A stretch of 64,000 nucleotides of DNA from Thermogemmatispora carboxidivorans. GTDB taxonomy: Bacteria > Chloroflexota > Ktedonobacteria > Ktedonobacterales > Ktedonobacteraceae. Positions 1-64,000 of the stretch are shown piece after piece (position 1 is the first letter of the stretch; every line of letters starts with the position of its first letter). Made by a program: the position numbers and the translations under genes. The stretch is taken from positions 5,370,327 to 5,434,326 of the forward strand of contig NZ_JNIM01000001.1 in assembly GCF_000702505.1 (NCBI RefSeq). Reading direction: 5' to 3'. The notes under the pieces were generated by a model that was given only the letters and a program-made list of their open reading frames with translations, was not told the DNA's origin and did not search any database.

Positions 1-1047
1 GGTCGCGTGCCAGGGAACGCCAAATGGGCGCACGGCTTCACGATGGCCGGTGATCATTGCTCCGGCCATGCGGCCCTGCTCTACAGCAGCATACCACTGA
101 GCACGCGGTTCGTACTGGCCGGTGAGGGGGTTCTTCAGGGCTGCCACATCGCCAGCTACGTAAATATCGCGCACGCTACTGCGCAGGTGGTCATCGACCA
201 GGATGCCGTTCTCATGCTTGAGGGGCAGATCGCAATGTTTGGCCAGTGTCGTCACCGGCTTTGTGCCAGTGCAGGCTACGACCAGCTGGCAGGGGATAAA
301 CTGCTGATGGTTGGTCACCACGCCGATTACGCTGCCCACGCGGCCTACAATGCCTATCACCTCGGTCGACGTATAGACGGTCACTCCAGCCTGCCTGATG
401 CGCTCTAGCACCATTTCTGAGGCGGTCTCGTCCAGCATGCGCGGCAGCAGGACAGCGCTGCGGATCAACCAGTGAACATGGATGCCCCAGTGGAGTAGAC
501 CCATCACTGTTTCACAGGCATGGGCGCCACCACCGATCACGACGGCCTCCTCGACCTCGGACAGACGTCGCCGCAGGTCGAGGTAATCCTGCAAACGGTG
601 CAGTGTCAGCACGCCATCGAAGTCGCGCCCCGGCAGCTGAGAGGGCAAAGCAGTCGGCGTGCTGCCGGTAGCCACGAGCAGCGCGCCGTAGCCAAAGGCA
701 CTGCCGTTGGCTAGGATCACAGACTTGCTCTGGGCATTGATCTTTTCAACCCGCGCGTGGATCAGGTGGATACGCTCTTGTCGCTCTGTCCCGGGGGGAT
801 AGGCCAGAAGCTGCTCACGGGTCAGTTTGCCGACGGCGAACTGCTTGAGCGCGGGCGTATTGATCGTAGGATGGTTCTGATCGCTGATAATGGCAATCCG
901 GGCATCAGGTTCAAAGCTTCGGGCCTGGATGGCCGCGGTCAACCCGGCGATGCCATTGCCGACAATCACAATATCGGCCCGATCAATACTGGGCTGCTCA
1001 GCCCCTTTGAAAAGGGGGGCCCGATGACCTGCATGATCCTGTCTCAT
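1..1047 (-). CDS. FAD/NAD(P)-dependent oxidoreductase (C-terminus beyond the window)
   Basis: An open frame runs on the minus strand from an ATG at 1047 to the window edge, 349 codons without a stop. The protein has two Rossmann motifs: IVIVGNGIAGLTAAI near residue 26, which should bind FAD, and AVVIGGGAHACETVMGLL near the middle, which should bind NAD(P)H. It also has the conserved ATGS and VAGDVA segments of pyridine nucleotide-disulphide oxidoreductases. Within that family it most resembles the reductase module of NADH-nitrite reductase or rubredoxin/ferredoxin reductases; no redox-active CxxxxC is visible, so a disulphide reductase is unlikely. The electron acceptor cannot be named. The first 20 or so residues before the GNGIAG motif look like a non-conserved extension. 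Confidence 0.85.
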   Translation of the reverse strand, partial: MRQDHAGHRAPLFKGAEQPSIDRADIVIVGNGIAGLTAAIQARSFEPDARIAIISDQNHPTINTPALKQFAVGKLTREQLLAYPPGTERQERIHLIHARVEKINAQSKSVILANGSAFGYGALLVATGSTPTALPSQLPGRDFDGVLTLHRLQDYLDLRRRLSEVEEAVVIGGGAHACETVMGLLHWGIHVHWLIRSAVLLPRMLDETASEMVLERIRQAGVTVYTSTEVIGIVGRVGSVIGVVTNHQQFIPCQLVVACTGTKPVTTLAKHCDLPLKHENGILVDDHLRSSVRDIYVAGDVAALKNPLTGQYEPRAQWYAAVEQGRMAGAMITGHREAVRPFGVPWHAT

Positions 1048-1387
1048 AGCTCCTCTATCTGTACTCACCCATCACCTGAGTTGATCACCTGAGTATGGCC
1101 AGCTTCCTGCCTTCCTGCAGCGCGCTGGCCAGCCTTTGCCCGGCCCCGGCCCCAGCGACGAGGCCCTGCGTCCTCCCTTCCTCCGTTCCCCTATTCACCT
1201 ACTCACTCCACTCCATCGATGTATCAGCCTACCAGGCTGAAAGCCCACACTGTTGCTTGCCCCGTTGGCCTCTCCGCACCTGCCGCCACTTCAGATCAGG
1301 TTCATGACGCTGAGCGGTCAGGTATCGCGTAGATGACCCTGGCTTCGATCGAGACGGGTATGAGCGCCGGTGAGCTAACTACGACAG
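1048..1387. other. Intergenic, nothing recognised
   Basis: This is the upstream region of the flavin oxidoreductase and the downstream region of the small membrane protein at 1388-1723. Short frames occur on both strands, but none has a ribosome binding site or a recognisable protein signature. I saw no clear promoter or terminator. Confidence 0.4.
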
Positions 1388-1723
1388 CTAGTCGACTTGA
1401 AAGGCAACTGGCGGCTTGCCCGTGGTTTGCGGATAGTAGTAGACATCGGTATGTGCTTTCTCCCGCAGGTGCCGCTCCATATGCTGCAAGGCCAGACGAC
1501 AACGCTCAACACAGAGAAAACGCAGGCGTTGCCCACTGGCAGTCTGGAGCACGAAGCTCATATCGGCCTGCTGAATCGCCACAATTTTGCCATCGGCATG
1601 CTCCACACCTGGCCCTTGGGTGACGGTTGGGTTGAACAGGGTGAGCGGGCTGATGCAGGCCAGCGACAAGATAGCTACCAGAAGCAGGACAAATATGACA
1701 GCTGTGCTACGCGGAGAAATCAT
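1388..1723 (-). CDS. Small membrane-anchored protein of unknown function
   Basis: The 111-residue product starts with ISPRSTAVIFVLLLVAILSLACIS, a single N-terminal hydrophobic segment (about residues 7-26) that is either a signal peptide or a membrane anchor. The Cys at about 23 follows SLA, which is a poor lipobox because the -3 residue is Ser rather than Leu, so lipidation is doubtful. The rest is a soluble, probably beta-rich domain of about 80 residues (GKIVAIQQADMSFVLQTASG) that would lie outside the membrane. I do not recognise the family. It is probably monocistronic; the ribosome binding site is weak. Confidence 0.55.
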   Translation of the reverse strand: MISPRSTAVIFVLLLVAILSLACISPLTLFNPTVTQGPGVEHADGKIVAIQQADMSFVLQTASGQRLRFLCVERCRLALQHMERHLREKAHTDVYYYPQTTGKPPVAFQVD

Positions 1724-1930
1724 AATCGCTAGCCCGGAAATTCATATCCATACATAGGAGTATTTTATATCAAGGTATTCCGCAGGGTACGGTACCGCCG
1801 TGAAACTAGCCAGAATGTCTTAGCGTAGCACGACTCGCATCCCGAAGAGCAGCCACCTGGGACGAGAACAGGAGGGACAGGCGTCCCCGGGACGAATAGC
1901 CTTTTGGCGAGTTTGTAGGTACGGCGCTGC

Positions 1931-1950
1931 AAGGAGCTACTCCTTTTTTC
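1931..1950 (+). terminator. Possible short intrinsic terminator (plus strand)
   Basis: A 6-bp stem (AAGGAG / CTCCTT) with a 3-nt loop is followed directly by further T residues on the plus strand. No plus-strand gene is known upstream, so this may be chance or mark an unseen antisense transcript. Confidence 0.3.
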
Positions 1951-1955
1951 TCTTC

Positions 1956-2219
1956 TCAGGCTGGGTCGAGGGAATCCAGGGGTGCCCTGGGGGAAGGCGG
2001 GGAGATAGCAAAGCGCACCCAGCGCCCCCGCTCTGAGCGCACCGCGATGATGTGGTCATAGGCTACCCATTCGACCTGTCCCTCATAGCCTTTGGTGGTG
2101 ATGGTGACCCGGGCATAGCGGTAGCGGTCATTGGCCAGCTCTACCACCCCTGCCCAATAGGGCTTGCGTGTCCCGTCAACGCTATAGCGGATCTGCTTCC
2201 CCGTGAGCGCGCTTGACAT
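1956..2219 (-). CDS. Hypothetical 87-aa protein, second gene of pair
   Basis: I set the start at the ATG at 2219 because GGGGAGG lies about 5 nt upstream; a longer frame exists but overlaps the preceding gene. The product (MSSALTGKQIRYSVDG...) looks like a small basic beta-rich domain with many aromatic residues (YRYARVTITTKGY, VEWVAYDHIIAV). I recognise no family. It lies about 40 bp downstream of another 87-residue gene on the same strand, so the two are probably cotranscribed from the operator-rich promoter at 2552-2580, divergent from an XRE regulator. Confidence 0.6.
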   Translation of the reverse strand: MSSALTGKQIRYSVDGTRKPYWAGVVELANDRYRYARVTITTKGYEGQVEWVAYDHIIAVRSERGRWVRFAISPPSPRAPLDSLDPA

Positions 2220-2259
2220 GGTGACCTCCCCTTGCTGTGCTGTGTCGCGCTGCGTTGCC

Positions 2260-2523
2260 TTAGTTGGTGACGGCAATAGCCTGCTGCCAGCCCTGGCTAG
2301 CCAGCGTGACCACATAGGGGCGCTGCTTCCCCACGGTCATGGGAAACCATTTCCGCAGGATCTTGGGGTCACGGTGCAGGTGGCTGACCACATAGGGCGT
2401 TGGCAGCAGGTGAAATGACCGGCCCTGCAACACACTGACAGTAATGCGGATAGGAGCACCTGGCTCAGGCCGTGAGGCTGGCCCTGGCTGTGGGCGCATC
2501 TGAAGCAAGCGGGTTCGTTTCAT
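2260..2523 (-). CDS. Hypothetical 87-aa protein, first gene of pair
   Basis: The start is at 2523, preceded by AGAGGAAGG at good spacing; the frame is open further upstream but those residues lie in the promoter. The product begins MKRTRLLQMRPQPGPAS and is basic and proline-rich at the N-terminus, followed by a small domain (IRITVSVLQGRSFHLLPTPY). No family is recognised. It is the first gene after a dense cluster of inverted repeats shared with the divergent XRE-type gene at 2663, which suggests that regulator controls it. Confidence 0.6.
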   Translation of the reverse strand: MKRTRLLQMRPQPGPASRPEPGAPIRITVSVLQGRSFHLLPTPYVVSHLHRDPKILRKWFPMTVGKQRPYVVTLASQGWQQAIAVTN

Positions 2524-2544
2524 CAGAGCCTTCCTCTGAACAAT

Positions 2545-2623
2545 TATTCTCAGAATAGTAATTACCATAAAAAATTCCAAATTTCAATTCGGATAGCTTA
2601 GTTGGAATTCTTATGCTAAGCTA
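2545..2623. promoter_or_regulatory. Divergent promoter region with three dyad operators
   Basis: For the minus-strand pair, TTGGAA (2580-2575) and TATTCT (2557-2552) are 17 nt apart. A perfect 13-bp palindrome, TATTCTCAGAATA (2545-2557), covers that -10 box. Two further inverted repeats interleave: AATTCCAA (2573-2580) with TTGGAATT (2602-2609), and TAGCTTAG (2594-2601) with CTAAGCTA (2616-2623). The arrangement suits repressor binding by the adjacent XRE protein, acting on both directions. Confidence 0.5.
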
Positions 2624-2662
2624 GGCCCGGCCTATACCCCCAATGGAAGCATCCTGACCCGC

Positions 2663-2893
2663 ATGATCAGACTGAAGGTCAAAGAGATTCTTGAAGCACA
2701 GGGAAAAACACAGTCCTGGCTGGCGCGCAAGAGCCAGGTGCCTGACGCGCTTGTACGCCGGATGATACGAGAGCCGACCTCGTATCACCCGACGTTGCCA
2801 ACGTTGGTGAGCATCGCGAAAGCGCTGCGTGTGCGCATTGAGGACCTCTACGAAGAGCTTCCTGACGAAGACGAGGACCATCGCCCAACCTAG
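2663..2893 (+). CDS. XRE/Cro-family helix-turn-helix regulator
   Basis: The 76-residue protein is almost entirely one Cro/C1-type HTH domain. The recognition region is QSWLARKSQVPDALVRRMIR (about residues 18-37), and a C-terminal helix LPTLVSIAKALRVRIEDLYE is typical of the family. The tail is acidic (EELPDEDEDH). The length fits single-domain XRE repressors that bind as dimers. It is divergent from two small unknown genes, with three inverted repeats in the shared promoter region, so autoregulation plus control of that pair is the simplest reading. It could also be an orphan antitoxin-like regulator, but the pair shows no toxin signature. Confidence 0.8.
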   Translation: MIRLKVKEILEAQGKTQSWLARKSQVPDALVRRMIREPTSYHPTLPTLVSIAKALRVRIEDLYEELPDEDEDHRPT

Positions 2894-2947
2894 CCAGCCA
2901 GCCGCTCGCTCTGCGATCCTACATGACCAACCTGTGCCACAACCCTC

Positions 2948-2977
2948 TTGACAATGCCGGGAAGTGTGCTATACAAT
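2948..2977 (+). promoter_or_regulatory. Promoter of tRNA-Phe
   Basis: A consensus -35 TTGACA (2948-2953) is 18 nt from TACAAT (2972-2977). The tRNA begins about 70 nt further on, so the primary transcript would need 5' processing. Confidence 0.6.
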
Positions 2978-3050
2978 GAGCACAGCATTCCGGGTGCAGA
3001 GCACAGCATCTAGTAGAGTGCTTAAACGGTCTCCTAAAGCGGGCCGAGAC

Positions 3051-3123
<73 letters not shown>

Positions 3124-3143
3124 CCTCCCTTTAACCACAAGAC

Positions 3144-3200
3144 AGAGGCCAGCATGGTGAACATTCCCTTTCCCATGCTGGCCTCTATCTTTTCTCCTTT
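3144..3200 (+). terminator. Intrinsic terminator after tRNA-Phe
   Basis: A perfect 14-bp stem (AGAGGCCAGCATGG at 3144-3157 with its complement at 3173-3186) has a 15-nt loop and is followed by ATCTTTTCTCCTTT. It lies 20 nt after the tRNA end. Confidence 0.8.
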
Positions 3201-3443
3201 CAGTCCAGCGTAGTGGTTGGAACCCGGCCAGGCCCAGACCAGGGCGCTCTTGATTGACAGGCTGACCTGCCTGTGGCAGAATGGGGCTGCTCTCCTCGCC
3301 CGCGCCAATCGTAGGGCCGTCGTGCCGTCGTCGCACCATTCCACCGATGGCGCTCTGGCTCTTCTCGCTCCGCAAGGACAACACAGCGAGGAGGGAAGGA
3401 GAACTTCCGTCAGACGCGAGAAGACTCAAGATCGTTGAGCGGT

Positions 3444-4841
3444 ATGATGCATCAGAAATCGTCTCAGAGCCTCCTGGACGCGGCTATAGAGCAGAGTCTA
3501 CCCAAGGATATCCTTTCGTCAGGCGCCAGGCTCCTCGAGCAGGCAACGCTCTTGCTGCAAAAAGGCTGGCGCACATCTGCAGGGCGCCTCGACTTGCAGA
3601 GAAGGGAGCGCACCAGCCTCTTTCCGTGGCGCGGCCAGTTCTCTCCACAACTGGTCGAGCTGCTTTTGCAGCGTTATGCAGAGCAGGGGACCGTCGTCCT
3701 GGACCCCTTTGTGGGCAGCGGCCCGCCAGGGCCTGAGCTGCTACGCTGCCGACATCAATCCGGCAGCGGTGGCGTTGTCGCAGACAGTCCACTTTGTTCG
3801 CCTGACGCCCTCCGAACGCCAGGATCTGATCCAGGAGGCGGAGTCTCTTTTAAAGAAAGCGCTGCAGCCTGCCTTTATAGATCTTTTCTCCCTTAGTGAT
3901 CTTGAGCCTGGGATTGATGACTATTCCCACCCCAAAGAAGAAATCATGCTTTCTCTGATAAAAGATACAGATAATCATCTTTTAAGAATTATACTAGTTA
4001 ACACACTAATGAAATATTTTGAAAACAAAAACAAAAAGGGGAATAACTGGTATACATCTTTCCATGAGCTGGTTGCGATTATCAGAAATCTACCCTATAG
4101 TGTTGCCCAATATCATATCTTTCACCATGATGCCCGCTCCTTACCGCTGGCCAATACCAGCGTGCAGTTGATCGTGACCTCTCCACCCTACATCAATGTC
4201 TTCAACTACCACCAAAACAATAGACCTCTCATGGAGAGATTAGGCTGGAATCTTCTTACCGTTGCTCAGTCCGAGATTGGAGCCAACCGCAAACATCGTC
4301 AAAACAGATTTTTAACAGTGATTCAGTACGCTTTAGACATGCTAGCAGCCCTGCGAGAAATGCGTCGCCTGCTTGCCGAGGATGGGCATCTCATCATTGT
4401 CATTGGTCGCGAGTCAACCATCCGTGGTGTGCGGCTTGGCAACAGCCGGCTGATCACCGCGCTCGCGCTAGGAGGGGCCGGTCTAGAGCTGGCCTCGGTC
4501 GAAGAACGGAAGTTTCTCAATAAGTTCGGGGAGGTGATCTACGAGGATGTGCTTCATCTGACACCGACCTCTGTTCCCCCTGCCTTCAACGATGAACTTG
4601 CCCGCTCTTTAGCTCTTTGCCTCCTGAGAGATTCCTTCCAGCAAAACCATGCAGATGCACCCACAAACCAAGAGATCCTGGAAGCCATCAGCAAAGCCCG
4701 CAGCGTTGATCCATCGCCTCTCTTCTGCAAAGCCATCCCTACCGTGAAGAGGTCTTTCAGCTATTTATCAACTATATAGATCAATTTCTCTCTCAAGAGA
4801 CACTGGATGAGGCCACGGTCCTTGATCAGGGTTACTTCTAA
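3444..4841 (+). pseudogene. Frameshifted site-specific DNA methyltransferase
   Basis: Three reading-frame segments together make one adenine/cytosine-N-type DNA methyltransferase. Segment one (from about 3444) carries FPWRGQFSPQLVELL and the AdoMet motif DPFVGSG, then loses frame near 3720. Segment two resumes at QGLSCYAADINPAAVALS and includes the catalytic motif TSPPYINVFNYH (about 4180). Near 4700-4725 the frame shifts back to the first phase and ends with HPYREEVFQLFINYIDQ and a TAA at 4839-4841. Relatives normally have about eight residues (GTTLLEA-like) between DPFVGSG and the GLS segment; these are missing here, so the first lesion looks like a deletion rather than a single-base slip. 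The stretch 3930-4050 is visibly AT-rich compared with its surroundings, suggesting foreign origin. No restriction partner is nearby. Sequencing error cannot be excluded. Confidence 0.65.
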
Positions 4842-4887
4842 GGGCAAGCCAGCCAGGTCCACCCATGCTGTCGATCGCGCGGGGTGC

Positions 4888-4917
4888 TTGCAGCCAGGAC
4901 CTGGCTTTCGCTAGAAT
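4888..4917 (+). promoter_or_regulatory. Promoter of the AhpD-like gene
   Basis: TTGCAG (4888-4893) and TAGAAT (4912-4917) are separated by 18 nt, about 35 nt upstream of the start codon at 4954. Confidence 0.5.
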
Positions 4918-4953
4918 GTTCACAAAGCCAAAGAGCAGGATGAAGCGAGTCCG

Positions 4954-5577
4954 ATGTCACGCATCCCACCGGTTGAAGACAGCCAGTTCTGGCCCGAGGA
5001 CAAGGAGAGCGACGCCAGCCAGGCCTTTGCTACCATGCGCGACCTCTTCCGCGTCATGGCCCACCGGCCCGAGATAGCGCGCCAGACCATGCAGCTGCTG
5101 CAAACAGTCATGCGCGGCGGCAGCGTCGAGCCGCGCTTGAAAGAGCTGCTGGCGATCCGCGTCTCTCAGGTCAACTACTGCCATTATTGAATGGCCGCCC
5201 ATACTGCCCTGGCAGGGCAGCTAGGCGTCAGCGAGGAGCTACTCGATGCCCTCTATCACATCGATACTCACCGCCATCTCTTTACGGCGCGTGAGCTGGT
5301 TGCATTGCGCTTCGCCGAGATCATGACGACCGCGGCCCGCGACATCGATGAAGCGCTGTGGGACGAGCTCCAGGCCCACTTTGACGACGGGGAGATCGTT
5401 GAGCTGGCGATGGTGATCGGCCTCTTTAATGGCTTCAACCGCTTCGCGGATGCTCTTCAGATTGAGCCACCAGCCCGCTCTCAGGGCCAGGGAAAGGCTC
5501 AAGAGGGCAGCGGCGAGAGGAGGAAGGATACGGAAGCCTATGGCCACGAGCGAGGAGCAACTGAAGGCCCTGATTAA
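4954..5577 (+). CDS. Probable selenoprotein: AhpD/CMD-family peroxidase with in-frame TGA (Sec79)
   Basis: Two frames in the same phase (4954-5190 and 5191-5577) abut at a single TGA (5188-5190). Read through, they give a 207-residue carboxymuconolactone decarboxylase/AhpD-fold protein. Before the TGA the sequence is LKELLAIRVSQVNYCHY, and after it MAAHTALAGQLGVSEELLDALY. The family's redox motif is Cys-x-x-Cys-x-x-x-His; here it is Cys76-His-Tyr-TGA79-Met-Ala-Ala-His83, so the stop falls exactly on the second, peroxidatic cysteine. The second half (LVALRFAEIMTT ... ELAMVIGLFNGFNRFADAL) is an intact AhpD repeat, with no sign of decay. A hairpin fitting the bacterial SECIS lies at 5204-5220. 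The likely role is thiol peroxidase or disulphide reductase in the cytoplasm. Alternatives are a TGC/TGT-to-TGA nonsense mutation or two split products. The 3' end overlaps the next gene by 38 nt. Confidence 0.75.
5204..5220 (+). promoter_or_regulatory. Candidate bacterial SECIS hairpin
   Basis: CTGCCCT (5204-5210), loop GGC (5211-5213) and AGGGCAG (5214-5220) form a perfect 7-bp stem. The loop begins 20 nt after the TGA, and both of its first two bases are G. Published bacterial SECIS criteria ask for a loop 16-37 nt after the UGA with a G in the first two loop positions. The element lies inside the coding sequence, as in other bacteria. Confidence 0.6.
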
Positions 5578-5794
5578 GGACCTGTACGACTTGTCACGTT
5601 ACTTACACGGTCGCGGCGAGCGGTCTTTGAAACTCGCTCGCCAGTTCGAGGAGCACGCCCAGAGCGATCCCAGCAATCGCGAGTTTGATCTGACTCAGGC
5701 GCGGATGCTCGACTACCAGCATCACATCTGGCACGAGATCGGGAATCTGGTGGACCGCCTGCTGCGCCAGTATGATCGGCCAGGCTCTGCTTGA
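5540..5794 (+). CDS. Hypothetical 84-aa helical protein
   Basis: The start ATG at 5540 has an AGGAAG a few bases upstream and lies inside the 3' end of the AhpD-like gene, so the two are translationally coupled. The product (MATSEEQLKALIKDLYDLSRYL...) is hydrophilic and predicted to be nearly all helical, with heptad-like spacing of Leu and Arg (RSLKLARQFEEHA, RMLDYQHHIWHEIGNLVDRLL). No catalytic motif is visible and I do not recognise the family. If the AhpD-like protein is a peroxidase, this may be an accessory subunit, but that is only a guess from the overlap. Confidence 0.6.
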   Translation: MATSEEQLKALIKDLYDLSRYLHGRGERSLKLARQFEEHAQSDPSNREFDLTQARMLDYQHHIWHEIGNLVDRLLRQYDRPGSA

Positions 5795-5980
5795 AGCACG
5801 CCCGAGTGAGAGAAGAAAGGAAGAAGGCAGGCCCGCACTACCTCTGTGGTCAGTTCAGCTTGCACGCGGTACCTGCCTTCCCATGACTCATCTAGGCCTG
5901 CACGTGCCCAGGTCCGCCGGCGGGCCGCCCACACTCTCACCAAGAGAGGAGAGGCAAGCGACCCGCATGCTACAGCAGCA

Positions 5981-6238
5981 CTAGAGCTGGCCGCTCTTGG
6001 CCTTGCTATAGCGCTCGCTGAGCTCATCCTTCGTGCGCTCGTAGATCTCTCGTCCCTGGGACAGGGCCTCGTTCGCACGCTGGCGCAGCTCCTGACCCAG
6101 TCCCAATGAGCGATCACGCAGCAGCAGACCCTGCTCCGAGAGCTGCGCCCGCGTCGCTTCGCCCGACTGCGGCGCAAAGAGCAAACCAGCAGCAAAACCC
6201 AGCCCAAAACCGAGTAATAAGCCGGCAACAAACTTCAT
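5981..6238 (-). CDS. YtxH-domain membrane protein
   Basis: The 85-residue product starts KFVAGLLLGFGLGFAAGLLFAPQSG, the glycine-rich single membrane helix followed by the LFAPxSG(E)xxR motif that defines the YtxH (general stress protein) family. The rest is a charged amphipathic helix (LRDRSLGLGQELRQRANEALSQ). A GAGAGGAT ribosome binding site precedes the ATG at 6238. Family members are small anchored proteins often induced by stress; the biochemical role is not known. Confidence 0.8.
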   Translation of the reverse strand: MKFVAGLLLGFGLGFAAGLLFAPQSGEATRAQLSEQGLLLRDRSLGLGQELRQRANEALSQGREIYERTKDELSERYSKAKSGQL

Positions 6239-6580
6239 AGGTCTCGTCCATCCTCTCTTTCTGTAGAAAGCACTCTCACTTATTGCTCGCTACTCAGGTT
6301 ACTTGTCTCAGTACACTACTAGCGGTCAAAGAAACGGCGCTGGAGAGGGAGAAGTGGCTTTAAAAAGACAATAGGCTGAAACCAGGCAGGAGACGACCCG
6401 CATCTTCCTCTCCTGACGCCAGCTTACCGCTGTAGCAGAGCGTTTCAACTCCTGAATATAGTACGCGCGGATGTGCCTGCCAGACTCTGGTGTGGACAAC
6501 CAGTACCACGACAGGAGGAGGAGAAGAGGCATCGAGCGTCAGTCAGCAGATGCTCCTCCTGCAAAGGAGAGTGAGCACGC
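6239..6580. other. Intergenic, nothing recognised
   Basis: This lies between the YtxH gene start and the response regulator stop, with both genes on the minus strand. A 68-residue frame at 6326-6532 has a leucine-rich start but no ribosome binding site. I found no convincing regulatory site. Confidence 0.35.
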
Positions 6581-6976
6581 TCAATGCGCCGGCTCATTGA
6601 GGACCTGCTGGACGAGGGCCAGCAGATTGGTTAGCTCAAACGGCTTCTGCACCACATGCACCCCCTGGTAGTGGCTCGGTTGCTCTGCCACCAGCTTGCT
6701 CACCTGCTCCGCCTCTAACACGGCGGCAGTGTAGACGATGACCGGGACCTCCCGTGTGAGAGGATCAGCACGCAGCTGCTTGAGAACCTCCTGTCCAGAG
6801 ATATCACCCAGTCGCAGGTCAAGAATGAGCAGATCGGGCAGATCACGCTTGACGCGCGCCAGCGTCTCACGCCCGTGCTGCAAAATAGAGACCTGGTACT
6901 CTTCGTCTTCCAGGACTCGCCGCATCAGATGCAGCAGCTCGTTTTTGTCATCAACAACGAGTATATGCTTGGTCAC
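6581..6976 (-). CDS. Single-domain response regulator (CheY-like receiver)
   Basis: The protein is one receiver domain of about 131 residues with no output domain. Conserved positions are visible: acidic pair VVDD (9-10), phosphoacceptor Asp53 in LLILDLRLGD, the Thr/Ala switch in VIVYTAAV, and the Lys in VVQKPFEL. I prefer the GTG at 6976 because it places the receiver directly at the N-terminus (TKHILVVDD) with GAAAG upstream; a GTG at 6994 would add six residues. It probably acts by protein-protein contact as a phosphorelay or signalling adaptor. No kinase is adjacent. Confidence 0.8.
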   Translation of the reverse strand: MTKHILVVDDKNELLHLMRRVLEDEEYQVSILQHGRETLARVKRDLPDLLILDLRLGDISGQEVLKQLRADPLTREVPVIVYTAAVLEAEQVSKLVAEQPSHYQGVHVVQKPFELTNLLALVQQVLNEPAH

Positions 6977-7785
6977 GTTCTTTCGGCGCAGCACCCCGCT
7001 CTATCGCCTGGCTCCGTGTTGCTCTTCGCCTGAAGACGGGCCGCGATCGCGAACAGGGATAGACGCCGCCTCCTGTTAATCGCCGCCTAGCTGTCCTTCC
7101 GGTACGCTTTCCTACTGTTCAACTGAGGAAAATGCAGGCCGCTGCTCACGGCTGCGTTTCCGCTTGCCACTGGCCTTCCGCTGGCTGCTTTTGCACCTTA
7201 CCTGGCCCGAGAGGAGAATGGCACCAGCGCTGACCCGCTGGTCTACGCTGTAGGCCGCCTGCTTGTCATCAGATATCAGGTAATTGTGTGACTCGGATAG
7301 CTTCCCCGACCCACTGTTGAGCTGGCGCGGGGCAGCCAGAGACCTGTCCCAGCGGATGACAGCCCCTGGACCGACATGAGGATATACGCAAACAGGGTCC
7401 TTGTCAAGAGAGCGCCTTTGATCTCTGCGAGTGCCATCGGAGCCTTGCCTTCCCTCTTGGCACTTATCGGTAAGTGTACCATGCCCTCCCTTGACAAGAC
7501 AAGGTCGCCCGCACATCAAGGCCCGTTGCAGCGGATGAGCGCGGCCTGGGCTGCCTATTGTCCTTCCTCCTTCCCTGTCCACCTCCCCTTCATTATACAC
7601 GCTGCTCTTAAGCCATCGGCGTCACCCCTTCAACGAGCTGAGCCAGGTATCCGGGCCGCGCTCCCAGTCCCAACAGGGGACCTTTAGTGACGCTCCTCTT
7701 CTTGACAGACATGATATCATTAGCCATGAGTCAGGGAGGAATAACTCTTCCTTCTCCTTTCGGTGGAGACCTCCCTGCATACGCC
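6977..7785. other. Long intergenic region with one minus-strand promoter
   Basis: Apart from the promoter at 7379-7407, I see no supported gene. Overlapping frames at 7112-7600 and 7276-7497 lack start signals and family resemblance. CTTGTCAAG (near 7400) and CTTGACAAG (near 7490) form a long-range inverted pair, each containing a TTGACA-like hexamer, so there may be divergent promoters. Confidence 0.4.
7379..7407 (-). promoter_or_regulatory. Minus-strand promoter upstream of the response regulator
   Basis: On the minus strand, TTGACA (7407-7402) and TATCCT (7384-7379) are exactly 17 nt apart. The first recognised gene downstream is the receiver protein starting at 6976, implying an untranslated leader of nearly 400 nt or an unrecognised small gene. 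Confidence 0.5.
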
Positions 7786-7857
7786 GACCGCGTAGCTCAG
7801 CGGTAGAGCAGGCGCCTTTTAAGCGTAAGGTCGTGGGTTCGAGTCCCACCGCGGTCA
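7786..7857 (+). tRNA. tRNA-Lys (TTT)
   Basis: The cloverleaf has acceptor GACCGCG/CGCGGTC, D arm GCTC...GAGC, anticodon loop CTTTTAA (anticodon TTT) and T arm GTGGG TTCGAGT CCCAC, with discriminator A7857. CCA is not encoded. The anticodon stem is weak at its base: positions 27-43 would be G-A and 28-42 G-U. Confidence 0.93.
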
Positions 7858-7910
7858 TTGTTTTCTTCTGGCGTCTCCCCTGCGGTATCCTGATGTGATG
7901 CAGTACCCAT

Positions 7911-7969
7911 CCGGACCGGATGCGGCAGCACCGCGGTGCTGGTTTTTCTCTGGCCCGCATCCGGTCCGG
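7911..7969 (+). repeat. Nested perfect hairpins downstream of tRNA-Lys
   Basis: A 15-bp inverted repeat (7911-7925 with 7955-7969) encloses a perfect 16-bp palindrome CAGCACCGCGGTGCTG (7926-7941). After the outer arm comes CTTCGCTTTTC, a weak T-rich tail, so it may end the tRNA transcript. Confidence 0.6.
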
Positions 7970-8209
7970 CTTCGCTTTTCTGCGCCTCTTGTCGCCGCCG
8001 ACTCCTGCTTGCGGCCAGGCTGCGGCGGCAGAGCGCAAGGTGGTCAGCATGAGCATCCATCACCGCCAGCCCAGTCAAGGCGTCACCCTACTGACCTTCA
8101 GTCAGCCAAGTCATGCGAGAGCTGTCTCGCTAGCGCAGAGCGCTCCAGCCTGGCAGCCTGCGCTCAGCCGGACAGCCTACCCAGCCAGCAAGAGAAAAGG
8201 ATCGGACCT

Positions 8210-9817
8210 ATGGTGATTCAAGCGCAGGTCAGGCGACGTACCTACGTTGATTCGATCGCCCTGATGCAGATCGCTACGGCCCTCAAAGGGCTGCCTGGCG
8301 TCGAGAACGCCGCCGCTGTGATGGCTACCGAAGCGAATCTCCAGTTGCTCGCAGAGGCCGGTCTTCATCCCGGCGAGGTGACAGCAGGTGCTGAAGACCT
8401 GCTGTTGGTGGTCCAGGCCGCGCTACCGGAGGTCGCCAGGCAGGCGCTACAGGCTGCTGAGGAGTTGCTGACCGCCCGCCAGCCCACGAGCCTAGCTTTC
8501 CAGGACAGCGGGTCCCCAGCCACTCCCTTCACGCAGCCCCCACACTCTCTGGAGGAGGCCGCCAGACGTCAACCCGAGGCTCGCCTGGCCATGATCTCGG
8601 TTCCTGGTCCCTATGCAGCTTTGGAGGCCGAGCAGGCCCTGCGCGCCGGTCTGCATGTCTTTCTATTCAGCGATAATGTGCCCCTGCAGGAAGAGATTGC
8701 CCTGAAGCAGCTAGCCCAGGAACGAGGTCTGCTGCTGATGGGACCAGACTGCGGCACAGCCCTGCTCAATGGTGTCGGGCTGGGCTTTGTTAATGTTGTG
8801 CCTCGCGGTCCTATCGGCATCATCGGCGCTTCGGGTACTGGCATTCAGCAGGTGATGTCGCTGATCGCTCAGCAGGGCAGTGGCGTCTCTCAGGTCATCG
8901 GCAGCGGCGGGCGCGATCTGAGCCGCGAGGTTGGAGCCATGACAACCCTGGCGGGCATTCGCCTCCTCTTGAAGGACGAGGAAACGCGGGTGATCGTCCT
9001 GGTCTCCAAGCCTCCCGCCCCAGAGGTAGCCGCTCGCGTGATCGAGGAGGCGGCTAGCGGCTCAAAGGCTGTGGTGACCTGCTTTCTGGGCGCCGATCAC
9101 GAGGCTCTGGAGCAGCGCTATGGCAGCCGGGTGGCGGTGGCCCACACCCTGACTGAAGCCGCTATCCTGGCCGTTCAGCTCGCTGCCTCACCTTCCTCCT
9201 ACCATACCGCTACGACGCCCGCCAGTACCATTGCCGCGCGCCTTGAACGGCTAAGGCAAACCTGCGCTGTCTCCTCAGCCAATGGGCACCTGGTCGGCCT
9301 TTTCGCCGGCGGTACCCTCTGCGACGAGGCGATGCAGCTCTGGAGCACCCTGCTGGGACCTATTTATTCCAATATCCCTTTAGAGCCGGCCTGGCGCCTG
9401 CATGAAAGCAGCCTGACAGCTCTCCCCGGCCACTGCGCCATCGACTTCGGGGCCGACGAATACACGCGCGGGCGCCCCCATCCTATGATCGATCCCTCGC
9501 TGCGTCTGCAGGCCCTTGAGACCGTGGCCGACAATCCGGGCGTCTCTGTGGTGCTGCTCGACCTGGTGCTCGGCTACTGTGCCCATCCCGATCCGGCTGC
9601 CATCTATGCCCCCGTCATCGCCGAGCTGCGTCGGCGCGGCCCTCGTCCAGCGCTGGTGGTTTCGCTCTGCGGCACCGAGGGTGATCCGCAGCGTCTCTCG
9701 GCTCAGGCTGCACGCCTGCAGGAAGCCGGGGCCACTGTCCTTACAAGCAACGCCGAAGCAGCCCTGCATTGTGTCCAGTTACTCTACGAGCAGGAGGAAA
9801 GCGGTGGTCTCGCCTAG
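8210..9817 (+). CDS. FdrA/AllF-family protein (acyl-CoA synthetase-like; oxamate carbamoyltransferase subunit)
   Basis: The 535-residue product has the FdrA architecture. After an N-terminal domain (TYVDSIALMQIATALKGLPG) comes a CoA-ligase-like Rossmann region with GIIGASGTGIQQVMSLI near residue 205, and the family signature FAGGTLCDEAMQLW followed by GADEYTRGRPHPMIDPSLR in the C-terminal half. The E. coli homologue (fdrA/allF) was assigned with ylbE and ylbF to oxamic transcarbamylase in allantoin degradation, producing carbamoyl phosphate. The start at 8210 is chosen over a much longer open frame because residues before it are not protein-like. It overlaps the AllG-type gene by 14 nt. No AllH/YlbF or carbamate kinase is visible, so the exact reaction here is open. 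Confidence 0.85.
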   Translation: MVIQAQVRRRTYVDSIALMQIATALKGLPGVENAAAVMATEANLQLLAEAGLHPGEVTAGAEDLLLVVQAALPEVARQALQAAEELLTARQPTSLAFQDSGSPATPFTQPPHSLEEAARRQPEARLAMISVPGPYAALEAEQALRAGLHVFLFSDNVPLQEEIALKQLAQERGLLLMGPDCGTALLNGVGLGFVNVVPRGPIGIIGASGTGIQQVMSLIAQQGSGVSQVIGSGGRDLSREVGAMTTLAGIRLLLKDEETRVIVLVSKPPAPEVAARVIEEAASGSKAVVTCFLGADHEALEQRYGSRVAVAHTLTEAAILAVQLAASPSSYHTATTPASTIAARLERLRQTCAVSSANGHLVGLFAGGTLCDEAMQLWSTLLGPIYSNIPLEPAWRLHESSLTALPGHCAIDFGADEYTRGRPHPMIDPSLRLQALETVADNPGVSVVLLDLVLGYCAHPDPAAIYAPVIAELRRRGPRPALVVSLCGTEGDPQRLSAQAARLQEAGATVLTSNAEAALHCVQLLYEQEESGGLA

Positions 9818-11231
9818 CACGCCAGAGCAACTCAGCCCTTCACCGTTCACTGTCATCAATGTCGGTGCCGAGCTTTTCGCCGAGGCCCTGCGCGCCCAGG
9901 GCGTCACGGTGACCAGCGTAGCCTGGCGACCGCCCGCCGGTGATCCCGCAGCTTTAGCTCGCCTGCTGGCTGATCCGGCCATCGATCGCGCCAACGAGAT
10001 CGCCGTGGGGCGCATGCTGGCCGCTGAGCCTGTCCTGGTCGACGTCCAGCCCGCCGGGGCCGTCATCCCTCTCTTCCGCGAGGCCCAAGGAGGCTATGCC
10101 CTGCTCCACGCCGGTCCGCCGATTAGCTGGGAACGTATGTGCGGACCGATGCGAGGCGCCATTATTGGTGCCTGCCTCTACGAAGGTTGGGCAGGCAGCG
10201 AGGAGGAAGCCACCCACCTGGCGGAGACAGGCAGCATTACCTTTGCTCCGTGTCACCACTATGATGCTGTTGGGCCAATGGCTGGCATTGTCTCGCCCTC
10301 TATGCCTCTGCTCATCGTAGAGGAGAGAGTGCATGGCAACCGTACTTTTGCTCCCTTGAATGAGGGACTGGGCAAGGTGCTCCGTTATGGTGCCTATGCT
10401 CCGGAGGTCATCGAGCGCCTGCGCTGGATGCAAGAGGTCCTCGGGCCGGCTCTGAGCCGGGCCTTGCGCCATATCGGCGGCCTTGACCTGCGCTCGCTGC
10501 TGGCTCAGGCTCTGCAGATGGGCGACGAGGGCCATAACCGCAACAAGGCAGCAACCTCGCTGTTCCTGCGCCAGCTAGCCCCAGCCTTAGTCGAAACGGG
10601 AACTTCTAGCACGGAAACCGCCAGCGTGCTGCGCTTTATCGCCTCCAACGACCACTTTCATCTGAATCCCTCAATGGCGGCGGCCAAGGCCATGACGCTG
10701 GCGGGGGCGAATGTGCCCAATAGCAGCGTGGTGGTCACGATGGCGCGCAATGGGGTCGATTTCGGTATCCGTGTGAGCGGACTGGGCGAGCGCTGGTTTG
10801 TGGGGCCGGCCCAGGCGATTCAGGGCCTCTATTTTGCTGGCTTCGGTCCCGAGGACGCCAACCCTGATATTGGGGATAGCGCTATTACGGAGACCGCCGG
10901 GCTGGGGGCCTTCGCAATGGCTGGGGCCCCGGCCATCGTCCAGTTTATCGGAGGCACGCCCGCCGACGCCCTGCGCTATACTCGTGAGATGTACTCGCTG
11001 ACTGTGACCACCAACCCACAGTTCAGTCTGCCCACCCTCAATTTCCAGGGGACCCCGACCGGCATCGATATCCGCCAGGTCTGTCGTCTGAACCTGCCAC
11101 CGGTCATCAATACGGGCATTGCCCACCGTCTGCCCGGCATCGGTCAGGTCGGGGCCGGTATTGTCCATCCACCAATGGAATGCTTCACCGCCGCCCTGCA
11201 GGCCCTGGCCGATAGCCGCCAGTCCGCTTGA
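9804..11231 (+). CDS. YlbE/AllG-family protein (DUF1116)
   Basis: The start is GTG 9804, with AGGAGGAAA just upstream and inside the end of the AllF-type gene, so translation is coupled. The 475-residue product matches the DUF1116 family: FTVINVGAELFAEALRAQGV at the N-terminus, a middle WERMCGPMRGAIIGACLYEGW, then MGDEGHNRNKAATSLFLRQL and a C-terminal PAIVQFIGGTPADALRYTREMY. It is proposed to be the partner subunit of the AllF-type protein in a carbamoyl-transfer complex of the purine/ureide catabolic type. Because the third subunit and carbamate kinase are absent nearby, a related but different amide-metabolising activity is possible. Confidence 0.85.
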   Translation: MVSPSTPEQLSPSPFTVINVGAELFAEALRAQGVTVTSVAWRPPAGDPAALARLLADPAIDRANEIAVGRMLAAEPVLVDVQPAGAVIPLFREAQGGYALLHAGPPISWERMCGPMRGAIIGACLYEGWAGSEEEATHLAETGSITFAPCHHYDAVGPMAGIVSPSMPLLIVEERVHGNRTFAPLNEGLGKVLRYGAYAPEVIERLRWMQEVLGPALSRALRHIGGLDLRSLLAQALQMGDEGHNRNKAATSLFLRQLAPALVETGTSSTETASVLRFIASNDHFHLNPSMAAAKAMTLAGANVPNSSVVVTMARNGVDFGIRVSGLGERWFVGPAQAIQGLYFAGFGPEDANPDIGDSAITETAGLGAFAMAGAPAIVQFIGGTPADALRYTREMYSLTVTTNPQFSLPTLNFQGTPTGIDIRQVCRLNLPPVINTGIAHRLPGIGQVGAGIVHPPMECFTAALQALADSRQSA

Positions 11232-11315
11232 GACGGACGAGAAAGCAGGTCAGCCTGCCCGTTTTCCACTCCCTCCCTCCCTCCCTCACTCACTCACCAG
11301 GACCTGACAAGGCAA

Positions 11316-11358
11316 GAGGAGCCTGCCGCCGTCGGTCGGTCAACGGCGCAGGCTCCTC
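11316..11358 (+). repeat. Long GC-rich hairpin after the AllF/AllG pair
   Basis: A 10-bp outer stem (11316-11325 with 11349-11358) and a 5-bp inner stem (11327-11331 with 11344-11348) are separated by one bulged C. No T-run follows, so it is either a T-less terminator or a 3'-end stabiliser. Confidence 0.5.
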
Positions 11359-11419
11359 GCCACCAGCATCCCAGCAAATGACGCGGGAAGGGAAGCGCGG
11401 ACGGCCAGCCGCTCAGTCA

Positions 11420-11460
11420 GAAGGAGAGCGCGGCCAATGGTCACGCTCTCCTTCTCTTTA
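11420..11460. terminator. Convergent terminator between AllG and the phosphoesterase
   Basis: An 11-bp perfect stem (GAAGGAGAGCG at 11420-11430 with 11444-11454) has a 13-nt loop and is followed on the plus strand by TCTTTA. It lies between two converging genes and may serve both. Confidence 0.6.
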
Positions 11461-12975
11461 GCGCGGCGTGCCGCTCTGGGGATCGAGGAAGAGACGCGGT
11501 GCACGCGGGCCGGAGAAGTCGAACATCTGGGTCAGGGGACCGGCCAGCTCGTCAAAGGACTGATCGCCGATGCGACCTAGCTGCCAGTTATCTTCGATAA
11601 AGCGCAGGATCGAGGTCTGATCGGTCACCGTATGGTCGACGAAGTTGACGCGCGCAAAGGGCGAGATCACCAGCAAGGGGAGGCGAGGCCCATAGCCGCA
11701 GCGCCCAGAGTAGGCCCCTGGCTGTGGCGCTCCACACTGGCCCGCGCCAGTGAGCGCATCGTAGGTCGCATCCGCCGAATGCATCACAATCGGCCCCATC
11801 ACGTGATCGTACCAGCCATCCGAATCGTCGTAGGCGATAACGATGGCCATGCTCTCCCAGTACGGCGAGCGCTCCAGGCGATTGATCGTATCGACCAGGA
11901 ATTGCTGTTCGTCGAGGGGGTCAGAGTAGCCGGCGTGTCCATCCTGATAGGCAGCGGGTTTGAGAAAGCTAACTGCCGGTAGATGGCCAGCCTGCAGAGC
12001 GGCCCAGAAATCGCTGAGATCGTACTGATGGTTAGCCTGGTCGGTACGCCCAATCATCTGCACCGAAGACGGCGGCAGATGATGCGGATTGGCCGTCGAC
12101 TGATAATACTGGAATGGCTCATGATGGGGGATATAGTCGGTGACAGTGGCCCCGCCAATGTTCTTGTGCGTCGCCCCACAGACTGCTTTCCCATTATTGA
12201 CCGCTGTTGGACGGAAACCACCCTGGAACCAGCCCCAGGTGATGCCTTTGGCATTCAGGAGATCCCCTACGTTCTTGCCACTCAGCGAAGCGGTCGTCCC
12301 CACCGAGCAATCATCGAAAGCCGGACGAGCATCGCCAATTAAGGTGCCGTTGCTGATCAGGCCAGACACGTTGGCCGGCGTGGCACCATGCGTCTGACCA
12401 GAGACCAGATTGATGGCGCCCGGTGTCGAGGGACCAAAGGTCGTGCCAAAGGAGTTATCGCTCATGGCAAAGTGCTGGGCATAGTTCCAGAGAGCGGTGA
12501 CAGTGTTGCCATCGTAGTAGTCCAGCACAATCGATTTATCAGTGCAGCTTGAGCCAGCCACCGACTGCACAAAGCGATCCATCAGGCCATGATCAAAAGC
12601 CTCTTGCTCATCATCATAGTCATGATCCTGATCGCACGTCAGAGCCTGGGAGCGATCAAGCCGCTTCGGATTGGCGCTATTCGGGTTGTGACTCAACAAA
12701 CTTGGCGTCAACCCGTTCACAGTGGGCGTGCCCGGTCGAGCGTGGAAAGCAGGTTCTCCAGGAGGATTGAGCGCAACAGGATAGGTAGCGAAATAGTGGT
12801 CAAACGAGACGTTCTCGTCAAAGATAACCACGAGATGCTGAATGGGAGTGGTCGTCGAGCGTCGTACAGCCGCCGTTCCCATTTGAGACCGGGAAGGCGC
12901 AGCAGCCGCGGCCACCGTCCCCAACAGAATGACCATTAGCAACATGGCCAGGCCAACTTTGAAGAGGCGCTTCAT
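11458..12975 (-). CDS. Secreted phosphoesterase (phospholipase C / acid phosphatase family)
   Basis: The start at 12975 follows AAGGTTGGAG and gives a clear signal peptide (KRLFKVGLAMLLMVILLGTVAAAAAPS). The mature part shows the phosphoesterase family pattern: HLVVIFDENVSFDHYFATYP, where the Glu-Asn pair binds metal; later SDNSFGTTFGPSTPGAINLVSGQTHG; then a C-terminal FIVIAYDDSDGWYDHV-like metal site and PLLVISPFARVNFVDHT. The length of about 505 residues suits AcpA/PLC-type enzymes. It probably hydrolyses phosphate esters outside the cell for phosphate supply. Whether it acts on phospholipids or small phosphomonoesters cannot be told. Confidence 0.85.
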   Translation of the reverse strand: MKRLFKVGLAMLLMVILLGTVAAAAAPSRSQMGTAAVRRSTTTPIQHLVVIFDENVSFDHYFATYPVALNPPGEPAFHARPGTPTVNGLTPSLLSHNPNSANPKRLDRSQALTCDQDHDYDDEQEAFDHGLMDRFVQSVAGSSCTDKSIVLDYYDGNTVTALWNYAQHFAMSDNSFGTTFGPSTPGAINLVSGQTHGATPANVSGLISNGTLIGDARPAFDDCSVGTTASLSGKNVGDLLNAKGITWGWFQGGFRPTAVNNGKAVCGATHKNIGGATVTDYIPHHEPFQYYQSTANPHHLPPSSVQMIGRTDQANHQYDLSDFWAALQAGHLPAVSFLKPAAYQDGHAGYSDPLDEQQFLVDTINRLERSPYWESMAIVIAYDDSDGWYDHVMGPIVMHSADATYDALTGAGQCGAPQPGAYSGRCGYGPRLPLLVISPFARVNFVDHTVTDQTSILRFIEDNWQLGRIGDQSFDELAGPLTQMFDFSGPRAPRLFLDPQSGTPR

Positions 12976-13547
12976 TGTTTGCTCCAACCTTTCCGCAAGC
13001 TCACGAGACCAGAAACTGGTCCTGCCTGGAATCGCTAAGCTCCTGATCATCCCGTATCGCTTCCGACAGCCGCCAGGCTTCCTCTGCCTGACAATAGCTG
13101 TCTTCTCTGCAGCTCCGTGAGGGATTGTATCATGCCTTGATTAAACAGAGGCAAAGGTCAGGTTAAAGAATAGCGACTATCTTGAGTATAGCGGAACAAG
13201 AAAAATTCGCTTTCTCACACAAACAGACGCACTAAAGCAGCATATCGGTATCTTGTGAAGAGAGAAGGGCAAGGCAAGAGGCAAGGCCAGATAGCCTGAT
13301 TGAAAAGGTCAGCCTGGGGTGAGCTGCAGGGAACAGGAGAGGAGAGCAAGGAGCGCTGGCGGCCCTGCTCCGGTGGACAGTGGACCGGAGCAGGGCCGCC
13401 AGCCAACCAGCGTCAGAGGGGAGAGCCGCCAGGAGGAGCCTATTCGCCTCCCCATTGTGCTCGTCCCTTTTCTCAGACGAGGTGCAGTTAAGGAGGGGTA
13501 CCAACGAAAGGATCGCAGGCTCGTCTGCTCTCTTTGCCAAAGGCTGC
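12976..13547. other. Intergenic with a large hairpin
   Basis: This is upstream of the phosphoesterase and downstream of the MacB-type operon. The main structure is the 19-bp hairpin at 13356-13402, described separately. Several overlapping short frames lack start signals and look like shadows of GC-rich sequence. An AT-rich part (13135-13220) probably holds the phosphoesterase promoter, but no clear -35/-10 pair stands out. Confidence 0.4.
13356..13402. repeat. 19-bp perfect inverted repeat, 9-nt loop
   Basis: The arm at 13356-13374 pairs without mismatch with 13384-13402. There is no T-tract on either side. It lies about 150 bp beyond the stop of the MacB-type permease and may be that operon's transcription end or an RNA stabiliser. 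Confidence 0.65.
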
Positions 13548-14885
13548 TTACTCGGTGCGCAAAGCGACAATTGGATCAAGGCGAGCCGCGCGCTGCGCTG
13601 GATAGAAGCCAAAGACGACCCCGACCAGGGCTGAGACGCCGAAGGCCAGCAGGACCGAGAGCGGATCAAGCACAAAGGGCGTAGTAGTAAAATGCGTCAG
13701 CACCCAAGCCCCGACTGGGCCGAGCACGATACCAATCAGCCCGCCCAGGATGCTCAGCACCAGGGCCTCGATCAAAAACTGCGTCATCACATCGCGCGGA
13801 CGTGCCCCGATAGCGATACGAATACCAATCTCGCGTGTACGCTCGGTCACCGAGACCAGCATGATATTCATGATGCCGATCCCGCCGACCACCAGCGAGA
13901 CCGAAGCCACACTGACCAAAAGGATCGTCAGGGCCTGGTTGGTGCCCTGCACCGACTGGAGAACCTGGAGCTGATTGGAGATCTGGAAGTCATCGAGCTG
14001 CGGGTTAGCAATGTTGTGCCGCTGCTCTAGCAACTGCTCGACCTCATTTTGCACCAGGCCAACATTGGAAGTGCTATCGGCAGTCAGCACGATCTGGCCC
14101 AGGGAGCGCCCGCCGCTCAGACGCTGTCGGGCCGTCGTATAGGGCACATAGACGACGTCATCGGCATTGCGCCCGCCAGTGGTTCCCTTGGGGGCCAGCA
14201 CCCCGATCACCGTAAAGGGAACGCCATTGATGCGCACACTCTGCCCTACTGGATCGGCGCCCGGGCCAAAGAGGTTGTCGACCACCGTCTGCCCGAGCAC
14301 AGCCACAGTATGGCCGCTATCCTCATCGTCCTGCGAGATGAAGCTGCCATCTTGCAGCTGCCAGCCGCCGATCTGCTGATAAGGAGGGGCCACCCCAACG
14401 ACCGAAGTTGACCAGTTCTGGTCGCCGGCCACCAGCTGCCCCTGAGCATTAATCAGAGGGCTGACAGCGGTTACATGGGAGAGCTGAGCAATGGCATTGG
14501 CATCGTCCAGCGTTAGCGACTGGGCAGACCCCAGGCCGCTGCTGACCCCGCCGGTGCCGCGGGCGCTACCAGGGAAGATCGTCAACTGAGTCGGATTAAG
14601 CGCTGAGAGCCGCTGATTAATAGCAGCGGCGTTCCCCTCACTGATCGAGATCATCATAATCACAGCGCCGACGCCGATAATGATCCCCAGCGAAGTCAGC
14701 AGGGACCGCAAGGCATTGGCCCGCAAGGCCCGCAGCGCGCTGCGCGTTCCCTGATAGACAGCAGAGAAGCCACGGGCCCGCCGATAGGCGTGAACGGGAG
14801 GCAGGAAAGCGCTGCGCTCCAGCGGCGCCGGCTGTGGCAGCGTGGCATGCTGTGATGCACCAGTCTCGGGCCTCAGAAAGCTCAT
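13548..14885 (-). CDS. MacB-type ABC transporter permease (FtsX superfamily)
   Basis: The 445-residue product has the MacB layout: a cytoplasmic N-terminus, TM1 at about residues 60-85 (SLLTSLGIIIGVGAVIMMISI), a large extracytoplasmic MacB-core domain (residues about 90-310), then three TM helices in the FtsX domain (LTILLVSVASVSLVVGGIGIMNIMLVSV ... ALVLSILGGLIGIVLGPVGAWVL ... VLLAFGVSALVGVVFGFYP). It ends with AARLDPIVALRTE, a conserved FtsX terminus. The ATG overlaps the stop of the ATPase gene (ATGA). With the ATPase and HlyD-type adaptor it forms a tripartite-like exporter; in an organism without a classical outer membrane the substrate is probably a peptide or lipid. Confidence 0.92.
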   Translation of the reverse strand: MSFLRPETGASQHATLPQPAPLERSAFLPPVHAYRRARGFSAVYQGTRSALRALRANALRSLLTSLGIIIGVGAVIMMISISEGNAAAINQRLSALNPTQLTIFPGSARGTGGVSSGLGSAQSLTLDDANAIAQLSHVTAVSPLINAQGQLVAGDQNWSTSVVGVAPPYQQIGGWQLQDGSFISQDDEDSGHTVAVLGQTVVDNLFGPGADPVGQSVRINGVPFTVIGVLAPKGTTGGRNADDVVYVPYTTARQRLSGGRSLGQIVLTADSTSNVGLVQNEVEQLLEQRHNIANPQLDDFQISNQLQVLQSVQGTNQALTILLVSVASVSLVVGGIGIMNIMLVSVTERTREIGIRIAIGARPRDVMTQFLIEALVLSILGGLIGIVLGPVGAWVLTHFTTTPFVLDPLSVLLAFGVSALVGVVFGFYPAQRAARLDPIVALRTE

Positions 14886-15679
14886 GAGGTCACCTTCCTT
14901 CCCTCCTGTTCATGATCGTGATCATGAGTCAGCTGCAGGCGAGCCTCCAGCGGCTCAGAATTGAGCGTATCGCCCACAACGCGCCCATCGCGAAAACGCA
15001 CCTGGCGACGGCAATAAGCAGCGATATCGGCCTCATGCGTCACCAGAATAATGGTCAGGCCGCGGCGATTCAGCTCCTGCAGAATGCCCATAATCTGAAC
15101 ACTGGTCTGACTATCCAGGTTTCCCGTTGGCTCGTCGGCCAGGAGCAGAGTCGGCGACGTTACCAGGGCGCGCGCAATGGCGACACGCTGCTGCTGACCG
15201 CCGGACAGCTCCGTCGGACGATGGTGAGCGCGCGTACGCAAGCCCACCAGCGTCAGCGCCATCTCGGCCCGCCTTCTACGCTCCTCGGCAGGCATCTGCA
15301 TATAGGTCAGCGGCAGTTCGACGTTCTCCAGGGCCGTCATCCAGGGCAAGAGATTGAAATTCTGGAAGACGAAGCCGATCGAGCGATTGCGCACGTCGGC
15401 CAGCTCATTGGGGCTTAGCTCATCGACCGGCACCCCGCTGAGCAGATAACGGCCTGCCGTTGGCTGGTCCAGGCAGCCGAGCAGATTCATGAAAGTTGAC
15501 TTGCCCGAGCCGGAGGGACCCATGAGGGCCACCAACTCGCCCGGCCAGACATCGAGATCAACCCCCCGTAGAGCCGGCACGATCGTATGACCCAGGTAAT
15601 AGTTTTTGACCAGCTGACGGACTCGCACCAGGGGATAGGCGCGATGTCCATCAGCCTGCCACTGCTCACGCTGCTCCAT
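14882..15679 (-). CDS. MacB/LolD-type ABC transporter ATPase
   Basis: The 265-residue ATPase has Walker A GPSGSGKSTFMNLLG, the Q-loop FQNFNLLPWMTALENVELPL, signature LSGGQQQRVAIARALV, Walker B LLLADEPTGNLDSQT and the H-loop VTHEAD. These are the features of the LolD/MacB/FtsE group that pairs with FtsX-type permeases. It lies directly after the adaptor gene, whose stop abuts this start, and overlaps the permease by 4 nt, so the three are one operon. The C-terminus has a His/Asp-rich tail (LTHDHDHEQEGR). Confidence 0.93.
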   Translation of the reverse strand: MEQREQWQADGHRAYPLVRVRQLVKNYYLGHTIVPALRGVDLDVWPGELVALMGPSGSGKSTFMNLLGCLDQPTAGRYLLSGVPVDELSPNELADVRNRSIGFVFQNFNLLPWMTALENVELPLTYMQMPAEERRRRAEMALTLVGLRTRAHHRPTELSGGQQQRVAIARALVTSPTLLLADEPTGNLDSQTSVQIMGILQELNRRGLTIILVTHEADIAAYCRRQVRFRDGRVVGDTLNSEPLEARLQLTHDHDHEQEGRKVTS

Positions 15680-17104
15680 TTAGCGGCCACCTCCTCCTCC
15701 GCCGAAGAAGCGCGCCCCACCACCGCCGAAGCCATTGCCACTCAAGCCACTGCTACCAGTGCTCGTGCTAGTCGTCGAGAGGTTAGAGAAGAGGCCGCCC
15801 GTCGCACTGACCACCACCTGATCGCCGTCCTGCAGACCCGAAGTCACCTCGGTATAGGTCCCATTGGTCAGGCCCGTCTGAATCACCACGGGGGTCAACT
15901 GGCCATTCCGCAGTGTGAGCACCACGCGCGTGCTGCTACTGCTACTGCTGCTGCTACCAGAGCTGCTCTGGCTAGAGGCGCTGGTCCCGCCAGTGCTGTT
16001 AGCATTGCCCTGACCGACGGAGATGCCCGCATTGCGGTAGACCTGTGCCAGCGTCTGCCGGCTGATGGCCCCAACCTGCACCGCCTCATTGGTAAAGGTC
16101 AGGGCCTGGTTGGGCACCAGCAAGGCCCCGATGCGCTGCTGGGTGGTGATATTGACGGTGGCTGTCATGCCCGGATAAATGTGCGACCCGTTAAGGCTGC
16201 TCTGATTAACCGTCAGATCCACGGTATAGCTCACCACATTAGAAGAGCTTTGGCCGAGAATATCGACCGAGGAGACGGTCGCGTGGAAGGTCCGGTTAGG
16301 ATAGGCCGCCACCGTGAAGGAAGCTGGCTGACCCACCTGGACACTGGCAATGTCAGCTTCATTGACAGCCGCGGCGATGGTCAGCGAGCTGGTATCCACA
16401 AGGACCATAAAGGCATTGCTCCCGCTGCTGCCAGAGGAGCCGGAGCTAGAGCTGCTTGTACCAGGCGTCTGGCCAACCGTGCCATTAATGGCCACGATCG
16501 TTCCATCGGAGGGTGCCGTCAGCACAGTCTGGCTCAAATTGTGCTGAGCTGCTGCCAGCTGATCCTGCGCGCTCTGGAGCTGGCCCTGGAGCTGATCAAG
16601 CTGTGACTGCGACGCCCCGCTGTTGACGGCATCGTTGTAAGCCGTCTGGGCATTGTTCACCGCCTGCTGGGCCTGGGTCACAGCGTCTTGCAGCGAGGGG
16701 GAATCGACCTTCGCCAGCACCTGGCCTTTGGTCACATGCTGACCCACCTGCACATCGATCTCGCTGATCTGGCCACCCACCGAGCTGGGGAAGCTCAAAT
16801 TGTACTGGGCCCGCGGCATGATTGGCCCAGTGCCCGAGACGGTCACAGCGAGATTGCCGGTGGTCACCGTCGCCAGCGTATACTGAGGCTGCTGCTGCGC
16901 CGTCAGACGCATATAGGCCAGCGCCCCACCTGCAGCCAGTAGCAGAACTACCGCTACCACAGTACCAATCAACCAGGCACGGCGGCGACCCCGGCGACGC
17001 GGCGGTAAAGTGAGTTTGGTATCCAGACGCACCGCTTCCTCTGTAGCGATCTCACTCCCCTCGTCCTCCAGTAACGGCTGGAGATTCGTCTCGACATCGG
17101 ACAT
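15680..17104 (-). CDS. HlyD/RND-type periplasmic adaptor (MacA-like)
   Basis: The 474-residue protein has an N-terminal cytoplasmic segment, one TM helix at about residues 45-67 (AWLIGTVVAVVLLLAAGGALAYM), a lipoyl/barrel-sandwich half motif (SSVGGQISEIDVQVGQHVTKGQVLAKVD), a helical hairpin (AQQAVNNAQTAYNDAV), the second lipoyl half (TVLTAPSDGTIVAINGTVGQT) and a beta-barrel domain. Two Ser/Gly tracts are inserted, one after the second lipoyl half and one of mixed S/Q/T near residue 365, and the C-terminus is glycine-rich (GGGGARFFGGGGGGR). AAGGAG precedes the start. It links the ABC pump to an extracellular partner or substrate. Confidence 0.9.
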   Translation of the reverse strand: MSDVETNLQPLLEDEGSEIATEEAVRLDTKLTLPPRRRGRRRAWLIGTVVAVVLLLAAGGALAYMRLTAQQQPQYTLATVTTGNLAVTVSGTGPIMPRAQYNLSFPSSVGGQISEIDVQVGQHVTKGQVLAKVDSPSLQDAVTQAQQAVNNAQTAYNDAVNSGASQSQLDQLQGQLQSAQDQLAAAQHNLSQTVLTAPSDGTIVAINGTVGQTPGTSSSSSGSSGSSGSNAFMVLVDTSSLTIAAAVNEADIASVQVGQPASFTVAAYPNRTFHATVSSVDILGQSSSNVVSYTVDLTVNQSSLNGSHIYPGMTATVNITTQQRIGALLVPNQALTFTNEAVQVGAISRQTLAQVYRNAGISVGQGNANSTGGTSASSQSSSGSSSSSSSSTRVVLTLRNGQLTPVVIQTGLTNGTYTEVTSGLQDGDQVVVSATGGLFSNLSTTSTSTGSSGLSGNGFGGGGARFFGGGGGGR

Positions 17105-17167
17105 GCTTACATCTCCTTTCAGAAGAAGGCTCCTTGTTCGCTTCTGCTATCAACCTGCCTTCATTCC

Positions 17168-17956
17168 TTACCTTCCCTGTATCTGGGGGTTGATGGTGAC
17201 ACTGGAGGCGGTTAGCTGACCCTGGCTGCCGTTGGAACCGACGACCAGCACCGTCACCCCGCTCTTGAGATCGCTCGCACTGGCAGCTTCGGTCTCGACG
17301 ACGCGCGTGGCACTGGTCAAGGTCAGCACAAAGTTGCTCCCGCTGCTATCGGTCACTGTCAGCTGATTGCCGACAATCTGGGTGATGCTACCGCGCACGG
17401 CGCGTGCGTTTTGACTGCTGCTCGTGCCGTTAGCGCCGAAGCCACCCTGACCCTGGCGCCGGAAACAGGCCGCATTGACGTTGCCGCGATTGCCGCCGAA
17501 GCCCTGTCGTGAGCCTTGGCCATTCTGACCAGTGCCGTTGCCGCTGCTCGCGAAGCTCGCTTGAGCGCCCCCAGCGGCAATAGAGACGGCGGAGTAGGTA
17601 CCATCCGAGTTCTGGTTGACAACGACCGTGACCTGCTCCCCATTCTTGAGGTCGCTCACCTTCTCTTGCACCTGCTTGGTGAAGCGCGTACTGCTGGTGT
17701 AGACAACCTGCTTGCTCTGACCCTGCCGGTCTAGCACCCTGAAGGAGCCAGTACTCACGCTCTGCACCGTCCCGCTTACGCTCTGGAAGCGTGGGGTCGG
17801 GGGACAGGTGGGAGTCGCGGAAGCAGAGGCACCGACGCCCCCGGCGGTAGTGCTGTTATTGGTGCCACAGGCCACCAATAACAGGAGGGCCATCAGCGAG
17901 AGCAAGCCAGCGGCCCAGCGCAGCAGCAGAGGCGCTGCTTGCCTGACAGTAACCAT
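17168..17956 (-). CDS. Lipoprotein with two DUF5666-type domains
   Basis: The signal sequence ends LLLLVACG, a good lipobox, with the lipidated Cys at about residue 31. Two similar beta domains follow. The first contains VSGTVQSVSTGSFRVLDRQGQ and KQVQEKVSDLKNGEQVTVVV; the second contains VRGSITQIVGNQLTVTDSSG and ASDLKSGVTVLVVG. These are the OB-like repeats of DUF5666. A Gly/Asn/Gln-rich linker lies between them. It is 63 bp upstream of the MacA-like adaptor on the same strand, so it is probably the first gene of the exporter operon and may be an extracellular accessory or substrate-contact protein. Confidence 0.8.
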   Translation of the reverse strand: MVTVRQAAPLLLRWAAGLLSLMALLLLVACGTNNSTTAGGVGASASATPTCPPTPRFQSVSGTVQSVSTGSFRVLDRQGQSKQVVYTSSTRFTKQVQEKVSDLKNGEQVTVVVNQNSDGTYSAVSIAAGGAQASFASSGNGTGQNGQGSRQGFGGNRGNVNAACFRRQGQGGFGANGTSSSQNARAVRGSITQIVGNQLTVTDSSGSNFVLTLTSATRVVETEAASASDLKSGVTVLVVGSNGSQGQLTASSVTINPQIQGR

Positions 17957-18130
17957 AGTGCAGTGACTCCCTTCGCTTAAGCACTCTCTGGGTCTCGCCC
18001 GTCACATCAGGGAATCTAGCTGACCGAGGATAAAATCGCTGTTAAGATTGGCTGGGGGCGAGATTCTGGCTAACTACTCGCGAGAGGGGAGGGAGTCGGC
18101 TTTGTGGGTCAGCCGGCAGCGGCCACCGGC

Positions 18131-18150
18131 AGGGCAGGTTACCCTGCCCT
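18131..18150. repeat. Hairpin over the stop codon of the histidine kinase gene
   Basis: AGGGCAGG and CCTGCCCT (8 bp each, 4-nt loop) flank and include the TAA of the kinase gene at 18139-18141. It may contribute to termination of the two-component operon. Confidence 0.4.
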
Positions 18151-19512
18151 GGCAACCACGGAAGTGAATTCCTGCTGATGAGGAGTTCCTGACATCTCGG
18201 CGCCTACGCATGCGGTAAGCGCTGGCAGGGCAGGAGTAGACGGCATGTCAGACAGCTCAGCTTGAGCCAGCGGCAGAGAAACAGTAAAGATGCTGCCACG
18301 GCCCGGCTCGCTCCACAGACTGAGTGCTCCGTGATGCTGCTGCACAATGGCCGCCACGATGGAGAGGCCCAGACCAGCCCCGCCACTGTGACGCGAGCGC
18401 GAGCTGTCGACGCGATAGAAGCGATCAAAAATGCGTCCCTGCTCCTCGGCAGCAATGCCAATGCCGGTATCAGCTACCGTGATGCAGGCCTGCCCCTCCG
18501 ACTCCCAACCATTGACACGCACCTCACCGCCCGGGCGATTGTAGCAGATCGCATTTTCGATCAGATTGGAGAAGAGGCGCGCCAGCAGCAACTCGTCGCC
18601 GACCACGACCAGATCGGGTAGATTCTCCAGCACAAGGTTGACCCCATGCTCCTGAGCCAGCGGCTGCAGCTCCTGGAGAACCTCCTCCAGCAGCGGCCCC
18701 AGGCTGACCTCACTACGGGTACAGAGCGGCTGCTCGCTCTTGACAAGCAGCAACATATTCGAAACGAGCGACTCCAGGCGACTGAGGGCACGCTCTTGAG
18801 CAGCGGCCATCTCCTGATAATCTTCCAGCGTTGCCTGCGGATCACCAGTCACTACTTCCAGGCTGGCACGCATGGCCGCCAGGGGAGTGCGTAGCTCGTG
18901 GGCCACGTTGGCGACAAAGCGCCCCTGTTGAGCAAAGGTCTCGCCCAGCCGGGCAAGCATAGCGTCAAAAGCATCGGCCAGCTCCTTAATCTCATCACGG
19001 GGTCCTGTCAGCCCCAGACGAGTATCGAGCGTCTCGACACTGATGCGCCGCGCCGCATTACTCACCTGGCGCAGGGGACGCAGAGCGGTGCCCGCCAGCC
19101 AGTAGGCCCCAACTCCCCCCAGCACAGCAACCAGAGCCAGACCAATCAGAGAGATGCTCTGCAGCTCCAGCAAGAGGGCCCGCTCGATAGGGTTGAGATG
19201 ACCACGAGCGAAGCTCTCGGCCAGGCGCTCCGCCAGCGGAGCCGGTAAGGGCGGAAGCGTATTTCTGAGACGAGCACCATTCGACAAGGCCGTTGAGCGC
19301 GGCCATTCTAGCCCACTACTGTGAATGATGCGTGAGAATCCATTAATGGCAGCGATATTGACAAAGAAGAGCAGTGAGAAGCTAAGGACAAAAACCAGCG
19401 CAGCGGAGCCGATAGCAATCCGCAAGCGCAGTGGCAAAAAGCGCCTCCGCGCTCGACGCAGGCGCAGGAGGCGCAGGCCCAGGCGCGATAACGAGAAAGA
19501 GCATCGGCTCAT
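18139..19512 (-). CDS. Sensor histidine kinase (HAMP, HisKA, HATPase)
   Basis: The start at 19512 overlaps the response regulator stop (ATGA); a longer frame upstream lies inside that gene. The 457-residue kinase has TM1 at about 33-57, an extracellular loop of some 60 residues, TM2 at about 118-141, a HAMP linker (PLRQVSNAARRIS), the HisKA site with His205 in VANVAHELRTPLAAM, and ATPase boxes N (LFSNLIENAICYN), G1 (VADTGIGIA), F (IFDRFYRVD) and G2 (GGAGLGLSIV). It is the partner of the OmpR-type regulator at 19509-20207 and is near, but in a separate unit from, the MacB-type exporter, which may be its target. Confidence 0.92.
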   Translation of the reverse strand: MSRCSFSLSRLGLRLLRLRRARRRFLPLRLRIAIGSAALVFVLSFSLLFFVNIAAINGFSRIIHSSGLEWPRSTALSNGARLRNTLPPLPAPLAERLAESFARGHLNPIERALLLELQSISLIGLALVAVLGGVGAYWLAGTALRPLRQVSNAARRISVETLDTRLGLTGPRDEIKELADAFDAMLARLGETFAQQGRFVANVAHELRTPLAAMRASLEVVTGDPQATLEDYQEMAAAQERALSRLESLVSNMLLLVKSEQPLCTRSEVSLGPLLEEVLQELQPLAQEHGVNLVLENLPDLVVVGDELLLARLFSNLIENAICYNRPGGEVRVNGWESEGQACITVADTGIGIAAEEQGRIFDRFYRVDSSRSRHSGGAGLGLSIVAAIVQQHHGALSLWSEPGRGSIFTVSLPLAQAELSDMPSTPALPALTACVGAEMSGTPHQQEFTSVVARAG

Positions 19513-20207
19513 GCTTTCTCCTCCAATGGGGCAGAGAGCGGACCGAGACGGTAGCCCTGACCAACAACCGTTTCGATATAGCGCGGTGCCTCGGCGACGT
19601 CTCCCAGCTTGCGCCGCAGCGAATTGATATGGACGCGCACCGTGTTGGTGAATGGGTTGGCCTGCGAATCCCAAACGTGCTCAAGGAGCGTTTCTTGACT
19701 GACCACCTCGCCCTGGTGGCGCATCAAATATTCCAAAATACCGAACTCTTTGCCGGTCAGCAAGAGGCGCTGATTGCCGCGCCAGACCACGCGTGCCACC
19801 GGATCAAGCTTCAGATCGGCGTAGCAGAGAAGCGGCTCGCGCCCGCGGAGGTCACGACGCAGCAAGGCACCGATGCGGGCCACCAGTTCGGCGAAGTAGA
19901 AGGGCTTGACCAGATAATCATCAGCCCCCAGCTCCAGACCAGCCACCCGCTCGTCCGGCTTGCTGCGAGCGGTTAACATGAGGATGAGCAAAGCAGGGCG
20001 AAGCGCCCGGAGGCGGCGACAAACTTCCAGGCCATCGAGACCGGGCAAATTGAGATCGAGGATCACCAGGTCGTAGTCATTGACTTCGGCCAGCATGCAA
20101 CCGCGCTCCCCATCGTAGGCAACGTCGACAGCATAGCCACGCTGACGCAATCCCTTCGCGAGCGCATGCGCAATATCAGGCTCGTCTTCAATGACCAGCA
20201 ATCTCAT
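19509..20207 (-). CDS. OmpR-family response regulator
   Basis: The receiver begins at once after the chosen start at 20207 (RLLVIEDEPDIAHAL), with phosphoacceptor Asp51 in LVILDLNLPGLDG and the Lys in LVKPFYFAEL. The C-terminal winged helix (GKEFGILEYLMRHQGEVVSQETLLEHVW ... VHINSLRRKLG ... VVGQGYRLG) binds DNA. It is the first gene of a two-gene operon with the histidine kinase. ATGACG and CGTCAT near 20598 and 20632 form an inverted pair in its upstream region and might be an autoregulatory site, though that is weak evidence. Confidence 0.93.
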   Translation of the reverse strand: MRLLVIEDEPDIAHALAKGLRQRGYAVDVAYDGERGCMLAEVNDYDLVILDLNLPGLDGLEVCRRLRALRPALLILMLTARSKPDERVAGLELGADDYLVKPFYFAELVARIGALLRRDLRGREPLLCYADLKLDPVARVVWRGNQRLLLTGKEFGILEYLMRHQGEVVSQETLLEHVWDSQANPFTNTVRVHINSLRRKLGDVAEAPRYIETVVGQGYRLGPLSAPLEEKA

Positions 20208-20704
20208 ATGCTCAGCTCTGGAATCTCTGCACAAGGCGCGGCGCTGGACAGATCAGATCGACCTTGCCGCTGTCCGCTCTGAGCGTTCCAACGTCTCAGC
20301 TACCCCGTCTTGTCTGTACGTGAGGTTGTGGCCCGGTCGATCTGCGAGATCAGCATAGCGAGATAGAGTCGGCAAAACAATGATTGACAGAGTAGCAGGC
20401 CCATCCCTCCAGGCCAGCCCAAGTGAGATGCTCCCGACCATTGCCTCTCGCGGCATGGGTAGGCGGATTGCCGCAGCAGGGAGGGATGGCCTACCGCCAT
20501 GCAAGAACCACCGGTGGCAGGAGATTCGGCAGACCACCATCCCTGCTGGAGGATACCCGGTCACTGCTCAAGTATACAGAGAAGAGTTCAGAAAAGTATG
20601 ACGGATCTGTAAAGAAACTTTAAAGTAGTACGTCATGCCTTCTACCAGCAGCTCGCCAGGTCAAGCCTGGTCGGGCTGCATTACGCCCCCTTCCTCCCCC
20701 TCTC
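20208..20704. other. Intergenic, upstream of the two-component operon
   Basis: The region lies between the OmpR-type regulator start and the tRNA-Thr promoter. A 103-residue minus frame at 20253-20564 has no start signal or known resemblance. The AT-richer stretch at 20575-20640 probably holds the regulator's promoter. Confidence 0.35.
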
Positions 20705-20733
20705 TTGCAATCTCAGCCCCATTGTGCTATAGT
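20705..20733 (+). promoter_or_regulatory. Promoter of tRNA-Thr
   Basis: TTGCAA (20705-20710), a 17-nt spacer and TATAGT (20728-20733) lie about 75 nt before the tRNA. Confidence 0.6.
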
Positions 20734-20809
20734 AGAAGGCACAGAAGAAAATAACCAGAGAGTACCTCAGCGAGCACAGTAGACAGCGATCAAGCGAGTG
20801 AGAAGAGAA

Positions 20810-20882
20810 GCCGATGTAGCTCAGCTGGTAGAGCACTCGCCTTGTAAGCGAGTCGTCGTCGGTTCGAGTCCGACCATCGGCT
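20810..20882 (+). tRNA. tRNA-Thr (TGT)
   Basis: Cloverleaf with acceptor GCCGATG/CATCGGC, D arm GCTC...GAGC, anticodon stem CTCGC/GCGAG with loop CTTGTAA (anticodon TGT), and T arm with GTTCGAGTC. The discriminator is T20882 and CCA is not encoded. Confidence 0.95.
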
Positions 20883-20887
20883 CCGCT

Positions 20888-20920
20888 GCCCCGGCAGTTG
20901 TGGAACGCCGGGGCTTGCCG
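20888..20920 (+). terminator. Probable terminator after tRNA-Thr
   Basis: GCCCCGGC (20888-20895) pairs with GCCGGGGC (20907-20914) around an 11-nt loop, 5 nt after the tRNA. The tail TTGCCGTATTG is only weakly T-rich. Confidence 0.45.
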
Positions 20921-21557
20921 TATTGTGCAGGGCGTGACGCGACGCCCAGAGCGCAACAGTAAGGACACTGGTGTAGCCCGGCTGCCTTGCGTGTTGGTGC
21001 GGTCGGTTCGGCAGCAGAGGAGCCATGATGACCGGCCTGCTCAGATACCGGCTTGAGGGTCATGGCGCCCGGCTCGAACTCAGCAGCCAGCGCATCAGCC
21101 AGATGCCTGCGACCCTGCGGTTACTCACTTGTCCCGTCGCCCGCCGGCCTGTCAGTCTCTCTCTGCCTCTGGTACAGAGCTCGCTGCCTGCACAGAACGG
21201 ATGGCCCGTTAGCGCCAAGTACAGCGTTCTGAACAGCGCAAGCCTGGCGCTTATCTCGCCCCGCTCCGTTCCTCACGCGGCAGCCGCTCATGGCACCTGG
21301 TGGCAGGACTGCTATAATGATGAAGAGACCGGCAGAGGTTACCCGTCTGTCCGTTGCAGGCCATGCAGCGGCGCTCAGCCTGCTCGGCGGATCACACCTC
21401 GCCCGCCGCTTCGCCTTGGTCCGCTCGTCTTTCTCTGCCCGGTCTGTGCCAGCCAGTGCCAGCTAGCAAAAGCAAGGGCGTTCGTTCGCTGGCTCCGGCT
21501 CCTCCCTGAAGATCCAGTGGTGGCGAGCCGAAACCAGTAGCAGAACAGGAGCTAGCA
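20921..21557. other. Intergenic before the acyl-CoA dehydrogenase
   Basis: A 171-residue plus frame at 21025-21540 has no family resemblance and an unusual composition, so I do not call it a gene. An extended -10 promoter at 21310-21318 (TG-C-TATAAT) is the only strong signal and would give the dehydrogenase a leader of about 230 nt. Confidence 0.4.
21310..21318 (+). promoter_or_regulatory. Extended -10 promoter for the acyl-CoA dehydrogenase
   Basis: A consensus TATAAT (21313-21318) is preceded by TG at the extended -10 position. The -35 is poor (TGGCAC at 16 nt), as is usual for extended -10 promoters. Confidence 0.45.
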
Positions 21558-22703
21558 GTGCAGTTCGATCTCGATGAGGAGCAACGAGCGATTCGCGACA
21601 CCGTCCGTCGCTTTACAGAACAGGAGATTGAGCCCCACGCCTCTACGTGGGACGAGCAGGAGTATTTCCCACGCGAAGTCTACCTGAAGATGGGGCCCTT
21701 GGGCCTGTTGGGCATGACGATCCCCGAAGCGTACGGGGGCAGCGCCCTGAGCCGGACCGTGGCCGCCCTGGTCTATGAAGAACTGGCCCGGGGAGATATG
21801 GCGACCGCGGTCGGCCTCTCGGTCCACAATATGGTAGCAGGCTCCATCGCTCGCTTCGGCAACGAGGAGCAGCGCGAGCGTTGGGTCCGACGCCTGGGAG
21901 AGGGCGAGCTGCTCGGAGCCTTCGCTCTCAGTGAGGCCAGCGCCGGCTCGGATGCAGCCAGCCTTCAGTGCCGCGCAGAGCGTCGCGGCGATACCTATGT
22001 GCTCAATGGCACCAAGATGTGGGTCACCAACGGAGGCGAGGCCGATCTCTATCTGGTGATGGCCCGCACGAGTCCAGTCCGTGGCTCACAGGGAATCAGC
22101 TGCTTTGTAGTCGAGAAGGAGACTCCCGGCCTCCGCTTCGGGAAAACCGAGCGCAAAATGGGCCTGCATTCCTCCCCCACCCGGGAGTTAATCTTTGAGC
22201 AGTGCACTATTCCGCTCGGCCAGCGCCTGGGCGAGGAAGGCCAGGGCTTCAAAATCGCGCTCTCGTCGCTGGACGGCGGACGCATCAATATCGGCGCTAT
22301 CGCCGTGGGGGTGGCCCAGGCCGCTTTCGAGGTCGCTCGCTCCTACGCTTGCCAGCGAACACAGTTTGGCCAGCCGATCGGCGCTTTCCAGGCCGTGCAG
22401 TTTATGCTGGCCGATATGGCCATGAAGATTGAAGCCGCACGCCTGCTGGTCTACGAGGCAGCCTATAAGCTGGACCATGAGCAGAATGCCAGTATGTACG
22501 CCTCAATGGCCAAGTGCTTCGCCACCGATGTAGCAATGGAGGTCACCACAAACGCGGTCCAGGTCCTGGGCGGCGCCGGCTATGTGCGGGATTATCCGGT
22601 TGAGCGCTATATGCGCGATGTGAAGGTGGCCCAGATCTTCGAGGGCACCAACCAGATTCAACGCATGGTGATCGCCCGGGCCTTGCTGGGGAATATCCGT
22701 TGA
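21558..22703 (+). CDS. Acyl-CoA dehydrogenase (short/branched-chain type)
   Basis: The GTG at 21558 follows AGGAG at 6 nt. The 381-residue length and motifs are those of medium/short-chain acyl-CoA dehydrogenases: YGGSALSRTVAALVYEELARG, the FAD/substrate stretch AFALSEASAGSDAASL, KMWVTNGGEADLYLVMA, and in the last helix the base Glu (about residue 362) in QIFEGTNQIQRMVIAR. It oxidises acyl-CoA to enoyl-CoA with FAD and passes electrons to ETF. The chain-length preference cannot be read; the closest pattern is butyryl- or isobutyryl-CoA dehydrogenase. It stands alone, with no other beta-oxidation gene next to it. Confidence 0.92.
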   Translation: MQFDLDEEQRAIRDTVRRFTEQEIEPHASTWDEQEYFPREVYLKMGPLGLLGMTIPEAYGGSALSRTVAALVYEELARGDMATAVGLSVHNMVAGSIARFGNEEQRERWVRRLGEGELLGAFALSEASAGSDAASLQCRAERRGDTYVLNGTKMWVTNGGEADLYLVMARTSPVRGSQGISCFVVEKETPGLRFGKTERKMGLHSSPTRELIFEQCTIPLGQRLGEEGQGFKIALSSLDGGRINIGAIAVGVAQAAFEVARSYACQRTQFGQPIGAFQAVQFMLADMAMKIEAARLLVYEAAYKLDHEQNASMYASMAKCFATDVAMEVTTNAVQVLGGAGYVRDYPVERYMRDVKVAQIFEGTNQIQRMVIARALLGNIR

Positions 22704-23000
22704 TAGACAAGTGTTCTAGTTTGCAGAAAAAGAAGAAAGTGGCCGATAGAAGATTGTAGGAACTGGTTGGTTCAGTGGCTGGCTACCTCCGCTGATCGGC
22801 AGACAGGCAGGCAGGCCAGAGCAGTGGCAGATATCTGCCAGGCTCACCACAACCAAGCTCCCCCCAGCCTGGCTGGCCTAACCCGACTTGACCCAACCTG
22901 ACCTACTCCTATAACGGAGCCTGGCACAGGAAGCAGCGCCGGCGGCCAAGGCAAGGCATGGCTGTTGGCTCCGGTCGCCAGCGTATAGCTCTTCCTTGTC
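22704..23000. other. Intergenic, nothing recognised
   Basis: The 3' region of the acyl-CoA dehydrogenase. It contains repeated CAGGCAGGC/CCTGGC-like tracts but no convincing terminator or gene. Confidence 0.3.
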
Positions 23001-23030
23001 TTGACGTATCGAATATGCTAGACTTTTAAT
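23001..23030 (+). promoter_or_regulatory. Promoter and structured leader of RNase J
   Basis: TTGACG (23001-23006) and TTTAAT (23025-23030) are 18 nt apart. The leader of about 160 nt contains a stem ACTCCTG/CAGGAGT (23103-23109 with 23120-23126), which could influence RNase J's own mRNA stability. Confidence 0.45.
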
Positions 23031-23195
23031 AGAATAAAAGATCCGAATAGTGTGTATTTCTGATAGTTCAACGTCGCCTGGACTTTTCTGTATTTGGCTA
23101 TAACTCCTGTTGGCGGAGACAGGAGTCAACATATATCTCAAAAGCAAAGAGTGGGCATACTCATGCTTGAGTGTGGTTAGGAGGTTTTTGTTACC

Positions 23196-24857
23196 TTGAC
23201 AATGGAAAAAATTCGACTTATTCCCCTGGGTGGACTTGGGGAAGTCGGAAAGAACATGATGGTGATCGAGTATGGTGAGGACATCATCATCGTTGACGCG
23301 GGGTTGATGTTTCCTGACGATGAGATGTTCGGTGTTGACCTGGTGATCCCGGACATCACCTATCTGCAGGACAAAAAGCAGCGTATTCGGGCGATCCTGA
23401 TCACCCACGGCCACGAGGACCACATTGGTGGTCTCCCCTATGTCCTTCCCGCGCTCGACTTTCCCCCCGTCTATGCCACCCGTCTGACCCAGGGGCTGAT
23501 CCAGGTGAAGCTCAAGGAGCACAAGTTGCAGGATCGCGCCGCCATCAAGATGGTCGCTCCTGGCGATAAGGTCAAACTGGGCAAGTGCACGGCGGAATTC
23601 TTCCACGTCAACCACAGCATTCCCGACGCGGTGGGGATCGTGATTCACACGCCGGTTGGGACCGTGGTGCACACCGGTGACTATAAATTCGACCATACGC
23701 CGGTCGATGGGCAGCCGGCGGATTTCGGCACACTGGCGCGCATTGGTACGGAGGGCGTTCTGGTGCTGCTGGGCGACAGCACGCGCGTGGAGTCGCCTGG
23801 TTATACCCCCTCGGAGCGTGTGGTCAGCGACTCGCTTGACAAGATCTTCGCCAATGCTCCCGGGCGTATCTTGATCGCCACCTTCGCCTCGCTGATCTCG
23901 CGAGTGCAGCAGGTGGTCGATACAGCGGTGCGCTACGGACGCCAGGTCGCTCTGGTCGGGCGCAGTATGGTGAGCAATGTCCAGATGGCCATCGATCTAG
24001 GCTATCTGAACATCCCCAAGCACACGCTGATCCGCGCTGAGGACATCAATAAGCTGCCGCCTGAGCGTATTGTGATCATCTGTACCGGCAGCCAGGGCGA
24101 GCCGACTTCGGCCTTAACGCGCATCGCCAACCAGGACCATCGTCTCGTGCGCATTCAGCCGGGTGATACCGTCATTCTCTCCGCGACGCCGGTACCGGGT
24201 AACGAGAAGATGGTCAATCGCACGATCAATAATCTCTTCCGCCAGGGGGCGGAGGTCTTCTATCAGGGCGTCTCGCCAGTACACGTCTCTGGCCACGCCG
24301 CTCAGGAAGAGCTGAAGCTGATGCTGAGCATGATCCGACCGAAGTTCTTTGTGCCGATCCACGGCGAGTATCGTCAGCTGATGCTCCATGCAAAGCTGGC
24401 CTCCTCGCTGGGCATCCCCGCAGATCACATTGTGATCGCCGAGGATGGCGACGTGATCGAGGTGACGAAGAATTCGATCCATGCTGCTGGCCATGTCTCC
24501 TGCGGCAATGTCTATGTCGACGGCCTGGGCGTGGGCGATGTCGGTCAGATCGTGCTGCGCGATCGCCAGGTGCTGGCGCAGGATGGTATCCTGATGGCCG
24601 TTCTGACGGTCGATAAGGAAACCGGGCGCCCGCTAGCTGGGCCGGACATCATTTCGCGCGGCTTCGTCTATATGCGCGATGCTGAGGAGCTGCTGGCGAG
24701 CGCGCGCGAGCGCGTGCTGGAGTCCTTCGTTGGCCTCAACGGCCATGCCTCCGACTGGTCCTTTGTAAAGGACAAGATTAAGCACACGCTCAGCGAGTTC
24801 CTTTACGAGAAGACTCATCGTCGGCCTATGGTCCTGCCAGTAGTGATGGAGGTCTAA
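23196..24857 (+). CDS. rnj: Ribonuclease J
   Basis: The 553-residue protein has the RNase J order: a metallo-beta-lactamase core with zinc motif HGHEDH (residues 71-76) after IRAILIT, VNHSIPDAVGI, HTGDYKFDHTP, and GDSTRVESPGYTPSE. Then come the beta-CASP domain (VGRSMVSNVQMAIDLGYLNIP, TGSQGEPTSALTRIA), HVSGHAAQEELKLMLSMIRPKFFVPIHGE and a C-terminal domain ending LPVVMEV. It is a dual 5'-3' exo/endoribonuclease for mRNA decay and rRNA maturation in the cytoplasm. AGGAGG at 23179-23184 is 11 nt from a TTG (23196) and 17 nt from ATG (23202), so the TTG start is slightly preferred and the true N-terminus is uncertain by two residues. Confidence 0.95.
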   Translation: MTMEKIRLIPLGGLGEVGKNMMVIEYGEDIIIVDAGLMFPDDEMFGVDLVIPDITYLQDKKQRIRAILITHGHEDHIGGLPYVLPALDFPPVYATRLTQGLIQVKLKEHKLQDRAAIKMVAPGDKVKLGKCTAEFFHVNHSIPDAVGIVIHTPVGTVVHTGDYKFDHTPVDGQPADFGTLARIGTEGVLVLLGDSTRVESPGYTPSERVVSDSLDKIFANAPGRILIATFASLISRVQQVVDTAVRYGRQVALVGRSMVSNVQMAIDLGYLNIPKHTLIRAEDINKLPPERIVIICTGSQGEPTSALTRIANQDHRLVRIQPGDTVILSATPVPGNEKMVNRTINNLFRQGAEVFYQGVSPVHVSGHAAQEELKLMLSMIRPKFFVPIHGEYRQLMLHAKLASSLGIPADHIVIAEDGDVIEVTKNSIHAAGHVSCGNVYVDGLGVGDVGQIVLRDRQVLAQDGILMAVLTVDKETGRPLAGPDIISRGFVYMRDAEELLASARERVLESFVGLNGHASDWSFVKDKIKHTLSEFLYEKTHRRPMVLPVVMEV

Positions 24858-25493
24858 GCCGGAGCTAGCCTGGCGCGGGGTGAGCGAGAGCCGCCGCACG
24901 ATCCGCCGGTCGTCGGCCTTGCCTCTCGCTTCTCCCCGCCTCCAATTCTTCTCTCTCCACTCTCCGAACGTCCCTCTGGCGCCGCGGCTACCAGTCGCGC
25001 TTTCTCTCCTTCGTTGCGACCATTCTGCGACAGGTCACCGATGCGCCTGCGACAGGTTCTGCTTATGCTCTAGGTAGAGAGTGCAGCACGAGAAGTCTCG
25101 TCAGCATTGGCATAGAGAGAATAGAGTCGATCCCTTCTCTGCTCTGGCTTTTTCTCCTGCCCGTGCCTGCGCTCTCTCTTTTTTTACAGCCTTCCTGTCC
25201 GTCCGTCAGCTATCCTGGCTCTTGCCGGCGCCAGACCACAGCCCCAGAGAGAGGCCCGGGGACTGGCGTTCTTCTTGCCCGCCGAGCGCCAGTCAGATCA
25301 CGCTGGTCACCATCTCCCCACTTGCGCCCTTGGAACATCTGCGCTATCATACTGGTGTTGCTTATAGAACTCTGGCACGCGCTATCCCGGCAGAAGCGCT
25401 GCTGGAGAGGAAGAAGAGCGCTCCTCTTTTTTGAGCGAACGCCACGAGAGAGGATCGCCTGCATAGCTCACGGGAGGAGCAGACGGAGCGGGA
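24858..25493. other. Intergenic between RNase J and FtsK
   Basis: About 630 bp without a supported gene. A direct repeat CTGCGACAGGT occurs at 25025-25035 and 25047-25057, a 22-bp period that would place both copies on one DNA face and could bind a regulator. Overlapping frames at 25081-25434 and 25163-25639 lack start signals. Confidence 0.35.
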
Positions 25494-28493
25494 ATGGCTG
25501 CCAGCGATCAGAAGAATCAGCGCAAGGAGCGTATCGTCCCGGGCGTAGAGGCGAAGCGGACGGCACGGGCGAGCGCTGCCGCAGGCGCCGTCGGGTCCAG
25601 CCGCGTGCGCGTCGAGCAGCGGACCCCCGGACCAGCTAATGCCCGGCAGGCTCCAAAGCGCGCCTCGGCGGGTTCCCGGTCATCTGGACGCAAAGCTTCT
25701 TCGGCCCCGTCTTCACCCCCAGCCAACCAGACGGGGGACGAGCGCTTTATTCACTGGCTCCGCGAGCAGTGGCAGCGTCTTGAACCTCATCAGCAGCAGC
25801 AGTTTTACAGCTCGATCCTGCTCTTGCTCTCCCTGGTTATACTCGGTGCCCTGACGATTTTCCGTCAGGCCTTCATTCTGAAAGAGTTCTATGCCTTCTT
25901 TACAGCCTTCTTTGGCTGGTCAGCCTACATGCTGGCTCTCGGTTTGCTGGCCTTGGCCGGGGCCTTGCTGATCGAGGGCCTGCTTCAGCGCAGTCTGTTG
26001 CGCAGGTCACTGGTAGGCGGGTTGGCCCTGCTCGGGCTGCTGGTCCTGGCCGAAAGCCAGCTCCTCTTCGGTGGTGAGACCGGTGGCTTCCTTGGCGCTC
26101 TCCTGATCTGGCCTCTCCACAACTGGCCAGCTGCTGTCGGTCACATTCTGATCCTGGGCCTGATGGTCCTGGTCAGTATTGTCACCTTCCGCATCACCTT
26201 CGGGCACATTCTGGCCGCCGCTCGCTTTGTACGCCAGCTCTTCGCCGACCACGTGGAGCGTCCCGCTCGCTCCGGCAGTGGCGAGGGGGCCCGTGGCCCT
26301 TCGCCTTTTCTGGGCCAGCGCCCCCGCTACAGCCGCTACGGCGGTCAGGCTCAGGCCGGCGTCGGCGCTGGAGAGAATGAAGGGACCGCTCAGGGAACAC
26401 GTGCCGGGATGCTCCGCTCATCAGTCAGCCCCTCAGAGCCAACGATGAGCGAGGAAGATGAGGATATCATCGAGTTCGAGCCAGATTTCGAAAGCGACGA
26501 TGATCGCCAGGATGACAGAGCGTCCCACCGGCTCCGGGCTGGCTCTCTTCTTCGCGGTCCGCATCCCCCGCCTAAGCCGCTGAATCGCCAGGAATACCAG
26601 GCCGCCACACGGGGAGCGCAGCAGCAGCCGCTGCCCTTCGACGGTGAGCACCCGCCCCAACAGCCGCTGCACATCTCCGCGCATAACGTTGTCCCCAACC
26701 TACCGGAGATGGAGCCGCTGACGCCCAATCCTCTGAAGCGTCAGTCCGCCGCGGAGGCCAGCAGGGGGGCGCAGCCCCGCGGTGCAGGCCAGCCCCCGTC
26801 TCTGTGGAAGTTACCGGATTTGGGCCTGCTCAACCGGCCCGAAGACATGAAGCTACAGATGCTGGGCGAAGATACGGTCGCCCTGGCCAAGCTCATTCAG
26901 GATACGCTGCGCAGCTTCCGCGTCGAGGCCGAGGTACGGCCTGAAGACATCAGCATCGGCCCCACGGTGATCCGGTTCGGCATCCGCCCGACAGGCAAGC
27001 CGGCCATGCAGCCAGACGAGAAAGGGCGCCTGGTTCCTGTGCGCGACGCCTCCGGCAATATTGTCTATGAGTCGCGCACGCGAGTGAGCCGCATCATGGC
27101 CTTGCAGAACGATCTGGCCCTGGTATTGGAGGCGCGTTCAATCCGCATGGAGGCCCCAGTACCAGGCCGACCCTACGTCGGCGTTGAGATCCCCAATAAA
27201 AATAGCCGCCTGGTGACGCTGCGGGAGATCCTGGAGAGCAAGGAGTATCAGAGCGCGCGGGCCAAGTCCAAGTTGGCGGTAGCCCTGGGCAAGGATGTCG
27301 CCGGCGCGGTCCGCGTTGGCGATCTGGCGCGCATGCCCCACCTGTTGATTGCCGGGGCGACGGGCGCCGGCAAAAGCGTCTGCATCAATGCGATGATCGC
27401 CACCTTCCTGATGCAGGCCACTCCCGACGACCTGCGCCTGCTGCTTGTCGATCCCAAGATGGTTGAGCTGACGCACTACAATGGCGTTCCTCACCTGCTG
27501 ATGCCTGTAGTGACGGAGGTCGACACGGTAGTAGGACTGCTCAAAAATGCCATTCACGAGATGGAGCGCCGCTATCGCCTCTTCTCCCGCCTGGGTGTGC
27601 GCAACCTGGACAGCTATCGCAAGCTCCGCAACGAGCGACTGGCCCGCGGGGACAACTCGCTCCAGAACTTGCCCGCCATCGTCATTATTATCGATGAGCT
27701 GGCCGATCTGATGATGACGGCCCCCGAGGAGGTTGAGGGACTGATCTGCCGCCTGGCCCAGCTCGCCCGGGCTACAGGCATCCATCTCGTGGTAGCGACG
27801 CAGCGCCCATCGGTCGATGTGATCACCGGCCTGATTAAGGCCAACATCCCAACGCGCATCTCCTTCATGGTCAGCTCGGCCATTGACTCACGGACCATTA
27901 TCGACATGGGTGGAGCGGAACGCTTGCTTGGACGCGGTGACATGCTCTACCTGCCTGCAGATGCCGGCAAGCCGGAGCGCATCCAGGGAGCCTTTGTCGC
28001 CGATGAAGAGATTGAGCGCCTGGTCACCTACTGGAAAGAGCAGGCATCTCAGCATCGTCCAGGAGGCAGCCCAGAGATCGAACCTGGCTGGGAAGTTCAC
28101 GAGCAGGAGGCCGAAGAGTCTCCCCTGGACGACGAGCTGCTAGAGCAGGCCGAACAGGTCGTCCGCGAGTATGGTCGGGCTTCCATCTCTCTCTTGCAGC
28201 GGCGCTTGCGTGTGGGCTATGCCCGAGCAGCCCGCCTGATCGACCTCCTGGAGGCCCACGGCATCATCGGTCCCCAGGAGAGCGGTGGGCGCGCGCGCGA
28301 GGTGCTGGAGAGCCGTCCGAGCTTCGGCGGAGGCCGCTACGAGGGCGAGGGGCGCACTATGGCCGACGAGGTCGAAGAGATTATCGCCGAGGAGCGAGCC
28401 CGGCAAGAAGCCCTCCGACGCCAGCAGGAGCGTCAGCAACGCGAGCCGCGCGCAGCTGCCAACGACAACGACCAGCCCGCCGCCGAAGAGTGA
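25494..28493 (+). CDS. ftsK: FtsK/SpoIIIE DNA translocase
   Basis: The 999-residue protein has a basic N-terminal tail, a cluster of hydrophobic helices between about residues 97 and 245 (4TM domain), an acidic and proline/glutamine-rich linker (about 245-445), the alpha/beta motor domain with Walker A AGATGAGKSVCINAM near 620 and Walker B VIIIDELADLMM, and the C-terminal gamma winged helix (VREYGRASISLLQRRLRVGYARAARLID) near 890-925, which reads polarity sequences. A charged tail follows. It pumps chromosomal DNA through the division septum. The ATG at 25494 has GGGAGGAG 14 nt upstream, which is rather far, so a nearby alternative start is possible. Confidence 0.95.
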   Translation: MAASDQKNQRKERIVPGVEAKRTARASAAAGAVGSSRVRVEQRTPGPANARQAPKRASAGSRSSGRKASSAPSSPPANQTGDERFIHWLREQWQRLEPHQQQQFYSSILLLLSLVILGALTIFRQAFILKEFYAFFTAFFGWSAYMLALGLLALAGALLIEGLLQRSLLRRSLVGGLALLGLLVLAESQLLFGGETGGFLGALLIWPLHNWPAAVGHILILGLMVLVSIVTFRITFGHILAAARFVRQLFADHVERPARSGSGEGARGPSPFLGQRPRYSRYGGQAQAGVGAGENEGTAQGTRAGMLRSSVSPSEPTMSEEDEDIIEFEPDFESDDDRQDDRASHRLRAGSLLRGPHPPPKPLNRQEYQAATRGAQQQPLPFDGEHPPQQPLHISAHNVVPNLPEMEPLTPNPLKRQSAAEASRGAQPRGAGQPPSLWKLPDLGLLNRPEDMKLQMLGEDTVALAKLIQDTLRSFRVEAEVRPEDISIGPTVIRFGIRPTGKPAMQPDEKGRLVPVRDASGNIVYESRTRVSRIMALQNDLALVLEARSIRMEAPVPGRPYVGVEIPNKNSRLVTLREILESKEYQSARAKSKLAVALGKDVAGAVRVGDLARMPHLLIAGATGAGKSVCINAMIATFLMQATPDDLRLLLVDPKMVELTHYNGVPHLLMPVVTEVDTVVGLLKNAIHEMERRYRLFSRLGVRNLDSYRKLRNERLARGDNSLQNLPAIVIIIDELADLMMTAPEEVEGLICRLAQLARATGIHLVVATQRPSVDVITGLIKANIPTRISFMVSSAIDSRTIIDMGGAERLLGRGDMLYLPADAGKPERIQGAFVADEEIERLVTYWKEQASQHRPGGSPEIEPGWEVHEQEAEESPLDDELLEQAEQVVREYGRASISLLQRRLRVGYARAARLIDLLEAHGIIGPQESGGRAREVLESRPSFGGGRYEGEGRTMADEVEEIIAEERARQEALRRQQERQQREPRAAANDNDQPAAEE

Positions 28494-28559
28494 GCAGCTG
28501 CGCAGTGTTCTACCAGACAGGATCAGCCAGGGCTGGCAGCGAGCCGGGCCAGGAGCAAC

Positions 28560-29288
28560 TTACCAGCCTTCAGCCTCCAGCTCCTTGAGGAGCTTCTGGT
28601 CATCTTTGCTGCTGAGATCAAGCCTGGCAAAGAGATCGGGACGCCGGCGCTTCGTGCGGCGCAGGGCTTCCTTCCGCCGCCAGCGCGCAATCTGCGCATG
28701 ATTGCCGGAAAGCAAGATCTCGGGCACGCGCCAGCCACGGAACTCCGGCGGACGGGTGTACTGAGGATACTCCAGCAGAGAGTCGCTGTGCGACTCCTCG
28801 TGCGTTGAGGTATCGTCGCCCAGGACCCCGGGAATGAGGCGGGCCACAGCATCTACAATCACCATCGCAGGCAGCTCACCGCCAGTGAGCACATAATCGC
28901 CGATCGAAAGCTCGTCGGTTGCCAGATGCTCAGCCACGCGCTCATCGACCCCCTCATAGTGGCCGCAGATCAGAGAAAGGCGCGGCTCACGGGCCAGCTC
29001 ACGCGCGATCTGCTGATCAAAGAGGCGACCCTGGGGCGTCAGCAGGACGATAGGCCCGCCCTGATAGACAGCCTCAACCGCAGCGAAAATCGGCTCGGGT
29101 TTCATGACCATACCGACGCCACCGCCATAGGGATAATCGTCGACCACGTGATGCTTATCGGTTGTAAAATCCCGAATGTTGTGCAAGGCTATCGAGAGCA
29201 GACCTCGCTCGCGTGCACGCTTGAGGATGCTTTCAGAAAACGGTCCTTCAAACATGGCCGGGAAGAGCGTGAAGATGTCGATGTGCAT
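28560..29288 (-). CDS. trmD: tRNA (guanine-N1)-methyltransferase TrmD
   Basis: The 242-residue product starts [24 protein letters not shown] and has the SPOUT trefoil-knot motifs: [15 protein letters not shown] (53-66), [13 protein letters not shown] (106-118), and [20 protein letters not shown] (128-147). The usual C-terminal domain follows ([31 protein letters not shown]). It methylates G37 of tRNAs reading CNN codons, using AdoMet, and so guards the reading frame. It stands apart from rpsP/rimM/rplS, its usual companions, and converges on ftsK. Confidence 0.96.
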
Positions 29289-29434
29289 CTCTGTCCTACC
29301 TGAAGGCTTTGTGTTAAAATAGCACTGGCACCGAACGTTGACAATCCCCGGCGGGGAGCTGCGCCAACCTGCCCCTGCCGGCCCCGCTCTGTACCCAGAT
29401 ACATGCCTTGTCTCTGTCTTTGTCGGAGCCTGCT

Positions 29435-31087
29435 ATGTCCCGATCCCTGACGCAGCACTTTAAGGACTTGCATGGCCAACTCGTGATTCTCATCGGGAGC
29501 GCCATCCGCCTCCTGGGTGGAGAGGCTGGCCTCTTTGTGGTGGCCAACGAAGCCTTCGACCCCCAGAGCAGCGAAGAATACACGGCCTACCAGATCAACG
29601 AGAGAGCGGTCGCGAGCCTGCTGGCACACATCCAACGTGGATCGCTGCCCACACCAGCCCGGCCTTTTGTCGTTGAGCACCTGCCATCCTCGCTGTTGGA
29701 TGAGCTGGATCTCTTTGCCGACTTCATCGGCCCTGATCCTGAAGCAGAGAGTGCCCCCCCCCAGGTCCACAGCGGCCAGAAACGCGACAGCTCCGACCCT
29801 GGCAGACACCGCCAGACCCAGGAGTATGAGCGCTGCTCGCTGCTTCTCCACGATCAGAGTGGCCTGGTGGGCATGCTGCACTACTTCCGCCCAGCCGACA
29901 GCAGCTCCTGCCTGGAGAACGACGCGATTCGCTTCGCGCTCTTTCGGGCCCAGCTGGCCGCTAGCATGCGCTTCGCCCTCAAGGCACAGTCGCTGGTACG
30001 CGAGCAGGAGCGCCTGGCAGCCATCTTCCAGTACAGCACCGATGGCATCCTCACCGTTGACCACGCCTTCCGCATCATCGATTTCAATCCAGCAATGGAG
30101 CGACTGACGGGCTGGCGCGAAAGCGAGGTGCTGGGCCGCTTTTATTACGATGTGCTGCGCCCCAAGGATCGGCTAGGGAACGACCTGGGCCTGGAGAATT
30201 CGCCTATCCTCCAGGCCTTTGCGGGCAAGCCCGTGGTCAATCGCGAGATTCAGATCACGGCACGCGACGGCCAGCGCTTCAGCGTCAGCGTCTCAGCCTC
30301 CTGCGTCCATTCGGCACGCGGCGAGCCGATGAACGGGATCTTGACCGTGCGCGATATCACCCGCGAGCGCGAACAAGAAGAGCAGCGCTCTATGTTCATC
30401 TCGGTCATCTCCCACGAACTGCAAACGCCGATCGCCATCATCAAAGGCTACGCCTCGACGCTGGCCCGCACCGACGCCACCTTTGACCGCGAGACGCTAC
30501 GTGCGCGCCTCCTCGCCATCGAAGAGGAGGCCGATCGCCTCAATAAGTTGGTCGGGAACCTGCTCTACGCCTCGCGCATCGAAGCTGGCGGCCTGCATAT
30601 GGAGATCGCCCCCTTGGATCTGGAGCCACTGATTGAGGGCGTCGTGCGACGCTTCCAGGCCAGAAGCCCCGAGGTCGAGATCAAGGTGCAGCTTCCGCCC
30701 AACCTGCCGCTGGTCATGGCCGATCGCGACCGCATCGAGGAGGTACTGGAGAACCTGCTGGACAACGCTATTAAATACTCGCCGCGGCAGCGCGCGGTCA
30801 TCGTGAGCTGCTCCACCGTGGGCGACGAGGTAATCATCAGCGTCAGCGATCAGGGCATGGGCATCTCGCTGCGCGATCAGGAGCGGCTTTTCCAACGCTT
30901 CCAGCGGCTCAATCACCCATCAACGCCTGGACGCCCAGGGGCTGGCCTTGGTCTCTATATCTGCCGCGCGATCATTGAGGCCCACGGAGGAAGGATCTGG
31001 GTGGAAAGTGCGCTCCATCAAGGCTCAACGTTCTCGTTTAGCCTGCCCCGCAAGGAGAAAGCGCAATTGCCTATGGTGGTGTTTTAA
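29435..31087 (+). CDS. PAS-domain sensor histidine kinase (soluble)
   Basis: The ATG at 29435 has GGAG at 7 nt, so I prefer it to an upstream TTG. The 550-residue kinase has no membrane helix. Residues about 10-185 form a GAF-like sensor, about 190-310 a PAS/PAC domain ([23 protein letters not shown]), then HisKA with His327 in [17 protein letters not shown] and the ATPase boxes N ([13 protein letters not shown]), G1 (VSDQGMGIS), F (LFQRFQRL) and G2 (GAGLGLYIC). It is followed 2 nt later by an OmpR-type regulator and then by a secreted metallopeptidase, so a cytoplasmic redox, gas or ligand signal probably governs that operon. Confidence 0.9.
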
Positions 31088-31089
31088 AG

Positions 31090-31809
31090 ATGGAGAAGGA
31101 AAATTTCGATCATCGTGATATCACCATTCTCATTGTTGACGATGAACCGCGTATTCGCGATCTTGTCCGCATGAATCTTGAGCTGGAGCATTATCATGTA
31201 CTAGAAGCAAGTAGTGGAGAAGAGGCTCTGGAGCAACTGCGCGAAAATTTACCCGATCTCATTGTTCTTGATGTCATGATGCCGGAAATGGATGGCTTTG
31301 AGACCCTGCGCCAGATCCGTGAGGTTTCGACCGTTCCGGTGATCATGCTGACGGTGCGCCAGGACGAACACGACCGCATTCGTGGCCTGGACCTGGGAGC
31401 CGATGACTATATCGCCAAGCCCTTCAGTCCACGTGAGCTACTCTCGCGCATTCGAGCCTTGCTGCGCCGGGCTTTCATGCCGCCGCCGGCGCGCAAGACC
31501 GAGATTGTTGTCGACAAGGACCTCAAGATCGACTTCGCCAGGCGAGAGGTCATTGTCCGCGGCCAGAAGGTCACCTTGCGTCCTACCGAATACCGTCTGC
31601 TTTACCATCTCGTCAACAATGCCGGGCGTCTTCTCACCCACGAGACGCTACTCTCCAAGGTCTGGGGACGGGAATATCGAGACGAAGCCCATTATCTGCG
31701 GCTCTACATTACCTATCTGCGGCAGAAGATCGAGAAAGATCCTGCTCACCCCCAATACATCCTGACAGAGCGGGGCGTAGGCTATCGCTTCAAGGAACTG
31801 GAGGGCTAA
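31090..31809 (+). CDS. OmpR-family response regulator
   Basis: The 239-residue protein has a receiver with DDEPR, phosphoacceptor Asp61 in [13 protein letters not shown], switch Thr in VIMLTVRQ and Lys in [12 protein letters not shown] winged-helix output domain follows ([31 protein letters not shown] ... [14 protein letters not shown] ... ERGVGYRF). It starts 2 nt after the kinase stop and ends 6 nt before the peptidase gene, so the three are one transcription unit. The codon usage in the first third is somewhat more AT-rich than in its neighbours. Confidence 0.93.
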
Positions 31810-31815
31810 GCGACT

Positions 31816-33825
31816 ATGAGCAAACGGGTTCGGGGTAGGCCCTTGCTCCTTCGTGAATGGTTGGGCTTACTGACTCTGCTGCTTATGCTTGCGGTCACAG
31901 GGAGCGCCTGCTCCCCCTTTGGCAATGCCGCCTCTCTCAAGACGCCGGCGTCCGGCGACGTCACCGTTGGCCCGAAGCCATCGCCAACGCCCCAGAACCT
32001 GCCAGCGCTCCTGCAGGCCGAGCGCTGGCTCACAACTGCGGCCCATCCGCCACGCGATCTCTACAGCCTGGCGCAGCGTCTCAAGTTGCACAGCCCGGAG
32101 CCGCCGCCACAGCGGGGGCGCAGCACGCCGCTCAACGCACATCCTGGTCAGGAAGACCAGTTCTGGTTACTCAACCTCGACACCCACCGCTATGAGCGCA
32201 TTCGTGCCAGGCTGGTCTACGTCACTCCCCACGTCTACATGTACGTCGAGGATGGCCAGAGTGCCAGTCTGACAGCCCTTAAAAGCTCTGCCGACCTCTT
32301 CGAAGAGCGCATCTATCCCAGCGAGCATGCCATCTTTGGCAGCGAGTGGCAGCCAGGCATCGACGATGATATCCACCTGACCATCCTGAACGCTGCGAGC
32401 CTGGGCAACGGCGTCGGCGGCTACTTCTCTTCTGCCGACGAGTACCCGACCGCCATCAATCCCCACAGCAACGAGCGCGAGATGATCTACATCGACCTCG
32501 ACACCATGCTGCCGGGGACAGCCGATTACAACAGCACCCTGGCTCACGAATTTCAGCATATGATTCACTGGCATCTCCATCCCAGCGATCCAGAGTGGAT
32601 CAATGAAGGGATGTCCCTGCTGGCTCAGCACCTCAACGGCTTCCCCGTGGGTGGGGCCGACCGCGCCTTCCTCTCTCATCCCAACACGCAACTCACCGAC
32701 TGGAGCGACGACATGCCAGCAGCCTTAGATCACTACGGGGCCGCCTACCTCTTCCTGGTCTACTTTGCCGAGCACTACGGTGGCTACCCCATTCTCAAGG
32801 AGCTGCTGAGCGATCCTGCTGATCCTCCTCTGAGCTTCGACCATATCCTGGCCCATCATGGTTATAAGGACCGTTTTGATGACGTAGTAAATAAGTGGTA
32901 CGTAGCCAATGTCGTCCAGGAAGATAGCATCGACAAAGGAGACTACGGCTACGCCACCATCCAGGTCGGGGTCCCCGTGCCGTCGCAGCAAGTTACAAGC
33001 TATCCTTTTACCATGCTCAACAGCATCCATCAATACGCAGCAGAGTACTACACCTTTGAGCCGGCAGGGCAGGCGAGCACCCTGGCCCTGACCTTCACTG
33101 GCACACCGACCACTCCCATCATCGCGAACACGCCCTACCATTCGCACAATGAATGGTGGAGCAATCGATATGATAATATGGATAGTACCCTGACTCGCTC
33201 TTTTGACCTGAGCAGGCTCAAAGGCCAGCATGTCACCTTGCAATTCGCCGCCTGGTTTGATCTGGAACGCGACTACGACTATGCGTTTGTCGAAGCCTCG
33301 ACCGACGGGATCAACTGGACAACGCTGCCCGGACGCTACACAACGGCCAGCAATCCCAATGGGGGGAACTGGGGCTATGGCTACACCGGAACCAGTGGCG
33401 GGAGCAGTCCGCAATGGATCGAGGAGCAGATCGACCTGACCCCCTACGCCGGCCAGCGCATCCAGTTGCGCTTCGAGGAGGTCACCGATGATGCAGTTAC
33501 TCACCAGGGCTTTGCCCTGGCCTGGATACGCATCCCAGAGCTGCATTTCGAGGATACCCTGGCCAGCGACAACGGCTGGGTCAGTCACGGCTTTATCCGC
33601 TCGGCGAACGTGCTGCCGGAACACTATAGTGTGCAGGCCCTGGTCTATGAGGGCCAGGCTTTCAGCGTTCGCCCCTTCCCTGTCGACCTGGCCAGTGGCC
33701 AAGCCAGCGTGACCATCCCGGACTTTGGCAGGAAGGTCAGCCGGGTCGTCCTCGTCATCTCCGCCTGGGCGGTTGCCACTTCGCTCCCGGTCCGCTACCA
33801 GCTGACGGCCCGGCTGGGGCAGTAA
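31816..33825 (+). CDS. Secreted zinc metallopeptidase (M6/immune-inhibitor-A-like)
   Basis: The 669-residue protein has an N-terminal hydrophobic segment ending MLAVTGSACSP, a signal peptide whose Cys could be lipidated although the -3 residue is Gly. A zincin site HEFQH (residues about 244-248) lies in LAHEFQHMIHWHLHP, with the third-ligand Glu about 16 residues later in PEWINEGMSLLA. The C-terminal half resembles the jelly-roll regions of immune inhibitor A-like peptidases (FDLSRLKGQHVTLQFAAWFDLERDYDYAFVEASTDG; QWIEEQIDLTPYAGQRIQLRF). It probably degrades extracellular protein. Being third in an operon with a kinase and regulator suggests regulated secretion. Confidence 0.82.
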   Translation: MSKRVRGRPLLLREWLGLLTLLLMLAVTGSACSPFGNAASLKTPASGDVTVGPKPSPTPQNLPALLQAERWLTTAAHPPRDLYSLAQRLKLHSPEPPPQRGRSTPLNAHPGQEDQFWLLNLDTHRYERIRARLVYVTPHVYMYVEDGQSASLTALKSSADLFEERIYPSEHAIFGSEWQPGIDDDIHLTILNAASLGNGVGGYFSSADEYPTAINPHSNEREMIYIDLDTMLPGTADYNSTLAHEFQHMIHWHLHPSDPEWINEGMSLLAQHLNGFPVGGADRAFLSHPNTQLTDWSDDMPAALDHYGAAYLFLVYFAEHYGGYPILKELLSDPADPPLSFDHILAHHGYKDRFDDVVNKWYVANVVQEDSIDKGDYGYATIQVGVPVPSQQVTSYPFTMLNSIHQYAAEYYTFEPAGQASTLALTFTGTPTTPIIANTPYHSHNEWWSNRYDNMDSTLTRSFDLSRLKGQHVTLQFAAWFDLERDYDYAFVEASTDGINWTTLPGRYTTASNPNGGNWGYGYTGTSGGSSPQWIEEQIDLTPYAGQRIQLRFEEVTDDAVTHQGFALAWIRIPELHFEDTLASDNGWVSHGFIRSANVLPEHYSVQALVYEGQAFSVRPFPVDLASGQASVTIPDFGRKVSRVVLVISAWAVATSLPVRYQLTARLGQ

Positions 33826-34235
33826 GCCAGCAGCGTGGCCGAGGGAGGCGCCACATCCACCGTTGCACCATGCCGGTGGAGACGACAGAGAGGAAGTCTG
33901 AAAGGCAGGATGCGCATGTACTACCCACTCACCCACCTGGCGCTCCACCAACCAAGACAGTACCTGGTCAGTCAGAGTCAGCAGGGAGCCAGGCGCGCTA
34001 CAGAGCGAAGCGCCATTGAGCGGCTCCTCGCTGGCAGCACCCTGCCCAGCCAACGAGTGCCTTCTTTGCCTTCTTTCCTCACAGCAGACCCCGCCCGGCA
34101 GGGTCCGGGGTGTCCTCTGTCCGTGCACCGCGCCTCACGCTGCCGCGGAACGAAAGAGCGGCATACAAGCTGCTGTCTACCAGGGCCATCAGTCAGCATC
34201 GTTTGCTATCCAGTTAGTGATCTTATCTAGAGGGG
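33826..34235. other. Intergenic, nothing recognised
   Basis: The region lies between the metallopeptidase and the UroD-family gene. Short frames on both strands have no start signals. There is no clear terminator or promoter. Confidence 0.35.
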
Positions 34236-35237
34236 ATGGGAAAGACCTTGAATAAAAAGGAACGTATTGACGCCGCTTTGCGCGGTAAGCCGGTCGATCG
34301 TGTGCCAGTGAGCATGTGGGGGCACGACTACGAGCGCGAGTGGAACATGCAGACATTTGTCGAAGCCATGATCGAGAACTTCACGCGCTATGACTGGGAC
34401 TTCCTGAAGGTCAATCCGCGTGCCTCCTATCATGTCGAGGGCTGGAAGGTGCGCGTGCGCCCTTCCGGCGACAAATACAAGCCACCGATCTTCGAGGATA
34501 CTCCCATCAAGAGCACAGCGGACTGGAAGCGGCTGCGCCCGCTGGAGCCGACCCAGGGAGCCTTGGCCGAACAGCTACGGGCCTTGCAGCTCATCAAGTA
34601 CCATCTCGGGAACGACGCCTACTTTGTTCAGACGATTTTCTGCCCGCTGGGTGTGGCCAAATACCTGGCCGGCAACAGCACCGAGGCGGTACTGCAGAGC
34701 ATCCGCGAAGATCGTAAGGCCCTCCATACGGGCCTGCGTACTATCCTGGAAACCTTTATCACGTTCGCCATTGCCTGCATGGAAGAGGGAGCCAGCGGCA
34801 TCTTCTACGCAACCAACGGCTGGGCCCGCGAGGGCCTGCTCACCCAGGATCAGTACCGCGAGTTTGGTGAACAGTATGACCTGGAGTTCCTGGATGCCAT
34901 CAAGGGACGCAGCAAGCTCACTATTCTGCATAACTGTGGCCCCCGCATCTACTTCGACCTGCTGGCAAACTACCCCGTCCACGCTATTAGCTGGGCCGCC
35001 ACTCTGGAGGGAAACCCCGACCTGCGCGAAGGGAAGCGCCGCTCAGGTAAAGCGGTGATGGGCGGCATCAGCGAAAAGACCGTGCTGCGCACCGGTACCC
35101 CGGATCAGGTGCAAGAGGAGGCGCAGCAGGCCCTGGAGCAGACCAACGGCGAGCACTTCATCCTGGCCCCAGGCTGCGCTGTCCCCCCCGATGTACCCCC
35201 CAGAAATTTGGAGGCGGTCCGACAGATGCTGTCTTGA
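34236..35237 (+). CDS. Uroporphyrinogen decarboxylase (URO-D) family protein
   Basis: The 333-residue protein starts NKKERIDAALRGKPVDRVPVSMWGH, the typical URO-D family opening, and shows the barrel motifs QTIFCPLGVAKYLAG, EEGASGIFYATNGWAREG, LTILHNCGPRIYF and a C-terminal HFILAPGCAVPPDVPPRNLEAV. That terminus (GCxVPPDVP) is more like the methyltransferase-type UroD relatives (MtaA/CmuA-like) than HemE, but it does not prove either. AGGGG abuts the ATG at 34236, which is too close. A TTG at 34248, exactly where the family usually begins, has better spacing, so the start is uncertain by four residues. It stands alone, with no haem genes around it. Confidence 0.85.
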   Translation: MGKTLNKKERIDAALRGKPVDRVPVSMWGHDYEREWNMQTFVEAMIENFTRYDWDFLKVNPRASYHVEGWKVRVRPSGDKYKPPIFEDTPIKSTADWKRLRPLEPTQGALAEQLRALQLIKYHLGNDAYFVQTIFCPLGVAKYLAGNSTEAVLQSIREDRKALHTGLRTILETFITFAIACMEEGASGIFYATNGWAREGLLTQDQYREFGEQYDLEFLDAIKGRSKLTILHNCGPRIYFDLLANYPVHAISWAATLEGNPDLREGKRRSGKAVMGGISEKTVLRTGTPDQVQEEAQQALEQTNGEHFILAPGCAVPPDVPPRNLEAVRQMLS

Positions 35238-35262
35238 CACATGTCAAGGCATTCGCTATACT
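35234..35262 (+). promoter_or_regulatory. Near-consensus promoter with overlapping dyad, upstream of the Nudix leader
   Basis: Consensus TTGACA (35234-35239), 17-nt spacer, TATACT (35257-35262). The -35 is part of an inverted repeat TTGACA-CA-TGTCAA (35234-35247), a possible operator. The promoter overlaps the stop codon of the URO-D gene. Confidence 0.75.
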
Positions 35263-35403
35263 GCCACGATAAGGAGCGGCGCAACCTGTTCCCCCTTATT
35301 AGGAAGAGGTTTCGCGCTGCGTCAACGCTCTGGCAGGTATCAGTACGCGGCGCGACTCTCTCAGGTCGCGCCCAATTCTTTTGTTGTTGACTGACTGGCA
35401 AGA
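35263..35403 (+). ncRNA. Attenuator-like leader RNA with competing stems
   Basis: Transcription from 35234-35262 would start near 35269. Two structures share bases. The first is an upstream stem of nine pairs with one G-U (35314-35322 with 35345-35353). The second is an 8-bp terminator stem (35349-35356 with 35365-35372) followed by CAATTCTTTTGTTGTTG. The first would block the second. No ATG/GTG leader peptide is visible in the leader. I recognise no known riboswitch class. Confidence 0.5.
35349..35385 (+). terminator. Intrinsic terminator inside the Nudix leader
   Basis: GGCGCGAC (35349-35356), loop TCTCTCAG, GTCGCGCC (35365-35372), then a T-rich tail. It ends about 20 nt before the Nudix start codon. 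Confidence 0.65.
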
Positions 35404-36087
35404 ATGCGCATACAACGGTCAGCAGCAGTATTCGCAGTAAGGAGGAGTGGGGCGAAGTTGCGATGGCATAGAGAGGAAACAGCTCGGGGCTGGGATCGCT
35501 ATCAGCACTATCGTACGCTGCGCGCGTACTCAGCCGGCGGCGTCGTCTTCCGCCTGGTTCCTGCCCCTGCCCCGCTAGCTCGAAGGCAGCAGCAGTCACA
35601 GTGGCAACAACAGCACTACGCCAGAGAGCGATCCGCTCAGGGGAAAGCGGTGCGCAATTTCAGGGGGCTGGTTGGGAGCGAAGGGATGAGCATCGAGGTG
35701 GCCCTGGTCGGTCGGAGCCACCCGGGAATCTGGGTGCTGCCGAAGGGGACGCCGCATGCCGGTGAGACGATCGAGCAAGTGGCCTTGCGCGAGGTGCAGG
35801 AAGAGACGGGCCTGCAAGTGCGCCTGATCGCCTACATTGGCACGATCTCATATCGCTTCGTGCGCGACCACATCCGCTATCACAAGCAGGTGCGTCATTT
35901 CCTGCTGGAGGCCATTGGTGGCGATATCACGCTACACGACCACGAATATGACCGCGTCGGCTGGTTCTCCCTGGGCGAAGCCTGCCGTCTCCTGACGTAT
36001 CAGAACGAGGTCAATATTCTCTACCAGGCGGAGGCCATTTTGCAGCGCTGGCTACAACAGCGGCACCGGCAGGAAGGATCTTGTTAG
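35404..36087 (+). CDS. Nudix hydrolase
   Basis: The 227-residue protein carries a perfect Nudix box: G-x5-E-x7-REVQEETGL, in GTPHAGETIEQVALREVQEE. The fold begins at LRAYSAGGVVFRL (about residue 40) and a Gln/Arg-rich insertion interrupts it before VALVGRSHPGIWVLPKG. The substrate is a nucleoside diphosphate linked to another group; the insertion gives no clear hint which. The segment FLLEAIGGDITLHDHEYDRVGWFSL is similar to Ap4A-type hydrolases, only as a weak guess. It is the first gene of a three-gene set with a small membrane protein (4-nt gap) and a MEDS protein, behind an attenuator-like leader. Confidence 0.85.
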   Translation: MRIQRSAAVFAVRRSGAKLRWHREETARGWDRYQHYRTLRAYSAGGVVFRLVPAPAPLARRQQQSQWQQQHYARERSAQGKAVRNFRGLVGSEGMSIEVALVGRSHPGIWVLPKGTPHAGETIEQVALREVQEETGLQVRLIAYIGTISYRFVRDHIRYHKQVRHFLLEAIGGDITLHDHEYDRVGWFSLGEACRLLTYQNEVNILYQAEAILQRWLQQRHRQEGSC

Positions 36088-36091
36088 CCCT

Positions 36092-36463
36092 ATGCAACAG
36101 CGACAAGAGCGCGCGCGCTCTTCCCTGTTTCGGCGGATTTTCTTCCCCTACAGCGGCGGAGAGACGCTGACGATCAAACAGAGCCTGCGCATCATCATCG
36201 CCTGGGCACTGGTTATCCCTGTGTCCATGACGCTGCTGACGCTCGTCCTGTCCTTGCTCCTCGGTTTCTCTCCGCAGCGCATCGTTCTATTGGTACTCAT
36301 TACGTTCTTATCAGGTGTGATGGTCTTCGGTCTCTTGAGCCTGGTCGTCATCGCCACCAACAACCGAGCCGCGAGGCTTCGCCAGGAGCGGCAGGGTCGT
36401 TTCAGCCAGAGACGCCAGACAGCAGCAGAAGGAGAAGACCGTGGAGGTAGGTATGGATCTTAG
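36092..36463 (+). CDS. Small two-helix membrane protein
   Basis: The 123-residue product has a basic N-terminus (QQRQERARSSLFRRIFFPY) and two hydrophobic helices at about residues 30-57 and 62-87 (IIIAWALVIPVSMTLLTLVLSLLLG; IVLLVLITFLSGVMVFGLLSLVVIA), then a basic C-terminus. By the positive-inside rule both ends should be cytoplasmic. No family is recognised. It starts 4 nt after the Nudix stop and overlaps the MEDS gene by 11 nt, so it is part of that operon and might anchor one of the partners. Confidence 0.75.
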   Translation: MQQRQERARSSLFRRIFFPYSGGETLTIKQSLRIIIAWALVIPVSMTLLTLVLSLLLGFSPQRIVLLVLITFLSGVMVFGLLSLVVIATNNRAARLRQERQGRFSQRRQTAAEGEDRGGRYGS

Positions 36464-37106
36464 TGTCGAGGGCAAATCCGAGCGCATTCCTCCTGGCTCC
36501 CACATTTGTCAGCTCTATCGCCAAGTGTCAGAGATTCCAGGCGTGACGGCGCGTCTCCTCCGAGTCGGTCTAACAGCCTCGGAAAAGTGTCTCTTTGCCG
36601 CCGCCCCCGCCCAGGTTCAGGAGCTGCGAGAGGAATTAGCCAAGCTCAACGTCGACGTCAATGCCACGCTCGCCAGCGGGCAGCTAGTCCTGCATGAGGA
36701 GCGGGAGAGCTTCCTTGTGCATAGCGCCCGCTTCGATCCCTATTTTCTGCTCTCCTCTCATCAGACCTTCATCGCCCAGGCGCTGCGCGAAGGCTGGAAA
36801 GCCGTGCGCATCTCCATCGACATGAGCTGGCTCACCAGCGACGTGGCGACCCCGGAGCAGATCCTCAAGTATGAAGCGGCCTCTGACGCCGTCTTCACTT
36901 TCCAGAATGCGCCCATCATCGCCCTGATGCACTATGACCAGAGCAAGCTGATGCCCGGCCTGGTGGCCGAGCTGCTCAAGCTGCATCCTATCTCCGTGGT
37001 CGGAAAATATATCAAACGCAACCCCTACTATCTGAACTCGGAGCAGTACATGCTCAAGGTCCTGCGGATGAGTCGCGACAAAGACCAGGGGCGGGCAAGT
37101 TCTTAG
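36453..37106 (+). CDS. MEDS-domain sensory protein
   Basis: The ATG at 36453 follows GGAGGTAGGT; a GTG at 36441 is the alternative. The 217-residue protein is a stand-alone MEDS (DcmR-type) sensory domain: IPPGSHICQLYRQVSEI at the start, then LRVGLTASEKCLFAAAP, LREGWKAVRISIDMSWLTSD, a nucleotide-fold-like core ALMHYDQSKLMPG and the ending ISVVGKYIKRNPYYL. MEDS proteins resemble RecA/KaiC-type folds and are thought to sense small molecules or act as signalling modules; many are fused to kinases or HTH domains, but this one has no output domain. It is the last gene of the Nudix operon. Confidence 0.82.
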   Translation: MDLSVEGKSERIPPGSHICQLYRQVSEIPGVTARLLRVGLTASEKCLFAAAPAQVQELREELAKLNVDVNATLASGQLVLHEERESFLVHSARFDPYFLLSSHQTFIAQALREGWKAVRISIDMSWLTSDVATPEQILKYEAASDAVFTFQNAPIIALMHYDQSKLMPGLVAELLKLHPISVVGKYIKRNPYYLNSEQYMLKVLRMSRDKDQGRASS

Positions 37107-37364
37107 TCCCGCTATCTCCCCCTCTCTACCAAGAGATAGGACCCCCACAGCCAGAAGGCAGAGGCAGAGATCGGCCCGCGGCGGCTCTGAGCCGCTGAGA
37201 AAAGGAGGGAGCCGGGCCAGAGAGCAGAGAGGGCCTCAGCGGCGATCGGGAGGGACCGCCCTCACCGCTATCGCTCCACTTATCCAGCCTCGCCTTCCTC
37301 CTCCGCTCGCTGCTGCACTGCTTGTATGCCCGGCTCCCGCCTCCTTCCCCCAGCCGAGATCAAC

Positions 37365-38348
37365 TCAGCTGAAGAAGCTGCCCAGGCCGCCAAAGTTGCT
37401 GGTGCCTCCGGCCTGGGGAGCGCCTTCATTCTGTGGCGGATGGTACGTCATGGACTGGATGCCGATCCGGCCCGGCCCAATGAAGCGATTCAGCGTGATC
37501 GAGGCGCCCGCCACAAAACCACCAATGGCGCCCAGAATGCCGCCACCGCGCTGTGAGCCGGCCACGGTCGTCACGGTCATCTGGACCGAGGGATCTTTCC
37601 AAAGCCAGGCCCCCGGCTCAATGTCCAGCGCCTCGCCCGGCGCAAGCATCTTCTCAAAGACATTGCCGTAGCCATGCAGCAAGAGAACGCCTTCGCTGCC
37701 AATAGCGGTAAAGCGATCGATAAAGAAACCTGTGCGACTAAACAGAATATTGGCGACTCCCTGAACAAAGGTAAAGTCGTAGTCAATATTGCCGGTCGCT
37801 ACCAGAAACTGATGCTCACGCACCTCAACGGTCTGACCAGGCTGAAGGCGAAGCGCCACAATCTGACCCACCGAGTCCCGCGAGAAAGCAATACTGCCCG
37901 GCCCGTAAGCCTCGGTCATGAAAATCTGCAGTCCAGCAAAGAAGCGACGGGCCGCCCCTTTGAGAGACTTGAAGCCGACTTGCACGCCAGGATGCTTCCA
38001 GAGCAGAATATGATGCTCGAAGTAGATAGGCATCTGGCTGCCGAGCATGATGTCGACAACCGGAACCAGCTCACCCTCAATAGAAATGGTCATGTCGGCT
38101 ACCTGCAGAGGGCCGCGCGGGTTGTGCAGCTCGGCCCGAGGTACGGCATTTCCAAAGGGACTGCTGCCATACTCCTCATACTGGTTGGGGGGGACATACC
38201 CCCCTTGAGGAGCACTGTAGGGATCAGCCGGAGGTGGCGAAGACGTGGGCGGCGCGGGTGTTCTCCCCGCCGGCTGCAGCGGCAGCCCACAGGTACCACA
38301 GAAACGAACCCCATCGGCGACTTGACTTTGACAACGGGGACAGATCAT
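37365..38348 (-). CDS. AIM24-family protein with N-terminal zinc ribbon
   Basis: The ATG at 38348 has GGGAGG at good spacing, and the frame continues upstream only into non-protein-like residues. Residues 1-25 form a double-CxxC zinc ribbon (ICPRCQSQVADGVRFCGTCG). A Pro/Ser-rich linker (about 30-75) follows, then an AIM24/TIGR00266 beta-helical domain (SIEGELVPVVDIMLGSQMPIYFEH ... FMTEAYGPGSIAFSRDSVG ... VLLLHGYGNVFEKMLAPGE). The C-terminus is rich in Gly (GGGILGAIGGFVAGASI). AIM24 relatives in bacteria are of unclear function; the mitochondrial homologue affects inner-membrane organisation. No operon partner is apparent. Confidence 0.85.
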   Translation of the reverse strand: MICPRCQSQVADGVRFCGTCGLPLQPAGRTPAPPTSSPPPADPYSAPQGGYVPPNQYEEYGSSPFGNAVPRAELHNPRGPLQVADMTISIEGELVPVVDIMLGSQMPIYFEHHILLWKHPGVQVGFKSLKGAARRFFAGLQIFMTEAYGPGSIAFSRDSVGQIVALRLQPGQTVEVREHQFLVATGNIDYDFTFVQGVANILFSRTGFFIDRFTAIGSEGVLLLHGYGNVFEKMLAPGEALDIEPGAWLWKDPSVQMTVTTVAGSQRGGGILGAIGGFVAGASITLNRFIGPGRIGIQSMTYHPPQNEGAPQAGGTSNFGGLGSFFS

Positions 38349-39454
38349 CAGCAAAACCTCCCTGGTTGGTAGGTTCAAATAGGTCAGGCGAGATCTAACA
38401 CCAGCCAACTTAGCTCAGCGTAAGGGGGCACATTGCTCATCCCTGCCCGGCCTCTCAGAACACATAAAGAGCATTGCAGCCAGCCACAGCCATCACTTCC
38501 TTGCTGCCCTGCTTTCTCTCTGATTCAGCGCCCTGCTCTGGCGATCCACCTCCCGCCATGCCGTTCCAGACACCGGCTTCAGCCAAAGCGCCAGGCCCAG
38601 GCAGCGGCAGACAGGCAAGCAGATTCCGGAGAGCGAGCCACTGATCATAGGGTTGGTCCGCTGCATTTCCTTGATGTCGCGCTGTCAGCGCACTGATCCA
38701 CTGGACCCATCCATAGAGAAGCACCAAAGTAGACAAGCCCAAGACAAGAAAGCAGAGAGCGCCGCGAAGCCCCAAAGGGCATACTCTCCTCTGAGAATAT
38801 AAACGTTGAGAAAGCCCTGGACTCAAGGGCGAGTCTCCGGGCCGTGCCAGGGGTGAGCAGGGGCAGTCAAGGAGGGGAAAGAAAGGAGGAGGTGGAGGAG
38901 GAGAGATCACGCCAACGGCACGGGACCTTGAGAGATCCCCCCCTTTCTCCAGCTTGTCTGCCATCAGAGCAGAGCTGAGTCAGAGCCACACACAATGCCA
39001 GAGTAGAGCCGAGCAGGAAGCAACGAGGCCAGGGCTGACTGTGTCGGGCCTGAGACCCGGCGTCGTCCGCGGGCTACAAGCAAGCCTGGAGCCTCAACCG
39101 AGGCAGTGCCGATCAGACGAAGGCAAAGAGACCCCCAACCGCGGGCCAGCGCAACGCGGGACAAGACAGACAACTGACCTACAGACAGAGCTGCGAGAAG
39201 CGCTGAGGGTCTCCTCCAGCACCCACCTCTTCAGCAGCGATCATCAGCACAGCACAAGAGAGCGCAGCGCAGAGCAGCAAGCCAGAGCGGGAAGCAGCCC
39301 ATCGATCTGGCCTGCGGACAGGCAGCGCGCGGCGCACTCCTCTTCTGACCGTTAGCCACCAGCTCACGAGCGCAGCGCCAGGTTCTCAGCAGGTTTCCCC
39401 ACTGACCAATCGGCCAGCTGAGCAGGGCAGCCAGGCTGGCTTGAACTGGGCGAG
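38349..39454. other. Long intergenic region, no secure gene
   Basis: About 1.1 kb between the AIM24 gene start and the coiled-coil gene stop. It holds one weak minus-strand candidate at 38455-38964, listed separately. A plus frame at 38954-39355 is of shadow composition. The strand is strikingly poor in T between 38960 and 39330. I see no repeat array or RNA gene. Confidence 0.35.
38455..38964 (-). CDS. Possible membrane protein, weakly supported
   Basis: A 169-residue frame contains a proline tract (SPPPPPPFFPLL) and one hydrophobic segment (ALCFLVLGLSTLVLLYGWVQWI, residues about 69-90) that could be a membrane helix. There is no ribosome binding site at the start, no family resemblance, and the N-terminal part looks non-coding. 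An internal start nearer the helix is possible. It is listed only because of the hydrophobic segment and the lack of any other feature here. Confidence 0.22.
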   Translation of the reverse strand: MADKLEKGGDLSRSRAVGVISPPPPPPFFPLLDCPCSPLARPGDSPLSPGLSQRLYSQRRVCPLGLRGALCFLVLGLSTLVLLYGWVQWISALTARHQGNAADQPYDQWLALRNLLACLPLPGPGALAEAGVWNGMAGGGSPEQGAESERKQGSKEVMAVAGCNALYVF

Positions 39455-39835
39455 CTAGAGAACAAAGCTATCAGCAAGCGGGCTGCGGTTGTTGCCATTC
39501 TCCCGCTTCTCACTCAAATTGACCGACTGCTGGCTACCAGTTTGGCGCATAGGCTGAGAAGGGTAACTGGCATTCTGAGCTGTAGCCGGCGTTACTGGAG
39601 CGCTTTGGAGATTCTGCAAGCTCTGCAGGGCGGCCTGGGACTGAGCCATTGGCTGCTCGGTAGCCAGCTGAATCGTTTTTCCTTCGATCACCACAGCGAT
39701 CCCGATACCGCGGCGCAGATCGGCGAGCTGGCGGCGCAGCTCGCGGTTCTCGGCCTCCAGGGCCTCCATCAACTTCTTCTGCTCCAGCAGCAGCTGAGCG
39801 ATGCCTTCGAAACCAGCACTAGCACTGCGTTCCAT
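39455..39835 (-). CDS. Coiled-coil protein of unknown function downstream of CoaBC
   Basis: AGGAGGAG precedes the ATG at 39835, giving 126 residues; the longer frame upstream overlaps coaBC. Residues about 8-45 form a leucine-zipper-like helix (IAQLLLEQKKLMEALEAENRELRRQL), followed by a short beta hairpin (GIGIAVVIEGKTIQLA) and a Gln/Ser/Asn-rich, probably disordered tail. It lies 79 bp after coaBC on the same strand. The position is where many genomes carry the RNA polymerase omega gene, but the sequence does not resemble RpoZ. Function unknown. Confidence 0.65.
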   Translation of the reverse strand: MERSASAGFEGIAQLLLEQKKLMEALEAENRELRRQLADLRRGIGIAVVIEGKTIQLATEQPMAQSQAALQSLQNLQSAPVTPATAQNASYPSQPMRQTGSQQSVNLSEKRENGNNRSPLADSFVL

Positions 39836-39914
39836 AGCGGACTCCTCCTGCGTACTCCGTGTACCCAACAATTCTAAGAGAAAAGCACCCATCACAAAGC
39901 CACGTCCTCCCAAC

Positions 39915-41303
39915 TTAGTTCGTCCCCAGCAAAGGGACGACCCGATCCCAGATGGCAGCCGCGACCTCCTCCTTCGGCATGACTGGCAGCTCTTCCAGGT
40001 CGCCACCGGCGTGGAAGATATAGACCTTATTGGTATCGGAGCCGAAGCCACTATCGGGGCGAGTCACATCGTTGGCGACCAGGAGATCCAGGCTCTTCTG
40101 CGCCAGCTTCTGCCGGGCGTAGGAGAGCACGTCATGGGTCTCGGCGGCGAAGCCAACGCGGATCAGGCGGCGTGGGCGAGCAGATCTATCCGACGAGTGC
40201 GAGAGCGAGGCCTCAGGCGCCTCTGCCGGTGACGCTAGCGCAGGCAGGGCCGCAGCAGCGGTATCTGACTGTGCGGCAGGCAGGTGTGCGAGTTCCTGCA
40301 AAATATCGGGATTGCGCACCAGGCGCAGCGTCAGTTCCTCCTCGGCCTCAGACCGGGCAGCGGCGCGCGCGTCCTCGCCGGCCCTAAGCTCCTCCTTTTT
40401 GATCTTGCGCGGCGCTGGGGCAGCGGGACGGAAATCGGCCACTGCCGCATTCATCACCAGGACATCAGCCGTCGCAACGGCCCGGCGGACAGCCTCCAGC
40501 ATCTGAAAGGTGGTCTCCACCTCCTCAAACTCCGCTCCATAGGGAGGAGTCAGCGCCGTTGGGGCGGAGATCAGCCGCACCTGAGCGCCACGGGCCAGGG
40601 CTTCGGCGGCCAAAGCGAAGCCCATCTTGCCGGAAGAGCGATTCCCCAGGAAGCGGACCGGGTCGAGCGGCTCACGAGTGCCACCAGCAGTAACAACGAC
40701 GCGCCGACCCGCCAGGTCGCCAGTGCGGCCCAGCAGCCAGCGCACAGCTCCCAGCAGGACCGACGTCTCTGGCAGGCGCCCAGGGCCGATCGCCCCAGAA
40801 GCCAGATGCCCGACCTCCGGTGGCACCACATGGACCCCACGCTCACGCAGCAGGGCCAGATTCGCCTGCGTCGCCGGATGCTCATACATCTCAGCATCCA
40901 TCGCCGGGGCCAACAAGAGCGGGGCCCGGGTTGCCAGGGCTACCGCCGTTAGCAAATTATCGGTGATCCCGTGAGCCAGCTTGGCAATCGTATTGGCCGT
41001 CGCCGGCACTACCGCCAGCAGCCCGGCAGCGCGCGCCAGCTCAATGTGCAACTCGGCGGCATGTTCTGCCGCCTGCCACAGATCGCTATAGACGGGCCGA
41101 TGACTGAGAGCAGCGAACGTCAACGGACGAACAAACTCTTCAGCGCGTTCCGTCATGATCACATCAACAAGCGCTCCCGCCTGCTGCAACTTACTCACCA
41201 GATCAGCAGCTTTGTAGCAGGCGATTCCCCCGCAAATGCCGACGATAATACGCCTGTTGATTAGCACTTTCCCTGTTGCCCGTCCGCTCGCTCGCTCACT
41301 CAT
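39915..41303 (-). CDS. coaBC: Bifunctional phosphopantothenoylcysteine decarboxylase / phosphopantothenate-cysteine ligase (CoaBC/Dfp)
   Basis: The 462-residue enzyme carries the CoaC flavoprotein half (IIVGICGGIACYKAADLVSKL; AELHIELARAAGLLAVVPATANTIAKLAHGI; the PAMDAEMYEHPA clamp) and the CoaB half (RRVVVTAGGTREPLDPVRFLGNRSSGKMGFALA; NAAVADFRP; KIKKEE; LRLVRNPDIL; VGFAAET). Two steps of coenzyme A synthesis are catalysed: cysteine ligation to phosphopantothenate, then decarboxylation using FMN. Compared with family members the CoaB half has two Ala/Glu/Ser/Pro-rich insertions, about 15 residues after KIKKEEL and about 35 residues after NPDILQELAHL. They fall in surface loops and are probably harmless. 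Confidence 0.95.
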   Translation of the reverse strand: MSERASGRATGKVLINRRIIVGICGGIACYKAADLVSKLQQAGALVDVIMTERAEEFVRPLTFAALSHRPVYSDLWQAAEHAAELHIELARAAGLLAVVPATANTIAKLAHGITDNLLTAVALATRAPLLLAPAMDAEMYEHPATQANLALLRERGVHVVPPEVGHLASGAIGPGRLPETSVLLGAVRWLLGRTGDLAGRRVVVTAGGTREPLDPVRFLGNRSSGKMGFALAAEALARGAQVRLISAPTALTPPYGAEFEEVETTFQMLEAVRRAVATADVLVMNAAVADFRPAAPAPRKIKKEELRAGEDARAAARSEAEEELTLRLVRNPDILQELAHLPAAQSDTAAAALPALASPAEAPEASLSHSSDRSARPRRLIRVGFAAETHDVLSYARQKLAQKSLDLLVANDVTRPDSGFGSDTNKVYIFHAGGDLEELPVMPKEEVAAAIWDRVVPLLGTN

Positions 41304-41400
41304 TGTTCCCAGAACTGGCCCGGGTGTACCCGGATAAGAACATTGTTACAATAACATAAGGTGAAAAGTGCGATCAAGCAAGATGCCAAGAAGTACCATG
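41304..41400 (-). promoter_or_regulatory. Dyad-rich region upstream of coaBC
   Basis: CCGGGT-GT-ACCCGG (41320-41333) is a 14-bp palindrome 17 bp from the start codon, and ATTGT-T-ACAAT (41342-41352) is a second dyad in the AT-rich likely promoter. The -35/-10 pair itself is ambiguous. Confidence 0.35.
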
Positions 41401-41590
41401 CGCCCCTCTTCGCCTTTATGCCCGATATCCTATCGTCGTTGCTCGCTGTTCCTTGCTATTCCTTCACTCTTTTATCTGGTAGGCGGGGAGGGTGATGGGA
41501 AGAGACGTCCCTTGCTCCCGCCGGCCTGGTCTGTCTGTCTGGCTGTCTGGCTGTCTGGGTTCGTTCCTGATGCAGCCGCCGCCACTGCGG

Positions 41591-44500
41591 CTAGCGCCGT
41601 ACATCTTTGCGCTTCAGGAAGTAGGCGATTAGCAGGGCAAGGATGACGCTCATCAGGGCCAGGGCAAACCAGGTCAAGAGCAGATGGAAAACGGCCTCCG
41701 CCTGGCTATGGCCGCTGTAGGTTGGGAAGAGCGTCCCATGAAAGGAGAAGTCGTCGGCCCCGAGCTTATCGCCATGCAGTCCGATCGAGGAGCCGAGCGC
41801 GGCCATCGCCCAGCGAGCCGCAAAGAAGGAGCCCAGGAATTGCATGAGCGGCCCATTGAGGGCAAAGATGATGCCCGAGAAAATGACCTGGGGGATGAGG
41901 ACAATGGGGACAAAGCTCATGGCCCGGTCATTATTGGGAGCGATCGCCGAGATGGTCAACCCCAGCATGAGGCCCGCCAGCGAGGTGAGGGCCATAGTAA
42001 TGTAGATCTCCAAGCCAACCGGCAGGAAGACCCCCTGATGGAAGGGAGCCTTCAGATCGACCATCACCACCAGCACCAGGCTCTGTAGCAGACAGAGCAG
42101 GCCCAGCACTGCGATCTTCGAGAACATGTACGGAATGATGCCCAGGTTCACCGCCCGTTCTCGTCGATAGATGGGCGCCTCTTTGACGATCTCACGCGCG
42201 CCATTGATACACCCGAACATGACAGCGGCGAAAGCCATGATGAAGAGGATCTTCTGAGCATCGCCGCCCGAGCCGGGCGTAATATAGTAGTTCAGTGCCT
42301 GATCCTCGGTCAGCCCTTTTTGGGCCAGCAGGGCCTGACCCTGGGGGGTATGTAGAGCGTTTACAACGTTCTGACAGTCGTATCTGTTGCCGTTGGGGAC
42401 CGTGACCGGAATGGCAGGCAGGCCCGACGGCGGTGGATTCGTCTGACAACTGGCGATGCTGCTCGAATCAAAGGTGCCGTGCCCGGCCAGGAAGAAGAGG
42501 ATCAGGCCAATCACCGGGGCCTGTAAGAGCAGAATGAGCAGGTTCCCGACGTCGTTCTTGAGCAACTCCAGATACCGGAAGGAGAGCAGCCAGAACTGCC
42601 GCCAGGGATTGCCGCGCTTCGGCGGCTTGACGGTGGCAGTCTGGGCCACCGGCTGATTGAGACGGCCCGCCGGTCCCGTGTTCAGCGGCATGGTCACGTA
42701 CTTCTGGTAATCGGCTGATTGCCTGAAACGCTCCGCCGCCTGTTGGGGGATATTGGGATTGTCATCGCTCGGTTCCAGCAGGCTGTAGATCTCCGCGAAG
42801 TCGCTGCGCCCAAAAAACTGTTTGGCTTCCTCGGGAGGTCCAAAATAGGCCAGGTAGCCGCCCGGGGCCAGAAAACAGATATAGTCGCAGACATTGATAT
42901 TGGTCGTTGCATGCGTCACCAGAATAATGGTGTGGCCCTTATCGGCCAGGCGACGCAGCAGCAGCATCATCTTGCGGTCCAGTCCAGGATCTAGCCCCGA
43001 CGTCGGCTCATCCAGGAAGAAGACGCTCGGATTCGCCAACAGCTCCATAGCGATGGAGACGCGCTTGCGCTGACCGCCGGAGAGCTTGCTCACGAGCAGT
43101 TGGCGCCGATGGGTCATTTCGACGTCTTCCAGCACTTCTTCGATGCGCTTCTGAATCTGCTCGTGGGTGAAATCTTCGGGCAGGCGCAGCTTGGCAGCGT
43201 AGTAGAGCACGCGCTCCACCGTCAGGTCGCGATGGACAATGTCATCCTGGGGTACATAGCCCAACTGCGTACTGAAAGCAGCCAGGTTCTTGTAGTAGTC
43301 CTGGCCGTTGTAGAGGACCAGCCCTTCCTGAGCCGGTCGCAGCCCGTTGAGAGCATCCATTAGCGTCGATTTTCCAGCCCCCGAGCCGCCGACGACGGCC
43401 ACAAATTTGCGCGGTGGGATCACTAGCGAGATGTCCTGCAGTAGCAGCATGTGATGCGTGCCATAGCGCTTTAGACGGAGGGCGTCGATGCGAATGCTGC
43501 GACTCTCGTCGTGCTGCGTCAGTTCCGTGCCAGTGTAGACCAGCTTGAAAGGGCCGATGCGAATCTCGTCGCCGGGCGTCAGCAGGCGCTGGCTCACGCG
43601 CTGCCCGTTGACGTAGACATGGTTGGTACTGCCGAGATCGACGATGCGATAACTGCCATCGGCCAGGCGCTCCAGGCGAGCATGATGGCCCGAGACCTGG
43701 GGATGGCTGAGGACGAGCACGTTATCGCGATGGCGCCCGATAGTGATGACCGGCGCTCCCAGGGGCACCGGGTGAATCTCGGGCAGCATCTCCTGTACCT
43801 GGCCGCTGCCATCGTTGTAGGCCAGGGTGATCAGGGTACCATGCTCGTCGCCGATGCGGAAAATATCGCCTCGCTCTAGCGGCTTGCGAAACTGCTCGTC
43901 ACCACGAATCCGCTGGCCTCGATAGAGCAGGCCGTTGAGCGTTCGCCCACGCGCCGGATGCGGATGGACAATATAGGGCTGGTTGCCGTCAAAGACGATC
44001 TGGGCATGGAAGGCTGAGATGATAGGCTCTGGAATGACAATGTCGTTGGAGGGATCGCGTCCAATGCTGATGACCGGCTTATTCAGCGGGTAGACCAGCT
44101 TTTCCCGCCGCACGTTGCTGCTGATCTCCAGGGATGGGACGCCCTGGGAGCCCGGGGGCGCCTGGGGCGTCCCCACGCCCGCGGCCACCATCCCCGCCAG
44201 CTGGGCCTTGAAGAGTTCGGAATCAACTCGCTCAGTCCGTCCTTCACCTGCAACCGGCACCGCTCCAGCAGGCACCGGACCCGGCCCCGCGATCGGAGCA
44301 CTCCCCGGCTGCGCGCCGGGAACGGGCGTCGGCGTCACCACTGCCTGCGGCTGCCCGGCATCGCTCTTGACTGCCCCCCCTCCGCTAGCAGGCAGCGAGA
44401 CCCCTCCCCCGCTCCCACCACTGTTCCCAGCCTGCCCAGCCACTACCAGAAAGAGAAAGGTTGTTCCCGGGCCAAGCCCGATCGTGTCTCGATCATGAAT

Positions 44501-44755
44501 GGTCTCCCGCTGTACCTGTCGCTGGTTGACGGTCAGCGTATTCTGGGAACTCAGCTTCTCGATGATCCAGGTCCCGTTTTCACAGAGCAGACGAGCATGC
44601 TGGCGCGAAACCGTCGGGTCAGAAATTACAATATCGTTGCTCGGCTCGCGCCCAAGGGTCGTGACTGTTTTGACGATTTGCACCATCGTCCCCGCCAACG
44701 GGCCGGTCAGAAAACGCAGGGTGGCCAGGCCCGACGAACTGTTGACAGCATCCAT
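41591..44755 (-). CDS. FHA-domain ABC transporter (ABCG/White-type, ATPase plus permease)
   Basis: This single 1054-residue polypeptide contains three forkhead-associated domains: residues about 23-115 (VTTLGREPSNDIVISDPTVSRQHARL), 215-300 (PVISIGRDPSNDIVIPEPIISAFHAQI) and 330-405 (VITIGRHRDNVLVLSHPQVSGHHARL). An ABC ATPase follows, with Walker A GGSGAGKSTLMDALNG near 455 and LSGGQRKRVSIAMEL ... FFLDEPTSGLDPG. A six-helix ABC2-type membrane domain (from about 730) completes the ABCG half-transporter. Repeated FHA domains suggest control by phosphothreonine proteins, hence by Ser/Thr kinases. The second FHA domain has SAFH instead of the usual S-x-x-H (SRQH, SGHH) context, so its phosphopeptide binding may be altered. 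Substrate unknown; drug, lipid or peptide export is typical. Confidence 0.92.
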   Translation of the reverse strand: MDAVNSSSGLATLRFLTGPLAGTMVQIVKTVTTLGREPSNDIVISDPTVSRQHARLLCENGTWIIEKLSSQNTLTVNQRQVQRETIHDRDTIGLGPGTTFLFLVVAGQAGNSGGSGGGVSLPASGGGAVKSDAGQPQAVVTPTPVPGAQPGSAPIAGPGPVPAGAVPVAGEGRTERVDSELFKAQLAGMVAAGVGTPQAPPGSQGVPSLEISSNVRREKLVYPLNKPVISIGRDPSNDIVIPEPIISAFHAQIVFDGNQPYIVHPHPARGRTLNGLLYRGQRIRGDEQFRKPLERGDIFRIGDEHGTLITLAYNDGSGQVQEMLPEIHPVPLGAPVITIGRHRDNVLVLSHPQVSGHHARLERLADGSYRIVDLGSTNHVYVNGQRVSQRLLTPGDEIRIGPFKLVYTGTELTQHDESRSIRIDALRLKRYGTHHMLLLQDISLVIPPRKFVAVVGGSGAGKSTLMDALNGLRPAQEGLVLYNGQDYYKNLAAFSTQLGYVPQDDIVHRDLTVERVLYYAAKLRLPEDFTHEQIQKRIEEVLEDVEMTHRRQLLVSKLSGGQRKRVSIAMELLANPSVFFLDEPTSGLDPGLDRKMMLLLRRLADKGHTIILVTHATTNINVCDYICFLAPGGYLAYFGPPEEAKQFFGRSDFAEIYSLLEPSDDNPNIPQQAAERFRQSADYQKYVTMPLNTGPAGRLNQPVAQTATVKPPKRGNPWRQFWLLSFRYLELLKNDVGNLLILLLQAPVIGLILFFLAGHGTFDSSSIASCQTNPPPSGLPAIPVTVPNGNRYDCQNVVNALHTPQGQALLAQKGLTEDQALNYYITPGSGGDAQKILFIMAFAAVMFGCINGAREIVKEAPIYRRERAVNLGIIPYMFSKIAVLGLLCLLQSLVLVVMVDLKAPFHQGVFLPVGLEIYITMALTSLAGLMLGLTISAIAPNNDRAMSFVPIVLIPQVIFSGIIFALNGPLMQFLGSFFAARWAMAALGSSIGLHGDKLGADDFSFHGTLFPTYSGHSQAEAVFHLLLTWFALALMSVILALLIAYFLKRKDVRR

Positions 44756-45205
44756 GATCTTCCCCGGCTCCTTCTCTTGACTACTTGATCTCGCTGCAGG
44801 CTCTTGTCCATTCTTGGGCTAACACTCGCTTGCCATTATAACGGAGCAAACAAAGCATAGCAATTGGCTTTTTCACCGAAGGGGCTTCACCCACGCCAGA
44901 GCCGGAGATCAGGAGGCCAAGAAGTCAAAGCAGCAGAGGCTCATTACATCACCTGTGCCTTCGCCAGGTTCCTCGCTGCCCCTTGCTCTGACGCTCCGCA
45001 GCCGCCTTCCAGCAAGAGCAGGCCGCACCTCTTCCTACTACCACCTCCCCACAGGATTTAACGCAGCAGTCAGGACATCCTGGAGGAGAAGCTGCGCAGT
45101 GATAGGGAGGGAGAGAAGACCCAGGCATGGCCAACTCGGAACAATGGCCAACACCGACCCCAGAACTCAGGGCCAACGATCGACCGCTAGCGCAACACAC
45201 CTGAC
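44756..45205. other. Intergenic between the FHA/ABC and ilvA genes
   Basis: Contains the transporter promoter at 44835-44863. The remainder is the 3' region of the threonine dehydratase gene, with no clear terminator and only short shadow frames. Confidence 0.35.
44835..44863 (-). promoter_or_regulatory. Promoter of the FHA/ABC transporter
   Basis: On the minus strand, TTGCTA (44863-44858) and a perfect TATAAT (44840-44835) are 17 nt apart, about 80 nt upstream of the start codon. Confidence 0.65.
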
Positions 45206-46540
45206 CTAATCCAGGGACTGCGCCTCTTCCACAACGTAGCCAGCAGCACGCAGACGCTCCAGCAGCTGCTCACACTGGGAGCGATCACGTGTCTCCAGCG
45301 TCAGAGTCTCCTCTCGCTGCATAATTGGAAGATGACTCGATATACGCTGGTGGCGCACATCGATCACATTGATGCGCATATCGGCGATGATGCCCAAGAA
45401 GCGCATCAACTCACCGGGGCGATCTTCCAGGCGGGTATGGATCACAAAATAGCGACCGGCGGCGGCCAGGCCGTGCTCGATGAAGCGGCCCACGAGGTTG
45501 ATATCGATATTGCCTCCTGTAAGGGGAACCAGCACCTTTTTGCCTGGCAGCTTGACAGTACCGCTTAGCAAAGCGGCCACGCCGGCAGCGCCCGCTCCCT
45601 CGACCAGCATCTTGCAGCGTTCCATGAGAAAGAGGACCGCGCTGATAATCGCCTCATCGTCAACCAGGACCACCTCATCAACCAGGCGCTGGATGACAGA
45701 GAAGGTCAATTCGCCGGGGCGTTTGACCGCGATACCATCGGCGACCGTCGTAATGGCTGGCAGCTCCAGCAGCTTGCCGGCATCAAGCGAGCTACGGCAG
45801 CTAGGGGCGCCGGCAGCCTGCACACCGATAATGGTGATGTTGGGACGCAAAGCACGGGCGGCGATGGCAATACCTGCGATCAAGCCGCCACCCCCGATGG
45901 GGACCAGGATAGCATCGGCATCGGGAAGATCGCTGAGCATCTCCAGGCCGAGCGTCCCCTGACCGGCGATGATATCAGGATCATCAAAGGCATGGATAAA
46001 GGTGGCTCCTGTTTGCTCCCGCAACTCCAGGCAGCGCTGATAGGCATCATCGTAAGTAAAGCCATGCAGCACCACCTCGGCCCCATAGCCCTGGGTCGCC
46101 ATCACCTTTGCCAGGGGGGCAGTCTCCGGCATCACAATCGTACAGGGAATCTTATGCTGGGCCGCGGCAATGGCCACGCCCTGGGCATGGTTGCCAGCGG
46201 AAGCCGCAATCACGCCACGCTGATAATCCTGCTCGCTCAGGCGTGAGAGTTTAAAGCTCGCCCCACGAACCTTAAACGAGCCAGAGCGCTGCATATTCTC
46301 GGCCTTCAAATAGACCTCCGCACCGGTTATCTCCCGGAGCGTGCGCGAGGGGGTCAATGGAGTGTGGTGCAGCAGCGGTTTCAGAAGCTTATACGCCTCC
46401 CAGATATCGGCAATCGTCACGGGGAAAGCTGCAGGGGACGACAGGATAGCAGCAGGAGTGACCGAAGGTGTTCCTCTCCTATCTGCGGGCTCGCCGGTAC
46501 CGGTGGCATGATCATCGTTCATAACGCGCATAGGTGGCAT
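45206..46540 (-). CDS. ilvA: Threonine ammonia-lyase (threonine dehydratase) with ACT domain
   Basis: AAAGGA lies just before the ATG at 46540, so I choose it over a longer frame; ATGs at 46531 and 46522 are alternatives. The 444-residue protein has a divergent tail of about 50 residues, then the PLP type-II fold: HHTPLTPSRTLREITGAEVYLKAENMQRSGSFKVRGA with the PLP Lys in SFKVRG, SAGNHAQGVAIAA, the phosphate loop IGGGGLIAGIAIAA, and a C-terminal ACT domain (HTRLEDRPGELMRFLGIIADMRINVIDV). It converts threonine to 2-oxobutanoate for isoleucine synthesis; the short ACT domain resembles catabolic/TdcB-like proteins of the same length. Allosteric control by amino acids is expected. Confidence 0.92.
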   Translation of the reverse strand: MPPMRVMNDDHATGTGEPADRRGTPSVTPAAILSSPAAFPVTIADIWEAYKLLKPLLHHTPLTPSRTLREITGAEVYLKAENMQRSGSFKVRGASFKLSRLSEQDYQRGVIAASAGNHAQGVAIAAAQHKIPCTIVMPETAPLAKVMATQGYGAEVVLHGFTYDDAYQRCLELREQTGATFIHAFDDPDIIAGQGTLGLEMLSDLPDADAILVPIGGGGLIAGIAIAARALRPNITIIGVQAAGAPSCRSSLDAGKLLELPAITTVADGIAVKRPGELTFSVIQRLVDEVVLVDDEAIISAVLFLMERCKMLVEGAGAAGVAALLSGTVKLPGKKVLVPLTGGNIDINLVGRFIEHGLAAAGRYFVIHTRLEDRPGELMRFLGIIADMRINVIDVRHQRISSHLPIMQREETLTLETRDRSQCEQLLERLRAAGYVVEEAQSLD

Positions 46541-47020
46541 AGTTCCTTTCGCAGAATGTTGGACCTGACCACGACATTGTGGTTGGCGCCTGCCTTCTCT
46601 CCCTGGCCTCTCCTCTTCTCTCCTGCTCATACCTCTGCCCTCAGCGCGGCGCTGCGCTGGGGCACGGGCGACGGATCTTCTTCTCTTCCTCCCTCAAAGC
46701 CATCCTGAGCCTTGCCAGATTGACCGGTCCGCCTGCTTCCTGTCAGCTATTGACGGGTCAGGCTCGCATGCCACTCATCCCCCTCCTCCGAATTGGGGCT
46801 ATTATAGCGCAGCACTCGTCTGAAGCGCAAGAGGACAAGGGAGAAGAGAGGCAAACCAGCCCCAGGCCCGGCGGCACCGAAGCAGCCGGGCAGAGGGCGG
46901 CGCGGCAGCGGGCTGCTCCTCCTTGATTCGCTGCTCTCCGCCTGTAGCTAGCAGTGTCGGCGAGCCAGCAAATGCGCGGGAGGAGTGGGCCCGTGCCGCG
47001 CCGTCGCAGCCTCTTATCCT
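46541..47020. other. Intergenic with the ilvA promoter and long leader
   Basis: Apart from the promoter at 46801-46830, this holds an ilvA leader of about 250 nt and the 3' region of the R3H ATPase gene. I looked for T-box hallmarks in the leader and found none. Confidence 0.4.
46801..46830 (-). promoter_or_regulatory. Promoter of the threonine dehydratase gene
   Basis: On the minus strand, TTGCGC (46830-46825), an 18-nt spacer and a perfect TATAAT (46806-46801). The leader to the ATG at 46540 is about 250 nt, long enough for regulation. Confidence 0.6.
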
Positions 47021-48889
47021 TTAACTGCGGAAGATCTTCACGCGCCGATTCGGCTCCTTGCCCCGACTACGCGAGAACAAGTTATAGCGGCTGGCGAGCT
47101 GATGCTGCAGCCGACGCACATAGGCATTGGCCGGGGCCAGCTCGGCGGCAGTTAGCCCATGATTCAGGAGGCGATGAATAGCGTCCTCTGCTTCCAGCAG
47201 AGCGCGCCGGGTCTCATCATCCTGAGCCAGGCCAGCTAACGAGCCAGCGGAGCCAGAGCCTCCCTCGTCGTCGTCCTCCTCCTCGGGGAGAGCGAAGATG
47301 CGCGCCAGAGCATGCTGCATCTGCGCTACTGTATTATTCTTCAGAATAATAATTGTCTTCTGATCATCAGCGACCTGCTGCAAGCGCTCGGGCTGGCGGC
47401 GATAGTAATTCTTAAGCGTGATAACGGCATTAGCTTCATTTTCATTCTTGGTGATGATCACCGGCACCCCGAGCTGGCGGGCGGCCTGTTCCAGGCGATC
47501 GCGATTGACCCCGAAGGGATAGATACGGATCGGCCTGGGGGGAGAGAGAGTCAGGGCCTGCTGAGTCTCTTCATCGGCAGTGAGAGCCTCCTCTGAGGCC
47601 AGAGCTGGAGCGGTATTGCTCAGGGTGACCAGGCTAGAGGGCGAGCGGCGCAGATTGGCAGCGAGGCCGCTGGGCGCGAGTGCAGGCAGTGGTGACTGTC
47701 CATTGCGGCGCAAAGGATCAGCCGTGGCGACGTCGCGCCAGGTCACCTGGCCGAGTCGGCGCAGATTGTTCCAACCGCCCGCCGGGCGTTCGAAAGGGAG
47801 ATAGCCCCCCTGGCGTCCGGAGAGCGAGCCAGAGCCGCTGCCCCAGGCTGGCAGCTCCATGCCCCCGATCGTCACGCGGCGCGCCGAGACCTGTCCTGTC
47901 TCCTCATCGCGTGTCCGCACCTCAGCAATTACCGGCTGGCCGCGCAAGAGATTGTCCACCGTCTCCGCCACATCGCGGTGGACGATCAGCTCCTGCCAGC
48001 TCTGCTGCTCCACCACCACATCGAAGGTAGGGGGGGCCTTACGCTCCAGGATGCTCTTCTGCGTATGGCGTCGGCGAGCCTCCTCATCGCCGAGCGTCAC
48101 TGTCTGGATACCGCCTACCAGGTCGGAGAGCGTGGGGTTAACCAGCAAGTTACTCAACGAGTTGCCGTGCGCCGTTGCAATCAGCTGGACGCCACGTTCT
48201 GCGATCGTTCGCGCCGCCTGCGCCTCCAGCTCTGTCCCGATCTCGTCGATCACGATCACCTGGGGCATATGGTTCTCCACAGCCTCGATCATGACTGCAT
48301 GCTGCATCGAGGTATGAGCCACCTGCATCCGTCGCGCGCGCCCGATGCCGGGATGAGGGATATCGCCATCGCCGGCGATCTCGTTCGAGGTATCGACCAC
48401 CACCACCCGCTTATTGGCCTCATCGGCCAGCACGCGCGCGATCTCGCGCAGCAGCGTCGTCTTGCCTACGCCCGGGCGACCAAGGATGAGAATCGACTGG
48501 CCCTGCTCGACGATGTCACGGATCAGGGCAATGCTGCCCAGCACCGCGCGGCCAATGCGGCAGGTCAGGCCGACCACGCGCCCCTTCCGATTGCGCAAGG
48601 CGCTAATGCGGTGGAGCGTGCGCTCGATGCCGGCGCGGTTGTCATCGCCGAACTCGCCGATATGTTCAACGACGTATTCAAGATCGGCATAGGTGATGGG
48701 CTGGTCGCTCAGGATCACCTCTCCATCCGGGAAGCGGGCCTCGGGCAGACGCCCCAGGTCCATTACGATCTCTAGCAGCTCACCGCGGTTCTCCAGGCGG
48801 TCGACCGCTTCGTGGATGCTGGGAGGAAGAGCCTCCAGCAGAGCCTCCAGATCGTCAGTGATCGCATTGTGCATAGACAGTTTAATCAC
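47021..48889 (-). CDS. SpoIIIAA/Ycf45-like AAA ATPase with C-terminal R3H domain
   Basis: The 622-residue protein has an N-terminal helical part ([36 protein letters not shown]), a AAA/secretion-ATPase-like core with Walker [21 protein letters not shown] near 136-147, [30 protein letters not shown], and Walker [23 protein letters not shown] long Gly/Ser/Arg-rich linker follows (about 370-470), then a C-terminal nucleic-acid binding part ([23 protein letters not shown]) and an R3H domain from about 575 ending NRRVKIFRS. The layout matches single-strand nucleic acid-binding R3H ATPases (Ycf45 type) of unknown function. It overlaps the upstream GNAT-like gene by 4 nt. Confidence 0.88.
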
Positions 48890-50019
48890 CTCATAGTCTG
48901 GCGTGAGTTGGCCGTACCCAGGCCCTTCACGCCATAGATTACTCGTTGTTCTAATGCAGGAACGACGCGCTGTCTCACAGCCAGATAGGCCATGTGGCGC
49001 ACAAGCAAGACCCTGGTGGTTTTGGGCGCGAAGCCGCTGGCGCGCAGAGCATTGATGACGGCGCCCTCATACTCGCGCACCTGACAATAGATTGGGCGCC
49101 TGTCGCTCTCCAGCAGGCGCTGACAGGCGAAGCGAACGAGCGGCTCAGCCAGATCAGCATACTCTGGATGAACAATCAGCGAGAGCTGATGCGGCCTGGT
49201 CCCGCGCCCCCGGCGCAACTGAAGCCAGGCGCCCAGGCGCACCCCCATATCACAGACGTAGGTCTCGCACTTGCGTCCAAGGGGCAGGAGTCCTGAACGC
49301 TGCGAGCCGACGAGCAGGCGGGCATACTCCTCGCTATTCTCCAGCAACTCGGCCATCTGCACGCGCTGGGGAGTGACGGCGCGATAGAGCTGGTGCAGGC
49401 CCCAGACATGATGACGGCTCCAGCGCTGCAATGAAGCTAGCTCCTGCAGGTGCTCAGCTGAAGTCGAGCTGAGTACCTGCCCAGGGGAGGGCGGCCTGGT
49501 TTTGGGCGCGGCGCTGACCTCCGCTTCGCCGGGTCCAGCGGCTTCGTTCTCATCTTCCCACCCCAAGACATAGGTGAATTCGCGCGTATAGCGCTGGAAG
49601 CCGCTGCGAGCGAACAGCTCCAATTCCGGCTGTGCCTCTTCGACTCTGGCGAAGAGGCGCAGCACGCCGTGGGAGGCGGCCATCTCCAGGACATAGTCAA
49701 GCAAGGCCGTGAGGACATCCTCGCCGGAGAAGGCGCTTTGGAGCATTGAGGCCAGATAGGTCAGCTCCCACATCGTTCCCGATGGGCGCTCGCGTACCTG
49801 GGCGAATCCTAAGATGCGCCAGCGATCTTCACACAGCCAGGTACGTGCAACCGGATCGAGAGGAAAGATATTGCGCAGGAGAGGAGGCCATGAAGCACGG
49901 TGCTCCACCGGTTCCAGCCAGCACACGAAGTTCGCCAGTGCGCGCTGTCGCAAGCGAGCGCGCTGATCTAATGCGTAGATGATTCCCGGTAGGTCAACGT
50001 AGGGTACCGGTCGTATCAT
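48886..50019 (-). CDS. GNAT-superfamily acetyltransferase-like protein (two GNAT halves)
   Basis: CAGGAG precedes the ATG at 50019. The 377-residue protein has an N-terminal GNAT-like half (residues about 1-155, with [23 protein letters not shown] and [13 protein letters not shown]) and a C-terminal half (about 195-360, [26 protein letters not shown] ... [25 protein letters not shown]). The usual acetyl-CoA loop (Q/RxxGxG/A) is not clear in either half, so activity is uncertain. It is translationally coupled (ATGA) to the SpoIIIAA/R3H ATPase, suggesting a shared, undescribed process in nucleic acid or translation-related modification. Confidence 0.65.
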
Positions 50020-50232
50020 CAGTGCTCCTGCGCCAAGCAGAGGCAGATCTCTCTACTTCGTCCACGCTCAGTGGCGCGTGCCAGGCTCGGCGCGCCCGCC
50101 TCTTCGCTTCCTGTGCTCCCGCCCCGCCGTTGAGCAACCCTGCGTCTCTCTCGTTGTTGTTATTGTCGTCGTTGTCGTCGTCTGGCAAGGAACGGGTAAC
50201 GGGGCCTACCGCCTGGTCGCGTCGCCACGCCT

Positions 50233-50844
50233 CTACTTTCGAACGCTCTGTACTAGGCGGAGAAAGTAATGATGGAATCGCGGATCTCTGGAAACCTCCG
50301 GGTGAAAAGCGGTACCCAGCCGGTTGCCTTCGCGGACAGCGACGATGGTTCCATCATCGAGCGTTGCCAGCACCTCTACACCCGGGTCTACCTCCATAAT
50401 GGCTGGCCCGCGGATGAAGAAGGCGTGAAATGGTGCTTCACCCAGCACGGGTATCGACAGATCAGTTTCAAAACTTTCCCGCTGACTACCGAACGCATTG
50501 CGACGGACAGCGATGTTCATCACAGCCAGCAGCGGCTGGCCTTCCAGAGCATTGTCCGTCTTTTTGGCCAGCAGAATCAAGCCGGCACAGGTTCCCCAGA
50601 CGGGGAGTCCCTGCTCAATCAAGGTTTTCAGCGGCCTATCGAGGCCATACTCAACCATCAGCTTGCCGATAGTGGTGCTCTCCCCACCGGGTATTATTAT
50701 ACCATCTAAATCGGCCAGATGCTCAGGGAGTTTTACGGCGCGTGCAGCCACACCCAGCTTGGAAAGGGCCTTCAGATGCGCCTCGAAATCCCCCTGGAGA
50801 GCCAACACACCGATCAGCGGTCGTTCCTGTCCATTGTGGATCAT
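50233..50844 (-). CDS. pdxT: Pyridoxal 5'-phosphate synthase glutaminase subunit PdxT
   Basis: The 203-residue glutaminase has IGVLALQGDFEAHLKAL at the N-terminus, the oxyanion motif IIPGGESTTIGKL, nucleophile Cys86 in VWGTCAGLILLA, RESFETDLSIPVLG, and the His181/Glu183 pair in TAFHPEVSRD. It hydrolyses glutamine and passes ammonia to PdxS for pyridoxal phosphate synthesis. It lies downstream of pdxS on the same strand but is separated by 302 bp containing a hairpin, so the two may be uncoupled. The ribosome binding site is weak. Confidence 0.96.
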   Translation of the reverse strand: MIHNGQERPLIGVLALQGDFEAHLKALSKLGVAARAVKLPEHLADLDGIIIPGGESTTIGKLMVEYGLDRPLKTLIEQGLPVWGTCAGLILLAKKTDNALEGQPLLAVMNIAVRRNAFGSQRESFETDLSIPVLGEAPFHAFFIRGPAIMEVDPGVEVLATLDDGTIVAVREGNRLGTAFHPEVSRDPRFHHYFLRLVQSVRK

Positions 50845-51146
50845 CGTCTACTCGCGCGGTGCCCGGTTCCCACCTTCTTCCGTTGCACCGCCCCCTCCTT
50901 CCTTGGTTGTGCTGCCCAGACTCTCTGTTGAGAGAAAACGCCCACGACCGTCGCTTTTCATCCCGCATGGAAAAAGGCGCTCCGCCGACTCGCCTCGCCT
51001 CGCTCTGGGAACGAGGCACTGAGCCGGCGGAGCGGATGGGGGACTGCGCTCCCGCAGCCTGGCGGCTCCTCTTTTCTCTGGCCATTCCTTTGCCTTGCGC
51101 TCAGCTGGCGAGCCAGTCCAGGCACAGGTCGCTCTCCCCTCAATAG
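50845..51146. other. pdxS-pdxT gap with hairpin
   Basis: A 10-bp inverted repeat (CGCTCCGCCG at 50978-50987 with 51025-51034) encloses a loop of 37 nt. It might reduce transcription from pdxS into pdxT. No gene is visible in the gap. Confidence 0.4.
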
Positions 51147-52037
51147 CTACCAGCCACGGCGGGCCATCAGCTCCTGTTCAGGCAGCGTATCGAGGTTCAG
51201 GCCCACCATTGGCTCGCCCAGATCGCGCGAGACCTCGGCCAGGATCTGGGGATTATCGAAATGGGTGGTCGCGCGCACAATGGCCCGGGCCCGCTTGAGG
51301 GGATCGCCGGACTTGAAGATACCGGAGCCGACAAAGATGCCCTCGGCCCCCAGACGCATCATGAGCGCCGCATCCGCCGGCGTGGCAATGCCGCCCGCCG
51401 AGAAGTTGACCACAGGCAGCTTGCCCGTGCGGGCTACCTGACAAACCAGCTCATAAGGGGCTCCCAGGCGCTTGGCCTCGGTCATTAGCTCTTCCTCGGG
51501 AAGCATCTGCAGGCGCCGGATGCCATCCTGAATGGCACGCATATGACGCACCGCCTCCACGACATTGCCAGTGCCAGCCTCGCCTTTGGTACGGATCATG
51601 GCCGCCCCCTCGCCGATGCGCCGCAGAGCCTCACCCAGGTCGCGCGCCCCACAGACAAAGGGCACCGAGAACAAATGTTTATTGACATGGAACTGCTCGT
51701 CGGCAGGCGTGAGCACTTCCGATTCATCAATGCAGTCAACGCCAATGGCCTGCAGGATCTCTGCCTCGACGAAGTGGCCGATGCGGCACTTGGCCATGAC
51801 GGGAATGGTTACTGCTTCTTTGATGCGAATGATGAGTTCGGGATCGGTCATGCGCGCGACGCCGCCTTGAGCGCGAATATCAGCGGGTACCCGCTCCAGA
51901 GCCATGACCGCCACAGCCCCGGCTTCCTCAGCGATCTTGGCTTGCTCTGGATTGACAACGTCGCAGATGACACCGCCCTTGAGCATCTCGGGGAAGCTGC
52001 GCTTCACATCAACCGTTCCGACCGTTCTCTGCTGCAT
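51147..52037 (-). CDS. pdxS: Pyridoxal 5'-phosphate synthase lyase subunit PdxS
   Basis: AGGAG is 8 nt before the ATG at 52037. The 296-residue barrel shows [52 protein letters not shown], the catalytic lysine region [18 protein letters not shown], and the second lysine region [17 protein letters not shown], with the [27 protein letters not shown] phosphate site. It makes PLP from ribose 5-phosphate, glyceraldehyde 3-phosphate and ammonia from PdxT. A dodecamer with PdxT is expected. Confidence 0.97.
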
Positions 52038-52313
52038 AGCTGATCATCTCCTGCGGTCTTGCCTGAACATCTGGCCATTATTGTAGCACATTGGCGGTTG
52101 GCCCACACCAGCCAATCTAGAGAAAGGAGATCAGCCAGAGGAAAGGAAGGGGGCTGGCAGAGCGCACGAGGGCCACCAACGTCTACACGAGCAGAGAGTA
52201 AAGGAGCCCCTACCTTGGGCTGCTCTTGGGGAAGCTTCCTCTCTGGCCAGAGGCCAAGGGGTCAGTCGAGGAGCTGAGGGCCAGAGACCAAGGCCGCTCT
52301 CCTTCCCGGCTGC

Positions 52314-52739
52314 TCAGGAGAGCAGATCAAGGCTAATTTTGAGCGCCATGTCGACGCGGGCGAGTTCCTCCCTGGTAATGCTCCCACGCTTGCGGATCAA
52401 GCGTGACTTCTCGATGGTCATGATCTGCTCACACTTCACATCGGTGAAGTCGGTCAATCCGTTTTCAGGCGTGGGCGCAATGCGCACATGCAGGGGCAGC
52501 TCACGCTCCGTACGGCTCATCGAGGCAACAATCGTCAAAGGATAAGTGGGGGAGGCGTTACCTCGATCATTTTGAATGACTAAGGCAGGGCGGATACCCT
52601 GTTGCTCCGCGCCGCGCCCGGGAGACCAATTGACATCCCAGATCTCGCCGCGCCTGGGACTGGGCATTTCACGTATTCGGTTGGTAGAATCCTCGCTATG
52701 GCTGGGGCTGGGCGATGCTTGCCTGGCCTCATTACTCAT
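52314..52739 (-). CDS. MazF/PemK-family toxin
   Basis: After a polar N-terminal extension of about 25 residues, the MazF fold begins at PRRGEIWDVNWSPGRGAEQQGIRPALVIQNDRGN, the family's defining block, followed by LTIVASMSRTE and LTDFTDVKCEQIMTIEKSRL, where the Arg/Asp/Thr active-site residues of MazF ribonucleases usually sit. It is 141 residues with no truncation. The gene overlaps the preceding antitoxin-like gene by 4 nt (ATGA), the usual toxin-antitoxin order. It probably cuts mRNA at short sequences when the antitoxin is lost. An internal start at the second Met (PSPRRGEIW) would give a more typical length. Confidence 0.85.
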   Translation of the reverse strand: MSNEARQASPSPSHSEDSTNRIREMPSPRRGEIWDVNWSPGRGAEQQGIRPALVIQNDRGNASPTYPLTIVASMSRTERELPLHVRIAPTPENGLTDFTDVKCEQIMTIEKSRLIRKRGSITREELARVDMALKISLDLLS

Positions 52740-53062
52740 GCAACGATACCTTCACGCCCGGCCTCAAAATAAAATCGGGCTTCTTCGAGAGTTTCAGGGA
52801 GAGATCCTAGATAAGCATACGCTTCGTCGAGGGAGTGAGTCAAGGAGGAAAGAGCCTGTTCGCGTTTCTGGAGGATCGCCTGACGCAGTTGCTGGTAGTT
52901 ATCCCGGCGCATGAGTTCCATAATTGTCTCCACAACATCCCCGAGGGAAGAGTCCAGTTCCATCGCCAGCGCCTTCAACTCCTGGTGCTGGTTCAACGGA
53001 ATTTGAATTGATTTGCGGACGAGGTGATCATGACGATAGAAGTCGGGATGCACAACTGCCAT
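52736..53062 (-). CDS. Probable antitoxin with ribbon-helix-helix-like region
   Basis: AGGAGG is 8 nt upstream of the ATG at 53062, in front of a consensus promoter. The 108-residue protein has RKSIQIPLNQHQELKALAMELDSSLGDVVETIMELM (about residues 16-51), resembling a ribbon-helix-helix DNA-binding region, then a helical, acidic tail that could wrap the toxin (LDEAYAYLGSLPETLEEARFYFEAG). It is not MazE (AbrB) type. Its role is inferred mainly from its position directly upstream of and overlapping a MazF gene. Confidence 0.7.
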   Translation of the reverse strand: MAVVHPDFYRHDHLVRKSIQIPLNQHQELKALAMELDSSLGDVVETIMELMRRDNYQQLRQAILQKREQALSSLTHSLDEAYAYLGSLPETLEEARFYFEAGREGIVA

Positions 53063-53106
53063 GAATCTGCCTCCTGCTGATTACGTGAGCCGTCTCTATC
53101 AATACC

Positions 53107-53135
53107 ATTGTAATGAGTCCTCTCTCACTTGTCAA
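53107..53135 (-). promoter_or_regulatory. Promoter of the toxin-antitoxin operon
   Basis: On the minus strand, a consensus TTGACA (53135-53130), 17-nt spacer and TACAAT (53112-53107), with transcription starting about 40 nt before the antitoxin ATG. Confidence 0.7.
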
Positions 53136-53366
53136 TCAATGTGCAGCGCTCTTAAGAGTTTTTTAAGATCGCTACCATTAAACAGGATAAGACAATGAGA
53201 AACACTTTGCCAAAACGCAAGACGCTTCCGTTCTTTTACTGAAACTCTTCTATCGCCTTTCTCGTGGGAGGGATAGGTGAAAAACCTACGGTGGCGGCCA
53301 AAGCTGCTGAGCTTGAGCGGACTATCGGCGCCGGGTCCACTCAAGCCACCCTTGCTGGCACCTGCC
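53136..53366. other. Divergent gap between the TA operon and the two-component operon
   Basis: Between two opposed promoters. CTCTTAAGAG followed by TTTTTT near 53149-53165 could act as a short terminator on the plus strand. A 104-residue minus frame (53132-53446) overlaps both promoters and lacks start signals. Confidence 0.35.
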
Positions 53367-53395
53367 TTGCACTCCTGCTGTGTGGTAACTATAAT
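53367..53395 (+). promoter_or_regulatory. Promoter of the two-component operon
   Basis: TTGCAC (53367-53372), 17-nt spacer, perfect TATAAT (53390-53395), 24 nt upstream of the regulator start. Confidence 0.65.
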
Positions 53396-53419
53396 GAAAA
53401 TTGAATCCCACCCAGAAGG

Positions 53420-54187
53420 ATGCAAGCCATGCCGCAAGTGGTTCACGAACGCACCGATCAGGAGAAACGGCCCCTCAAGGCGCTAGTGATCGACGATGAG
53501 CAGTCGATTATCGAGTTCATTAAGCTGGGTCTCCACTACGAGGGCTTCGAGGTGGTATCGGCCCCCGACGGCGAGCAGGGAGTGACGGCGGCACAGCGTT
53601 GTGATCCCGATATTGTTATTCTGGACCTGATGCTGCCGGATATGGATGGTCTGGAGGTTTGCCGTCGCTTGCGCGAGAATCCAGTGACAAGCGATGTGCC
53701 CATCTTGATGCTGACGGCCAGAGACGATGTGCGCGATCGGGTGCAGGGTCTCGATAGTGGCGCCGACGACTATTTGACGAAGCCCTTCAGCTTCGAGGAG
53801 CTGGTCGCACGCATACGCGCGATCCTCCGCCGCCTGCGCCGTAGCGGACACGGCCAGCACGCTGGCTCTCCCGACTCTGCGCATATTCTGCAGTTCGAGG
53901 ACCTCTGGATGAATACGGCTACGCGCGAGGTTCGCCGCGGCAATCGCTCTATCGAGCTGACAGCCACCGAGTATAATCTGTTACATCTGTTTATGACTCA
54001 TCCACGCCAGGTGCTGGATCGGCAGACGATCCTCAATCGTGTCTGGGGATACGATTTCCTGGGGGAGACCAATATCATCGAGGTGTATGTGCGCTATCTG
54101 CGCGAGAAGATTGAAGATACCCCTAGCTCCCCCCGCCTGATTCAGACAGTGCGCGGGGTCGGCTATATTCTGAAAGGCCAGGGATAG
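53420..54187 (+). CDS. OmpR-family response regulator
   Basis: The 255-residue regulator begins with a tail of about 20 residues before KALVIDDEQSIIEFIKLGL. The phosphoacceptor is Asp69 in IVILDLMLPDMDG, with Thr in ILMLTARDD and Lys in LTKPFSFEEL. The winged helix is ELTATEYNLLHLFMTHPRQVLDRQTILNRVWG ... VRYLREKIEDT ... TVRGVGYIL. The transcription start predicted from the promoter leaves a leader of about 20 nt. The kinase follows 5 nt later. Confidence 0.93.
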   Translation: MQAMPQVVHERTDQEKRPLKALVIDDEQSIIEFIKLGLHYEGFEVVSAPDGEQGVTAAQRCDPDIVILDLMLPDMDGLEVCRRLRENPVTSDVPILMLTARDDVRDRVQGLDSGADDYLTKPFSFEELVARIRAILRRLRRSGHGQHAGSPDSAHILQFEDLWMNTATREVRRGNRSIELTATEYNLLHLFMTHPRQVLDRQTILNRVWGYDFLGETNIIEVYVRYLREKIEDTPSSPRLIQTVRGVGYILKGQG

Positions 54188-54192
54188 CTGCT

Positions 54193-55545
54193 ATGCCAGC
54201 CGAGCGAGGGACAGTAAGGATACGCACGGAAGGAGCTCCCGATGGGCCCACAGATCACAAGAAGATGACGAAGGAGCCATTAGCGGAAGGAAAGACGGCT
54301 CGGGAGGGGCAGACCAGCGAGCAGACCGCTGGTCAGGCTGAGGTGCGCGCTCTGGCCGCCCTCCAGCGGCCTTCCCTGACCAGCGGCCCGCTGTTGGCTG
54401 CTTCTGTGCGCCTGCCGCTAGATCGTTTGGGTCTACGCCTGGCTCTCTTGCAGCTCGCGATTCTGGCCCTGGGCCTGGCGTTGATGGCTCTGCTGCTGTT
54501 CTTGCTTGCTCACGTGAGGTCGCTGAATACGCCGCTCGCCTTCGTGTGCGGCTATGGGCTGCTGGTGTTGCTGCTTGGAGGTTTGAGCACGCTGGCAACG
54601 GCCCTGCTGTTGCGCCCTTTGCAGGAGCTGGCTCAGGTCGCTCAGGCTCTGGCCCGGGGGGACTTCAGCCAGCGCGCGGTGCTGCCCTCTTCCTCTGCGC
54701 CTCCTGCCTCCGATGAGCTGACTCGTCTGGGCCAGAGCCTCAATGCGCTCGCTGGCCAGGTGGAGCTGGCCACGGCCCATCAACGCGAGAGCGAGGCCCG
54801 CGTCCAGCGTCTCCTCAGTAGCGCCTCTCACGAGCTGCGCACCCCTTTGACATCGATCCGTGGCCTCTCAGAGGTGCTGCTGCGCGGCCCGCTGGAGAAT
54901 CCTGAGCTGCTTCAGCGCGTTCTGCGCTTGATTAAGAATGAGTCCGAGCGCATGACTCGCCTGATCAACGATATGCTGACGCTGGTTCGCCTTGAGGAGG
55001 GTCGTCCTCTCCAGCTGCGTACGGTGGATCTGGTGGAGCTGGCCGTTGAGAGCGTTGAGCAGGCTCGCCTCTTCGCCGGTGAGCAGGGACCCCGTATTCA
55101 GTTAGAGCTGGCTACTCAGGAGCGGCTGGTTGTCCACGGCGATATGGATCGTCTGAAGCAGGCGCTGGCGGCCTTGCTGGACAATGCTGTGAAGTATGGA
55201 CGGTCTTCCCCCCAGGGCCAGGTGATCGTTCGTCTGGATCGCCACGCCGACGTTGGTGAGGTCCAGGTGATTGACAATGGGCCAGGCATTGCTCCCGAAG
55301 ATCTGCCTTATATTTTTGAGCGTTTTTATCGCGGTCGCCATATTCCGCCAAGCCGCGCGGACGGGAGCGCGATCCCGGGGGCTGGCCTGGGGCTGGCCAT
55401 TGCGCGGGCGATCGCCCGCGCCCATCAGGGCGAGCTGAACGTGCACAGCGAGCAGGATAAAGGGTCGGTCTTCACGCTGACTTTGCCTTGCCTGTCCGGC
55501 TCCCCAACCCGACCACTGCCGTCGGCGAATGGAACGGAGCTGTAG
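54193..55545 (+). CDS. Sensor histidine kinase (HAMP, HisKA, HATPase)
   Basis: The 450-residue kinase has an 80-residue basic/polar N-terminus, TM helices at about 83-108 and 117-140 with a very short loop between them, so it has almost no extracellular sensor. A HAMP linker (LRPLQELAQVAQALARGDFSQ), His213 in LSSASHELRTPLTSIRGLSEVL, and ATPase boxes N (LAALLDNAVKYG), G1 (VIDNGPGIA), F (IFERFYRG) and G2 (GAGLGLAIARAIA) follow. The signal is probably membrane state or an internal cue. It is the partner of the regulator 5 nt upstream. Confidence 0.92.
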   Translation: MPAERGTVRIRTEGAPDGPTDHKKMTKEPLAEGKTAREGQTSEQTAGQAEVRALAALQRPSLTSGPLLAASVRLPLDRLGLRLALLQLAILALGLALMALLLFLLAHVRSLNTPLAFVCGYGLLVLLLGGLSTLATALLLRPLQELAQVAQALARGDFSQRAVLPSSSAPPASDELTRLGQSLNALAGQVELATAHQRESEARVQRLLSSASHELRTPLTSIRGLSEVLLRGPLENPELLQRVLRLIKNESERMTRLINDMLTLVRLEEGRPLQLRTVDLVELAVESVEQARLFAGEQGPRIQLELATQERLVVHGDMDRLKQALAALLDNAVKYGRSSPQGQVIVRLDRHADVGEVQVIDNGPGIAPEDLPYIFERFYRGRHIPPSRADGSAIPGAGLGLAIARAIARAHQGELNVHSEQDKGSVFTLTLPCLSGSPTRPLPSANGTEL

Positions 55546-55930
55546 CAAGCCTCCTTTCAGCCTCAGTGTGATGCTGGCCCCTGTTCCTCGGGCTTCGCTT
55601 CGCTTTGCTCTGCTCTGCTCCCTGCCCTGCTTCTGTCTCCTCGCTTACCTCCAACTCCTCTCTCGCTGCCCACGAGCCGCCGGTCGATTTCCGGTCCCCT
55701 GCTCTCCTGGCGAAGCTGTCGGTCGCAAGAGCATTGACCGCGCCTTACGTACATGGTACACTGCCTTCGATCGCTGCAATGCTGCTTATGAAGACGGGCT
55801 GCTGCTCAGGGAGTGCAGAGAAGCATGCGGACAGGCAATCGATGAGCGAAAAGAGGCGTTCTTTCTCCTGTAGAGCTGATCGATCTGAGCGGCCATGTGA
55901 GCTGAGCATGCGCGGTGGAGGGCTACCGCT
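55546..55930. other. Intergenic, nothing recognised
   Basis: The region lies between the kinase and the alcohol dehydrogenase gene. Overlapping short frames at 55529-55976 are shadows. I see no clear terminator or promoter. Confidence 0.35.
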
Positions 55931-57445
55931 ATGTGGATGTCCACCCTGGATCTTGATCCCAAACGGGCGATTGTGACTTCGCTGCTAGGGCGCTTCTGGC
56001 GGGGAGCGTATTTTTCGTCGTTTGCTCCTCTGCAGGTCCGGAATCTGCCTCGCCGTCCCTTGCCTGCTCCCAACTGGGTACGCGTGCGCAACCGACTGGC
56101 GGGGATCTGCGGCAGCGATCTGGCCCTGATTGCCGCCGATGTTGATCCGCGGGTGGCGGCGGCTTTGGCCGGCCAGCAGCTGTATCCGGGCCATGAGGTG
56201 GTGGGTGAGGTGATCGAGGTGGGCGATGCGGTTCAAACCTTGCAAGTAGGCGATACGGTAGTGCTGCAGTATGCCCCTCATTGCCTGACTTCGGGCGCAC
56301 AGCCTCCCTGCCGGGCCTGCGCCGCCGGGGACTATAACCTGTGTGAGCGCGCCTATCAGCCCGGACCCGCTCAGATTGGCTCGGGCTGGAGCGAGGAGAT
56401 GCTGGTCCATGAACGCCAACTTTTCCCTCTCCCTGAGTCGCCCGAGAAACCAGGAGAACCCTGGCTGAGCGACGAGCAGGCTGTGATGCTGGAGCCAACG
56501 GCGGTGGCCTTGCATGCGGTGTTGCGCTGCCCGCCGCAGCCCGAGGAGCGGGTGCTCATTATTGGAGCAGGCACGATCGGTCTGTTGACGCTGCAGGTGG
56601 TGCGGGCCCTGGCCCCCCAGGCAGTAGTAGGCGTGATGGCCCGCCACGCCTTCCAGGTGGAGCGAGCCACTCGTTTGGGCGCGAGCCATATTCTCTATCC
56701 CCAGGATCGCTATCGGGAGGTGGCACGCATCACGGGCGCCGAGCTGGTCAGCGGCCCCCTCGGTCAGCCGATCTTGCTGGGCGGCTACGATGTGATCTAC
56801 GATACGGTGGGCCGCAGTGAGACCATTCAAGATGCCCTGCGCTGGACACGCGCCGGCGGCACCGTGGTCCTGGTTGGTCGTAGCCTTCACCGCTTGCACC
56901 TGGACTTGACCCCGGTGTGGTCACGCGAGGTGAATCTGCTCGGCTCGCTGACACATGGCCAGGAGTATTGGCCACCAGAGCAGCCAGGTCGCCGCTCAAC
57001 TTTTGCTGTCGCCTGCGAGTTCATCGCTCAGGGCTTGCTGGCTCCCGAGCAGTTGATCACCCATCGTTTCGCTTTGACCGACTACCGCCACGCTCTGAGT
57101 ACAGCCATGCGGCGCTCCCAGACACGCGCCATTAAGGTGATCTTTGACTATGCGCTACAACCGGCTCTGGTGGTGCCCAATGTGCGCGCTTCCCGCATGC
57201 GCCGACGCCAGGCCGCTCCTGCACCGCTGCACCTGCCTCGCGCTACCGCGACGACAGGCTCGCTGCCCCAGCAAGAGAGCGACCACGAGACCGAGGCCTT
57301 CGGGCCATCCCCAGCCTCACACCGTCCCCCTTCCTCATCCCATGATGTAACAAATTCTCCTTCCCGCGCGTTAGAACTAGAGAGAGAGGAGCAGGAACCA
57401 GCTCCAGGCCCTTTTTCAGAACGCGCTGATGATGCTCGATTTTAA
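55931..57445 (+). CDS. Zinc-dependent alcohol dehydrogenase (MDR family) with long C-terminal tail
   Basis: The 504-residue protein is a medium-chain dehydrogenase. The catalytic zinc site is seen as RLAGICGSDLALI, then GHEVVGEVIEVGD. The structural zinc cysteines (CRACAAGDYNLCER) are mostly present: three of the usual four can be seen. The NAD(P) fold is RVLIIGAGTIGLLTLQVV. Near residue 195 VMLEPTAVALHAV matches the family. After the usual length (about 410) a low-complexity tail of about 80 residues (Pro/Ser/Arg/Glu-rich, ending SERADDARF) is added. Substrate is unknown; threonine/sorbitol-type dehydrogenases are nearest. It stands alone. Confidence 0.85.
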   Translation: MWMSTLDLDPKRAIVTSLLGRFWRGAYFSSFAPLQVRNLPRRPLPAPNWVRVRNRLAGICGSDLALIAADVDPRVAAALAGQQLYPGHEVVGEVIEVGDAVQTLQVGDTVVLQYAPHCLTSGAQPPCRACAAGDYNLCERAYQPGPAQIGSGWSEEMLVHERQLFPLPESPEKPGEPWLSDEQAVMLEPTAVALHAVLRCPPQPEERVLIIGAGTIGLLTLQVVRALAPQAVVGVMARHAFQVERATRLGASHILYPQDRYREVARITGAELVSGPLGQPILLGGYDVIYDTVGRSETIQDALRWTRAGGTVVLVGRSLHRLHLDLTPVWSREVNLLGSLTHGQEYWPPEQPGRRSTFAVACEFIAQGLLAPEQLITHRFALTDYRHALSTAMRRSQTRAIKVIFDYALQPALVVPNVRASRMRRRQAAPAPLHLPRATATTGSLPQQESDHETEAFGPSPASHRPPSSSHDVTNSPSRALELEREEQEPAPGPFSERADDARF

Positions 57446-57471
57446 ACATTTGTTGATAACGCTTTTATAAT
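57442..57471 (+). promoter_or_regulatory. Promoter of the first GH3 gene
   Basis: A perfect TATAAT (57466-57471) lies 18 nt from TTAAAC (57442-57447), a poor -35. The element overlaps the stop codon of the dehydrogenase and is 34 nt before the start at 57505. Confidence 0.45.
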
Positions 57472-57504
57472 AGATACGCAGCATGGTTTCTATTGGGAGT
57501 CTTT

Positions 57505-58908
57505 ATGTCTTTGTTCTCGAAAAAGTCCGTCAAAAGTTCTGCCTTTTTAGCAGACGCGCCAGCCGCGCTGCCCAGGAAGAGCGAGGTGCCAGGGAAGGCA
57601 CGCCCTCAACGCCAACGACGTCGCAGTCGTCTACGGCTCTTTCTCGGCATCATCATGCTTGTGCTGGCCATTATCACAGCTGGCGGCGCGCTTTTTGCCT
57701 ACTTTAACGCGGCCTATCTCTTCCCTGGATCGCTCTCTTCCTCTGCGGTGGCCGACCCTCTCGCCAGCGATCCCTCTGGTCCATTCATTGCTTCTCCCTA
57801 TAGCCCGGCTCAGATCAACGCCTTACGCCACCTGAGTGACCGGATGTCCTACAAGCAGCTCGCGAGCCTCTATGTGGCGCGGATGTCGCTGGATGAGAAG
57901 CTAGGTCAACTGATCATGGTGGAGTACGCCGACGATTACTACTCCGCTGACCTGGACAATATGATCACTAACTTGCATGCTGGGGGCGTCATTCTCTACG
58001 AGTTTCAAATGCAGAGCTTTGCGCAGACCAAGCATGATATTGCCCTGATGCAACAGCATGCCAAAATTCCTCTGCTGATCTCCACCGACGAAGAGGGTGG
58101 CCCCTACGTCCATCGCCTCTCGCACATCTATGGTTCGCGTCCCTCGGCCTGGGATATCTACCAGTCGGGGAGCGTGGCCTATGCTGCCCAGCAGGGCCAT
58201 AAGATGGCTCACGATCTGCTGGCGCTTGGTATCAATGTCGACCTGGCCCCGGACGTGGATGTGATGCTGGTCCCAGGCTATGACACGGTGACACGTACCT
58301 TCGGTACTACCGCCCAGGATGTGATTAAGTACGCCGGTCCTTTTATGGCCGCTATGCAGCAAGACGGCCTGATTGCCTGCATCAAACACTATCCCGGCGG
58401 CCTGGGCAATACTACGGAGGATGCCCATAAGACCTTGCCCTCCGATAACCGCAGCGTCAGCCAGATCTACTCGACCGAGCTGGCCCCTTATAAGTATTTT
58501 GCTAACGCCTCTAATCCCTACATGCGTCCGGGGATGATCATGTCCACCGACGTGCTGATGCCCGCGATCGACCCGAAGTGGCCCGGCGAGCTGTCGTATC
58601 GCTTTATGACTCAGATTCTGCGCCAGGAGTTCGGCTACGACGGCGTGGTGATTACCGATGCTCTCTATATGGAGGGCATCGCCCAGCAATGGGACATGCC
58701 TCAAGCCGCAGTGCTGGCCCTCAATGCCGGTAATGATATGCTCCTTGGCCCCACCGGTAGCGCCCAAACGCTGGCCATGATTAACGGCCTCAAGGCGGCG
58801 CTTCAGGATGGACGGCTCTCGATCCTGCGGGTCAATGAGGCAGTCACCCGCATCCTGGCCTTGAAGATGCAGTATCATCTGATGCCCGCGGTTCCTCCTT
58901 CGGTCTAG
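57505..58908 (+). CDS. Membrane-anchored GH3 enzyme (NagZ-like beta-N-acetylhexosaminidase), copy 1
   Basis: GGGAG is 6 nt before the ATG at 57505. Of 467 residues, 1-35 are basic and 36-60 form a membrane helix (LFLGIIMLVLAIITAGGALFAYF), so the enzyme faces outside. The GH3 barrel shows MSLDEKLGQLIMVEYAD, LISTDEEGGPYVHRL, GINVDLAPDVDVM, the dyad motif ACIKHYPGGLGNTTEDAHKTL (a variant of KH(F/I)PG(H/L)Gx4D(S/T)H with one extra residue) and the nucleophile Asp in GVVITDALYMEGIA. It probably removes N-acetylglucosamine from peptidoglycan fragments. A close paralogue follows in tandem. Confidence 0.88.
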   Translation: MSLFSKKSVKSSAFLADAPAALPRKSEVPGKARPQRQRRRSRLRLFLGIIMLVLAIITAGGALFAYFNAAYLFPGSLSSSAVADPLASDPSGPFIASPYSPAQINALRHLSDRMSYKQLASLYVARMSLDEKLGQLIMVEYADDYYSADLDNMITNLHAGGVILYEFQMQSFAQTKHDIALMQQHAKIPLLISTDEEGGPYVHRLSHIYGSRPSAWDIYQSGSVAYAAQQGHKMAHDLLALGINVDLAPDVDVMLVPGYDTVTRTFGTTAQDVIKYAGPFMAAMQQDGLIACIKHYPGGLGNTTEDAHKTLPSDNRSVSQIYSTELAPYKYFANASNPYMRPGMIMSTDVLMPAIDPKWPGELSYRFMTQILRQEFGYDGVVITDALYMEGIAQQWDMPQAAVLALNAGNDMLLGPTGSAQTLAMINGLKAALQDGRLSILRVNEAVTRILALKMQYHLMPAVPPSV

Positions 58909-59053
58909 GAGCTGCCCGGCTGAGGTGTTCCATGCTTCGCTCTGGCTTACTCGCTCGCACAGCACTACGACGAGTTGCTGTTAACTCTTATCGCTGATTG
59001 TATACACTAAAATAAGAAAAAAAATGCCAAACTAATGCGGGAGTCTCCTGACA

Positions 59054-60418
59054 ATGTTTACAGACAGTCCACCCCCGATTGTGGCCTCTGACCCACAAGA
59101 GCGCCAAGAAGCCGGAGCCAGAGCTGCCTCTCCTCTTCGACCGCAGCCTCGTCGCCGTCGGCGCCCGTTCTCTACCCTGCGCCTTCTGCTGGCGAGCGGC
59201 GGAGCGCTGCTTCTGCTGGTCACGGCTCTCTTGGGCAGGGGAGACGCGCCGTGGCAGCCGCGGCAGGTTAGCCAGCTTCAGGAGACGCTGCTGGCTGGCC
59301 CTTTCATTAGCAATCCGTTGACTCCCGCGCAGATCGAGGCCCTGCGCCACCGTGAGGCCTCCATGAACGAGCAGGCCCTGGCCCGCCTCTACCTGAGCCA
59401 TATGACGCTCGACCAGAAACTGGGCCAGCTCTTCATGGTCCAGTATTACGGGACAACCTACTCGGCGGACCTGGAGACGATGATTCACGATCTCTATGCC
59501 GGTGGCGTGATTATGTATGCCGCGCAGATGCGTACCTTCCAGCAGACGCGCGCCGATATCCAGCGTATGCAGGCCCTGGCCTGGATGCCGCTCTTCATTT
59601 CAGCGGACGAGGAGGGCGGCTTTGTCGAGCGGATCAACAATATCTACGGCCATCGGCCCGGCGCCCTGGAAGTCTACCAGACGGGCAAGGTCAGCAACGC
59701 GGCGGCACTCGGTCACGGCATTGCCCATGATTTAAAGGCTCTGGGGCTGAATACCGACCTGGCCCCCGATGTCGATGTGCCCGTTGTCAGCGGTCCTGAT
59801 CAGTATCTGCGCACGTGGGGCTACACGCCACAGTCGGTAATCGACTACGGTGGGGCTTACCTGCGCGCCGTCCAGGGAGATGGAGTCATTGCCTGCCTCA
59901 AGCATTTCCCGGGCCTGGGCGCTGCTCAAACCGATGCCCACACCGATCTACCGGTGATCAAGCGTAGCCGCGAGCAGATCTACAGCACTGAGCTGGTTCC
60001 CTTCAAACACTTCATCCAGTCATCTCAGCCGCTGGACCATCCAGGTATGATCATGACAACCGACCTGCTGATGCCGGCTCTTGATCCTGTCTGGCCAGCG
60101 GAGCTGTCGCCGACGATTGTGACAGGTATTCTGCGCCATGAGTTGGGTTACGATGGCGTGGTGATCACCGACGCACTCTACATGGAAGGCATCGCCAAGA
60201 AATGGAGCCTGCCGCAAGCTGTCGTCCTGGCCCTGGCAGCAGGCAACGATATGATCCTGGGTGTGCGCAGCTCCTATGATCTGCGCAGCGCGGTGGCAGC
60301 CATTAAGGGGGCTTTGGCCAGCGGACAGCTTTCCCAGAGTACCATCGACGCCTCCGTCACACGCATCATTGCCTTGAAGATTCACTACCATCTCTGGCCC
60401 GTTCCTCGCTTCGTTTAG
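59054..60418 (+). CDS. Membrane-anchored GH3 enzyme (NagZ-like), copy 2
   Basis: The 454-residue paralogue of the preceding gene shares DGVVITDALYMEGIAKKW, LFISADEEGGFVERI and MTLDQKLGQLFMVQYYG. A membrane helix at about residues 40-60 (LRLLLASGGALLLLVTALLG) follows an Arg-rich tail. The dyad motif here is KHFPGLGAAQTDAH, close to the NagZ consensus with Ala for Ser/Thr. Residue-by-residue similarity shows a tandem duplication, with divergence in the region after the DEEGG site, where substrates are usually contacted, so the copies may differ in specificity. Confidence 0.88.
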   Translation: MFTDSPPPIVASDPQERQEAGARAASPLRPQPRRRRRPFSTLRLLLASGGALLLLVTALLGRGDAPWQPRQVSQLQETLLAGPFISNPLTPAQIEALRHREASMNEQALARLYLSHMTLDQKLGQLFMVQYYGTTYSADLETMIHDLYAGGVIMYAAQMRTFQQTRADIQRMQALAWMPLFISADEEGGFVERINNIYGHRPGALEVYQTGKVSNAAALGHGIAHDLKALGLNTDLAPDVDVPVVSGPDQYLRTWGYTPQSVIDYGGAYLRAVQGDGVIACLKHFPGLGAAQTDAHTDLPVIKRSREQIYSTELVPFKHFIQSSQPLDHPGMIMTTDLLMPALDPVWPAELSPTIVTGILRHELGYDGVVITDALYMEGIAKKWSLPQAVVLALAAGNDMILGVRSSYDLRSAVAAIKGALASGQLSQSTIDASVTRIIALKIHYHLWPVPRFV

Positions 60419-60742
60419 AGCCAGGAGAGGGGAGCAGACCAGCAGGTTCAAGGAGATCTTGTAGCGAGCGGATCGGTAGATGAGGGCGGCAGCCAGAACT
60501 TCCGCGTTCCAGGCCCGTGCCTGGCGCCCCCCTCTGGTCCTAGGAACCGGCCCCGCGCGTTGTCGGCCTTGGGGGACTATGCTATACTGGACTGGCACTA
60601 GCCGATTGTGTCAGGATACTCAGCTCAGCAAAGAACAGGTCTAGCACGTTTCTCCTGCCCGCCACGCCCTATCTCCCCAGAGCGTGAGCGCGCTCAGCAG
60701 CAGGTGTGGCGCGCACCAGTTTATCCCAGGAGTGAGAAGACG
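60419..60742. other. Gap with the GNAT/FemAB operon promoter
   Basis: The promoter at 60560-60588 is the only strong signal. The long frame covering 60608-60742 is an upstream extension of the GNAT gene without protein-like content. Confidence 0.4.
60560..60588 (+). promoter_or_regulatory. Promoter of the GNAT/FemAB cluster
   Basis: TTGTCG (60560-60565), 17-nt spacer, TATACT (60583-60588); the leader to the ATG at 60743 is about 150 nt. Confidence 0.55.
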
Positions 60743-61321
60743 ATGGCTGAAGAGACTGCCCAGCTCCAGAACCCTTTTCTCGTCGGCGAGCGCGTCTATT
60801 TGCGTCCGCTGGAACCCAGCCAGGACAATCACTTCTATGCAACCTGGCTCAACGATGAGGAGATTCGCCGCTATTTTTCGATCTATCCGACCAGCGACGC
60901 TCGGGCTAAGGAGCGCCTGGAGCAGCTGTATCGGGACGGCAAACATATTATCTTCGGAGTAGCACTTAAAAGCAACAATCGCCTGATTGGTCTCGTTGGT
61001 CTAAAGGATATTAATTATATTAACCAGACAGCAGAATTCTATATTATCATTGGCGATCGCGCAGTCTGGGGCCAGGGCTATGGTACCGAGGCGACTAAAC
61101 TGATGATCCGCTATGGCTTTATGGAATTGAATCTGAACCGTATTCAGACGCAGGACATGGAGGAGAATATCGGCGGCTGGCGGGCAGATGAGAAGGCCGG
61201 CTTTAAATATGAGGGGACTCTGCGTCAGGCGATCCTACGCTTCGGCAAATATCATGATATTCGTGTCTATAGCCTGCTCAGAAGCGAATACTTTGAACGT
61301 CAGCAGCAGGAGAACCAGTGA
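60743..61321 (+). CDS. GNAT-family N-acetyltransferase (RimJ/RimL-like)
   Basis: AGGAGTGAGAAG precedes the ATG at 60743. The 192-residue protein begins with the acetyltransferase_3 pattern (LVGERVYLRPLEPSQDNHFYATWLNDEEIRRYF), has the acetyl-CoA loop VWGQGYGTEATKLMIRYGF, and ELNLNRIQTQDMEENIGGWRADEKAGFKYEGTLRQAI. The middle stretch (KSNNRLIGLVGLKDINYINQTAEFYIIIGD) is AT-richer than its neighbours. Substrates of the family are protein N-termini or small amines. It is the first gene of a set with two FemAB ligases, 33 bp ahead of the first. Confidence 0.9.
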   Translation: MAEETAQLQNPFLVGERVYLRPLEPSQDNHFYATWLNDEEIRRYFSIYPTSDARAKERLEQLYRDGKHIIFGVALKSNNRLIGLVGLKDINYINQTAEFYIIIGDRAVWGQGYGTEATKLMIRYGFMELNLNRIQTQDMEENIGGWRADEKAGFKYEGTLRQAILRFGKYHDIRVYSLLRSEYFERQQQENQ

Positions 61322-61354
61322 AGCTGAAGTTCGTTAGAGGACAGGCTTTTTGCT

Positions 61355-62578
61355 ATGACAGTTGTTGTGCAAGAAATCACAGATTGTGAGCAGTGGAATG
61401 CCTTTCTGACCGCCCAGCCAGGGGGGCATCTGCTCCAGTCGTATGAGTGGGGCGAGCTCAACAAGTATCTTGGTGGGCGCATCTACCGCTTGGGTGCACT
61501 GGAAGGAGGCCGTTTGAGCGGGGCCATGATGGTCTCGGTCGCTCCGGTGCCGCTTCCTGTGCGTCTGCCCGGCCTACAGCTCAACTGGCTCTACAGCTGC
61601 CGCGGTCCCACAGTCGAGGCGCCAGACTCGCCAGCCCTTCCCGCGCTGATCGCCGAGGCTCACGCGATTGCTCGTCGCGAAGGGAGTGTCGTGCTGCGCC
61701 TCGAACCCAACATCGCCGATGACGATCCGCGTCTAGAGCAATGGCAGAGCGCCTATCGTGAGCTCGGCTTTCGTGTTTACCCCTACGCTGTCCACCCGCG
61801 GCGCAGCTGGGTGCTGGACATTCGGCCCCCTCTAGAGACGCTCTTTGCCAATTTTAAGATGACCTGGCGGCAGAACGTGCGTGTGGCCGGGCGCAAGGGT
61901 GTTACTGTACGGGAAGTCAGCAGCGATGCCGATTTCGATGCCTACTATGCCTTACTGAAAATCACCAGTGAGCGCGACGCTTTTTTTATCCACAGCAAAG
62001 ACTACCATCGCGAGATCCTGCGCCAGTTCGCTGGGCGCGGCGACGCCGTCCTTTTCCTGGCTGAACACGAAGGTGAGGCCCTGGCAGCCAAGATGCTGAT
62101 TCGCTTCGGAAACTGGTGCTGGGATATGTTTGGGGCCACCGCCAACCACAAGCGCAATCTGAAGGCTGCTTACCTGCTACAGTATCGCTGCATCCAGTGG
62201 GCCAAGGAGCAAGGCTGTACACACTTCGACTTCCGTTCCATTCCAGAGGTGCTGGAGCCTGGAGAAGAAATGTGGGGCGTCTACGAATACAAGCAAGGCT
62301 TTGGTGGCTACTCACGCCTCAATATGCCCACGCAGGACTATGTCTATCGTCCCCTGATGTATCGCCTCTGGAGCAAGCTGGTGGAGATTCGGCGCGAGCG
62401 GCGGCGAGCCGAGCGGCGGCGGGTTGAGCTAGAGCGAGCGGCGCGCGGCAGGCAGGGAAGCAAACCCACCTCAGCCGGCCAATCTGATCAATCCGAGTCC
62501 TCTGCACAGGGTAATGGCTCCAAGGAGAAAAGCGCACGACCAGCTGAGCCAGCCTCGTCCTCCGGTGCGAGCCAGTGA
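61355..62578 (+). CDS. FemAB-family aminoacyltransferase (peptidoglycan bridge formation), copy 1
   Basis: The 407-residue protein has the FemX/FemAB fold: AFLTAQPGGHLLQSYEWGELNKYLGG, WVLDIRPPLETLFANFKMTWRQNVRVAGRKGVTVRE (the helical arm that joins the two GNAT-like domains), YYALLKITSERDAFFIHSKDYH, and HFDFRSIPEVLEPGEEMWGVYEYKQGFGG. These enzymes add amino acids from aminoacyl-tRNA to the lipid II stem lysine or diamino acid. The last 60 residues are low-complexity (Ser/Glu/Pro). It is 236 bp upstream of a second copy. Confidence 0.9.
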   Translation: MTVVVQEITDCEQWNAFLTAQPGGHLLQSYEWGELNKYLGGRIYRLGALEGGRLSGAMMVSVAPVPLPVRLPGLQLNWLYSCRGPTVEAPDSPALPALIAEAHAIARREGSVVLRLEPNIADDDPRLEQWQSAYRELGFRVYPYAVHPRRSWVLDIRPPLETLFANFKMTWRQNVRVAGRKGVTVREVSSDADFDAYYALLKITSERDAFFIHSKDYHREILRQFAGRGDAVLFLAEHEGEALAAKMLIRFGNWCWDMFGATANHKRNLKAAYLLQYRCIQWAKEQGCTHFDFRSIPEVLEPGEEMWGVYEYKQGFGGYSRLNMPTQDYVYRPLMYRLWSKLVEIRRERRRAERRRVELERAARGRQGSKPTSAGQSDQSESSAQGNGSKEKSARPAEPASSSGASQ

Positions 62579-62605
62579 CTGCCCTCCTGCGAGCAAGTTT
62601 TCGTA

Positions 62606-62677
62606 GCCTGCCCTGCGCTAGCAGCGATAGCGGGTGGGCGAGCGCTTCGGCCTTGCCCACCAGGCGCCAGGGCAGGC
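62606..62677. repeat. Nested hairpins between the two FemAB genes
   Basis: GCCTGCCCTG (62606-62615) pairs with CAGGGCAGGC (62668-62677), enclosing GGTGGGC (62633-62639) and GCCCACC (62655-62661). No T-run follows. It is probably a terminator or mRNA stability element. Confidence 0.5.
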
Positions 62678-62814
62678 GCTGGCCAGCGCCTTGAGCCAGG
62701 GCCGTGAACGAGAAATAGCCTCATTTAGTGAGTACTGACCTGCCATCTCTACTGTATTGATCAAGCAAGAGATAATGAACGACGTTTCACCTGTCCATCT
62801 CTGAGGGAAATGTT

Positions 62815-63978
62815 ATGGAAGCGCGCTTTATTAGTGACCGGCAGCAATGGAATGACTTTGTCGCTGCCTCGGTTTGCTGCAACATTACCCAGTCCTATGA
62901 ATGGGGGCAGCTGGCTCCACACCTTGGCGCCGAAGCCCTGTACACTGGCGTTGTCGATGACCAGGGGCAGCTCTGCGCCGCCATGCTTCTACTCGTCTCG
63001 CGCCTGCCGATGCTAGGGACCTACTTTTACGCGCCGCGCGGGCCAGTCATTGATGATCCCAGTTCACCCGCTCTGGCCCAGCTGCTGGACTTCGTGCGCC
63101 AGGAGGCCCGGCGGCGCGGCGCCTTTATGCTCAAAGTGGAGCCGAGCGTGCCCGATGGTGATGAGTCCTGGCTGGCTGCCCTGCGCAGCCACGGCTTCCG
63201 CCGCACGCCCTACGCCATGCACATCCGACACGAGTGGGTGCTGGACATCCGGCCCGACGAACAGACCCTTCTGGCCAACATGAAAGAGAAGTGGCGCTAC
63301 AACATTCGCCTGGCAGCGCGCAAAGGTGTCAACGTACGACGGGGCGAAGGGCCAGCAGACCTTGATACGTTTTACCGTCTCTACCGCATCACCAGCGAGC
63401 GCGATCACTTCTTCATCCATGAGCAGGCCCACTACGAGGACATCATGCGCCTCTACAGCGAGGGCGACCGCGCCGCACTCTTTCTAGCCGAATATGAAGG
63501 GCAGGCCATTGCTGGTCTCGTCGCCCTGCGCTTCGGTCGCTGGAGCTGGTATATGTACGGCGCTTCCTCGAACGAGCACCGCAATCGGATGCCCAACCAC
63601 CTGCTCCAATGGACAGCCATCCGCTGGGCCAAAGAGCACGGCTGCTGGTATTACAACTTTCGCGGCATTCCCGATATCCTGGAGGAAGGGCAAGAGCTGT
63701 GGGGAGTCTACGTCTTCAAGCAAGGCTTCGGTGGCTATCCCCTGCGCTTCCTGGAGACCCACGACCTTGCCTACAAGCCACTCGTCTATCAGACCTACCG
63801 TCGCCTGCTGGACCTGAAGCGTTGGCGTGATCAGCAGCAGCGGAGTCGCTTAGAGCGCCAGCACCAGGCTCAGCCGGCAGCCAGCCCACGCGAGCAATCA
63901 GCCCAGGAGCAGCGCCCGACCGGAGCTGGTGGCAAACAGGCGGAGGCGGCAGTGCCTGGCCTCTCCCAGCAGGGCTAG
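62815..63978 (+). CDS. FemAB-family aminoacyltransferase, copy 2
   Basis: GAGGGA is 7 nt before the ATG at 62815. The 387-residue protein is a paralogue of the preceding FemAB: NITQSYEWGQLAPHLGAEALY, HEWVLDIRPDEQTLLANMKEKWRYNIRLAARKGVNVRR, FYRLYRITSERDHFFIHEQAHYEDI, and WYYNFRGIPDILEEGQELWGVYVFKQGFGGYP. The basic tail (RWRDQQQRSRLERQ...) is low-complexity. Two copies suggest a cross-bridge of at least two added residues, or two different amino acids. The gene ends 22 bp before the window edge, and further FemAB genes could lie beyond it. Confidence 0.9.
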   Translation: MEARFISDRQQWNDFVAASVCCNITQSYEWGQLAPHLGAEALYTGVVDDQGQLCAAMLLLVSRLPMLGTYFYAPRGPVIDDPSSPALAQLLDFVRQEARRRGAFMLKVEPSVPDGDESWLAALRSHGFRRTPYAMHIRHEWVLDIRPDEQTLLANMKEKWRYNIRLAARKGVNVRRGEGPADLDTFYRLYRITSERDHFFIHEQAHYEDIMRLYSEGDRAALFLAEYEGQAIAGLVALRFGRWSWYMYGASSNEHRNRMPNHLLQWTAIRWAKEHGCWYYNFRGIPDILEEGQELWGVYVFKQGFGGYPLRFLETHDLAYKPLVYQTYRRLLDLKRWRDQQQRSRLERQHQAQPAASPREQSAQEQRPTGAGGKQAEAAVPGLSQQG

Positions 63979-64000
63979 AGCGCATCTCGCCCGCCCAGTG

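Follow-up and report, generated by a model that had tools for sequence, protein, structure and literature searches.

Positions 4954-5577 on the forward strand of the window, the 64,000-nucleotide stretch of the Thermogemmatispora carboxidivorans genome that was analysed, hold an AhpD/CMD-family gene predicted to encode a selenoprotein, with 207 codons read through an in-frame TGA and a TAA stop at the end. From the ORF reading of the window, two frames (4954-5190 and 5191-5577) share the same phase and the TGA at 5188-5190 (forward strand) is their sole interruption; the residues across the join are N-Y-C-H-Y-(TGA)-M-A-A-H-T-A-L-A. The initial annotation had described two same-phase frames split by a single TGA within C-H-Y-(TGA)-M-A-A-H, free of other decay on either side; both statements are confirmed, the frame being intact on both sides and no further disabling mutation being seen in the gene besides the TGA. 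The redox motif C76-H-Y-U79-M-A-A-H83 (CxxUxxxH; 5179-5202, forward strand) satisfies the C-x-x-C-x-x-x-H active-site motif if selenocysteine (Sec) is taken as Cys, and C76 and residue 79 are invariant in alignments A2 and A3. A putative bacterial SECIS hairpin follows on the same strand at 5204-5220, and a companion gene of 84 residues (5540-5794, forward strand) overlaps the end of the selenoprotein gene by 38 nt. Upstream, a DNA methyltransferase (window 3435-4779) looks split across two frames near 3680-3720, with VVLDPFVGSG in one frame and the rest in another; a relative at locus L144 (362-1897) is a single long frame.

The read-through protein matches Pfam CMD (PF02627) over columns 1-82 of 84 with 60.9 bits (E 1.2e-16, cut-off 23); the first half alone matches 40 columns with 30 bits, and the second half alone has no match in the Pfam profile search. 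The full CMD domain is recovered in Pfam only from the joined product and from neither half. The protein also scores 50.4 bits against the AhpD core model TIGR00778 (cut-off 27.8). The AlphaFold2 model, for which 25 relatives were aligned and Cys was placed at the Sec position, has a mean pLDDT of 83 and an all-helical core above 90; its PDB fold neighbours belong to the AhpD family, so that the family identity initially proposed holds in both profiles and in the fold. The nearest solved relatives are PA0269/AhpD of P. aeruginosa (2ijc, 2o4d, 7xw1; phmmer E ~1e-16, core rmsd 1.6-1.9), in an alignment that spans the TGA; these proteins, however, have Cys where the window protein would have Sec. 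In PA0269 and in the orthologs with TGC/TGT, the second Cys of CxxC stands opposite the in-frame TGA. The word peroxidase is a family name here; non-peroxidases such as the debrominase Bmp8 share the fold family.

Orthologs with TGA at exactly the residue-79 codon are present in 42 of the 47 genomes of Ktedonobacteria, a class of bacteria from soils and hot springs, at 43 loci in four families, and the codon is kept in all five congeners searched, the close relatives to which the initial annotation had pointed. One genome of the class (G018, CP126532.1) has TGC instead, and four have no ortholog (G003, G006, G007 and G017); the first three of these also lack selB and tRNA-Sec at the thresholds used, while G017 is 58% complete. 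Each genome that carries a TGA ortholog has selB, tRNA-Sec or both. G001, at 96% completeness, has a TGA ortholog and SelB yet no tRNA-Sec above the Rfam cut-off; its tRNA-Sec may be atypical or may fall into a gap of the assembly. Outside the class, Acidobacteria MAGs and one Chloroflexia MAG show the TGA plus the same hairpin; in the wider phylum, one family of seven genomes has a Cys form (TGC/TGT) with no hairpin, despite having selB. The Cys row of G018 nests within the Sec clade on the tree (clade support is moderate, 82/91), and its Cys form is therefore most simply read as a Sec-to-Cys replacement.

The TGA could be a plain stop created by nonsense mutation, leaving a dead gene; TGA is a normal stop in these genomes, where 20 of the 43 orthologs terminate on it. 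Conservation already refutes a pseudogene, a reading of vanishing probability, as the TGA sits at the same codon in 42 genomes from four families with the frame intact on both sides, and the hairpin is under strong selection. The extra internal stops that some orthologs seemed to have (two TGA, TGA plus TAA, or TGA plus TAG) were rejected, these being terminal stops. It is also highly improbable that AhpD is split here into two proteins by termination and re-initiation at TGAATG. An ATG does immediately follow the TGA in the window and at 29 of the 43 loci, but the next codon is AAG, GAG, AGG, CTG or ATC at the other 14, which means that it is not a second start that is conserved at this place; the break would moreover fall within the redox motif and the CMD domain, the Cys orthologs are fused single chains, and a TGA-linked hairpin that is lost with Cys would be left unexplained.

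The hairpin itself, CUGCCCU-GGC-AGGGCAG, has a stem at 5204-5210/5214-5220 and a GGC loop at 5211-5213, the first loop G being 21 nt downstream of the TGA. In this place (+14 to +20 and +24 to +30 after the TGA), each of the 43 TGA loci has a stem of seven pairs and a GGC loop. Across these loci, 300 of 301 stem cells (99.6%) are paired, compared with 146 ± 7 expected when the codons of the same genes are resampled synonymously (3000 draws, maximum 175 pairs); the GG-loop hairpin originally noticed shortly 3' of the TGA is thus real and far above chance. Three pairs show changes on both sides (UA/CG 30:4, CG/UA 19:16 and UA/CG 26:9) and there are no one-sided changes, although pairing-cell counts of this kind are non-independent events in related species and the independent changes are fewer. 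The residue encoded by the 3' arm varies between Gly (GGG), Arg (AGG), Lys (AAG) and Glu (GAG), and for each variant the Ala-Leu codons that form the 5' arm have changed synonymously to match; as the residue varies yet pairing is kept, it is the RNA and not the protein that is under constraint. At the hairpin site the Cys ortholog of G018 reads CCGCGATTGCCCGGCAG, which forms 3 of 7 pairs and does no better than its own null. Conservation of the hairpin, raised initially as a point to be checked among relatives, is therefore seen as compensatory changes across the 43 TGA loci, and the sole Cys ortholog in the class is without it. An outer stem placed 3' of the hairpin (A1 columns 35-43) is 68.6% paired and was rejected. 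On its own, folding energy tests the hairpin poorly, as the 36-nt minimum-energy fold of several orthologs is a competing structure.

The host genome, a single 5.6-Mb contig whose closest relatives with a name are Thermogemmatispora aurantia and T. tikiterensis, encodes SelB (355 bits, cut-off 242), SelA (574 bits, cut-off 268) and SelD (383 bits, cut-off 125) by profile search, together with a tRNA-Sec with the anticodon UCA (69.3 bits, gathering 47); all four components of the machinery, for which the initial annotation had proposed a search, exceed curated cut-offs. A second tRNA-Sec match (51.8 bits) was rejected as tRNA-Leu(UAA). The host SelD has an in-frame TGA of its own (S-C-A-G-U-A-A-K), as does the formate dehydrogenase alpha subunit FdhA at ~1,628,000-1,631,800 of the contig (N-Q-A-R-I-U-H-S-S-T-V-P-G-L), which is probably, judging from its sequence, a second selenoenzyme of this genome. 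Because of the in-frame TGA in the AhpD-like gene, SelD and FdhA, at least three host genes look Sec-containing. The search for further selenoproteins in the host genome was made by family (SelD, FdhA, CMD), and beyond the gene at 4954-5577 it found no other CMD gene with a CxxU-type TGA.

Recoding of UGA to other amino acids by suppressor tRNAs is known elsewhere, and a suppressor might insert Cys or Trp here instead of Sec. The chance of this is slight, however, as the genome has SelA, SelD, SelB and tRNA-Sec(UCA), the hairpin occupies the usual place of SelB-dependent bacterial SECIS elements, and TGA is the ordinary terminal stop in many orthologs. With the machinery and the hairpin directly observed, we infer, with near certainty, that 4954-5577 is one AhpD-like selenoprotein gene in which selenocysteine is inserted at the UGA at 5188; this reading is supported by the conserved TGA, the covarying hairpin, the machinery in the genome and the want of an ortholog in genomes without selB and tRNA-Sec. 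Loss of the hairpin in the Cys ortholog lends further support to the selenocysteine reading first put forward for this TGA.

During decoding, tRNA-Sec(UCA) would be charged with Ser and converted by SelA with selenophosphate from SelD; SelB would deliver the tRNA-Sec while bound to the SECIS hairpin at 5204-5220 as the ribosome sits at the UGA. Judging from the family, Sec79 is most likely the peroxidatic or attacking residue and C76 the resolving one; a Sec79-C76 selenenylsulfide would form and be re-reduced by a dithiol donor, as for the CxxC pair in AhpD, with peroxide as the presumed substrate. Orthologs of the f3 family (L092, L093 and L095) have CxxUxxxQ, with Gln replacing the motif His; the catalytic set is consequently incompletely conserved and the His is not universal.

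AhpD-like selenoproteins with CxxU, of COG2128/TIGR01926, are already known from marine metagenomes and a number of genomes (PMC2398784, PMC1794560, PMC13188914, PMC9312934), in line with the initial annotation's statement on bacterial Sec proteins of this kind; the GOS group 'AhpD-like 1' is one such CxxU set assigned to COG2128/TIGR01926 (PMC2398784; reviews PMC13188914, PMC9312934). The window protein has the same CMD fold and CxxU motif and a borderline assignment to the family: with Cys substituted for Sec it scores 81.7 bits against the TIGR01926 curated cut-off of 81.8, a shortfall of 0.1 bit; the published proteins, however, come mainly from marine metagenomes and a few bacteria, whereas those described here belong to Ktedonobacteria. 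The best NCBIfam match (E 3.3e-25) is a Sec family, NF053654 'YciW-related (seleno)protein' (GroundWater_YciW), which is matched by all 25 members of alignment A3; the window protein scores 88.9 bits where the cut-off is 310, and so is not a member. A CxxU AhpD-related domain is also shared with NF041238 AhpD_rel_CFYUT (Sargasso Sea hypothetical protein 1), a model 357 columns long to which the window protein scores 51.8 bits (cut-off 175). No NCBIfam equivalog model reaches its cut-off for the Ktedonobacteria family. The searched literature on Thermogemmatispora or Ktedonobacter and selenocysteine yielded no report of a Sec AhpD-like gene in Ktedonobacteria, nor was a description of its class-wide conservation or of the companion gene found in the literature searched.

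At 36 of the 44 orthologous loci, the Cys locus included, the companion gene immediately follows the AhpD-like gene on the same strand, some of the loci without it being contig ends; its product is ~80 residues long, and the measured spacings between the two genes range from -50 to +81 nt. The companion protein is modelled as an antiparallel two-helix hairpin (pLDDT 94), and profile searches find no credible family for it in Pfam or NCBIfam. Matches to PMC2NT, Cas6_N and other Pfam families are weak (best E 0.007) and differ from member to member, and those to PDB folds are generic coiled coils, none with E below 0.28; both sets were rejected. The companion was not found at the Acidobacteria or Cys-family loci examined. 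Its adjacency suggests that the selenoprotein is probably made and used jointly with this helical-hairpin protein.

Distant CMD paralogs at further loci of the class (L096-L101, L105, L107-L113 and L117) also have TGA at the second Cys of CxxC, in the motif types CGYU, CEYU, CEFU, CHYU, CQYU and CAYU, most with some hairpin downstream. From these CxxU paralogs, CMD-fold selenoproteins appear to have expanded in Ktedonobacteria. It is a tentative proposal, to which we give slightly less than even credence, that the locus represents a Ktedonobacteria-specific two-gene redox module, in which a Sec AhpD-like enzyme is paired with an undescribed helical-hairpin partner, alongside an unreported expansion of CMD-fold selenoproteins with at least six further C-x-x-TGA types.

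That the gene at 4954-5577 adds a new lineage to an already published kind of Sec-containing AhpD is very well supported. A conserved selenoprotein family is thereby gained for a class whose selenoproteome is seemingly undescribed in the searched literature; without a dedicated model, annotation can be expected to report it as split or truncated in all of the genomes. The companion is a candidate partner protein for testing, and the natural Sec/Cys pair within one class, with the SECIS element kept in one form and lost in the other, offers a handle on the benefit of selenium to the enzyme.
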